Both the position numbers and the translations under genes were made by a program. The notes under the pieces are model-generated. The model saw only the letters and a program-made list of their open reading frames with translations. It ran no database searches and had not been told where the DNA came from. Positions 1 to 34,578 of a stretch of DNA of 34,578 bases are shown piece by piece; position 1 is the stretch's first letter, and every line of letters begins with the position of its first letter. The stretch spans positions 1 to 34,578 of the IMG/VR virus record IMGVR_UViG_3300018080_000084. One strand, 5' to 3'. Origin of the DNA: a virus.

Positions 1-123
1 ATCAGAACTTATCTTCTCTAGTGTGGGCAGATACTCCATCATGGTATCACGGTCCGTAAATTCGATGCTTACCTGCGGTTTCGGCTCCTTCTTGGGCTTT
101 TCCGCTTTACCAAGGCCCAAATC
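1..123. repeat. Terminal direct repeat (left copy) marking a circular contig
   Basis: The 123 bases at the left end are identical to the last 123 bases of the window (34456-34578). The repeat lies inside the ParB-like gene, and joining the two ends there restores one uninterrupted reading frame. This fits an assembly overlap of a circular or circularly permuted genome better than a true short terminal repeat of the virion DNA, although the sequence alone cannot exclude the latter. Confidence 0.95.
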
Positions 124-486
124 CTCCTCCGAAAAACCCCAGGTTAGAAGGTCTCCTACCTCAAAAGAGTTAGCCAGAAGGTCAAAATCCCACTCGCCAT
201 TATTGCGATTATGGCGAATGTTAAGCTCCTCGACCTCCTTCTCCTCGAGCTGACGGTCAGGAATCCAACACTCAATCTCTTGAGCTCCCTTGGCTCGAAG
301 GACCTCGACCCTCTGGTGGCCTCCGATAATGGTTCCGTCGCTATTGACCACGGGCTTATCGATGAAGCCGAACTTGTCAATCGAGTCTGAAAGATGTCGT
401 CGCTGGACTTCACTCAAATTCCTTGGGTTTTTGCTGTACGGGATGAGCTCATCTATCTGCTTTGTCTCTATTTTCCACGTAATCAT
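1..486 (-). CDS. ParB-like nuclease-domain protein (N-terminal 162 codons; rest at 34426-34578)
   Basis: Reading leftward from ATG at 486, the frame is open to the window edge. Across the circular junction it continues for nine more codons to a TGA at 34426-34428, giving 171 residues. The N-terminal half has the ParB/Srx-like pattern: a start like IDELIPYSKNPR, then the GGHQRV box near residues 54-59, the conserved nucleotide-binding loop of this family. The C-terminal part is charged and lacks a recognisable HTH. No ParA is nearby, so plasmid partition is unlikely. The TGA overlaps the terS ATG (ATGA), so the two are probably translationally coupled, suggesting a role near packaging or DNA processing. 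An AGGA Shine-Dalgarno lies seven bases upstream, inside the leader element at 487-528. Function beyond the domain is inferred. Confidence 0.85.
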   Translation of the reverse strand, partial: MITWKIETKQIDELIPYSKNPRNLSEVQRRHLSDSIDKFGFIDKPVVNSDGTIIGGHQRVEVLRAKGAQEIECWIPDRQLEEKEVEELNIRHNRNNGEWDFDLLANSFEVGDLLTWGFSEEDLGLGKAEKPKKEPKPQVSIEFTDRDTMMEYLPTLEKISSD

Positions 487-528
487 TGTATTCCTGTGCT
501 TGGCGTGGTTGATTTTGGTGCTCGCCAA
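487..528 (-). promoter_or_regulatory. Leader hairpin element, copy 2 (before the ParB-like gene)
   Basis: On the minus strand a stem TTGGCG/CGCCAA (523-528 with 500-505) encloses a 17-base loop containing GCACCA. One base later comes CACAGGAATACA, followed directly by the ParB-like ATG at 486. The AGGA in the 3' motif is also that gene's Shine-Dalgarno. Two other places in the window have the same layout with different stem sequences (5271-5314 and 31370-31413). The 487-552 gap holds no convincing gene. A translational or transcriptional control element is inferred. Confidence 0.6.
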
Positions 529-552
529 TTTTTAAGTGATTCAATAAATGCA

Positions 553-885
553 TCAAAACGGCAGCTCTTCATGCTCCTGGTGCATCGGCTGTTCCTGTTG
601 CGGCTCCGCATTGGCTTTACACCACTCATCAATGGCATGTAAAGCGGCTTTACAAAACGCGTCAAGGTGCTCCTTTTCAATGAATCGCATGATGGAAATA
701 TACTTTTTCTCACCAGACTCCGGGTCCACATACTCCCTACTTGGCAGACTAAGCCACCGTCTGCCATCTTTCATGAAATAGCTGCATCCAAACAACTCAA
801 TGCCCATCTTGGGCACTCGGAAGTTAGCGAAGCCCTTCAAAGCTCCGCTCTCATGACTTCTAAATTGTATACACTCAACGCTCAT
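553..885 (-). CDS. Conserved phage hypothetical protein, early region
   Basis: This 110-residue protein has a compact core from about residue 15 to 85, with GFANFRVPKMGIELFGC, then a W-x-SLPSREY segment and a helix ending in DAFCKAALHAIDEW. The pattern (short beta strands, GFAN, SLPS, DAFCKA) resembles small proteins found in many phage replication or recombination regions, with some likeness to SpoVG-type single-domain proteins. I know no proven function. The C-terminus is rich in Q and E. The ATG is preceded by GGAGG at a long spacing and the gene start overlaps the upstream gene by 11 bases, as expected within one operon. A DNA-associated role is only a guess. Confidence 0.8.
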   Translation of the reverse strand: MSVECIQFRSHESGALKGFANFRVPKMGIELFGCSYFMKDGRRWLSLPSREYVDPESGEKKYISIMRFIEKEHLDAFCKAALHAIDEWCKANAEPQQEQPMHQEHEELPF

Positions 886-1096
886 CGGCTAACTCCTCCA
901 GCATCTTGGTCCATTGTGTTCTGCTCTGCTCGACACTGTGTTGGCCTAAAGTGCGCAGAATTTCTATTACTTTCGATGTCTCTATTCCGTCCTCAAGAGC
1001 CTTGTCGATAACGGCCAGCATCGACTCAGAAGTCGACATCATCCCGCTGACAGCGCCCATCTGGTAAATCTTCCTTGTTGCTTCTTCGTTCAGCAT
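875..1096 (-). CDS. Small alpha-helical hypothetical protein
   Basis: This is a 73-residue, mostly helical, acidic protein with no recognised domain. Its ATG at 1096 overlaps the end of the 1090-1431 frame by seven bases (ATGCTGA), and its end overlaps the next gene by 11 bases, so it sits in the leftward early operon. Residues 1-25 (M and S rich) are followed by a regular amphipathic helix. It is probably a real gene because of the tight junctions and protein-like composition. Confidence 0.7.
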   Translation of the reverse strand: MLNEEATRKIYQMGAVSGMMSTSESMLAVIDKALEDGIETSKVIEILRTLGQHSVEQSRTQWTKMLEELADER

Positions 1097-1313
1097 GATA
1101 GTCCATCTCCGTCCTGTGCTTGTTCGGTCTCAGGTGGACATACAGCTTGTTCCACGCTTCCGCTTCCATCTTCTGAATGAGGAGCTTCCTTTCGTGAATC
1201 TCCAGCATTTCCAGATGGTACTCGATTAAGGCCTTGTCCCGGGTCAAGCTCTCTTTCAACCTGGAAATATCGGATTCTGTCGATGGGAATCCACATTCCT
1301 TTTCCTGCCTCAT
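1026..1313 (-). CDS. Small coiled-coil-like hypothetical protein, out of frame with its upstream neighbour
   Basis: This 95-residue frame starts at ATG 1313, with GGAGG about twelve bases upstream. Residues about 15-65 form a strong amphipathic helix (segments such as LKESLTRDK and LEMLEIHERKLLIQ), which looks like real protein. It overlaps the 3' part of the 1090-1431 frame by 224 bases and the start of the 875-1096 gene by 71. In the shared stretch this frame looks more protein-like than the 1090 frame, whose tail is P, G, S and E rich. Either both are expressed or one is a relic of an indel. Function unknown. Confidence 0.55.
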   Translation of the reverse strand: MRQEKECGFPSTESDISRLKESLTRDKALIEYHLEMLEIHERKLLIQKMEAEAWNKLYVHLRPNKHRTEMDYHAERRSNKEDLPDGRCQRDDVDF

Positions 1314-1431
1314 CGTCAAAATACACCTCCGATTTGCCAATGGATTCCATAAACCTTTTTACTTCGTTGTCCTTGAGGAACACCGTTAGGTCTTTGCCGT
1401 CCATGTAGACGAAATGAACTTTGTGACTCAT
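1090..1431 (-). CDS. Hypothetical early protein with an out-of-frame-looking C-terminal tail
   Basis: This 113-residue frame starts with ATG at 1431, overlapping the stop of the 48-residue gene upstream (ATGA). Residues 1-62 look like a folded domain (MSHKVHFVYMDGKDLTVFL, later GKGMWIPIDRIRYFQVE), perhaps a small beta-rich fold. Residues 63-113 are low in hydrophobics and rich in G, S, E and P, as expected when the frame simply fails to meet a stop inside the next gene (1026-1313). The end still makes a neat seven-base overlap with the 875-1096 gene. No family recognised. Confidence 0.65.
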   Translation of the reverse strand: MSHKVHFVYMDGKDLTVFLKDNEVKRFMESIGKSEVYFDDEAGKGMWIPIDRIRYFQVERELDPGQGLNRVPSGNAGDSRKEAPHSEDGSGSVEQAVCPPETEQAQDGDGLSC

Positions 1432-1574
1432 TTTTTCTTCCTTGCGGGTTTCTTTTTCTTCTTTACTCTCTCCGGGAGCTTGGCTCCTTTGGGAGTGGCA
1501 GCCTCAAACTCAGCTGCTACCTTAGGATTCTTCGCATATAGCGCTCTTCTCTGAGCTTTGCTCTTGAATGGCAT
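1428..1574 (-). CDS. Tiny lysine-rich phage protein (48 aa)
   Basis: Starting at ATG 1574 with an excellent GGAGG seven bases upstream, this frame encodes 48 residues. It begins MPFKSKAQRRALYAKNP and ends in a run of lysines and arginines. The opening (SKAQRRALYAKNP...A.EF) matches a type of very small basic protein common in phage genomes; the function is unknown, and nucleic acid binding is plausible from charge. The stop overlaps the next ATG (ATGA), and the start lies 53 bases inside the upstream 1522-1788 gene. Confidence 0.75.
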   Translation of the reverse strand: MPFKSKAQRRALYAKNPKVAAEFEAATPKGAKLPERVKKKKKPARKKK

Positions 1575-1788
1575 CTATCTTCCTCCACGCTATGATATCA
1601 CCCTTTTCGGGCCTAGTCAGGGTCTGTTGCCACAGAGGGCCTGCGTCCACTTCGGTGTATTCCGCGCTGGAGGTCATCAGAACAACAACTTCTACTTCCT
1701 GCCCAAGCTCCGGCTTGCCGTCCTTGAGGTAGGTCCAGTCGCCACCTAGCTTCATCTTGATTTCTGTTTGCTTCACTTTGTCTGTCAT
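1522..1788 (-). CDS. Conserved phage hypothetical protein (beta-rich, WxxxDG type)
   Basis: This is an 88-residue protein whose residues about 14-72 read as a small beta domain: GGDWTYLKDGKPELGQEVEV, a variable stretch, then GDIIAWRKI. The W...DG.P..G..V.V........W..I pattern is typical of small DUF551-like phage proteins, but I cannot assign it firmly. The last 16 residues overlap the start of the 48-residue gene. The upstream gene ends three bases before this ATG; the Shine-Dalgarno is weak (GGGA), so translation is likely coupled. Confidence 0.75.
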   Translation of the reverse strand: MTDKVKQTEIKMKLGGDWTYLKDGKPELGQEVEVVVLMTSSAEYTEVDAGPLWQQTLTRPEKGDIIAWRKIDAIQEQSSEKSAICEES

Positions 1789-2058
1789 TTAGCAGTCCCA
1801 CTTTCTGAGTGCTTTGTTTATGCGACTATCGGGGTCCTTCGCAGTCTTAGCACTCGTGTTTTTCTTCTTCATCCCTTCCATGCGAGCGCAAAACGACTTG
1901 CGTCGCTTAGCCGCCTTGGGGCTTTTCTTCGCCTGCTCTTTGCTAACCGGAGCCTTAAGATTCATCCCCTGCTTCTTCGCACTCGCTCGACCCTTCTTGT
2001 TTAGGCCGCCTTTGGGGTTCTTGCCCTCTTTCCTCTGCCACGCTGGTGATTTTGCCAC
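1789..2058 (-). CDS. DUF6321-like basic phage protein
   Basis: This is an 89-residue, very basic protein with the pattern W.RKEGKNPKGGLN.KGR, LKAPVS, KSPKAAKRRKSFCARM and SRINKALRKWDC, which I recognise as the DUF6321-type family of small phage proteins. No biochemical function is known; the charge suggests DNA or RNA contact. I prefer the GTG at 2058 because AGAGG lies six bases upstream and it begins just before the conserved part. The ATG at 2097 would add 13 residues but has no good Shine-Dalgarno. The gene overlaps the end of the zinc-ribbon frame by 104 bases. Confidence 0.8.
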   Translation of the reverse strand: MAKSPAWQRKEGKNPKGGLNKKGRASAKKQGMNLKAPVSKEQAKKSPKAAKRRKSFCARMEGMKKKNTSAKTAKDPDSRINKALRKWDC

Positions 2059-2455
2059 AACACGCCTCTCTGTTGACTGGTTGAAGGGTCGCACCATACG
2101 GCACGTCTCTATCTGATGCCTCTGTCATATTCTTGGCATCCTGCCTGCATCGGAAACAGGTTGTTCTACCCCCGTTTTCCACTACAACGTGTACCCAGCC
2201 ACAGGCTGCGCACTTAGCTAAATCCTTGGTGAACGCAGGAGCAAAATGACCACACTCGTCATCATTACAAATGCCACAACAGTCACTAGCCACAGGCAAT
2301 TCTCTGCCACAGCGCTTGCACCTATGTAAGTTTTTCCAACTGTCCGGCTGGTCATTCACATCAAATGGGCCATTACACTTTAGGCACACACCTGTCGGAT
2401 TTTGCAACACCGTCTGTTTACACTGAGTGCAGACCATCCACTTGAAGTTATTCAT
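1955..2455 (-). CDS. Multi-zinc-ribbon protein
   Basis: This 166-residue protein is built of cysteine pairs: CTQC/CLKC near the start, CKRC, CCGIC, CAAC and CFRC up to about residue 105, so it should bind several zinc ions in rubredoxin-like knuckles. Such proteins in phages are often nucleic-acid or protein binders, but nothing more specific shows. ATG 2455 is chosen because GAGG lies six bases upstream; the ATG three bases earlier is too close. Residues after about 112 are hydrophilic, R, E and G rich, and overlap the DUF6321-like gene, so the natural domain probably ends sooner than the frame does. Confidence 0.7.
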   Translation of the reverse strand: MNNFKWMVCTQCKQTVLQNPTGVCLKCNGPFDVNDQPDSWKNLHRCKRCGRELPVASDCCGICNDDECGHFAPAFTKDLAKCAACGWVHVVVENGGRTTCFRCRQDAKNMTEASDRDVPYGATLQPVNREACCGKITSVAEERGQEPQRRPKQEGSSECEEAGDES

Positions 2456-2648
2456 CATCGTCCTCAATAACCCGCTCGTCCTTTATGTCAGGATTAGAGC
2501 AATACACCCTGCAATCCATAGGCACATCTGACTTGTCATGGCGGACCTGTATATGTCCCTCCATCGTCGCACCCTGCAGAATGTTGATAACTTCAGAACG
2601 TTCCAACTCGATTGTTACGACCTTTCTAGTCTCCACTGTGCCAATCAT
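2448..2648 (-). CDS. Small acidic hypothetical protein
   Basis: This is a 66-residue protein with a beta-like first half (VETRKVVTIELERSEVINIL) and an acidic tail ending EDDDE. No domain is recognised. The ATG at 2648 has GAGG a few bases upstream and lies 23 bases inside the end of the RusA-like gene; the stop overlaps the start of the zinc-ribbon gene. Position and coupling indicate a real early gene, with unknown role. Confidence 0.65.
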   Translation of the reverse strand: MIGTVETRKVVTIELERSEVINILQGATMEGHIQVRHDKSDVPMDCRVYCSNPDIKDERVIEDDDE

Positions 2649-3024
2649 CGGCCTCTCTCACTCTAATAACCGTCTTTGCTTCTTTATCGTAGCATTTCCG
2701 GGCAGTTATTTTCACTATTTGCTTGTCGTCTATCCAAACTACGCCGTTCCCATTATCTAGAACAAACTTTACTAAGTTATCAACGTCCGGCTTTACAGTG
2801 TGGAATAGGCGCTTCACCGATTTGGGGCGGGTGAAATGAAAGTCCATCTCCACATGCAGGGGACATTCAAAAGGTTCAAAAGGCATCTTGGCCTTCATGA
2901 GCCATCGCGCCGTGTTCTTTTCCTCCGACTGCTGGTCGTACGTTCGCACTCGACCCTTCCATCTGCTAAATCTAGGGCGTAGCTTGGTTTGTGGGTTTCC
3001 AAGAAGCTCGATTTTTACCACCAT
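2626..3024 (-). CDS. rusA: RusA-like Holliday junction resolvase
   Basis: This 132-residue protein has the RusA signature near residues 79-104: K-P-D-V-D-N-L-V-K, D90, then W-I-D-D-K-Q. D80, D82 and D99/D100 are the likely metal ligands, and the length matches the family (about 120-140 residues). RusA enzymes act as dimers that cut four-way DNA junctions; in phages they resolve recombination intermediates and trim branched DNA before packaging. This fits the recT/exonuclease pair on the other strand. The ATG at 3024 has GAGG seven bases upstream, inside the end of the previous gene. Confidence 0.93.
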   Translation of the reverse strand: MVVKIELLGNPQTKLRPRFSRWKGRVRTYDQQSEEKNTARWLMKAKMPFEPFECPLHVEMDFHFTRPKSVKRLFHTVKPDVDNLVKFVLDNGNGVVWIDDKQIVKITARKCYDKEAKTVIRVREADDWHSGD

Positions 3025-3272
3025 TTGTAAACCTCGTTAGCCTCCGCCACATCACGGCAAGCCTTCTGGTAAAGAGTGCTCACATAGGGAAGCGTAAGGT
3101 CGTAGTGCTCCGCCACTTCCTTCCGAGTCATCTTGCCGTGGGTAATCCACCAGAAGATATCAGCATCTCGGACAGCGTTACGCCCCGGCCTGAGCCTCAG
3201 AAATCCGTCGATTTCCTCCGTCCTCTCTCGAATCACTAAAACCTCTCGCGGATTTAACGGTATCCCAGACAT
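3015..3272 (-). CDS. Small helix-turn-helix protein
   Basis: This is an 85-residue protein. Residues about 38-70 read as a helix-turn-helix: WWITHGKMTRKEVAEHYDLTLPYVSTLYQKA, resembling sigma-like or transposase-type HTH segments. The N-terminal part is charged, and the C-terminus (EVYKWW) overlaps the RusA-like start. It may be a DNA-binding regulator of the early operon. The start overlaps the XRE gene tail by 95 bases, yet the HTH composition supports this frame as the coding one in the overlap. Confidence 0.7.
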   Translation of the reverse strand: MSGIPLNPREVLVIRERTEEIDGFLRLRPGRNAVRDADIFWWITHGKMTRKEVAEHYDLTLPYVSTLYQKACRDVAEANEVYKWW

Positions 3273-3579
3273 TCCGGCTCACCTCTTTACGCTCGCTAGA
3301 TAGTGTTTGTAGAAACTTGTCATGCTTCGCCACAAGCCAGTCATGGTCAAGGCTAAAGAACCTTGACAGGCGAATTAACTCCTCGTCATAAGCTCCGCGT
3401 GGCATGTCTCCGCATTCAATCTTTTTGTATCTGTGTCGCTCTAAGCCGAGGTATTCCGCCGCGGCAAACTGCTTGAGCCCCATCATCTCTCTACAGAGGC
3501 GAATGACACCGGGGAAGTTGGCTTTGTCCAGCTTAGGTTTTAGCTTCTCTATGTTACGTTTATATATCTCTTCAATCAC
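3178..3579 (-). CDS. XRE-family (Cro/CI-like) regulator in the replication region
   Basis: This 133-residue protein has an XRE-type HTH at about residues 23-62 (VIRLCREMMGLKQFAAAEYLGLERHRYKKIECGDM) followed by helices to about residue 90. It is probably a DNA-binding regulator. The start is GTG 3579, with GGAG nine bases upstream, overlapping the helicase loader stop. The last 40 or so residues (SERKEVSR onward) are hydrophilic and overlap the next gene by 95 bases; the functional domain likely ends before that. Its position inside the operon rather than at the divergent promoter makes a modulator more likely than the main repressor. Confidence 0.8.
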   Translation of the reverse strand: MIEEIYKRNIEKLKPKLDKANFPGVIRLCREMMGLKQFAAAEYLGLERHRYKKIECGDMPRGAYDEELIRLSRFFSLDHDWLVAKHDKFLQTLSSERKEVSRNVWDTVKSARGFSDSREDGGNRRISEAQAGA

Positions 3580-4132
3580 GTCGTCTGTCTCCTCCGATAA
3601 GTTTGATTTGTGTCCCGACCAGGATTCTACTGACCATTGTCTCGCCGTATGCCTCTTTCATCGCCTTGGCATTAAGGTTGGTGGTTATGATGGTCCGCTG
3701 GCAATAATCCATGCGCCGGTCAATAAGGCTGATGAGCCATTCGCGGAAGCCTTCGGTGGGCACTTTGACACCCATATCATCAAGTACGAGTAAGTCTGGT
3801 TCGAAATATCGCTGTAGAAGCCCATAAACGCTGCCTGAGCGCATTTCGTCGAGCCACTGGTGGTACATCATACCTTGCTTCACGAAACGCGATTCTGGGG
3901 CCTTCTGTGGCTTTTTCGCATATTGGGCCTGCATCCAGCTCTTAAGCATGTGGCAAGCGAGGGTGGTCTTCCCAGTGCCGTTATCGCCGCTTAGGATACA
4001 GAACGGCTTGTCGCCCACCATCCAGTCCTTGCACTTGGAAAGGACGTCTTGCTCCTGCTGGGGCCGCTTCTCCATCAAAGGCCAAAATGCTGGGGGGATT
4101 CCCCACGAGTAGTAGTGGTTAGAAAGCGTCAT
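3572..4132 (-). CDS. dnaC: DnaC-like AAA+ helicase loader
   Basis: This 186-residue protein has Walker A GDNGTGKT at residues 49-56, Walker B LLVLDD at 114-119, a sensor-1-like TTN at 150-152 and an SR (R169) placed like an arginine finger. This is the core of DnaC/DnaI-type loaders, which deliver the host replicative helicase to the origin. It follows the O-like initiator with a 14-base overlap, the classic initiator/loader pair (compare lambda O and P). It is shorter than E. coli DnaC (245 residues), lacking a long N-terminal helicase-binding region. ATG 4132 is preceded by GGGG at good spacing. Confidence 0.92.
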   Translation of the reverse strand: MTLSNHYYSWGIPPAFWPLMEKRPQQEQDVLSKCKDWMVGDKPFCILSGDNGTGKTTLACHMLKSWMQAQYAKKPQKAPESRFVKQGMMYHQWLDEMRSGSVYGLLQRYFEPDLLVLDDMGVKVPTEGFREWLISLIDRRMDYCQRTIITTNLNAKAMKEAYGETMVSRILVGTQIKLIGGDRRRD

Positions 4133-4970
4133 CGTACTGCCCCTTTGCCTCTTCAGAGAGACATGGATTGCTGTTTGACTTCTTGACCTGACCGCCGTTA
4201 GCTAGACGCTCCTTACGCTGTTCGAGCTCCTTGCGTCTCAGTTCATCTTCATCGAGGGCTTTGAACACCCACCGCCTGAGCGTTCGGTTGTCGTCCTTTT
4301 TCCACTTCGAGGCTGGGGTATCTTCCTTCCACTGGCTGAGGTGGTCGTATGCCTGCCGGACTCGCTCTGAGCCGAAGTCGCAGACAAGCCTTGCATGCTC
4401 AAGGTCCGTTGTCTTGACGTGTGGTGCACGGATGACCTTCTCGCTGCGTTTCCTTTTTGGTTTGGCAAGAGAAGGCACATCTGGCGCGACCGCGGCGACC
4501 GGCGCAGCCGTGTCGCTATACTCCCGTAAGGGTTCTTTTTCTTTTGAAAAGTCTTTCTTTTGTATGTCAACTGGTTGTACAAGCCCCCTGTCAACTGGTT
4601 GTACAAGCCCTTGTCTATTGACTTGACTAGGGTGTCCACTGAGTTGACCTTCATCATCCTCTTCCTTGGGGACATGGACGATGATTCTATAGCCAGTTGC
4701 CTCATATCCATGCTCCTTGGACGCATTGCGCGTCTTCTCGATGAGCCCCTTGGAGATGATTATGTTGATTGCGTTGATGGCTCCCTGCTTGGAGGTCCCT
4801 GTCATCTTTACAATTTGGCTTAGGGAGATACCGTCTGAAGTCTTGTGCCATCCGAAGGTCTTTCTTGCTACGCACATCAGCACCTTGAACTCTGCGTGTG
4901 ACAGCTGAGCCATCCAGTAGTCGAAGAAGCAATTAGGGACCTGGGTGTAATTTGGGGCTTCAATACCCAT
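4119..4970 (-). CDS. Lambda O-like replication initiator
   Basis: This is a 283-residue protein. Residues 1-100 form a winged-helix domain of the phage replication O type (YTQVPNCFFDYWM, then LSHAEFKVLMCVARKTFGW, and SLSQIVKMTGTSKQGAINAI). The central part, about 108-140, contains a repeated GLVQPVD and is the site of DNA repeats at 4565-4650. The C-terminal 180-283 is helical and basic and probably contacts the helicase loader or helicase. The arrangement mirrors lambda O: N-terminal origin binding, origin repeats inside the gene, and a DnaC/P-type protein next. The ATG at 4970 has GGTGAG nearby and overlaps the preceding tiny gene. Confidence 0.88.
   Translation of the reverse strand: MGIEAPNYTQVPNCFFDYWMAQLSHAEFKVLMCVARKTFGWHKTSDGISLSQIVKMTGTSKQGAINAINIIISKGLIEKTRNASKEHGYEATGYRIIVHVPKEEDDEGQLSGHPSQVNRQGLVQPVDRGLVQPVDIQKKDFSKEKEPLREYSDTAAPVAAVAPDVPSLAKPKRKRSEKVIRAPHVKTTDLEHARLVCDFGSERVRQAYDHLSQWKEDTPASKWKKDDNRTLRRWVFKALDEDELRRKELEQRKERLANGGQVKKSNSNPCLSEEAKGQYDDAF
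4530..4650. other. Candidate replication origin: iterons plus T-rich tract inside the initiator gene
   Basis: Two exact 22-base copies beginning TGTCAACTGG lie at 4565-4586 and 4589-4610 (period 24). Degenerate copies start with TGTC at 4612 (TGTCTATTGACTTGAC) and 4634 (TGTCCACTGAGTTGAC). A T-rich strand of about 34 bases (4530-4563, runs of T with few G/C) adjoins the exact copies. Tandem initiator-binding repeats followed by an easily melted stretch within the initiator gene is the lambda ori layout. Function is inferred from this layout; the repeat also encodes the doubled GLVQPVD in the protein. Confidence 0.65.
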
Positions 4971-5073
4971 AGCTCACCCCCAGAGTGACCGTTTTTGCTT
5001 GCTGCTGTAGAGTTTGGTGTGGTATAGTGTGTGGCATAATGCAACACCTCTGGTTGTGGTTTTCGTTTCTCAT
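4960..5073 (-). CDS. Tiny hypothetical protein (37 aa) before the initiator
   Basis: This frame starts at ATG 5073, overlapping the upstream stop (ATGA), with GGGAGGAG seven bases upstream. It encodes 37 residues, rich in N, Q, H and T and with a CC pair. Its end runs 11 bases into the initiator gene. Support comes from the strong Shine-Dalgarno and the tight coupling on both sides. It may serve mainly to couple translation. No similarity recognised. Confidence 0.5.
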   Translation of the reverse strand: MRNENHNQRCCIMPHTIPHQTLQQQAKTVTLGVSYGY

Positions 5074-5183
5074 GCGACTCCTCCCAAGGTTGTTGATTTG
5101 TTAAAAGCCCACGAATGCTTCCCGGCGTCGGTGGGTTTTTTCTTTTTAGTTGCTCTTTTGTTAGACCGAAATCCTCTACTCAT
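5070..5183 (-). CDS. Tiny basic protein (37 aa), first gene of the early leftward operon
   Basis: This 37-residue frame starts at ATG 5183 with GGAG six bases upstream. It begins MSRGFRSNKRATKKKKP, so the N-terminus is strongly basic, and ends in GGVA. It could bind nucleic acid or be an antitermination-type basic peptide (lambda N is also short and arginine rich at its N-terminus), but that is only suggested by charge and by its position as the first early gene downstream of a structured leader. ATGA overlap with the next tiny gene supports real translation. Confidence 0.6.
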   Translation of the reverse strand: MSRGFRSNKRATKKKKPTDAGKHSWAFNKSTTLGGVA

Positions 5184-5231
5184 GTTAGTCTCCTCGCAGT
5201 GACAGTCAGTTTTTAACGCAAAAGGGCGTTT

Positions 5232-5270
5232 TTAAGGCTGCCTGTTGCGTATCACGCTCGTTCTGAGCAT
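5232..5270 (-). CDS. Possible 12-residue leader peptide
   Basis: ATG at 5270 follows ACAGGAATACC, so AGGA is seven bases upstream, and the frame stops at TAA after twelve codons. It sits directly behind leader element copy 1 and ends before the next coding start. A similarly placed ATG follows the other two copies (the ParB-like start, and an immediate ATG-TAA before the portal gene). Translation of this short frame could influence folding of the leader, but this is speculation from position. Confidence 0.3.
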   Translation of the reverse strand: MLRTSVIRNRQP

Positions 5271-5314
5271 GGTATTCCTGTGAGGGCCTGGCAGCTGGTG
5301 GTGCGGTAGCCAGG
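5271..5314 (-). promoter_or_regulatory. Leader hairpin element, copy 1 (before the early operon)
   Basis: On the minus strand a stem CCTGGC/GCCAGG encloses a 16-base loop containing CCGCACCACC. Four bases after the stem comes CACAGGAATACC and then ATG. It is nested in the larger inverted repeat 5220-5325. The loop shares ten bases with copy 3 (31370-31413) and the 3' motif is shared with both other copies, while the stem sequences all differ. Confidence 0.6.
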
Positions 5315-5338
5315 TCCGCCCTTTTAATACGCGGTCGA

Positions 5339-5620
5339 CTATAAAAAACTTATTGCATTGTTGGGAAGGACTTTCTTAGGTATTCCCTGACGACGCACAC
5401 GTCTGCGCCTACCATTGTTACCTAAAGCGCTACCGTCCATGATGCTAGCGGCCGACACTCTGCCATAGGTAAATTCTTCTATGCGCTCAGCCAATATCGG
5501 GCTTGGCGGTCTGTGCCCATTCATCACCAGCCCGAAGTGTGTGCGACTTACTCCCACCTCATGAGCGAACTGCCCCTGGGTATATCCATTATCTACTATC
5601 CAATCTCTCAAAATCGTCAT
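5339..5620 (-). CDS. XRE-family HTH regulator (probable early repressor or Cro-like)
   Basis: This 93-residue protein has an HTH at about residues 8-42 (WIVDNGYTQGQFAHEVGVSRTHFGLVMNGHRPPS), followed by a helix that ends the DNA-binding fold and a basic tail (RRRRVRR near residue 70). The ATG at 5620 is chosen because GGAGG lies five bases upstream; the upstream ATG at 5671 has none. It is divergent from the recT operon, with two inverted repeats between them, the normal position for a phage switch regulator. There is no C-terminal dimerisation/peptidase domain, so it is more Cro-like than a full CI. No integrase was seen. Confidence 0.82.
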   Translation of the reverse strand: MTILRDWIVDNGYTQGQFAHEVGVSRTHFGLVMNGHRPPSPILAERIEEFTYGRVSAASIMDGSALGNNGRRRRVRRQGIPKKVLPNNAISFL

Positions 5621-5685
5621 CTGTGCCTCCAAACCGCGATAGCTTAGCATTTTTTGGTATATTAGTTCCATATTTGCTTTTTCTG

Positions 5686-5714
5686 TTGTGTTTATGTTTC
5701 GTCTATGCTACATT
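5686..5714 (+). promoter_or_regulatory. Candidate sigma70 promoter for the rightward operon
   Basis: TTGTGT (5686-5691), a 17-base spacer, then TACATT (5709-5714), about 60 bases upstream of the first rightward gene. The match to consensus is moderate. The inverted repeat 5708-5722 covers the -10 box, as expected for an operator. Confidence 0.45.
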
Positions 5715-5744
5715 TGGTGTAGATTGAGAGGGAATGCTCAATCT
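5708..5744. promoter_or_regulatory. Two inverted repeats in the divergent control region (candidate operators)
   Basis: CTACA-N5-TGTAG spans 5708-5722, and AGATTGAG-N8-CTCAATCT spans 5721-5744; both are perfect and they overlap by two bases. They lie between the divergent XRE gene (start 5620) and the rightward operon (start 5775). The first is a likely repressor site over the promoter. The second could be a second operator or a hairpin in the rightward mRNA leader. Confidence 0.55.
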
Positions 5745-5774
5745 GCGATAATGAAAACACAGGAGCACCACACC

Positions 5775-6086
5775 ATGTTTGAACGAAACGCAAGCTGGTA
5801 CGAACCAGAATATGAACAAACACCAGAAGACTACGGCTACATACACCAAGATGACCTGCCTGACCTCGAAGGAATGAGAGATTGGCTGCAGGGCGTCGTG
5901 GAGGCAATGTATAAGACGGGCGATGTCATGGAAATGGAACGCTGTCTAGATGAACTTTGCCACGCATTAGACGTGCCTATGGTAGCGGCAGACCCGGCCG
6001 TTGAAAAAAAGAACCAAAACCGGTTGATGCATTGGTACCTCGGTTACCAACGGGCACAAATCGACCACATGAACCACAGGAGATAA
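5775..6086 (+). CDS. Hypothetical protein, first gene of the recombination operon
   Basis: This is a 103-residue acidic protein rich in Y, W, M and E; no domain recognised. Residues about 35-80 are helical (MRDWLQGVVEAMYKTGDVMEMERCLDELCHAL). ATG 5775 is selected because AGGAG lies nine bases upstream; frames upstream of it lack a ribosome site. It ends four bases before recT. Its place ahead of recT suggests an early, possibly recombination-associated accessory. Confidence 0.75.
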   Translation: MFERNASWYEPEYEQTPEDYGYIHQDDLPDLEGMRDWLQGVVEAMYKTGDVMEMERCLDELCHALDVPMVAADPAVEKKNQNRLMHWYLGYQRAQIDHMNHRR

Positions 6087-6090
6087 CACC

Positions 6091-6840
6091 ATGACCAAAG
6101 AACTAAGCGTAATCGACAACTCTCTCATGGAGTTGCAGAACACCCAGAAGCTGTGTCAGATGCTAATGCAGTCGCCCCATTACAAGAAGATTGGGGCTGA
6201 GGGCATCTATGCCGTCGTAGAGATGGCAAAGTCGGTGGGCGTTGACCCACTACAAGCCCTGAACGGAGGCATGTACTTCGTTCGCGGCAAGGTGGAGATG
6301 TCTGCTCTGATGATGAATACCCTTATTCGCTCAGCAGGTCACTCCATCACCAAGGATAAGCGGTCTGACGAGACGGTATGCATCTTGCATGGCAAGCGCT
6401 CGGATACCGGAGACACTTGGGTCGAGAGCTTCTCTCTCAAAGACGCTGAGAACGCCCGGTTGTTAAACAACCCAACTTGGAAGATGTACACAAAGGACAT
6501 GCTTTTTGCACGTGCTCTGTCACGCTTGGCTAGGCAGCTGTTTCCCGATGTCATCAAGGGCTGCTATGTCCAGGGTGAGATTGAAATGGCGGTACCCCTT
6601 AACAACGAACCAGCCGCTGAGAACGCACAGTTGGAGGCTCTACCATGCACCATCGGTGAAGAGGGTGCGGAGCTCCTGCTTGAGGAACTTGGTCATCACC
6701 ATGAGTACCGGGACCAGGTCTTTGACTATCTAAAGCGCCAGAACATGGAGCCCAAGGACATCCCTGTCGAGCATGCCGAGAAGATTCACGCACGCATTGA
6801 GAAGATGCGCGAAGAAGCTTGTGAGGTGGCGCATGGGTAG
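6091..6840 (+). CDS. recT: RecT-family single-strand annealing protein
   Basis: This 249-residue protein matches the RecT pattern: VGVDPLQALNGGMYFVRGKVEMSA at about residues 50-73, then W.ESFSLKDAENA near 112-122, then W.MYTKDMLFARALSRLARQLFPDVIKG. RecT binds ssDNA and anneals complementary strands, working with a 5'-3' exonuclease, here encoded at 7315 in the same operon. The C-terminal 70 residues are acidic and variable, as is usual in the family, and may contact the exonuclease. AGGAG precedes the ATG. Confidence 0.94.
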   Translation: MTKELSVIDNSLMELQNTQKLCQMLMQSPHYKKIGAEGIYAVVEMAKSVGVDPLQALNGGMYFVRGKVEMSALMMNTLIRSAGHSITKDKRSDETVCILHGKRSDTGDTWVESFSLKDAENARLLNNPTWKMYTKDMLFARALSRLARQLFPDVIKGCYVQGEIEMAVPLNNEPAAENAQLEALPCTIGEEGAELLLEELGHHHEYRDQVFDYLKRQNMEPKDIPVEHAEKIHARIEKMREEACEVAHG

Positions 6841-7330
6841 AGCAAAAAAGTCTTACCAACAGCGGCGGGAGGAGTTTTCCTCCCGCTTTATAAAAAAACC
6901 GAGCGGATGCTGGATTTGGAATGGTCCTGTTGCTCCTGATGGATACGGACTATCTGGGAACGGTAAGTTTTTTCGCGCTCATCGTGCATCGTATATTCTC
7001 TGGAAAGGCGAAATTCCTAAAGGAATGTGGGTTCTTCACAAGTGCGACGTCCCCTTGTGTGTGAATCCAGACCACTTATATGTGGGGAGTTGCAGACAAA
7101 ACGTTAAAGACGCCTTGGATAGGGGTCTTTTTCCTGTAGGCCCTAACCCCAAAAAGGGAAATCCCTGTGAAAGAAATGGTAACCATAAGCTTACAGAAAA
7201 AGAGGTGAAATCTCTAAGGGCTGAGTATATTCCCTATAAAATGGGCGCACACCGACTAGCTAAGAAATATAACATATCTAAACGTCAGGTTTTAAGAATT
7301 ATAAAGGGGGAGTCATGGGCAACCATTTAA
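6833..7330 (+). CDS. Free-standing HNH endonuclease
   Basis: This 165-residue protein carries an HNH_3-type core at about residues 20-90: GCWIWNG, RAHRASYILWKGEIPKG, then HKCD.PLCVNPDHLYVG, the metal-binding His/Asn/His core. The C-terminal basic segment ends in an HTH-like stretch (AHRLAKKYNISKRQVLRII), probably for target recognition. It overlaps both neighbours: eight bases with recT and 16 with the exonuclease. It therefore sits between two genes that normally act together, without disrupting either. Homing endonucleases of this type spread by cutting genomes that lack them. GAGG lies six bases before the ATG. Confidence 0.88.
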   Translation: MGRAKKSYQQRREEFSSRFIKKPSGCWIWNGPVAPDGYGLSGNGKFFRAHRASYILWKGEIPKGMWVLHKCDVPLCVNPDHLYVGSCRQNVKDALDRGLFPVGPNPKKGNPCERNGNHKLTEKEVKSLRAEYIPYKMGAHRLAKKYNISKRQVLRIIKGESWATI

Positions 7331-8178
7331 TCCAGGGGACAGAAGAATGGTTGCAAATGCGGCGTAAATTTATAGGCGCAAGCGACGCTCCTATCGTAAT
7401 GGGTGTATCACCTTGGCGCACTCCTTTCCAATTGTGGCAAGAAAAGCTCGGGATGGCACCAGCACAAGAGGAAACTGCTGCGATGCGCCGCGGGACTGAG
7501 CTAGAACCAAAAGCCAGGGCGGCCTTTGAAGCTGAGACGGGCATTGATGTATTTCCTCAAGTCGTCTTCCATCCCGAACACAAATTTATGATGGCATCCA
7601 TGGACGGCCTTAGTCTTGATGGTCAAGTTGCTGTCGAAATCAAGTGTACCTCTTCTAAATACCATGAAATGGCATTAGCTGGGGAGGTCCCGGAGCATTA
7701 TATACCACAGCTTCAGCATCAGCTGGCCTGTCTCGGCATACCAATGCTTTACTATTTTAGCTTCGATGGTTATAATGGCGCCGTTGTCGAAGTAAAACGC
7801 GACGATTGTTACATAGAGACGCTTATCAAGGAAGAGTCTGGGTTTTGGAAGTGCATCAAAAGCAAAACCGCTCCAGAGCTGACGGATAAGGACTATGTAG
7901 AGCGTGAGGATGACTCATGGCTTTGCTATGCCAAGCGCCTACGTGACATTGATGCAGAGCTTAAAACGCTTAAGGAAAAGCGTGAGCAGCTCCGTGAAGG
8001 GCTCATAGGACTAGCTGATGGCCAAAGCACACGTGGTGGCGGCCTGACGCTTTCCAAGTCCTTCCCTCCAGGGAGGGTGGACTACTCCAAGGTTCCTGAA
8101 CTTGAAGGAGTAGATTTGGAGCCATACAGAAAAGAACCACGAGAAACTTGGAGGTTGACATGTACGCACTCTTCCTAG
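7315..8178 (+). CDS. YqaJ/lambda-Exo-type 5'-3' exonuclease
   Basis: This is a 287-residue protein of the YqaJ viral recombinase (PD-(D/E)XK) family. GASDAPIVMGVSPW lies at 21-34, RRGTELEPKA at 58-67 (E62/E64), SMDG with D97, and VEIKC with E108 and K110 as the catalytic D...ExK, followed by QLQHQLA near 132-138. It resects double-stranded ends to give the single strands on which RecT acts. The C-terminal about 60 residues hold a coiled coil (LRDIDAELKTLKEKREQLREGL). The strong GGGGGAG Shine-Dalgarno lies inside the HNH gene end. Confidence 0.93.
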   Translation: MGNHLIQGTEEWLQMRRKFIGASDAPIVMGVSPWRTPFQLWQEKLGMAPAQEETAAMRRGTELEPKARAAFEAETGIDVFPQVVFHPEHKFMMASMDGLSLDGQVAVEIKCTSSKYHEMALAGEVPEHYIPQLQHQLACLGIPMLYYFSFDGYNGAVVEVKRDDCYIETLIKEESGFWKCIKSKTAPELTDKDYVEREDDSWLCYAKRLRDIDAELKTLKEKREQLREGLIGLADGQSTRGGGLTLSKSFPPGRVDYSKVPELEGVDLEPYRKEPRETWRLTCTHSS

Positions 8179-8312
8179 GTGTTGGCGTCGGAGCCTGCGA
8201 GTTTCTGGTAGATAAACTTAGGGGGGTCGAAAGACTCCCCACCCAATACCTTAGAGACATGGGACTGGTCTTCCTAGCGATGACTCTACTAAAACTTTTG
8301 GAGAGAATGTGA
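8160..8312 (+). CDS. Small membrane protein (50 aa), possible holin
   Basis: This 50-codon frame starts at ATG 8160 with GGAGG six bases upstream, overlapping the exonuclease end. Two hydrophobic stretches are seen: residues 1-17 (MYALFLGVGVGACEFLV) and 34-47 (MGLVFLAMTLLKLL), separated by a charged loop. The stop overlaps the next start (ATGTGA, with GTG at 8309). Its size and topology would suit a class II holin or other small membrane effector, and the following gene encodes an exported protein, but no homology is recognised. Confidence 0.6.
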   Translation: MYALFLGVGVGACEFLVDKLRGVERLPTQYLRDMGLVFLAMTLLKLLERM

Positions 8313-8731
8313 AAGCACTGCCGATTATCGTAACCGCCATTACTGTAACCACAGGTGCTATGGCTGCTCCGGTTGAACTTCCACACATAGAATGTGGTCT
8401 TTCTCAACAGCAGCGCGATAAAATATGGAACGAGATTCACTTTTGTGTGCAGCGAATGCACAACAATATGGACAAGGCTGAGCGAGAGGCCCGTCAAATT
8501 ACGGACATTGATGTTGAAGGCGCTACTAAAGCGGCAATTGTTGGAGCTGTTGGCGGTTTGAGCACTGGAAACCCATATGGCGTGGTTATTACCTCATGCC
8601 TAAATACACTCGGAACCATAGCAGGCGATTCCTATTGGCACTTCCGAGAGTCTAAAAAATACGTTCGGGAGGCGGAATACTATGCGTATCGAGCTGATGA
8701 ATTACAGGAACGACTATGGCGCGACGAGTAA
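8309..8731 (+). CDS. Exported hypothetical protein with signal peptide
   Basis: This is a 140-residue protein. Residues 1-19 look like a Sec signal (KALP, hydrophobic core, AMA cleavage site before APVEL). The mature part has two Cys (in ECG and HFCVQR) plus one more near SCLN, a glycine-rich hydrophobic segment (AAIVGAVGGLSTGNPYG, about 82-98) and a helical charged C-terminus. No lysozyme or amidase motif is visible. The start is GTG 8309 with GGAG at close spacing, coupled to the small membrane protein. A role in lysis or envelope modification is possible from context only. Confidence 0.7.
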   Translation: MKALPIIVTAITVTTGAMAAPVELPHIECGLSQQQRDKIWNEIHFCVQRMHNNMDKAEREARQITDIDVEGATKAAIVGAVGGLSTGNPYGVVITSCLNTLGTIAGDSYWHFRESKKYVREAEYYAYRADELQERLWRDE

Positions 8732-9348
8732 AATGCACAGTCGATAATTACCCGCCATGGACCTGTACAGAATGCGCGTATGAGGCAGGAGGAAACATGC
8801 CTGATACGCACATTTGTTGCTGGCATATGGAAATATGCCCAGTGTGTGGAGAACGAAAGTCTGTAACAGAACCTAGGGACTTCGGATACCCTAAATATAA
8901 ACATGTTATGGAGGACAGTGATGGAGCAGATGAAGTTATTCGAGATGCCAAAGAGCGAGATGAGCGGCCTTTGGGAAGCTCTAATAGACCTGAAGGAAAG
9001 CCACCGGAAGGTGCAGAAACGCTTGTTCGCCGAGTTGAACGAGCTAAAAGGAAGACTGACCGAGAGCCAAGCCGAAGTAGAGAGACTGAAAAGCCTTTCC
9101 GAAGATACCGAGCCGGTTCCGCTGGTGAAGTGGACAGCCTAGAGGTTGACAGGTCATTCGCCGAAGGGGTTCTTATGGGCCTCCAACGTGCCAAAGAACA
9201 GGTAGACGATGCACCTCCTCAATTTCTTGCGGCGTCCATCTTCTTTGGGGGCCAGCTAGAGCTCATGGCCGATTTTGTGCAGGAAGTGCTTAACCAAACG
9301 GAAGAGGGGGACAAGGTAGTCCTTTTTGACTATGGAGAAAATGCCTAA
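8716..9348 (+). CDS. Zinc-binding phage protein fused in frame to a downstream unit
   Basis: This is a 210-codon frame. Residues 1-62 form a known small phage zinc-binding type: CTECAYEAGGNMPDTHICCWHMEICPVCGERK followed by VTEPRDFGYPK, with Cys/His ligands in CxxC, H, CCWH and CxxC. Such proteins normally end soon after the DFGYP motif. Here residues 66-138 are R, E, S and P rich and run out of phase with another convincing gene (8921-9142). Residues about 139-210 (FAEGVLMGLQRAKEQ and onward) again look like real protein. So the long frame may be a read-through composite of two genes. AGGA lies upstream of the ATG. Confidence 0.55.
   Translation: MARRVKCTVDNYPPWTCTECAYEAGGNMPDTHICCWHMEICPVCGERKSVTEPRDFGYPKYKHVMEDSDGADEVIRDAKERDERPLGSSNRPEGKPPEGAETLVRRVERAKRKTDREPSRSRETEKPFRRYRAGSAGEVDSLEVDRSFAEGVLMGLQRAKEQVDDAPPQFLAASIFFGGQLELMADFVQEVLNQTEEGDKVVLFDYGENA
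8921..9142 (+). CDS. Coiled-coil hypothetical protein nested in another frame
   Basis: This 73-residue frame starts at ATG 8921 with GGAGG six bases upstream. It opens MEQMKLFEMPKSEMSGLWEA and continues as a long amphipathic helix (LNELKGRLTESQAEVERLKSL), a probable coiled coil. It lies entirely within the 8716-9348 frame in a different phase. Its composition and strong ribosome site make it the likelier coding frame over this stretch. Function unknown. Confidence 0.65.
   Translation: MEQMKLFEMPKSEMSGLWEALIDLKESHRKVQKRLFAELNELKGRLTESQAEVERLKSLSEDTEPVPLVKWTA
9130..9348 (+). CDS. Alternative separate gene: small acidic hypothetical protein
   Basis: The last 73 codons of the 8716-9348 frame could be an independent gene starting at GTG 9130, just inside the end of the coiled-coil gene, or at ATG 9175 with GGGG nearby. 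The product has a FAEGVLMGLQRAKEQ helix, a hydrophobic FLAASIFFGGQLELMADF segment and an acidic end. This resembles stand-alone small phage proteins. It is listed as an alternative reading, not as an additional product of certain existence. Confidence 0.4.
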   Translation: MDSLEVDRSFAEGVLMGLQRAKEQVDDAPPQFLAASIFFGGQLELMADFVQEVLNQTEEGDKVVLFDYGENA

Positions 9349-9493
9349 AGAGTTCGTTAACTTGGTCGAGCAAATACTGCAACTGGCTGAGATGGACATA
9401 GATTTAGCCCTTGACGTCGTAAAGCGGGACCCTGAAGGAGTCGAGATTATCCGTTTATTCGAGCAATACCAGGAATATCTAAATGCCAAATAA
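9332..9493 (+). CDS. Small helical hypothetical protein (about 50 aa)
   Basis: This frame starts at ATG 9332 (53 residues) or ATG 9341 (50 residues; GGAG just before it, at short spacing). It is acidic and helical (VNLVEQILQLAEMDIDLALDVV), with no domain recognised. It overlaps the end of the previous frame by 17 bases or less and the start of the next gene by 11 bases, consistent with a compact rightward operon. Confidence 0.55.
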   Translation: MEKMPKEFVNLVEQILQLAEMDIDLALDVVKRDPEGVEIIRLFEQYQEYLNAK

Positions 9494-9755
9494 ATGGGGG
9501 TGGGATGACATGGGTACACCAGTAGAAGACACATGGGAAAAGAATGATATTATACAGGTGGACCCTGAACAAGATGAATGCTTTGGCGCCTGCTTTATGG
9601 TAGTGACAGAGCCTAAGAGCTGGGGCGCTCAGGGGTATTTCCAGGCTCCTGGTCAGGAAGGTCTCGCCTATTACCGATGCCCGTTTGAAAGAGGTCAGAA
9701 GGTAGGTCGGGCTGAATGGGTTGCCCATTATCCAGACGAAACCAACGACGACTAA
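9483..9755 (+). CDS. Conserved phage hypothetical protein, last rightward gene
   Basis: This 90-residue protein has the motifs NDIIQVDPEQDECFGACF, VTEPKSWGAQGYFQAPG and YYRCPFE followed by GRAEWV. It is a small phage family I recognise as recurrent but uncharacterised, with the WGAQGY box as its hallmark. AGGA lies eight bases upstream of the ATG. It ends the rightward operon, facing the leftward lipoprotein gene across 57 bases. Confidence 0.8.
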   Translation: MPNKWGWDDMGTPVEDTWEKNDIIQVDPEQDECFGACFMVVTEPKSWGAQGYFQAPGQEGLAYYRCPFERGQKVGRAEWVAHYPDETNDD

Positions 9756-9777
9756 AGGCCAAAAGAAATACCCCAGT

Positions 9778-9817
9778 TATAGCAAAATATAGATATAACC
9801 CCATATAAGTTGCTATA
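9778..9817. repeat. Inverted repeat between convergent operons
   Basis: TATAGCAA (9778-9785) is repeated inverted as TTGCTATA (9810-9817) with a 24-base AT-rich loop. It lies in the only gap between the rightward and leftward gene blocks, so it may help end one or both transcripts. There is no clear U-tract, so a standard intrinsic terminator is not supported. Confidence 0.35.
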
Positions 9818-10025
9818 GCTCCGGGGATTCTGGTGTGAGGTCAATATCGAGCCCTGTCTCGCTTTCTATAAAGCGCTCTGCCATCTCTTCTACGAAATGG
9901 TCGTCTTTTACTCCGAGCTTTCGATTAAGATAGCTACAACCGCCAAGAAGACTAGCACACAGCACAATAGAAATAAGACCACGCACAACCCACCTCTTCC
10001 AGTTTATTGATTTCTGTTCAGTCAT
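9813..10025 (-). CDS. Small predicted lipoprotein, last gene of the late operon
   Basis: This is a 70-residue protein. A basic N-terminus (WKRWVVR) and hydrophobic core lead to the lipobox LGGC, with Cys30 as the predicted acylation site. The mature 40-residue part is acidic and ends in ETGLDIDLTPESPEL, a pattern seen in small phage and mobile-element lipoproteins. Possible roles are an outer-membrane spanin-like lysis factor or superinfection exclusion; no partner inner-membrane spanin is evident. The start ATGACTGA overlaps the upstream stop. Confidence 0.75.
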   Translation of the reverse strand: MTEQKSINWKRWVVRGLISIVLCASLLGGCSYLNRKLGVKDDHFVEEMAERFIESETGLDIDLTPESPEL

Positions 10026-10245
10026 CCCGGAGTGCTCCCGATTCCCAAATCATGTCGCGCATATGCTCCAGATACTTTTGTACAGGCTCAGTTAACCACT
10101 CGTCCTCACCATATTTGAGTTTGGCTCGAAGTTCCTGGTCTACCTCAAAGAGGGCTCCCTTCGCGTCGCGTCCATGGATGAGTTCCATGAGCTCCTGGCG
10201 CTCTTCGTAGTAGTCAAATTCGTGAGTGACCGTCACCTTACCCAT
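10018..10245 (-). CDS. Conserved small phage protein
   Basis: This 75-residue protein contains EFDYYEERQELMELIHGRDAKGALFEVDQELRAKLKYGED, a helical pattern (acidic helix, then A.F..DQ.LR..LKYG) found in many phages near the end of the tail or lysis region. Its function is unknown. The GGAG Shine-Dalgarno lies before ATG 10245, which overlaps the upstream fibre gene stop. Confidence 0.8.
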   Translation of the reverse strand: MGKVTVTHEFDYYEERQELMELIHGRDAKGALFEVDQELRAKLKYGEDEWLTEPVQKYLEHMRDMIWESGALRDD

Positions 10246-12029
10246 TAAAAGACTCCAACATTAATGCGACATGTGGCTCGCGCTAGAAAAGTATTGCCAT
10301 CCCCCGTAGTTGTAAAACCTGCTAGAGTTCTAGCTGCGGTTGCTCCGGTTAACCACAGGTCTATTGCGCATTTGCTCAGGGTGTTTTGTGCCAAGCTCCA
10401 TGTGTGCGTATGAGTTGTGGCACCTGCCGCAATAAATGTACCTGGTAGCTGCCCAGCTATATTGTATGGTGTAGGGATGTATGCCGTTACTGCACCTACG
10501 CCCGCCGTGTTGCATGCATTGAAATTAATAAGGAGGTCAATCAGGCCATCCTTGTAAACCGTATAACCCAGATTGTCTGTGTCAAATGCTGGTCCTGTCG
10601 TTCCGCCGTTTAGTGCAAAATGGCTACCTGATGCGGCACCGTTTTGGTTGTAGGGCATCAAAAACTGGCGGTTGTCGTTCCATAGGTTTACCCCATCCTG
10701 TTCGTCCATTGTGACAAATGTCCAAGCGTCCGATGAGTTTTTTGTGGCTCTGAAGCTCCCAACAACCTGCACATGGTTAGAGTCGTAATCTGTGTAAGCG
10801 CTGAGGTTACTCCATGCAAATACAGAGGCTTCAGTGCTGGCCTGCGCTGGAGTGGTTGGGTCCCCAATTTCTGTCGATGTTGTCGGTGTACGGTAGGCAT
10901 TAGGTACACGGCAAATGCATGCTATAGGTACCGTATCGTCGTCCTTTGCGATAAATCCTACATACAGCGGCATGTTGTTTCCCCATGCCACACTTGCATC
11001 CGTCCCAAACGTCGCACCGTTCATGTCAGCAATGGTGAGCGTCTGGTTAGCCGTAATGGCTTGCAACACGATTTGACCCTCAGTGGCATTGGATGGCATC
11101 GCAATATATCCGACGTTTGTCGCCGAAAGGGCCGTTCCATCTCTTGAATGCAGTGTCATCGTGGTCCCGTTATGCGTAAATGCCAGGTTGTGCATTTCGC
11201 CTGCTGCTACTGAGGGCCCTGCCGCTAGTTGTACAAATCCGTCAGCATCTACGGTAAAATCTGCGCTGTCGAAAGATGCTAGACCAGCGTCGAGCTTATC
11301 ACCTGGTGCTGACGCAATACCTGTCGCTACCTGGACCTCGACGTTGTAGGTATTTGCCGCCCTAGAGTGCGTATATACAGGCTCTGCGTTCGTGGCATTA
11401 GCGACCGTGTTACCATTAACAGTCACTTCACCGGAACCATCCGGTACGACTGGGTTTGTTCCTGGACCGGTATTTGCATCAATGTTGATGGTATCTATGG
11501 ATGGTCCGGCACCACCAGCCAGCGTCACATAGCCGTTGGCGTCGACCGAGAATGCTGTATCATCGAACGAACAAACTCCAACGTCATTTTTGTCGCCAGG
11601 GGCTCCAGTGCGTGCGGCTGCTACCTGTAAATCGAGGGTCAGCGTATTGGCTACGGTGTCATTTACATATAGGGGAGCGGCATGCGTAGCATTAGCCACC
11701 GTCGATGCGGCAAGGTCTACATTACCCGAAACATCAGGCGATATAGGTGTACCACCGCTTCCAGTGATGGTGTCTATGCCTGGTGAGCCGGCACCCACTG
11801 CTATTTGACACCATTGAGGAACACCCGCAACAAAATCGCAAAGATACCATAGGTCTCCGACGGTTCCAGTCGAGGGACTATCTCCGACTAGCCAAAACTG
11901 TCCTAAAGGAAACCGGACATCGCTGGTAGTAGGGGCTCTACTAACCTTAATAATAGGAATTAGGTCCTTTCCGGGTCCTACATATCTTGCGGGATTCTCA
12001 TAAGGAACCCCCACCATGTTGCGTGCCAT
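10245..12029 (-). CDS. Tail fibre or adhesin B (594 aa), paralogous tip to the 12306 gene
   Basis: Residues 1-80 form an N-terminal region (PARYVGPGKDLIPIIKV, then FWLVGDSPSTGTVGDLWYL) suited to virion attachment. Residues 82-175 and 176-271 are two tandem repeats of about 95 residues (each IDTI..., NATxAxP, APGDKxD, SFDxxxFxVDAxGxVxLA) typical of trimeric beta fibres. Residues 281-594 form a tip region whose first 280 or so align with the tip of the neighbouring 597-residue fibre (for example AWGNNMPLYVGF and GSFRATK). Probably a receptor-binding fibre. GGGG precedes the ATG. Confidence 0.85.
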   Translation of the reverse strand: MARNMVGVPYENPARYVGPGKDLIPIIKVSRAPTTSDVRFPLGQFWLVGDSPSTGTVGDLWYLCDFVAGVPQWCQIAVGAGSPGIDTITGSGGTPISPDVSGNVDLAASTVANATHAAPLYVNDTVANTLTLDLQVAAARTGAPGDKNDVGVCSFDDTAFSVDANGYVTLAGGAGPSIDTINIDANTGPGTNPVVPDGSGEVTVNGNTVANATNAEPVYTHSRAANTYNVEVQVATGIASAPGDKLDAGLASFDSADFTVDADGFVQLAAGPSVAAGEMHNLAFTHNGTTMTLHSRDGTALSATNVGYIAMPSNATEGQIVLQAITANQTLTIADMNGATFGTDASVAWGNNMPLYVGFIAKDDDTVPIACICRVPNAYRTPTTSTEIGDPTTPAQASTEASVFAWSNLSAYTDYDSNHVQVVGSFRATKNSSDAWTFVTMDEQDGVNLWNDNRQFLMPYNQNGAASGSHFALNGGTTGPAFDTDNLGYTVYKDGLIDLLINFNACNTAGVGAVTAYIPTPYNIAGQLPGTFIAAGATTHTHTWSLAQNTLSKCAIDLWLTGATAARTLAGFTTTGDGNTFLARATCRINVGVF

Positions 12030-12038
12030 AGTGCTCCC

Positions 12039-12302
12039 CTATAGTTTAGCGATGTCAATCTCGGGCTTTCTAAATTCAGCTCGCACTTTCAGCTTCGCGT
12101 CTACGTCCTGCCCATCCAAAATCTGCGCTTTTTCCGCATAGACGTCGTTCAGCTGTTGCTGGCATGCTCTTAACTTTCTGAGTAGTTCCGGATTATCATC
12201 GAGTATTATCGCGTTCATTACTTCCTGTTCCTGAAAATAATGTTTCCAGCTCAACGATTCTTTGATAATATTTTTGCACTCTGCACATTCTTTTTCATTC
12301 AT
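12039..12302 (-). CDS. Small helical protein between two fibre genes
   Basis: This is an 87-residue charged protein, mainly helical, with a C-x-x-C pair near the N-terminus (CAEC) and a coiled-coil-like middle (LLRKLRACQQQLNDVYAEKAQIL). It is placed between two paralogous fibre genes, with GGAG before its ATG. A fibre-assembly chaperone is a reasonable guess from location and helical nature, but no family is recognised. Confidence 0.7.
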   Translation of the reverse strand: MNEKECAECKNIIKESLSWKHYFQEQEVMNAIILDDNPELLRKLRACQQQLNDVYAEKAQILDGQDVDAKLKVRAEFRKPEIDIAKL

Positions 12303-12305
12303 AGC

Positions 12306-14099
12306 CTACTCCTTATCTAGTAGTGGCAAGATTATGGAACCCCGAAAATTATCCCCAGAATCAAAGTTGTTGTTTGGGACCACTCCGACCGTCACCAAGG
12401 TCGGAATATACAAACTAATTCCGCCGCTATTTCCGTAATACATAATTGTGCGTTCTACTCCTGCTGAACTATCCCTCATCTGACCCACTCCAAAAATTGT
12501 TAGGTTAATCGCCGATGAATCATAATGACGATATGGTGGCTTTAGGCTGGCTGCCCCAGTTCCGGACGCTGCTGAACTGGTATTGAACCTCCATGCATAT
12601 TGGCATCTTCCGTCTTTGGATATCCAATAGTAGACTTCATTAGCCCCACTGAACGACGGTGCAGTTCCTCCCTCATCACCCCAGTATTTACCCGAGGCTG
12701 CTCCGTTGTTACCGGTAACCATGGTAAAGGTTCTAGAGTCGTTCCATTTTCCGGCTCCGTCATAGGCGTCTAGTGCTGTGAGCGTCCATGCATCGGTGGT
12801 GACAGCCTTTGTGGCTCGCAGGGAGCCAATGATACCCACCTGTTTCGATGTGTAGTTGGTCTCTGTGATGTCGTTCCACGCAAATACCGACCATTCTTCG
12901 TCTGCTGTTGCCGATGAAGGGTCTCCAATGTCTCCGGAGGTGGCTGGCGATGTTTTGAGGTGTGGCATTCGGCAGATGACCGGTTCAAGATTGGCGTCTG
13001 AGCTATCGGCCATAAACCCGACATACAGTGGCATGTCGTTGCCCCAAGCTATGGAAGACGTGGTACCGAATAAACTGCCGGTCATATCACTGACTGTCAG
13101 GGTGTCGTTCGCCGTAATTGTATGCAGCACCATTCGCCCGGTCGTAGCGTTTGATGCCATTACCACAAAACCGGGATTGGTGGATGAAAGCGCCGTCCCG
13201 TCTGCACCGGCTAGAGTCAGAGTGCCCGCTGAATGGGTAAAAGATAGATTCCAGAACCAGCAATTGTTTCCTGCCTGCATCCATGATGTCAAATCGTTCG
13301 GAGCTGCAGAATTTGCCCCTATCAAAAGGTCACCTAATCCAAGCGCGACTTCACTTACAGCATTTGATGCCCCACCGAGAAGTACCGAATGTTGTGTAAC
13401 CGCTGAAGCAGTTACCGCGGAGGTGCCGTTACCTGTCAGGACCCCTGTGAGTGTTGTGGCTCCAGTGCCTCCTTTAGATACCGAAAGGGTTCCACCAATG
13501 TTATCCAAAGTAAGATTTGCCTCGGTGACATCGATGGAAGGATTCCCGCTAACGCCGTCTCCATTAGTCACAGCAATCTTGGAGCTAGTGGCTGAAATTG
13601 TCCTTTCGGCCCAAGTGTTAGAAGCTGTTCTCGCTGCTAGACCTGTGCTCGCCAAACCTTCCAGGGCAGCAAGGTCATCCGACAAGGCGAAGGTGACCGT
13701 GTTTGTTCCCCCCGTGATGGTAATACCTGCTGCAGGAGCGGTAAGAGAGGCAGCGGCCGGGTCTGCGCCTGTCGCTCCAATTACCAGCTCTCCGTCGGAA
13801 AGAGGGCCAATAGCTTGTACGGTATTTCCTGCATCTCCTGCCACGATTGCTCGGTCGGCAATGCTGTTGGTTGCCCAGGCGCTTGCTCCGGTTCTTGTAA
13901 CCACTCCGGAGCCTGACAGGCCCTCAACAGCAGCAAGGTCATCAGCAAGAGCCAGGGTAGGGTCGCCAGACACACCGTCACCGTCTGCGACCGTGATTCC
14001 AGCAGCTGGCTGTTGTATCGTCCTTCCTGCGAAGGTCCCTGCTCCGTCGTATGATGCGAGTCCGGATGCGTTGAGTGATATTGCATTTTGTGTCGCCAT
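12306..14099 (-). CDS. Tail fibre or adhesin A (597 aa)
   Basis: The N-terminal 280 residues are low-complexity beta repeats. Two units carry AGIT...DDLAA(V/L)EGL...RT...WA (about 33-80 and 124-168), and other segments are [24 protein letters not shown] and LLIG, all common in phage fibres. Residues 283-560 are a tip domain matching that of the 594-residue fibre ([48 protein letters not shown]), while the last 40 residues differ. Probably a trimeric receptor-binding fibre; the Shine-Dalgarno is weak (GGTGG), so translation may be coupled to the gene ending two bases upstream. Confidence 0.85.
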
Positions 14100-14101
14100 A
14101 A

Positions 14102-14854
14102 TTACACCACCGTAAAGTTGCCAGCCGAATCAAGAACGGCCCAATCTGTGTTTGCTGTTATGCATACGAGCTCTATTGCTGCGTACTGCTCGATTGCCGT
14201 CAAACTTCCGCCGGTACCCGTTGTAGTGTCCGAGTTTATATAGTGAATTGTTTGGCCCGCATTCTGTCCTATCTTGAAAAGTCCAGCACCCTTACCGACC
14301 ACCTGCACCACTTCACCTAGGGCCGCTGTAGCAGGAAGCGTCAGCGTCACCAAAGAAGCATTATTGGCGATATATCCGTTCTGGACGGCCATGTTTGCGG
14401 CGGTTCCGGTTTCTTCGTTCCACGTAAAACCACCAGCGCTTGCCGAAATAGTGATAGAACCCGCCCCGTTTACAATCGAAACACCTGCTCCGGCTGTTAA
14501 TGTGGCGGCAGCGGGCGATACGCCTGCGGTATCACCTATCAGTAGCTGCCCATCAGTTAGAGGACCAATTTGCTCTACGGCATTCGTACCGTCACCTACG
14601 AGTATAGCGCCATCGGTTAAGCTCGTCCTTCCCGTACCACCATTGTCTACTATGACAGGGTCGTCCAGGTTGATTGTGACCGTACTGGAAGACCCCGACG
14701 TGTTTATGCCGGTTCCTCCTGCGACGGTCAGGACCCCTGCACCCGATGGGTTCGCACTACCGGAGTCGGTGGCAAACTCAATACTTGCCGTCCCTGTGCC
14801 TGGCCCCATCGTGTAATCTAATTCCCCACTAAAGGGGTTGTACTTCCAAACCAT
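14102..14854 (-). CDS. Fibre-like structural protein (250 aa)
   Basis: Residues 1-20 ([17 protein letters not shown]) are a conserved start of many phage fibre proteins. Residues 25-135 are repeats shared with the 597-residue fibre ([43 protein letters not shown]). The C-terminal 140-250 ([24 protein letters not shown]...) is a compact beta domain often found at fibre ends. Probably a short fibre or the connector for the longer ones. GGAG lies before ATG 14854. Confidence 0.8.
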
Positions 14855-14865
14855 CGCCAGTCTCC

Positions 14866-15420
14866 TTAAGAGTATGTCAGGTTAACTACGTTGCCATACT
14901 CCACGGTGCCACCGGCGCTGTAGGCGGTAAATGCTAAACTATTGATTCCGGATAACTCAAAATCGGTTCCTGCAATATTCGCTACCGTATAGATATTAGA
15001 GCCATCGAAGTTCACCTCGGTCATTCCAGTTACACCCTGAATGACAATTTTATCACCATTCTGCAAACTTCCAATCGAGCTAACCGTCACTACAGCTGGA
15101 TTTGCCTGAGTAATGGCTGTGATGGTTAAATTCGATACAGCGGACCAGACAAACTCGTAGTTGTTGCTGGCGTTCGTTTCATCATTCTGTGGCCATGTGA
15201 CACTGGTCACGCTATTATTGGAGTCGTATTGGAGCTTGCGAATCTGCCATTTATCCTCTGCATTTAGCACTCCAGGGATTGCTCTGCCAAGAAAGATAGG
15301 ATTTCCATTGGTGTCATTAATGGCTCTGAGGGCAACTTCACTATCTTGAACAATAAGCTCATGACGGTCTCGTTCGCCGAACTTCATCGGCCTGTTTTCT
15401 CTCTGTCTACTTATTGTCAT
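14866..15420 (-). CDS. Virion protein with FCCH-like beta module
   Basis: This is a 184-residue protein. The N-terminal about 95 residues contain KFGERDRHELIVQDSEVALRAIND and the YEFVWS strand, like phage fibre-attachment proteins. Residues 99-175 form a beta module (ITQANPAVVTV, LQNGDKIVI, YTVANIAG, FTAYSAGG) that resembles the FCCH domain of ubiquitin-activating enzyme E1, a fold often borrowed by phage structural proteins. The same module occurs in the tail hub (twice) and in the protein after the capsid gene. GGAG lies before the ATG. Confidence 0.75.
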   Translation of the reverse strand: MTISRQRENRPMKFGERDRHELIVQDSEVALRAINDTNGNPIFLGRAIPGVLNAEDKWQIRKLQYDSNNSVTSVTWPQNDETNASNNYEFVWSAVSNLTITAITQANPAVVTVSSIGSLQNGDKIVIQGVTGMTEVNFDGSNIYTVANIAGTDFELSGINSLAFTAYSAGGTVEYGNVVNLTYS

Positions 15421-15429
15421 AGTGTTCTC

Positions 15430-16602
15430 CTATTTAAACCTTTCCGCCCAAGAAATAGCTACCGTGGCATCCGTATTGGCTGTGCTCTCGGCACTGAACG
15501 TCATCGTATCTCCAGGATTCAGAAAAAATTCAAATTCTCTAAATGCCTGGTTGAATGAACCCACTTTGTCCAGAGCAAAGGATGCTAGTAAGACACCTCC
15601 CGAGACCGTCGTTCCAGCAACATCAAAATCGACCACTGATGTATTGGTGCTGATATCCGTATAACTCGGAGAGCCTCCTAAGGTGGCATTCGCATAGATT
15701 CTAATGGTGGCGTTTTTTGTTCCATCCACAGCCGCAGTGACAAAGTCGGGCTGAACCACAACTCTATTGGGGACAGATTGATAAGTCGCCTTATTTCTGA
15801 TAGTGAGGATATTTGTTTCGGTGCTAACAGCCGTTTTAGTGTTATCCTTTGCTTGTCTGGTCTCACCTGCCGAGGAATCCTTACCTTCGATGTATAGGCC
15901 AATACTGGATATCTGGATGGTTACGTTAGTGTTGTTGGTGGTGTTGGCGCTTTGAGCGTAAAACGGGAATGAGGGGTTGTTGACTGATACTAATGTATTA
16001 GCATTGGCGTACTGAATGGTATGGACTAACTCAAGAGACCCTCTAACCTGGTCTTCTATATAGAAACGAATGGCTCCAAAACCTAGCCACTGATATCGAA
16101 TTTGAAAGACGTTTCCTACGGTGGGGTCGAGAGTTTGAAGATATCTCTCATTGCCCAACATTCTGTTTCCATTCCATTTTGTCTGCGGAATCCAGGTATC
16201 TGAACTTGCTGCTCGATGAAGAATTCCGAACTCGGTTCCATTGAAACCAAAGAAGAAACCGTCTGTGGTAGAACCAATACCCGCTATTTGGGAGTTGCCT
16301 GCCACACCGTCAGTAAATACTGCAGTAAATCTAGCCAATCCGCCGGTGCCAGGATTATATTCCAGGAGGCGATTGGTTTCCATGGATGCATTACTGCTTG
16401 TAGCGGCCCCGGCCCCTATCACCGCAAACTGTCCACTATGCGTAACGGTTCCGCTGGCAGCCACCGTAGTCGAAATGATATCCGTATTGATGTTGTACGG
16501 GAAATGGACCAAAACACGCGGAGACGGTTGAGCTACGCTCAATTCCCCAAATGCCGTCACTGACGGCTCTACATCCGCCTTTTTTATATTTTGCTTAACC
16601 AT
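15430..16602 (-). CDS. Large beta-rich virion protein, probable appendage
   Basis: This 390-residue protein starts at ATG 16602 with GGAGG six bases upstream; an in-frame GTG further up lacks a ribosome site. Residues about 30-220 look like a lectin-type beta sandwich (FTAVFTDGVAGNSQIAGIG, FFFGFNGTEFGIL, FQIRYQWLGFGAIRFYIED). The rest are beta strands with TETNILTIRNKATYQS and a C-terminus WAERFK. The pattern is common in marine phage appendage proteins. It is the first gene after a strong terminator and probably belongs to the fibre set. Confidence 0.7.
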   Translation of the reverse strand: MVKQNIKKADVEPSVTAFGELSVAQPSPRVLVHFPYNINTDIISTTVAASGTVTHSGQFAVIGAGAATSSNASMETNRLLEYNPGTGGLARFTAVFTDGVAGNSQIAGIGSTTDGFFFGFNGTEFGILHRAASSDTWIPQTKWNGNRMLGNERYLQTLDPTVGNVFQIRYQWLGFGAIRFYIEDQVRGSLELVHTIQYANANTLVSVNNPSFPFYAQSANTTNNTNVTIQISSIGLYIEGKDSSAGETRQAKDNTKTAVSTETNILTIRNKATYQSVPNRVVVQPDFVTAAVDGTKNATIRIYANATLGGSPSYTDISTNTSVVDFDVAGTTVSGGVLLASFALDKVGSFNQAFREFEFFLNPGDTMTFSAESTANTDATVAISWAERFK

Positions 16603-16612
16603 TTGTTCCTCC

Positions 16613-16636
16613 AAAAAAGGGGGGGCCGAAGCCCCC
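16613..16636 (-). terminator. Rho-independent terminator after the 16642 gene
   Basis: Minus strand: GGGGGC-TTCG-GCCCCC, then CC and six T (16613-16618). A GC-rich six-pair stem capped by a stable TTCG loop and followed by a T run is a textbook intrinsic terminator. It lies six bases beyond the stop of the 16642-17316 gene. The ribosome site of the next gene begins right after the T run, so some read-through or a second promoter must supply the fibre genes. Confidence 0.85.
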
Positions 16637-16641
16637 ACCTA

Positions 16642-17316
16642 TTAAAGTTCTACTACGCGGTAGACCACGCTGACTTCGAGGGTAGCGTCGTTAGAGGCAT
16701 TGCCCGTGAAGTTACTTCCCAGGTTGTCTAGCACTAGGGCCTGGTTCTCCGCTGCTGTAGCGGCTACAATGGCGTCGTTTGCCGCGATGCCTGTTGTATA
16801 TGTGTTTGCGGCTTGGTCGATGAATCCAGTCGACTCAATAGTAGCGGATACCTGTACGCCAGAGGCATCGGTAAACTTAATGCCGAGATTGTCTCCGGAT
16901 TCTGCAAGCACTTCTGAACCGGCTACAAGCTTAAGCTCTGCACCCATGAACTGAATCACTTTTCCTGCGCCCGGAGCAGCTACGAGTTCGATAGGAGTGG
17001 TTGCCAACGCTTTGATTTCCGCTGCCGTCATAGAGACTGCTACGGAGCGAGGTACGCCCTCGTCAAGCGTAAAGGTGATTGTGTTGCCGGTGCCCGACGT
17101 GCTCATTTCGCCGGTTGCACCTGATAGGGCAACTAGACCGGCTGCCGGAGTAACCGACCCGCTTTGTGGCGTGAGGTTTTCAATGTTTCCGGTACCACCT
17201 AGCGAGACCACGCCGTTGACGACGCTAAAGTCGCTGGCATCGAATTGTATGTCGCCTTGACGGCTAGTGCTAGCTGCTACCATTCCGGTGTAAGCAGCGG
17301 GGTTTCTGTTTGACAT
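16642..17316 (-). CDS. Fibre or baseplate-like structural protein (224 aa)
   Basis: Residues 1-75 include RQGDIQFDASDFSVVNGVVSLGG, which matches the SFDxxDFTVDxxGxVxL unit of the fibre at 10245, and a G/T-rich repeat. Residues about 95-224 are a beta domain (AEIKALATTPIELVAAPGAGKVIQFMGAELKLVAGS ... VVYRVVEL), a pattern recurrent in phage virion proteins. AGGAG lies before ATG 17316. It has an upstream non-coding leader and a terminator right after its stop, so it may be expressed as its own unit, possibly at a high level. Confidence 0.75.
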   Translation of the reverse strand: MSNRNPAAYTGMVAASTSRQGDIQFDASDFSVVNGVVSLGGTGNIENLTPQSGSVTPAAGLVALSGATGEMSTSGTGNTITFTLDEGVPRSVAVSMTAAEIKALATTPIELVAAPGAGKVIQFMGAELKLVAGSEVLAESGDNLGIKFTDASGVQVSATIESTGFIDQAANTYTTGIAANDAIVAATAAENQALVLDNLGSNFTGNASNDATLEVSVVYRVVEL

Positions 17317-17357
17317 GTCGCTCTCCTGTTTAAGGTTTTGGCCAAACCGTTAACTAC

Positions 17358-17386
17358 TTGACCTGTATGGTCTTAGGCGATATACT
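17358..17386 (+). promoter_or_regulatory. Strong sigma70-like promoter on the plus strand
   Basis: TTGACC (17358-17363), exactly 17 bases, TATACT (17381-17386): the best consensus match noticed in the window, pointing opposite to the surrounding late genes. A GACC-N5-GGTC inverted repeat (17360-17372) overlaps the -35 box and could be an operator. The transcript would start near 17393 and cover the small frame at 17448. Confidence 0.7.
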
Positions 17387-17427
17387 GCTTACGCCTTCAA
17401 ACATAAAGGTATACTAAATCTTAACTT

Positions 17428-17449
17428 ATAGATAAACGGAGTTATCTAT
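17428..17449 (+). promoter_or_regulatory. Hairpin presenting the ribosome site of the 22-codon gene
   Basis: ATAGATAA (17428-17435) pairs perfectly with TTATCTAT (17442-17449); the six-base loop ACGGAG contains the Shine-Dalgarno GGAG, and the 3' arm runs into the ATG at 17448. The AU-only stem is weak, so translation could respond to temperature or a binding factor. This is inferred from the fold alone. Confidence 0.5.
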
Positions 17450-17516
17450 GTCTCTTCTTGTCCCTGCCGGAATAGCGTGGCTTCTATTCACGTGGTTATA
17501 CGACAATCTGTCCTAG
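17448..17516 (+). CDS. Tiny hydrophobic peptide (22 aa), moron-like unit
   Basis: ATG 17448 follows GGAG at six bases and the promoter at 17358-17386. The 22-residue product (MSLLVPAGIAWLLFTWLYDN, then LS) would span a membrane once. It is transcribed against the late genes and its stop overlaps the stop of the 17513 gene. A promoter plus one small gene in opposite orientation between late genes is the layout of a phage moron. No similarity is known; exclusion, membrane disruption or simply chance are possible. Confidence 0.5.
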   Translation: MSLLVPAGIAWLLFTWLYDNLS

Positions 17517-18958
17517 TCCTCTTTCCCAGCATCAATAAATGCTCTGACCTCTTCCCAGTCTATTGAACGCAACTGACGCGCGGCTTCCGGATGGTCCTTT
17601 GCTATTTCGTTGATGTAATTTTCAGTCAGCTTTTGCATAGCGTTGATTCTTCCGGTATTCATCGACGTGACCATTTTTCGAGATATATTCTGCAAACGGG
17701 GATTGGTCAGCATTGCACTTGCTAATCTTCGTCCGGCTCCCTCTGCCAGTGCCTCCATTAAAATGCCATTCATCCCGGTAGTGAGGCCAATAAGAACTCG
17801 GTAGGGTTCTGATTTAGAGATAAACGTATCTATCATGGATGGACGTAGCTTACGCGAAATGTCACTATAGCGTTGATACAGCTTGTTGGTGAGATTGAAA
17901 TCCCTGCCAAGCTCCGGATTGATGGTAGAAAGCGCCTCTTTTAGGGGCTCCTTAAGACGGGTCAGCTGCTTTGTCTTTGGGCCTACGTTGTAGTTAACGT
18001 CTTGGTAGAATTTAATGATGTCGTCGCCGCTCATCATCGAGCTCTCGAACTGCCTGAGGTCATCTGCGATGGTGCCTCTGACTTTTGCCGGCATGTCCTG
18101 AAGAAGTGACTCCATTTTCGAAACAAGGGCGTTGCGCTGAGGCGTAGCTAGGACAGTCTCTGCCGCAGGCATTCTTCTTAGGGTATCGTATGCTCCCGAA
18201 AGGGCTTCACGCGTCGTCTTTAGCTGCCTTTCGGTTTTTCCTGTCTTTTTAGCTATGTTAGCCAAAAGTTTTTGCTTAGCTTCCCCTTGAACCAGAGGGG
18301 CGATTTCTGCCTCTTTCATTCCCATTTTGCGGGCAAATTCTACGAGTTGCTTATTCTTGGCGCCCGGCTGAAGTACAGCTTTGGTAGGAGTCATGGAGCC
18401 AAGGATGTCGGCCAGAAGCTGGACATTTTCACCAGCTCCCATCGCCTTAGCAGCCTCTTTAGCGGCCAGCCCTTTGGCTTCCATTCCGACCATTCCTGCC
18501 ATAGCTCCAGGGCCGGCTACAAGAGCCGGAGCAGAGCGAGTAACCCTCCTAACGCTTTCCTGGAGAATTCCTTCTTCTGGAATTTGTTCAAGCGCTTCGT
18601 CTAAGGCCTTTCTTCCTGCAGGCACTCTCATCATCGGCATAAGGTCATCGTCTTCGTCTAGAAGTGCCATTTTCTGCCAAAATGACATATTTTGGTCGTC
18701 TGCGGCCGTATACCTTGCCTCCTGACCGGGAGATACGGGAGGGCCTTCAGTGAGGTCGAGTCCCATAGCTTTGCTCATTGGATACTGAACTGCCGCTTCC
18801 AGCATACCCATTAACTGAGCTACATCGCCGGCGCCTTGTGCTACTCCCAAACCAACTTCTCTGACCGCCTGAGCTCCCTGACCCCTTTGAGGCTCTTGTG
18901 GAGCTTCGTCTCTCTGGTCTTTAGGTACATAAAGGTCAAAAATTGTCCTATCTGCCAC
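17513..18958 (-). CDS. Probable ejection (internal virion) protein, 481 aa
   Basis: This helical, A-, E-, K- and M-rich protein has a hydrophobic glycine-rich stretch at about residues 136-165 (SAPALVAGPGAMAGMVGMEAKGLAAKEAA), flanked by an acidic region (LLDEDDDLMPMM). The remainder is regular amphipathic helix. These traits, plus its place as the third of three such genes between tail and fibre genes, fit proteins ejected with DNA in P22/T7-like phages. The start is GTG 18958 with GAGG seven bases upstream, overlapping the previous stop. No enzymatic motif (such as transglycosylase) is visible. Confidence 0.7.
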   Translation of the reverse strand: MADRTIFDLYVPKDQRDEAPQEPQRGQGAQAVREVGLGVAQGAGDVAQLMGMLEAAVQYPMSKAMGLDLTEGPPVSPGQEARYTAADDQNMSFWQKMALLDEDDDLMPMMRVPAGRKALDEALEQIPEEGILQESVRRVTRSAPALVAGPGAMAGMVGMEAKGLAAKEAAKAMGAGENVQLLADILGSMTPTKAVLQPGAKNKQLVEFARKMGMKEAEIAPLVQGEAKQKLLANIAKKTGKTERQLKTTREALSGAYDTLRRMPAAETVLATPQRNALVSKMESLLQDMPAKVRGTIADDLRQFESSMMSGDDIIKFYQDVNYNVGPKTKQLTRLKEPLKEALSTINPELGRDFNLTNKLYQRYSDISRKLRPSMIDTFISKSEPYRVLIGLTTGMNGILMEALAEGAGRRLASAMLTNPRLQNISRKMVTSMNTGRINAMQKLTENYINEIAKDHPEAARQLRSIDWEEVRAFIDAGKED

Positions 18959-20225
18959 GGCTGTACCTCATATATTGTTCTTCGGATGGAATGGTATACC
19001 CAAGCTGCTTTGCCCTCTTCTGTCCTTCCTGAATTCCATATTGGTCAGCGAATACTGTCATCATTTCAAACGTTAGCGGTGTTCCGCGTGGAACTTTTTT
19101 CTTCATGAGTTCAGTGAGGTCACCCGCCTGTTCTTTAATCTCTCGCAGGCGATAGGCGAGTCGGTCCTGAGATTCCTTGGCAAGCGGTTCCACAGCCTGG
19201 TCAACTAGCGCTCCGATGTTGTCTGGCACATATCCGAGCTCTGTGCGGTAGTAATCGGCTATGCGGTCCGTTTCCTGCTGATAGAGTTTTTCTACCTCCG
19301 TTTCATGGCGAAGCGCCTCTACAACAGAAAGGTTAGCCTCATCAGAGCGACCAATTTTGGTAAGCATCTGGCTAATTTGTTGTTCTATCCATTGGTTAGG
19401 TCTGCTTCCGGCCCTCTGAATGTTGCTGAGAAGGAATTCCTTTGTGGCATTCAAAAGCAGAGCCCCTTCCGGAGAACGAAGCCCTTCGCCGTAGCGCCCC
19501 AAGAAGTTGGCGAAGTTGTCTTTGCTGAAAAACTCTAGGTTGCCCTGTTCGATAGCGTCCGCCATTAGCTCTACAGCCATGCTTTTGCTGCGGTTTGACT
19601 GGCGCATCTCGTCAATTTTCTTGAGCCAAGGCCGCGCACCCTCTGAGTGGTATTTACGGTCCGACTCGTACCGCTTTTCGGCTCTACCTCTTCGCTCGTT
19701 CTCGGCCTCTGCCATGTTTTGTAGGCGCTTATCTCCTGAGGCCGCCGCCTCTACAAGAGCGGAATCAGGCAACTGCGAAAATAGGTTAACCTGTTGCTCC
19801 TCGAAGTCCACCACATTGCCCCGTCCAGGCATGGGGTATTGTTGAATTTCAGCAACAGTCTCTTCTAGCACACCTCCCGCAGGGGCTATTTGTCCAAGTT
19901 GAGGATTACCCATCTCCCGCCCTCTTGGTCCCACTTGCGGTCCAGCGTATTTATTGAGAAACGCGTCTACAGGGTCGGGCGAATACTGGTCAATGATGGC
20001 GAGAGCATCCTTAACAGGTACCTTTTTGGCTATCAGGTCTCTTAATATCGACTTTTTTCCCTCTGGCGTGGAAAAGTCTGCGGAAGCAAGAGCTTGGTCT
20101 AAGGCGCTTAACTTACCCTGTTCGGCTTGCGCCATTTGTCGCTGTTGCAGAGCTTGCGCTAATGCGCCGCCAGCCTGCTGGATTCCCTGCCCTATTCCGG
20201 AAAGGTCTTGAAGTACAATCGCCAT
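18948..20225 (-). CDS. Probable ejection (internal virion) protein, 425 aa
   Basis: This starts at ATG 20225 with AAGGAG eight bases upstream. The N-terminus (VLQDLSGIGQGIQQAGGALAQALQQRQMAQ) is an A/Q/G-rich amphipathic helix, the type of segment that can insert in membranes. Then comes a mainly helical, charged protein to the end. It is ten bases after the glycine-zipper gene and overlaps the next. I infer a role in the DNA ejection conduit from composition and neighbours; no family assignment is certain. Confidence 0.7.
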   Translation of the reverse strand: MAIVLQDLSGIGQGIQQAGGALAQALQQRQMAQAEQGKLSALDQALASADFSTPEGKKSILRDLIAKKVPVKDALAIIDQYSPDPVDAFLNKYAGPQVGPRGREMGNPQLGQIAPAGGVLEETVAEIQQYPMPGRGNVVDFEEQQVNLFSQLPDSALVEAAASGDKRLQNMAEAENERRGRAEKRYESDRKYHSEGARPWLKKIDEMRQSNRSKSMAVELMADAIEQGNLEFFSKDNFANFLGRYGEGLRSPEGALLLNATKEFLLSNIQRAGSRPNQWIEQQISQMLTKIGRSDEANLSVVEALRHETEVEKLYQQETDRIADYYRTELGYVPDNIGALVDQAVEPLAKESQDRLAYRLREIKEQAGDLTELMKKKVPRGTPLTFEMMTVFADQYGIQEGQKRAKQLGYTIPSEEQYMRYSRGR

Positions 20226-20235
20226 TAATTTCTCC

Positions 20236-20784
20236 TTATCCGAACAGTCTTCCGAGCCAGTTTCCTGCCATTCCGCCGGCTGCCGCGCCCGCGGGACCTC
20301 CAAGCGCTGCTCCGCCAATTGTCCCCGCGGCACCGATAAGGGGTCCTGCTAGTCCTTGACGCTGCTGAATCACGGGTTCAAACGTGCGCTGTCCTAATAG
20401 CTGAGCAATCATTTGACCTGCGTTGAGCTGGTTGGCCTGTTGTTGCTGGTAGAACTGACCGGCCTGGGAACCAATCATCGTTGAAAGGTCAGCAGCACTT
20501 TGCGCAAGGGCTTGGTTTAAGGCGGAGGAACTTCCTGCGTTGGCATCTACAAAGCGCTGCTGAATGGCTGGTAGGGCCTGTTGTTCGTAGGCCATCATAG
20601 CCGGGTCGACGACCGCCTGCTGAAAAATGTCTTCAAATCCACCGGGCTGTAGGAAGCCCATCATGGACTGAACAAATTCAGGCCCCGCAGACTGCAGGAC
20701 TTGGTTCAGTAGGTCTTGCTGCTGCTGAGTCTGAAGGGGGATGTTCTGCGTGTGTTTCGCACTCCCCATCATTGTCTTTCCCAT
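20236..20784 (-). CDS. Probable ejection protein with C-terminal glycine zipper
   Basis: This is a 182-residue protein. Residues 15-140 are Q- and A-rich helices (QQQQDLLNQVLQSAGPEF, QQFYQQQQANQLNAGQM-type stretches). Residues about 148-176 form a glycine/alanine-zipper (GPLIGAAGTIGGAALGG, PAGAAAGGMAG), likely to enter the membrane. This organisation is typical of the smallest pilot or ejection protein of podoviruses. The start has a perfect GGAGG seven bases upstream, although it lies 107 bases inside the upstream acetyltransferase-like frame. Confidence 0.75.
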   Translation of the reverse strand: MGKTMMGSAKHTQNIPLQTQQQQDLLNQVLQSAGPEFVQSMMGFLQPGGFEDIFQQAVVDPAMMAYEQQALPAIQQRFVDANAGSSSALNQALAQSAADLSTMIGSQAGQFYQQQQANQLNAGQMIAQLLGQRTFEPVIQQRQGLAGPLIGAAGTIGGAALGGPAGAAAGGMAGNWLGRLFG

Positions 20785-21259
20785 CGTTTTCCTCCGTATA
20801 CTCCATTAGCACCGACCTAGACCGCTTGAAGCCATACCACTCGGAATGCTTTGGATAATTAGTTACCCAGAATATTTTCTTTAGTTTACACTCTTTGGCG
20901 ATTTCCTTCGCCTTCTTTGCCAGCAATGAGACAGCTTTTCCGCGATTCCAGTACTGCTTGTCCATGCTGAAAGTCTGCACCACCAAAGCATTGCCCAGCA
21001 TGTCAATCTCGCACCATAGCATCCCAATAACTTTGAGATTCTCATCGCTAATAACATACAGCATCGACATAGGATTGAGCTGCGCTTGCCCATTCCTTTG
21101 AATCGTACAAATTTGCTGTTGGTGTCTGTACCAATCATCAACGCTGTAATCCCTGTCCTTTATCTGCTCTATCAGGTGCTTTGGCACATGGATAGGCGTA
21201 AACACCCTGATAAACTGTAAATCCTCAAACTCAACTTCTTTCGATTGCTTGGCCGACAT
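20678..21259 (-). CDS. GNAT-fold acetyltransferase-like protein in the morphogenesis cluster
   Basis: This 193-residue protein has a GNAT-like strand/helix order at about residues 66-150: MLYVISDENLKVIGMLWCEID, ALVVQTFSMDKQYWNRGKAVSLLAKKAKEIAKE (the acyl-CoA loop region, with W where R/Q is usual in R/Q-x-x-G-x-A), then KIFWVTNYPKHSEWYGFKRS. GNAT-like proteins are seen in the tail/ejection regions of other podoviruses; the target is unknown. The last 35 residues are polar, P/S/E rich and overlap the next gene. The Shine-Dalgarno is poor, so translation is probably coupled to the 21231 gene, which it overlaps by 29 bases. Confidence 0.75.
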   Translation of the reverse strand: MSAKQSKEVEFEDLQFIRVFTPIHVPKHLIEQIKDRDYSVDDWYRHQQQICTIQRNGQAQLNPMSMLYVISDENLKVIGMLWCEIDMLGNALVVQTFSMDKQYWNRGKAVSLLAKKAKEIAKECKLKKIFWVTNYPKHSEWYGFKRSRSVLMEYTEENDGKDNDGECETHAEHPPSDSAAARPTEPSPAVCGA

Positions 21260-21794
21260 ACCTTATGTGTCCCATAATTTGCGCCGAAGTGTCCATAGCC
21301 ACATTCGCTGTGGCTGCGCCCGCTGAGCAAACCCAAATCTCTCCACGGCGTGTGTTAGGAATTGCGTTCATAACACAATAATCGCCAGTGTAGGTTAAGT
21401 TGCTGACCTGCAGAACGCCAACAAACGGCTTTTCTAAAGAGTTGGCTACCAAATATGGCAGCTCCAAATATAAATTCCCTGTGCCCGTATGGGCTGTCCA
21501 CGTAACGTCGAACCACACGTCTACCATCAGGCCCTGTCTTAGGACCCATCCAATCTGTTTGTCGGCCGCGTAGGTTCCTGCTCCAGCAGATGAGACACCG
21601 AACACCGCCGGCAAATATTGCCGGTTCCCTATATCATCGTTTGTTCTGATGTCGCCATTGATGCCCTGTGCCACGTCCTCATACATTCTCTGCAGAGTAA
21701 ATATCATCTCGCGGATGTATTGCTGAAACCTAGCTGGTTCCTCAAGCACTCGGTCAGGCGGGTTAGGAAAGATTAGGCTCTCAGGGATGGTCAT
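21231..21794 (-). CDS. Tail fibre-like or minor virion protein (187 aa)
   Basis: The N-terminus (PPDRVLEEPARFQQYIREMIFTLQRMYEDVAQGING) is a helical attachment segment. The rest (FGVSSAGAGTYA, WVLRQGLMVDVWFDVTWTAHTGTGNLYLELPY) is a beta domain found at the C-termini of many short phage fibre proteins. It probably attaches to the tail hub encoded just upstream; ATG 21794 overlaps that gene's TGA, with GGAGG nine bases upstream. Confidence 0.75.
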   Translation of the reverse strand: MTIPESLIFPNPPDRVLEEPARFQQYIREMIFTLQRMYEDVAQGINGDIRTNDDIGNRQYLPAVFGVSSAGAGTYAADKQIGWVLRQGLMVDVWFDVTWTAHTGTGNLYLELPYLVANSLEKPFVGVLQVSNLTYTGDYCVMNAIPNTRRGEIWVCSAGAATANVAMDTSAQIMGHIRYVGQAIERS

Positions 21795-23941
21795 GAGACG
21801 CGCCTCCCTGTTTTAGCAAAGTGCGGCATAAACGCATGTATACGCATAGGCTCATCAATGCCCGTGGCTATGATACGCACACGGTGCTGATAGCCTGTTC
21901 CACCAGCATGTACCCTCTTCCAGGTCTTAGTACGCTCAAACGGTAGTTCGGTGATGACTCCTCCAGTCGCATAGGCTGTAAAGGATGAGGTGTCGACTCC
22001 AATGGTGAAGTTGTTGGCATCGACTACCGTCACTGTGTAGGGTCCGCCGTTAACCTCGGCCATTCCTTCGACCTTGTAGATATAGATTTCGTCGCCATCG
22101 GACAGACCGTGCTGGTTAGCGGTAACTGAACCTGGATTCGCCTGCGAAATGGAGCCAATCTCGGCTTTTTCCACTAGATTGGGGAGAAAATCACCGGTTC
22201 GAGTCGCATAAGGCGTCTGGTCATTGTTTTTGTAGAACTCGTAGATGACGTCGGTGTTTTGGTTAGAGTCTACGAAGACGTCCATGTATCCGAACCGACA
22301 CTGCGCACCTTCTTTAATCCAGGGGTTCCATGCCGCTGAGTAAAGCTCGAAGCTGATAGAAGCACCGTCGTCGCTTGCGTCGACTTCAAGTGTGTGAATC
22401 TGTCCGGACCGGTCTCCTCCCAGGAAGATTTCTCCACCTGCCTGCCAGACGTAATCGTCTAACTGGTCTTCCCCGGCTTCCGATAGAGTCTCCGGCAAGC
22501 CCAAATTTGTGGCGTTGGCCGCGGTAAAGTCATCCAGCGCGTAGTCTTTGGCAACACCTCCGTATCCGAGAACGTTCATCGAGATGTCGTAGGTACTAAA
22601 CGCACCTGACTCGTCGTCGTAGATAAGAGCCGAATCGGCATCCTCAGATTCACAGCAAGGATAGAGCATCCAAAGGCGCCGCTTACCAAACGAGCGCTTC
22701 GCAAAGACCTTTTCAAAGCTGTTCGCGTTGACCTCATCTTGGACGAAGTCCTCGATACGAGCATCCCACCGTTTGGTCTCAACGGCGTCTGTAGCTGTGA
22801 TTCCTCTCAAGCCTGCCGCGGTGACGTAGCGGTCGAAGCCGGCGGTTGTCATCTTTCCGTCACAGGCCCGGAAGTCGTTGATTTTGTCCCACCGAAAGGG
22901 GAGCGCAGGGTCTGGGGTTGGCCGCAGAGTCCAGACGCTCTCCGTGAAAAAGACAATGAGCTGGTCTTGAACGAACTGGGCGCTGATGATTTGTTGGCCG
23001 GTAGGTGCATCCACAAAGCCACCTCGCCCAGCAACGTTGTCATCCCACTCGTTCGCAAAGCTTCCTGGAGTTCCAGGATTCTGAGCCTGGCACCAACGGG
23101 CTCTCTGAGGATAGGTGTTGGTTCCCTCAAACGTGTGAAGCAGCACCAGACGCTGCCTGAATGGAAAGATAAGCTTGCAGCCTCGGATAGCATTACCGCC
23201 ATTAATGGTCGGAGCAAACTGAGTGGTCGCGGTGGTGCTAATCGATGGGTCATAGATGCGGATACCGTCTGTCGAACCCCCGGCGTTTGACTTGCCGTTC
23301 GTGAAGTAAAGCCGAAATAACGTAGATGCCGTGGTGGACGCAGTCGAGGCCCAGTTACCTGCTACAACGTAATCGGTATTTGCTCCCGACATCACATCTG
23401 CTGTGTCGAGTGGGTCGAAGAGCTCCGAGACGGTATTGTAAATGGCGGCTCTCTTGGTATCGAAGACAAGAAGCTGCTTCACATTGGAGCTGTCTACAAA
23501 CCTCCAGATTCCCATGATGCGGTCACCAGGGTAGTAACCTACGCATCCAGACGTAAAGCTCCCGAGTGATGTTCCATCGACGTCTGCTCCCGCTATCGTT
23601 TCTAACGTAAAGGTGGTACCCGTTACATTGCGAACGACATATTGGGTGTCATTTAGACTCGTCCAGGTGCCGCCTGTCATGTAGTTTAGTTGTACGGTGT
23701 CACCGTTCGTCAGACCAGTGGTGGAAGCTACGGTAAATACTGCCGGGTCGGCGTTAGTTGCCCCCGTAATACTGATGCAATGCGGAAGGTCTCCGAGCTT
23801 TTGGTATCCTTCTCTCTTTTCAAGAATTCCGTGATGAATGTGACCATTAGTAATTTCCTCGAACCCATCCTGTGGCAAGAGCCACGGCTCAAGGTCCGTG
23901 TCCAGGCCTATGCTAAATGGCGCGATGAGGAAAGGCTGCAT
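21791..23941 (-). CDS. Tail hub / P22 gp10-like stabilisation (nozzle) protein
   Basis: This is a 716-residue protein. The start (APFSIGLDTDLEPWLLPQDGFEEITNGHIHHGILEKREGY) is typical of gp10-like podovirus tail proteins, whose beta-propeller body closes the portal channel. WRFV, LFRLYFTNG, QRLVLLHTFEGTN and FVQDQLIVFFTESVWTL are propeller-like strands. Two FCCH-like modules are inserted, residues 57-135 and 595-665. The start forms TAATG with the preceding stop, with GGAGG upstream. The assignment rests on the N-terminal pattern, size and gene order. Confidence 0.82.
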   Translation of the reverse strand: MQPFLIAPFSIGLDTDLEPWLLPQDGFEEITNGHIHHGILEKREGYQKLGDLPHCISITGATNADPAVFTVASTTGLTNGDTVQLNYMTGGTWTSLNDTQYVVRNVTGTTFTLETIAGADVDGTSLGSFTSGCVGYYPGDRIMGIWRFVDSSNVKQLLVFDTKRAAIYNTVSELFDPLDTADVMSGANTDYVVAGNWASTASTTASTLFRLYFTNGKSNAGGSTDGIRIYDPSISTTATTQFAPTINGGNAIRGCKLIFPFRQRLVLLHTFEGTNTYPQRARWCQAQNPGTPGSFANEWDDNVAGRGGFVDAPTGQQIISAQFVQDQLIVFFTESVWTLRPTPDPALPFRWDKINDFRACDGKMTTAGFDRYVTAAGLRGITATDAVETKRWDARIEDFVQDEVNANSFEKVFAKRSFGKRRLWMLYPCCESEDADSALIYDDESGAFSTYDISMNVLGYGGVAKDYALDDFTAANATNLGLPETLSEAGEDQLDDYVWQAGGEIFLGGDRSGQIHTLEVDASDDGASISFELYSAAWNPWIKEGAQCRFGYMDVFVDSNQNTDVIYEFYKNNDQTPYATRTGDFLPNLVEKAEIGSISQANPGSVTANQHGLSDGDEIYIYKVEGMAEVNGGPYTVTVVDANNFTIGVDTSSFTAYATGGVITELPFERTKTWKRVHAGGTGYQHRVRIIATGIDEPMRIHAFMPHFAKTGRRVS

Positions 23942-24612
23942 TACGCTTGACCTCCGACGGCAATCACGAAGAAGCCACTGTCTTTACTGTCTCCGGCGCT
24001 TACATTCCTTGTCTGGATTTTGAACTGGGAGACGGTTTTTGTGGACCCGTCCCAGGAACCGGACACGTTGCCTTCACATAGTATAGCTACCGAATAGTTG
24101 GTATTGGCAAACCGGTCTGTGGTCCAGTTAATTGTATAACGCCCGGTAGCCGTCTTAGAGCCGCTGGCAATACCGGACCCATATTGCAGGGTGCCGGCGC
24201 TATTGATGTAACCCCATGCCACAACGATGTTATTCTCGTTGTTGACACGCGCCGCATCAGTATCGAAAGCAAAGGAATCCATGTAGAAGGCTGTCGCGCG
24301 GTTTCCGAGCTTTCCTGCCTCTGTGAGGGCAATGACATTGCCAGCAGGGTCCTTCACATGGCCTTCAGCGACGCCATTGGCATCTTGCTTGCAGTACATG
24401 AAGAACGTCTCGGCTTCTGTCGTCGGGTCGTTGTTGGCTGCACGCCCGTTTCGCTCTATATAGGCCGAGCTGTACTGCTGGAGATAGGAGGCGGTACCAG
24501 CCATCGGGTTTGCGTCTTCACCCTGCTCTATCGATTGCCAGTTGGGACGTATTACGACGCCCAGATTGCGAATTTTCTCGTCATTCGCCGGAAGCGAGCT
24601 GTCCCATGCCAT
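23941..24612 (-). CDS. Fibre-like or accessory virion protein (223 aa)
   Basis: Residues 1-40 (SSLPANDEKIRNLGVVIRPNWQSIEQG) match the start of many phage proteins that attach fibres or spikes. The C-terminal about 100 residues (GYINSAGTLQYGSG, GRYTINWTTDRFANTNYSVAILCEGN, FKIQTRNVSAGDSKDSGFFVIAVGG) are a beta domain of the H-type fibre-tip kind. GGAG is upstream of ATG 24612, and the start overlaps the end of the previous gene. Its place before the tail hub suggests a tail appendage. Confidence 0.78.
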   Translation of the reverse strand: MAWDSSLPANDEKIRNLGVVIRPNWQSIEQGEDANPMAGTASYLQQYSSAYIERNGRAANNDPTTEAETFFMYCKQDANGVAEGHVKDPAGNVIALTEAGKLGNRATAFYMDSFAFDTDAARVNNENNIVVAWGYINSAGTLQYGSGIASGSKTATGRYTINWTTDRFANTNYSVAILCEGNVSGSWDGSTKTVSQFKIQTRNVSAGDSKDSGFFVIAVGGQA

Positions 24613-24955
24613 AGTATTGGTCTCCTTTAAGCGGTCTAAGGTTGAACATTCCCTCGTATTCGGGATGTTCCAACATCATCTTTCTGGCGTAGTAGGGGAA
24701 GAAGTTGTGATTTATCTTGAAGGTGTCTTCTTCGGCATTGACCCCTGTTCTCCACCTCATGACACGTATGACGTAGTCCGCGCCTATTTTGCGGTACCCG
24801 CGGTCCCACAGGCCCATCGAGATTTCCTTGAACTTGTCGTAAATATTGGGATGTCTTTGGTCATACTCCCTAAACTTACGCCACATATAACTATCGGCCG
24901 GGGAGTCCGGCTTTGGCGCGAAGAGGTGACCTTGTCCGTTTTTATCCCAATACAT
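24581..24955 (-). CDS. Conserved small protein of phages and mobile elements, unknown function
   Basis: This starts at ATG 24955 with GAGG nearby and a frame that begins just after the connector stop; an upstream TTG would add 13 residues without a ribosome site. The pattern HPNIYDKFKEISMGLWDRGYRKIGADYVIRVMRW, then FKINHNFFPYYARKMMLEHPEYEGMFNLRPL, is one I recognise from many phages and accessory regions, always uncharacterised, and looks like a winged-helix fold. Whether it belongs to the virion or acts on DNA is not clear. Confidence 0.8.
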   Translation of the reverse strand: MYWDKNGQGHLFAPKPDSPADSYMWRKFREYDQRHPNIYDKFKEISMGLWDRGYRKIGADYVIRVMRWRTGVNAEEDTFKINHNFFPYYARKMMLEHPEYEGMFNLRPLKGDQYYGMGQLASGE

Positions 24956-24962
24956 ACCTACC

Positions 24963-25868
24963 TCAAAACATTGGAAGCGCACGGGTCGACTCAAGGTCGA
25001 TGTGCGTCCTGGTTAGGATGTAGTCCACCTGCTCCTTGTAAAGCGGGGTAAGCATCGCGTACTGGTCCAGCTCACCGAAATCTGAGACGATGCGCCTTGC
25101 GGTTCCAAAGGCTATACATGGGCCCCACTCGTCAAGCAGAGGCCTGTCAGTAGCATTAATGAAGGTCTCCTGATTGGCTCCAGAGGCCGGTCGTACAAGT
25201 TCCAATGTCCAGGCTTTCAAACGAATCCGATAAGCCCTATCTGGGACCGGATACATTTTGAACTGGTTATTGTACATTAGGATAGCTGTCGGCTTTCCTG
25301 TTATCTGCTGCACAAAGCTGGCGTAGATTCCCTGGCCTGATATTGGCGCTGTGTTGAAGGTTACGGAGATGGCGCCCGTCTCATAGTCGACCGTGCCTGT
25401 TCCACCCTGGTTGCCTGTCAGCACGCCCAGCCCGTTATCGGTGAAGACCTCTACCGTGTCATCGATGACCACCGACTCCTTCTGAATCGGTACATTGCTG
25501 CTAAAGGTATTGGTAAAGCCGGTTGTTGCCCCGTCGCCAGTCCAGGTTGTAAAGCGCTGAACGTTCTGAGGGTTCTCCGCTTCAAACTTGTCAGGGTCCT
25601 GGTAAAACAACGTGTTAAGATTGTCTACGTAGGCCTCAGGAACGAAGTTGGTGTAGTTGGTAGGAAAGTCGTAGAGCTGCTGGTGATACAGCGTCGTAAA
25701 TTCATAGTAGGTGTAATTCCGGTTCAACTTGACTTCAGCAGGAAACTCGTACTGCAAGTACTTGTTGATGTACTCGTCGAGCTGATTATTGTTCAGCTCA
25801 GACAGAGACGTTCGGCCGCTTAGCTGCCGCGTCTTCGTACGAATCTCTGATAAATCCCAGTTGGCCAT
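24963..25868 (-). CDS. Head-tail adaptor (P22 gp4-like) with inserted beta module
   Basis: This is a 301-residue protein. Residues 1-50 (LSEIRTKTRQLSGRTSLSELNNNQLDEYINKYLQYEFPAEV) and the C-terminal helices (residues about 190-301, IAFGTARRIVSDFG, YKEQVDYILTRTHID) fit a connector that docks under the portal. Residues 108-189 are an inserted beta unit (TWTGDGATTGFTNTF, VVIDDTVEVFTDNGLGVLTG, GTVDYETGAISVTFNTAPISGQGIYASF) common in phage structural proteins. Gene order (after the capsid, before the tail hub) supports the role. Confidence 0.8.
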   Translation of the reverse strand: MANWDLSEIRTKTRQLSGRTSLSELNNNQLDEYINKYLQYEFPAEVKLNRNYTYYEFTTLYHQQLYDFPTNYTNFVPEAYVDNLNTLFYQDPDKFEAENPQNVQRFTTWTGDGATTGFTNTFSSNVPIQKESVVIDDTVEVFTDNGLGVLTGNQGGTGTVDYETGAISVTFNTAPISGQGIYASFVQQITGKPTAILMYNNQFKMYPVPDRAYRIRLKAWTLELVRPASGANQETFINATDRPLLDEWGPCIAFGTARRIVSDFGELDQYAMLTPLYKEQVDYILTRTHIDLESTRALPMF

Positions 25869-25897
25869 GCTACACCCCTATGTAAACCCGCTTTACA

Positions 25898-26221
25898 TCA
25901 CTCAAACAGCTGCCGACACTGAAACCGAGACTTGTGTCCGGTCAGTTCCTTTTCCATTCCGCCGATGCCGTTTGGACGGTAATTCCAAATCGGAGTGCGG
26001 CGGGACTCGATGTGCTCAATGACGCGCCGAGGAAGCTTGTATTTGCCGCCGTGCATCAGGTGATATTTTTTCGGATTCTTTGTGCTTCCGTAAACGAATA
26101 GCTGTGGGACTCCGGGCTCTTCGAGGTTCATGAACTCAATCGAGACCTCCTCGTTAAGCCATTCTTCTTTCCTTTCGGCTTCGCTTTTCATGATTTTTGG
26201 TCCTTTGACATCTTTGGTCAT
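25898..26221 (-). CDS. Hypothetical virion-region protein
   Basis: This is a 107-residue basic protein. Residues 1-45 are charged helices; 45-80 (LFVYGSTKNPKKYHLMHGGKYKLPRRVIEHIESRRTPIW) look like a small beta/alpha fold. Similar small proteins accompany the capsid genes in N4-gp56-type phages, but I cannot assign a function. GGAG lies before ATG 26221. It follows a hairpin at 26254-26281 that may limit its transcription. Confidence 0.72.
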   Translation of the reverse strand: MTKDVKGPKIMKSEAERKEEWLNEEVSIEFMNLEEPGVPQLFVYGSTKNPKKYHLMHGGKYKLPRRVIEHIESRRTPIWNYRPNGIGGMEKELTGHKSRFQCRQLFE

Positions 26222-26253
26222 TGCTAGCTCCTATTCTTTAGCAAAACGAGAGA

Positions 26254-26281
26254 GGCCAGGAAAATGGAGGTAAACCTGGCC
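26254..26281 (-). terminator. Hairpin after the capsid-accessory gene (partial terminator or processing site)
   Basis: GGCCAGG pairs with CCTGGCC (26275-26281 with 26254-26260), extended by GAG/CTC with a bulge. In the minus direction it is followed by TCTCTCG then TTTT, so the T run is short and offset. A leaky terminator would help keep capsid and accessory mRNA above that of downstream genes. Confidence 0.5.
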
Positions 26282-26293
26282 CCTCCCCGGGGA

Positions 26294-26890
26294 TTAGGTG
26301 ACTGATTCCTTACCCTTCACAACTGCGACCATGACAGCGCTGTTAGCGCCGACTGGAGTCGTGCCAACGGTGATACCGCGGCGTGCAAAGTTTTCTGTAG
26401 GAATTGCGTTACCGTTGGTGTCGCTTACTCGTGTAACGAAACCACCACTTACATAAGCTGAATACCCGCTAGAAGTATCCGTAGCTGTCGTAAGGGCAGT
26501 TGCTGTAAGAGACGCGATTGTGTACTCACCGTTCAGGCTGGTACCCGCTCCATCATCAGCAACAGCTGCAACCTTGATGGTATCGCCAGCAGCGAAACCA
26601 GCAGGGCCGGAGTCGTCAACTGTGATAACAGCAGGGTTTGCAGCCGAAATAGCGCTGATAGCAGCACCGTAGTTGGCGTTTTCTGAAAGCGGTGTGAAGC
26701 CGTTAGTGGTCGCAATTGTACCAGCATCGACGTCCAACACCTCAGCGTCAGCCATTTGGTCATTCCACATCCAAATACCGCCGTTAGTACGGTCAATGGT
26801 TGTGATTTCCGCTACCTCGAAGCCAACATCCAGGTCCCTAGCAACTGCAGGGTTCGGGTTAGTCCAGGTAAATGTTTTCATTTGAGCCAT
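26294..26890 (-). CDS. Capsid-accessory protein (possible decoration) with FCCH-like module
   Basis: This is a 198-residue protein directly downstream of the major capsid gene. Residues 1-75 (FTWTNPNPAVARDLDVGFEVAEITTID, GIWMWNDQM) and 160-198 form one domain. Residues 78-155 are an inserted FCCH-like beta module (ISAANPAVITV, FAAGDTIKV, LNGEYTIASLT, YSAYVSGG). A head decoration or cement role is inferred from the position, size and the absence of a membrane or DNA-binding pattern. There is a strong GGAGGAGG Shine-Dalgarno, consistent with high expression. Confidence 0.72.
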   Translation of the reverse strand: MAQMKTFTWTNPNPAVARDLDVGFEVAEITTIDRTNGGIWMWNDQMADAEVLDVDAGTIATTNGFTPLSENANYGAAISAISAANPAVITVDDSGPAGFAAGDTIKVAAVADDGAGTSLNGEYTIASLTATALTTATDTSSGYSAYVSGGFVTRVSDTNGNAIPTENFARRGITVGTTPVGANSAVMVAVVKGKESVT

Positions 26891-26906
26891 GACTTACCTC
26901 CTCCTA

Positions 26907-27848
26907 TTAAGTGTGCGTTGCAGTTAGGTTCACCATGAAGTTGTCGTTCAAGATACGAGCGACAAATGGGTGCTGCCAGCCGACAGTACCACGCTGGTGA
27001 AGTGGGTCAGCGCTACCAGCAGAACCAAGAGGTTCTACGTAGAACTCACCAGCTTCGCTGCCCAGGTGGACAACAGCGTAAGCTTCCTTACCGATGATGA
27101 AGTTGTTGTACACCGCAGGAGACGCAGCAGACACACTGCCAACCGAGCTGTAAAGCCAGCGGACGTTGCCTGTGGTGCCCCATTCCCCGGGCTGTACTTC
27201 GTTTTGGTTCGGGTACTGTGCGCTATGGAGGAAGTTAGCAACATTCTCCAGGTCGTCCAGTAGAGCCGTGTCGATGTAACCCCAGAACGCAGGCCGTACA
27301 GGAGCGGTACCGAAGGCATCGCGTCCCTGGATGACCTCGGAAATCATCTCAGCGTCGTTGTTCAGCAGTTGAACAACAGCGGCGTCGATGTCTGCCTTGG
27401 TAAGTTCTGTGGGGGTGTTACCGTTGACACCGTTAGAGCAAGCAAGCACGGAGCTTGTCGATGCAAGAACGTCGCGGGTAACTTCGTCGATTGTCTGGCC
27501 CATGTTCTGAGCAAGCAGACGTGCAGACTCGTTAAGGACTCGGTCCTCAACAGTCAGCTCGACTTGGTTGGTGATGGTAACGAAGTTACCGTAGAAGTCG
27601 ACGCGAGCCTGGATGTCCGTCGCTGATAGGCTTGCTCCCGGAGGAGTTGTGCCGTCAACGAGGGGTACAGGTACGGTCGCTAGACGCGAATAACGCCTAA
27701 ATACGATAGTGTCGCCACTCTTCTCCGGAAGTGCTCGCTTCTGGGCGAAACGAGTATGAATCAGCTGCGGGTACGCCGTCATTAGCAAAAGCCGGTCGTA
27801 ATATTCCCGCACCGCCGGAGGAAGAACGCTAACAGTAGTGATAGCCAT
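26907..27848 (-). CDS. Major capsid protein, N4-gp56 family
   Basis: This 313-residue protein has the family's N-terminal pattern: VREYYDRLLLMTAYPQLIHTRFAQKRALPEKSGDTIVFRRYSRL, then V.L.DGTTPPGASLSATDI and FVTITNQVEL. The C-terminal half has LDDLENVANF and GEFYVEPLGSAGSADPLHQRGTVGWQHPFVARIL. It forms the HK97-fold shell lattice. The length fits the family. GGAGAG lies before the ATG. It is preceded by the scaffold gene, as in P22/N4-gp56 phages. Confidence 0.93.
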   Translation of the reverse strand: MAITTVSVLPPAVREYYDRLLLMTAYPQLIHTRFAQKRALPEKSGDTIVFRRYSRLATVPVPLVDGTTPPGASLSATDIQARVDFYGNFVTITNQVELTVEDRVLNESARLLAQNMGQTIDEVTRDVLASTSSVLACSNGVNGNTPTELTKADIDAAVVQLLNNDAEMISEVIQGRDAFGTAPVRPAFWGYIDTALLDDLENVANFLHSAQYPNQNEVQPGEWGTTGNVRWLYSSVGSVSAASPAVYNNFIIGKEAYAVVHLGSEAGEFYVEPLGSAGSADPLHQRGTVGWQHPFVARILNDNFMVNLTATHT

Positions 27849-27867
27849 TTTGCTCTCCTATTTAGGG

Positions 27868-28533
27868 CTAAAAGTAGCCCCGGTTTTGGTTGGCAAGCTT
27901 CATAAACTCCGCATCAGACATGTTGTTGTATGCGCTTGGCGTCTGTGTTGGCGCGTTGCTGCCCATAGCCGATAGGCTTCCGGGCTGTTGCCCGTTTTGA
28001 ACTATGCGTTCCGCATCGGCAGACTTTTTCGCCTTGTGATTCTTCTCTCTGTAAGCATCACTATTCTTAGCCAAGAAATACGCCAACTCGTACCGATTAG
28101 GGTCGTTTTGAAGCGTTTGCCTTAGTGCTGGATTTACCTTGATTACTTCCGGGAGGTACTCTTTCACCACCTGGTCGTAATCGCGATACTTCTGTTGGAC
28201 CTTGAGCTCATCTAGTCCCGTCTGATACTGATTCTGGAGCTGGCCAATAAACTTCTTGGCCTCCCCCACAGTCAGCACGTCGTCGTCACTCATGCCTGCA
28301 TATTCATCCTGCTGCTCAGCAGCTGGCTTGTTTGCCTGCATCAGAGCCACATGGTCTTGAAGCATCTTCATTTGCTCTTGCAACTGCTGACGTTCCTTCC
28401 TCTCAGCTTGTAAAGCCGTGACAGGCACCATTTCTGGGGCCTGAGCTTCCGCTTGAGGCTGTTGAGCTTCAGCTGTTGCGGGACCGGCGGCGTCCCCGCT
28501 AGTTTCGCCCGTGTTCTGCACTTGGTCTTCCAT
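27868..28533 (-). CDS. Scaffold protein
   Basis: This is a 221-residue protein, acidic and Q/A/E rich, with a coiled coil at about residues 40-70 (LQAERKERQQLQEQMKMLQDHV) and a C-terminal region ending SDAEFMKLANQNRGYF. A low-complexity N-terminus, a central coiled coil and a position immediately before the capsid gene are typical of assembly scaffolds that shape the procapsid and leave before DNA packaging. The C-terminal helix-like stretch probably binds the shell. Confidence 0.85.
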   Translation of the reverse strand: MEDQVQNTGETSGDAAGPATAEAQQPQAEAQAPEMVPVTALQAERKERQQLQEQMKMLQDHVALMQANKPAAEQQDEYAGMSDDDVLTVGEAKKFIGQLQNQYQTGLDELKVQQKYRDYDQVVKEYLPEVIKVNPALRQTLQNDPNRYELAYFLAKNSDAYREKNHKAKKSADAERIVQNGQQPGSLSAMGSNAPTQTPSAYNNMSDAEFMKLANQNRGYF

Positions 28534-28566
28534 GTGTTCCCTTCTCGCCCGTAAGCCGGCGGCGCT

Positions 28567-28935
28567 TTAATTATTAAAGATGTACGAACCCTTGAGTTCC
28601 GGTCTCTGCTGGACGTACGGGTTTTCCGTAAGCCCGGCATGTGGTGCGACCTTCTCCCAGTCAATTGGTGCATCGTGCAGGTTAATTTGATGGTCGGTGA
28701 TTTCTCCGTCCCTGACCTCTAAAACTACGGTCCCCAATAGGGGCTTAGGTCGTTCGTCGTAATCTTTGACCAGACGCATGAGCACCTGCTCACCTGTCTT
28801 CATGCGCATCTTGCTTGGCTTGTGGTGTATCACAATCCAGTAGTGACCATTCGGACGTCTGTTGAGGATGTCTTCGACAGCCTGCTGGTCCGTATTCATC
28901 ATCTCTTGGACTGTTTCACCTAACTCTTGAACCAT
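28567..28935 (-). CDS. Conserved hypothetical protein between portal and scaffold
   Basis: This is a 122-residue protein, starting with a helix (LGETVQEMMNTDQQAVEDILNRR) and then a beta region (GHYWIVIHHKPSKM, LLGTVVLEVRDGEI). No domain recognised. Its place between portal and scaffold genes and a good GGAG Shine-Dalgarno suggest an assembly role or a virion accessory, which the sequence does not prove. Confidence 0.75.
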   Translation of the reverse strand: MVQELGETVQEMMNTDQQAVEDILNRRPNGHYWIVIHHKPSKMRMKTGEQVLMRLVKDYDERPKPLLGTVVLEVRDGEITDHQINLHDAPIDWEKVAPHAGLTENPYVQQRPELKGSYIFNN

Positions 28936-28971
28936 TTATCAATCTCCTACCAGTTCTTACCGATTTGGTAG

Positions 28972-29199
28972 TTAGTACTTGTATGCGTACGCTTTGTCGT
29001 CGTAGCCACGGTTAGGGCATGGCTTCTTGTCGTACATGTTCATGGGCATAGCCTTCACTGCTTCAGGCTTGCGGTCATGGCCCATCATTCCTTTCGACTC
29101 GTGACGACGGTCTTTCATGCTTTGCATCTTTCCGGCTTCTTTGCCGTCACGCATGCCAAGACTTTCGTCCATCCTGTCGTTATATCCTTGTTTCTTCAT
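28972..29199 (-). CDS. Small Met/Lys/Asp-rich protein
   Basis: This is a 75-residue, very hydrophilic protein with repeated M, K, R, D and G and no hydrophobic core (KMQSMKDRRHESKGMMGHDRKP), ending in Tyr-rich KAYAYKY. Such proteins are seen between portal and capsid genes in some podoviruses and are probably disordered. A perfect GGAGG six bases before ATG 29199 shows it is translated, overlapping the portal stop by 20 bases. Confidence 0.72.
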   Translation of the reverse strand: MKKQGYNDRMDESLGMRDGKEAGKMQSMKDRRHESKGMMGHDRKPEAVKAMPMNMYDKKPCPNRGYDDKAYAYKY

Positions 29200-31237
29200 C
29201 GAAAACCTCCGAGGTTTGTTGGATTACAGCCCCAGGAGGCGGACTCTCCGCAACCGAGGCAGAAAGCATCACGTCGTCTTGTTTAATCTGCTCTTCCTCG
29301 ACCTGATTTTGCTCGCGCATCATCTCGGTGATGAGTAAGGCTTCCTTAACGTTTTGCAACTCCATGGCGTCGAGTTCTTTCATCGCCCGGATTTGGTCGT
29401 AGACGGCTTGACTTCTGTCCTTCACGGCTGAACTTGCGCGCTCGTCCTCCAGGCCCATATTGGCGACCGAGCGGGTGAACCGTTCTTTGGCGCCGGCAAC
29501 CTTCTCGAGCGAGCTCGACTGAGCAAGCTGCATCTGTGCATTGATGAGCTCGTTTTGCACTTGCTGCTGTTGCTGCGCCTGTTGTGCTTGAGCTTGCTGC
29601 GCTTCTTGCACCTGTTCCATAAGCTCGGCTTTACCCTGTAGAGGAGCAGCCTTAAGCAGTGCGTCGGGAGGAATGGGAGCACCTAGCTGGGTAAGGTCAA
29701 CCAGCTGGCGGAAGTAAATTTGACGCTGGGTGTCGGTTAGGACGCCTTCCTGAACCACGCAGTCATATTTAGTAAATTTCTTCTCATAAAATTCAGGTGT
29801 CGGCTCGTCATTGATAATTCGCTTGACCTTCTCGGGGGTCCAGGTCTGAATGAGCTTGAGAATCTTCATCGAAAGTGCCTTCTGAGAGAAGCGAAGGTTG
29901 TCGAAGACATCCTGAAGGTTGGTGATGGCCGCTCCTTGACGGAGAAGCATCATGATTCCTGATTCATTACCACTTTCCGGCATGCCGAAGGCGGCGTCAT
30001 TAATGCCGGCAATTTCCTTGATGTCCGCGTCGAACTGCTGCTGAAGCTGGAACATTGAAGGGGGAATCTGAGCGGGCTGAATTTTTTCGATTGCACCGGG
30101 TAGAGCGTCCTTCTCGCGCCACACGACCTTGCCCTGTGATGCCTGAAATAAGCTTCGTGGGTTTACAACAGAACCCTCGGTAGCAATCCAGCCCGAATTG
30201 ATTTGGCTGTCAAGGAGGTCAATCATCTGACTTCGACGGCGGTTGGCCTCGCGCTGCGGGTCAATCATGCAACGGATGAGAGACTGGCATTTCAGCGACC
30301 ACTGGTCGGATTCCGGCTCGAAAATGCTTACGAAGGGGACAAAGGGGTATTCGTCTAAACCGTAGGGGTTCTCAACCGTGCGCATCACCTGGTCGTTGAC
30401 GATGATGTGCATCTCAATATACTTGCGCTGCCTGGTAGACAGCTCGAACGCGTCATTGATTTCTTTGAGCCGCTTGAACTGCTCCCGGTCGCCTTCCCAG
30501 TCGATGTACTGGCCGGTCTCCTGGTCGATGAGGATATTCTGTGTGGTCCACTTTTGCTCGTAATACTCGTTGTAGGCCATCAGGTCCATACCCGAAGGCT
30601 GACGCTGATAGGGTAACCACGTAAACTTGTCGTCCCTTTCCCAACCAATTTTATGCATCTCATAGACCTCTTCCTCCTGACCAGGAAGGAGGGAGGCTAC
30701 CTGCTGCACGCTGAGATATTTACGCCTTAGAACGTATGAGCAATCCGAAAGGTCAAGTCGCGTAAAGTAAGGGTCAAGGATAAAACCGTTCCAGGGCTCG
30801 CGTGCAAAGCGTATGTCACCGTTAACAGGGTCATCACGATAGTCCATCCATACTGAGGCAAGATTCCAGCCGGTCTTGACAGCGCCGCCAAAGCAGTCAG
30901 ACACCATGCGATAGCCATCTGAGGACTGCATGACATAAAGAAGCAGCTGAGAAAGTTGGTCGGCTGTGGCTTGGTCAGAGTCTTCGATTGGTGTAACAAT
31001 AGAAGAGAGGCGGTGCTGTCGCTGATAGCCCGTAATCATGTTAATGACAGGGCGAATACGGTTGAAGACGAAGGTATTTCGTCCCTCGTCATGGAGGGCG
31101 CGCTTCTCAGACTCGTCCCACTGCGCTCCCAAATAAAACTTCATATCCCTTTCTGCTTCTGGGAAGAAGCTATCCCAAGCTCGGTAGGCTTCGTTATAAG
31201 CCGTGTCGAACTGCTGGATAATACCTATATCACGAGC
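29180..31237 (-). CDS. P22-like portal protein
   Basis: This starts at ATG 31237, giving 685 residues; an upstream TTG would add 12 but is less likely. The pattern is that of P22-like (gp1) portals: WDSFFPEAERDMKFYLGAQWDESEKRALHDEGRNTFVFNRIRPVINMITGYQRQHR near the start, then a long stem/wing region, and a C-terminal Q-rich coiled coil (VQEAQQAQAQQAQQQQQ near residue 540) that may form a barrel-like extension. It forms the dodecameric DNA channel. It is preceded by the structured leader 31238-31467. Confidence 0.93.
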   Translation of the reverse strand, partial: ARDIGIIQQFDTAYNEAYRAWDSFFPEAERDMKFYLGAQWDESEKRALHDEGRNTFVFNRIRPVINMITGYQRQHRLSSIVTPIEDSDQATADQLSQLLLYVMQSSDGYRMVSDCFGGAVKTGWNLASVWMDYRDDPVNGDIRFAREPWNGFILDPYFTRLDLSDCSYVLRRKYLSVQQVASLLPGQEEEVYEMHKIGWERDDKFTWLPYQRQPSGMDLMAYNEYYEQKWTTQNILIDQETGQYIDWEGDREQFKRLKEINDAFELSTRQRKYIEMHIIVNDQVMRTVENPYGLDEYPFVPFVSIFEPESDQWSLKCQSLIRCMIDPQREANRRRSQMIDLLDSQINSGWIATEGSVVNPRSLFQASQGKVVWREKDALPGAIEKIQPAQIPPSMFQLQQQFDADIKEIAGINDAAFGMPESGNESGIMMLLRQGAAITNLQDVFDNLRFSQKALSMKILKLIQTWTPEKVKRIINDEPTPEFYEKKFTKYDCVVQEGVLTDTQRQIYFRQLVDLTQLGAPIPPDALLKAAPLQGKAELMEQVQEAQQAQAQQAQQQQQVQNELINAQMQLAQSSSLEKVAGAKERFTRSVANMGLEDERASSAVKDRSQAVYDQIRAMKELDAMELQNVKEALLITEMMREQNQVEEEQIKQDDVMLSASVAESPPPGAVIQQTSEVFDEETRI

Positions 31238-31467
31238 CATCGCACACCTAATCCATTTGCTATCCCCCAGCAAGGATAGGATGCGACGCCCGGATGCTGG
31301 TCCGGAACGGGTTAATTACTCCCTGCGTCGCGACCTAAGTCGCATTTCTGTTTGTCCGGCTTTACATCCGGTATTCCTGTGTAGCCTCCCAAAAAAAGGG
31401 GTGGTGCGGCTACGTAATTCTTACACTATCTTTAGTTTTAAAATGTACCGTATGTCTGTATTCTTTA
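31238..31467. other. Non-coding, structured leader between terL and portal
   Basis: This is the longest gap in the late block, at 230 bases. On the minus strand it holds leader element copy 3 (31370-31413), a perfect GCGAC-TTAG-GTCGC hairpin (31330-31343), an ATG-TAA minimal frame (31362-31367) and CCGG repeats able to pair. I see no gene and no convincing promoter. It probably forms the folded 5' end or an internal control region of the portal/capsid mRNA. Confidence 0.55.
31370..31413 (-). promoter_or_regulatory. Leader hairpin element, copy 3 (before the portal gene)
   Basis: Minus strand: stem GTAGCC/GGCTAC (31408-31413 with 31381-31386), with a 21-base loop starting GCACCACCCC and containing a CCC/GGG inner pair and seven T. 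The stem runs straight into ACAGGAATACC, followed two bases later by ATG-TAA. Compared with copies 1 and 2, the stem bases change but stay paired, whereas GCACCA and ACAGGAATAC are kept. Confidence 0.6.
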
Positions 31468-34044
31468 CTAGTACCTATGTGCATATTGAGCCTGAAGAAG
31501 TTCGGCATCCTCCTCCGTCATGCGGTCCCTCTTGGCACGATGGTAAGCAACGGCTAGATAACGGAAGGCGTCACACGAATGAGAGCTCCAATCATGGACA
31601 GGTTTGTCGCTGTACACATTAAGCCTTTCGTTGAAGTGCTTGTGGTAGTTCTCGATGCACTTGATAAGGTATTTGCACTGTTTCGAGTCTATCCATAGCC
31701 TATGGAAGATGCCCCGCGCAAGCTCTATTCCTTCCTGAATAGGGAGATTTGGCACTACCTCGAAGTTGATGCCTAGTTCGCGTGCCATGTCGATGCGGGT
31801 TTTTGCCCCATGCCCCAGCTCGCGAACCTTGATGTCATGCGGCGCATAGTGCGTGCCGTATTGCCAGGTGTTGTTTTCCTCTTTTTTTCGAAGAATCCTG
31901 GCGTAATGGTTGAGGCCCTCACCTTGTGCCTCGTAATGGTCGATAATGTGGATTTCCTGGCCTACGGTCTGAGCAAAAATGATAGCTGTCGAATCTGATA
32001 CGCCAATATCCCAATAAGTATCGACTGGGCAGTAAGGGTCATAAGGAACGCTCGTAATCCGCCCCTGCATCTCAGCCTTGTTAAGGTATTTCGCATAGTA
32101 GCTCCCCTCCTGTCCTTGGTCAAAGTTGCAGAAATATTCCTGCTGGATGAGGTGCTCGCTCATACCCTCCATCCGCTCGATTTCCATGTCTTTTTCGGTT
32201 AGGACACCGGTGTCATCGATGGTTAATCTTTGACAAAACCAGTCCGGATTATCCTCCGCCATCAGGAACATGTCGTACGCATGGTTGCGGCCGCGTGGTG
32301 TGTTGTGGGATATAATTCCGTTCGAAAAGAACGAATGGGTCTCTGGTATAACAAAATCGTAAACCTCTCCCTCGCTCTGCTCAATATCTACGATTTTGTC
32401 CCAATAAAAGGCATCTGATAAAAGATTTTGTATATAGAGGTTTGGTCGCATGTCATTGAGACGCCGCAACATCCGATAACTAATTGAGGATGGGTTGGCT
32501 AATATAGCCCGCGGGTACCATCCAATTTGTTTTGCATCGGTGGGAACCAGGTCTCCTCTTCCCTGTTTAATTTTTTCCGACAAACCTTCCTTTTTCCGCT
32601 GTTTTCGGCTTAACCGAAATCCAATTTCCTCGAAAAACTTCCACGCGAAATATCCCTCTATTTCCAAGTTTGATATTTCACAGGGCACCGTAACTCTTTT
32701 GGTCGGCGGAGTTGTTCTGGAGGATAAACGACTGACAATTCCGAATATGAGCAGCAACACCTGAAGCGATTTAAGAAGCTCCTTAGACGAACTAGTTGCC
32801 TTTACTTGCCCACTGGTTTTAGAGCTTGCACAGCCATCTCCATCGAAATATCCTTTTAAAAATTCTACTATTTGAGGTTTTGAGCACTCAAACAATTTTA
32901 AGGGCAGCCTTTTTTGTTTTGCGGTTCCAGATAGACCAAACCACTCAAACAGGTTTTGCACCTCCCCCCCACTGTAGATATGGTGTATTCCATCCTTTTG
33001 GGTTTTGAAGCCCATAGACTGTAAATACTCGACTATTTGTGGGTCGGTGTTGGTTATCGTAATCTGAGCGCCTCTTGCTTTCTTTGGCGACGCCATTGAA
33101 CCTTCCGCCAGATACAACCCCATAAGATACATAATCTCTAAAGGCAGCCACTCTTTCGGTAGGCTTTTCCACCCTCCCTGTTTACTTTTTGGAATGGGGG
33201 GCTTCCATTTAGAAAAGTCGAAATCATTCTTACTAAATATTTGTTGATTTAGCTGAATAGGGAGATGGTCACCGGTCTTCCATGTGGCTGCCTCCTTCCA
33301 TTCCTGTCCGTCCCACAAAGGATGGTTGGGCGTACACTCTATTTCATAACCTTTTGCGGTCTTCAGTTTTATTAGGTGTTTTTTTCCTCCGGAGTAAAAC
33401 TGTTCCGCCTTATGAAAACCTCCCAACCCATAAATGTTTTTGTCTATTTCAGTAAATGACCCGGTAGGTTCTGTTATGGACTCTATCGGTCGTAATCCCT
33501 GTTCTGTCAGTACCAACGTTCCGCGTTTGACACAAAAGTTAAACACCGCCCATCCCTCGTTCTCCCGAAGGATTGGACGCACAAAGTTCCACGTCTTGGG
33601 GTCCTGTAGGCTGTATTCAGAAAAAACGCAGCCTATGGGGTTGATACCGACGTTAATAATCTGGTCCGTACCCATAATCTGGATTACAGAGCCATTCTTC
33701 AGCGTCACCCTCATCTCCACCGAATTGGGCTGTCCATCGATTAACTGGCTGGGGATGTAATCGATAAAACGTCTCCCGTCCTTGTTGGAGCCGTCCCACA
33801 AAATACGTCGTCCCAATCGACTCGTAGGAAAGAAATAGACGTACGTCCCCGTCCGCCCACAACACGCTTCGCGGATTAAGTAATTCCAGCACGTGACCTC
33901 CTTGCCGGCCCGGCGATGCCAGATGAGGACCGCTCGCTTGTAACCTTCGTCCATTGCTTTGAGGAAATCTAGCTGATACGCCCGAGGCTCAAAATCAGGA
34001 ATCTTTATGACGTTTTTTGGCTTCTTCGGCTGCCATTTCACCAT
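31468..34044 (-). CDS. terL: Terminase large subunit interrupted by an intein
   Basis: This is an 858-residue precursor. Exteins (1-170 and 582-858) join to a 447-residue TerL. Features: a Walker-A-like WHRRAGKEV at 42-50 (K48), a Walker-B-like VFSEY at 140-144 (E143), and the nuclease aspartates D679 (YWDIGVSDS) and D825 (SHSCDAFRYL). The TPRG coupling motif begins at T582, the first residue after the intein. TerL packages DNA into the head and cuts it. TerS overlaps its start by 50 bases. The usual Walker A threonine is Glu here and the Walker B acid pair is SE, both seen in some phage terminases. Confidence 0.94.
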   Translation of the reverse strand: MVKWQPKKPKNVIKIPDFEPRAYQLDFLKAMDEGYKRAVLIWHRRAGKEVTCWNYLIREACCGRTGTYVYFFPTSRLGRRILWDGSNKDGRRFIDYIPSQLIDGQPNSVEMRVTLKNGSVIQIMGTDQIINVGINPIGCVFSEYSLQDPKTWNFVRPILRENEGWAVFNFCVKRGTLVLTEQGLRPIESITEPTGSFTEIDKNIYGLGGFHKAEQFYSGGKKHLIKLKTAKGYEIECTPNHPLWDGQEWKEAATWKTGDHLPIQLNQQIFSKNDFDFSKWKPPIPKSKQGGWKSLPKEWLPLEIMYLMGLYLAEGSMASPKKARGAQITITNTDPQIVEYLQSMGFKTQKDGIHHIYSGGEVQNLFEWFGLSGTAKQKRLPLKLFECSKPQIVEFLKGYFDGDGCASSKTSGQVKATSSSKELLKSLQVLLLIFGIVSRLSSRTTPPTKRVTVPCEISNLEIEGYFAWKFFEEIGFRLSRKQRKKEGLSEKIKQGRGDLVPTDAKQIGWYPRAILANPSSISYRMLRRLNDMRPNLYIQNLLSDAFYWDKIVDIEQSEGEVYDFVIPETHSFFSNGIISHNTPRGRNHAYDMFLMAEDNPDWFCQRLTIDDTGVLTEKDMEIERMEGMSEHLIQQEYFCNFDQGQEGSYYAKYLNKAEMQGRITSVPYDPYCPVDTYWDIGVSDSTAIIFAQTVGQEIHIIDHYEAQGEGLNHYARILRKKEENNTWQYGTHYAPHDIKVRELGHGAKTRIDMARELGINFEVVPNLPIQEGIELARGIFHRLWIDSKQCKYLIKCIENYHKHFNERLNVYSDKPVHDWSSHSCDAFRYLAVAYHRAKRDRMTEEDAELLQAQYAHRY
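32302..33534 (-). mobile_element. Intein with LAGLIDADG homing endonuclease inside terL (411 aa)
   Basis: This encodes residues 171-581 of the terL frame. Block A: Cys171 with VKRGTLVLTEQGL. Block B: T238-P-N-H241. Two LAGLIDADG motifs: LMGLYLAEG (307-315) and LKGYFDGDG (396-404). Block F/G: YDFVIPETHSFF and SNGIISHN, ending His580-Asn581, followed by Thr582 as the +1 nucleophile. All expected splice residues are present, so it should self-excise (class 1, Cys/Asn/Thr). It is inserted between F170 and the TPRG motif, a site where the extein is very conserved. The endonuclease motifs retain the acidic residues, so homing activity is plausible. Confidence 0.95.
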
Positions 34045-34429
34045 AGTAGGTCGGCTCTATTTTCATATTATGGAACACGTCAACCTCATTCTTGGGTTCA
34101 CGCTGCCCTAGGTACATTTTGCCTAGCCAGATGAGCATTTTGGTGCATTTTTCCTGCAGCGCTTTCTCTAGCTGGGCTTTTCTAAGGGCCATGCGTATCT
34201 CAGCACGGCCGGTGTCGAGCTCTAAGCGAAAGTGTTTTTGAAGGGCTGATTCGGCAATTCGAAGGATGTCGGCGAGCTCCTCGTCAGTCATCCCTAGGCG
34301 AGCCATACCCACTACGTCTTCACGCTTAGACTCAATCCACTCATCGGTCATGAACTCGGTCTTGCGCTTTTGCTTGCGCTTTCCTCGAGTCTTGCGCTCG
34401 CCCGGGTTTACATCGCTTGGCTCGGTCAT
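33995..34429 (-). CDS. terS: Terminase small subunit
   Basis: This is a 144-residue protein. A basic N-terminus (ERKTRGKRKQKRKTEF) precedes an HTH at about residues 36-66 (REDVVGMARLGMTDEELADILRIAESALQKHF), then a helical oligomerisation segment (IRMALRKAQLEKALQEKCTKMLIWLGKMYLG). TerS recognises phage DNA and starts packaging. The order ParB-like, terS, terL with overlaps (four and 50 bases) supports the assignment. The ATG overlaps the ParB-like stop, with AAGG upstream. Confidence 0.88.
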   Translation of the reverse strand: MTEPSDVNPGERKTRGKRKQKRKTEFMTDEWIESKREDVVGMARLGMTDEELADILRIAESALQKHFRLELDTGRAEIRMALRKAQLEKALQEKCTKMLIWLGKMYLGQREPKNEVDVFHNMKIEPTYYGEMAAEEAKKRHKDS

Positions 34430-34578
34430 CCTCTTACCTTCATCTTCGCCAGAGAATCAGAACTTATCTTCTCTAGTGTGGGCAGATACTCCATCATGGT
34501 ATCACGGTCCGTAAATTCGATGCTTACCTGCGGTTTCGGCTCCTTCTTGGGCTTTTCCGCTTTACCAAGGCCCAAATC
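34426..34578 (-). CDS. ParB-like nuclease-domain protein (C-terminal fragment of the gene at 1-486)
   Basis: This is the end of the frame described at 1-486, here entering from the right edge and finishing at TGA 34426-34428. Bases 34456-34578 duplicate 1-123, so only the last ten codons (TCT to TGA) are new sequence. The short, charged C-terminus and the overlap with terS show that the gene ends normally and is not truncated. Confidence 0.85.
   Translation of the reverse strand, partial: DLGLGKAEKPKKEPKPQVSIEFTDRDTMMEYLPTLEKISSDSLAKMKVRG
34456..34578. repeat. Terminal direct repeat (right copy)
   Basis: Identical to bases 1-123 over its whole length; see the left copy. It shows where the circular map closes, within the ParB-like gene. 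Confidence 0.95.

Follow-up and report, generated by a model that had tools for sequence, protein, structure and literature searches.

A previously undescribed small RNA hairpin with genome-specific loop letters in a family of tailed phages

A 34,578-base virus record, IMG/VR IMGVR_UViG_3300018080_000084 (the whole stretch of DNA analyzed, here called the window), carries three copies of a short hairpin, which raises the question of whether this is a genuine RNA element of the phage and what might read it. The three copies, noted in a first, sequence-only reading, are real. The 11-mer GTATTCCTGTG occurs exactly three times (488 to 498, 5272 to 5282, and 31371 to 31381), against about 0.02 exact matches expected by chance in 34.6 kb on both strands by a simple estimate, and each occurrence adjoins a six-pair stem with GCACCA in its loop. 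Since all three matches lie on the plus strand, the element reads on the minus strand. As had been claimed, the three stems are unlike yet paired. Copy 2, the early copy (5271 to 5314), follows the cro-like gene and forms its stem, P1, from 5314-5309 and 5292-5287 (CCTGGC/GCCAGG), with the loop motif GCACCACC at 5304-5297 and the tail CACAGGAATAC at 5282-5272. In copy 1, the parB copy (487 to 528), P1 joins 528-523 with 505-500 (TTGGCG/CGCCAA), GCACCA lies at 521-516, and the tail lies at 498-488. Copy 3, the portal copy (31370 to 31413), pairs 31413-31408 with 31386-31381 (GTAGCC/GGCTAC); its loop again holds GCACCACC, a short CCC/GGG lid makes up a second stem, P2, and the tail spans 31381-31371. 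The offset of GCACCA from the 5' arm is 4 nt in the CCTGGC stem, 1 nt in the TTGGCG stem, and 0 nt in the GTAGCC stem. An ATG follows each copy, as also claimed, but only at copy 1 does it start a protein gene, the ParB-like gene at 486: the ATG after copy 2 opens a putative 12-codon ORF (MLRTSVIRNRQP; 5232 to 5270, minus strand), and the one after copy 3 reads ATG-TAA, with the portal gene starting about 130 nt further on, at 31240.

The first and last 123 bases of the record are identical, so the map closes at 34,455 bases. The genes on the minus strand are ordered cro-like HTH, O-like, DnaC-like, ParB-like, terS, terL, portal, and major capsid protein. Copy 2 is preceded by the cro-like gene (5339 to 5671, minus strand), which has a PHROG transcriptional repressor match and an HTH_3 score below the cut-off, and is followed by the replication initiation O-like gene (4119 to 4970, minus strand) and, after it, the DnaC-like gene (3572 to 4132, minus strand). 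Copy 3 lies upstream of the portal protein gene (29180 to 31240, minus strand; phrog_156, E 4e-89). That the copies stand where the early, packaging, and portal blocks begin was borne out, and relatives carry the element at orthologous positions. A divergent early operon, including a RecT-like protein, an HNH protein, and a YqaJ-like protein, runs on the plus strand from 5775. Coding and non-coding positions are approximate, since simple rules were used to call ORFs. In the window, scans for promoters and terminators returned hits at about chance level. Some further features were seen in passing. The terL gene (31468 to 34044, minus strand; 858 amino acids) harbors an intein-like insertion with a LAGLIDADG domain (PF14890, PF14528). 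A palindrome like TGTAAAGCGGCTTTACA at 638-654 recurs near the portal leaders of L002, L003, L005, L006, and L021, with a half-site after copy 3, and is a possible operator. Finally, the contig L153 (JAAKFB010000001.1), placed in a metagenome-assembled genome of Chlamydiae, has a capsid gene whose product is 83% identical to that of the window; this placement is a weak hint at the host and may be a binning artefact.

Taken singly, the window copies fold no better than their shuffles (z of -0.2 to -0.8), and the hairpin of copy 1 is absent from its predicted minimum-energy fold; the case for structure therefore rests on the relatives, three of which fold with z near -5. No U-run stands directly 3' of the 3' arm, where a sense-strand intrinsic terminator would have one, and the tail is AC-rich in all copies. 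Rfam 15 gave no match to the element at the gathering score, the only match being a tRNA in L002, and by comparison with Rfam and the open-access literature the element is a previously undescribed small phage RNA hairpin.

Relatives, all of them metagenomic contigs, were fetched by their portal, capsid, and ParB proteins. The portal query yielded 21 relatives and the capsid and ParB queries about 150 more loci; DnaC-like and RecT queries gave one relative each. In the 21 portal relatives, the tail 11-mer of the window was absent next to a hairpin, which first looked like a refutation, but reading the orthologous regions revealed the element with other letters. An exact search of viral contigs with the window's own loop and tail gave 33 matches, all of which look coding or due to chance. 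ACAGGAATAC is common to the copies of the window phage only, and relatives have tails of their own (ACACACGGA, ACACACAGAGC, AACACGAGG). The search of related phages, which had been put forward as a test that could refute the element, left it standing, since it recurs in relatives at corresponding positions, namely downstream of a cro-like gene and upstream of parB, the portal gene, the major capsid gene, a post-capsid gene, and a tail gene.

In G001 (contig 3300018080_000348), for example, the copy after the cro-like gene reads GCAGTT-cccc-GCACCACC-gaga-AACTGC, the one before parB reads GTCCGA-GCACCACGTATACCAA-TCGGAC and lies within a longer stem, and those before the portal region and another late gene read TAGTCC-GCACCACATAT-GGACTA and TAGCACT-GCACCACAAAT-AGTGCTA; ACACACGGA follows three of these four copies. 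G002 and G003 also have a copy after the cro-like gene, orthologous to copy 2, and portal copies orthologous to copy 3 are found in many relatives. Upstream of portal and elsewhere, GAACCAC, ATACCAC, or AAACCAC takes the place of GCACCAC. The family-wide consensus consists of P1 (4 to 11 bp, freely covarying), NNACCA(C) after the 5' arm, an optional short P2, the 3' arm of P1, 0 to 13 nt, and an ACAC-containing tail, which is (A)ACACG(C)GAGG in most relatives. A long apex folds into a second short stem, as in CTACC-gaaa-GGTAG (L110) and CTGCC-atga-GGCAG (L128), so that the loop motif forms a 5'-side bulge between P1 and P2. The element recurs up to six times per phage genome. A reading as a DNA promoter was rejected, as the spacing of loop motif and tail varies by about 10 to 45 nt and the stem sequence is free.

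The claim of a selected RNA structure was upheld by these relatives, whose stems are new and still paired at orthologous places, with compensating changes. Among 54 sites picked by loop and tail only, 31 had a P1 of at least 5 bp, whereas swapping the 5' flanks among sites left 7.4 on average and 16 at most. Since the 54 include sites that share descent and others that are due to chance, the count is a guide and not an exact probability. A curated set of 44 instances with 34 distinct stems from 18 phages shows all four Watson-Crick pair types at each of five inner stem positions. These instances were chosen by pairing and position, and a fairer number comes from an automatic scan requiring any NN before ACCA, a stem, an ACAC-type tail, and no long ORFs on both strands. 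This non-coding scan found 39 sites with the ACCA core versus 2 to 16 with fourteen other four-letter cores.

The two letters preceding ACCA differ between phages: NN is GC in the window phage and GA, AT, or AA in others. Among the curated copies, NN was concordant in all 10 phages with at least two copies, and none of 20,000 shuffles did as well, in a test that ignores relatedness and on a list that leaves out the exceptions of the automatic scan. In that scan, G018 had five AT and one AA, G019 and G020 five GA each, G025 two AA, and G029 two GA. Exceptions numbered one each in G018, G024, G028, and G003 and two each in G023 and G001; those in G003 and G024 include overlapping readings of the same hairpin, and the others lie outside the recurrent positions. 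The clearest comparison is that of G018 and G019, with capsid proteins 97% identical and the P1 stems TGGCT/AGCCA (portal) and GCTCA/TGAGC (capsid) in common, where NN is AT in every main copy of the former and GA in every copy of the latter. In G031, NN is AA with shortened stems, GGCT/AGCC at portal and GCTC/GAGC at capsid. Since NN agrees in nearly all copies within a phage and switches together between phages, a trans-acting partner is suggested; a kept stem with NN changed everywhere is best explained by a partner molecule of matching specificity. This putative partner may be a phage protein, an antisense RNA, or the RNA polymerases of different hosts.

Comparison of gene presence and absence, together with that of G018 with G019 and G020, gave candidates for the trans factor, none of them convincing. 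One is a small multi-CxxC zinc-ribbon protein (window 1955 to 2467, minus strand), present in 13 of 14 element-bearing phages and also in one phage without the element, which makes it a weak candidate for an RNA-binding protein. Further candidates, likewise not convincing, were the first gene of the divergent operon and a helix-turn-helix protein. The tiny basic product at 5070-5183 had been suggested as a possible binder. This 37-amino-acid ORF was the only find in a search for an arginine-rich N-type protein, and the suggestion was not supported, as neither a homologue in the element-bearing relatives nor a Pfam match turned up for it. Overall, the earlier interpretation of the element was thus partly supported.

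The window order of cro-like gene, element, O-like gene, and DnaC-like gene repeats the lambda order PR-cro-nutR-O-P. Before the capsid gene, tail and SD coincide; in G018 and G031, the tail seems to fall among the first codons of parB, and in most early copies it lies far from any ORF. Because of the cro-element-O-P order, the spread along one strand, and this variable position of the tail at an SD, in apparent parB codons, or away from ORFs, we infer that the reader does not depend on translation. The reading that we rank first, at a probability somewhat short of even and as judged from sequence, is that of a nut/put-like nascent-RNA signal with a type-specific partner. The element would be a cis-acting RNA recognition site repeated along the main leftward transcription unit, first after the cro-like gene and then at further places on that strand, in the manner of lambda nut or HK022 put. 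While still nascent at the passing RNA polymerase, hairpin and tail would be bound by an NN-matched partner, either a phage protein or the polymerase of a particular host, and binding would change the onward course of the polymerase, allowing expression of the early, packaging, head, and tail blocks.

Recognition of the nut loop differs by phage type, and the NN letters of the element are likewise phage specific. With lambda nut the element also shares a hairpin with a conserved single-stranded box and a copy between cro and an O-like gene. In contrast to nut, its conserved box follows the hairpin, and copies also stand before packaging, portal, capsid, and tail genes; furthermore, it has no boxA consensus (the match to YGCTCTTWA that comes nearest lies on the opposite strand and over 100 nt away from copy 2, with none close to copy 1 or copy 3), and no N- or Q-like gene was recognized. 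HK022 put, an RNA of about 70 nt with two long stems, occurs twice (putL and putR) at nut positions; this two-hairpin RNA is read directly by RNA polymerase, through the zinc-binding domain of the beta' subunit and without protein factors (PMC9378689). The element resembles put as a cis RNA element at nut positions, in the bulge of put stem I, and, judged by eye, in the short hairpin that closely follows the early copies of several phages. It differs from put in its core of 25 to 45 nt, its up to six copies, and its phage-specific loop. The put RNA lies downstream of both early promoters; the divergent operon here has a linear motif only. Several results count against the nut/put-like reading: besides the lack of a boxA and of a recognizable N- or Q-like gene, many copies are placed singly at structural genes, as nut and put are not, and in 10 of 11 phages the 420 nt past the early copy yielded no sense-strand terminator, whereas the copy behind the capsid gene can have a terminator immediately before it. 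Directly before the element after the capsid or a late gene, a GC-rich hairpin with a T run was seen in G001 (7440-7470), G018, G019, and L122; phage T7 similarly has a terminator after its capsid gene.

The strongest rival, which we nevertheless consider rather unlikely, is a translational operator, in which a phage RNA-binding protein would recognize NNACCAC next to the ribosome-binding site and either repress or stimulate translation initiation at early and structural genes. In its favor, the SD about 14 nt before the ATG of capsid, post-capsid, and tail genes lies within the tail, and MS2 coat protein and T4 RegA sites are comparable as a short hairpin or linear motif at ribosome-binding sites. 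However, early copies have no adjoining gene start in most phages, the hairpin abuts the ATG without a visible SD in some parB copies, and nothing predicted sequesters the SD. Unlike the MS2 and RegA operators, some copies of the element are away from gene starts, and a binding protein is only hypothetical. A tail that is variously at an SD, probably in parB codons, or free of ORFs speaks against a purely translational role. CsrA/RsmA sites resemble the ACA(R)GGA-like tail of the window in containing GGA, but the tails of most relatives (AACACGAGG) lack GGA. The linear leaders of the divergent early operon also favor an operator. In the window, the leader ACACAGGAGCACCACACCATG (5757 to 5777, plus strand) has tail and loop motif without a hairpin and is suggestive only; across phages, these SD-NNACCAC-ATG leaders have letters matching those of the hairpins, namely GC (window, G001, G003), GA (G021, G023), and AA (G025). 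As family-wide evidence they are weakened by the occurrence of ACACGGAGNACCACCATG in other phage contigs without a visible family link, and the linear form is partly a generic ribosome-binding site.

If, instead, the early copy served on its other strand as the terminator of a small RNA, the loop GUGGUNN of this antisense RNA could pair with NNACCAC at all other copies, and a single RNA locus would explain the concerted switching of NN. In the early copies listed, the antisense strand has a T-rich run after P1 (its enrichment in early over late copies was judged by eye), and in most early copies a further strong antisense terminator lies 100 to 300 nt on. We regard this as quite unlikely: there is no consistent antisense promoter between the two terminators, the order of tail and loop in the linear leaders is wrong for continuous pairing, and the terminators would also be explained by an oop-like antisense RNA that ends at the outer one. 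Strong intrinsic terminators between the element and the rep gene, on the strand opposite the rep operon, for instance at 5101-5140 and 5213-5238 (plus strand) in the window and in G021, G028, and G029, suggest such an oop-like RNA. Similarly improbable is a role in mRNA processing, in which polycistronic RNA would be cut near the element and the hairpin would guard the new 5' end. Repeated copies directly before highly expressed structural genes fit this reading, and a hairpin before an unpaired AC-rich tail, as in the element, is a known shape of 5' stabilizers, but neither a fixed NNACCA nor letters changing together in all copies would be needed. Chance or shared ribosome-binding-site composition might account for an SD in the tail of several copies and for the unremarkable folding energy in the window, but is very improbable given the enrichment over other motifs, the flank-swap controls, the orthologous positions, and the concerted loop letters.

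Directly downstream of copy 3, a separate pseudoknotted RNA, the portal leader, extends up to the portal ATG (31238 to 31331, minus strand). In an alignment of 21 phages (A5), it comprises three nested helices, a downstream hairpin, and a six-pair pseudoknot. Of the cells of its 25 pairs, pseudoknot included, 93.7% are standard pairs, and both sides have changed at 21 of the 25 pairs across the 21 phages; the covariation score is 0.64, whereas shuffles give 0.24 and slid versions no more than 0.16. It also occurs in relatives where the hairpin element was not found (L159/G009 and L085/G006) and has no Rfam match. The portal leader is thus a second, strongly supported structured RNA without an Rfam family.

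Returning to the hairpin element, we tentatively propose, as possible rather than probable, that one RNA module at up to six positions is read by one partner, with a two-letter code that differs between close relatives and is switched everywhere together; transcripts would be addressed separately, and the module would represent a new class of phage expression signal. If so, a whole family of uncultured tailed phages would control its operons by a compact RNA address, and natural specificity switches between near relatives, such as AT in G018 and GA in G019, would let code and reader be mapped by swaps, as was possible with nut/boxB for lambdoid phages.
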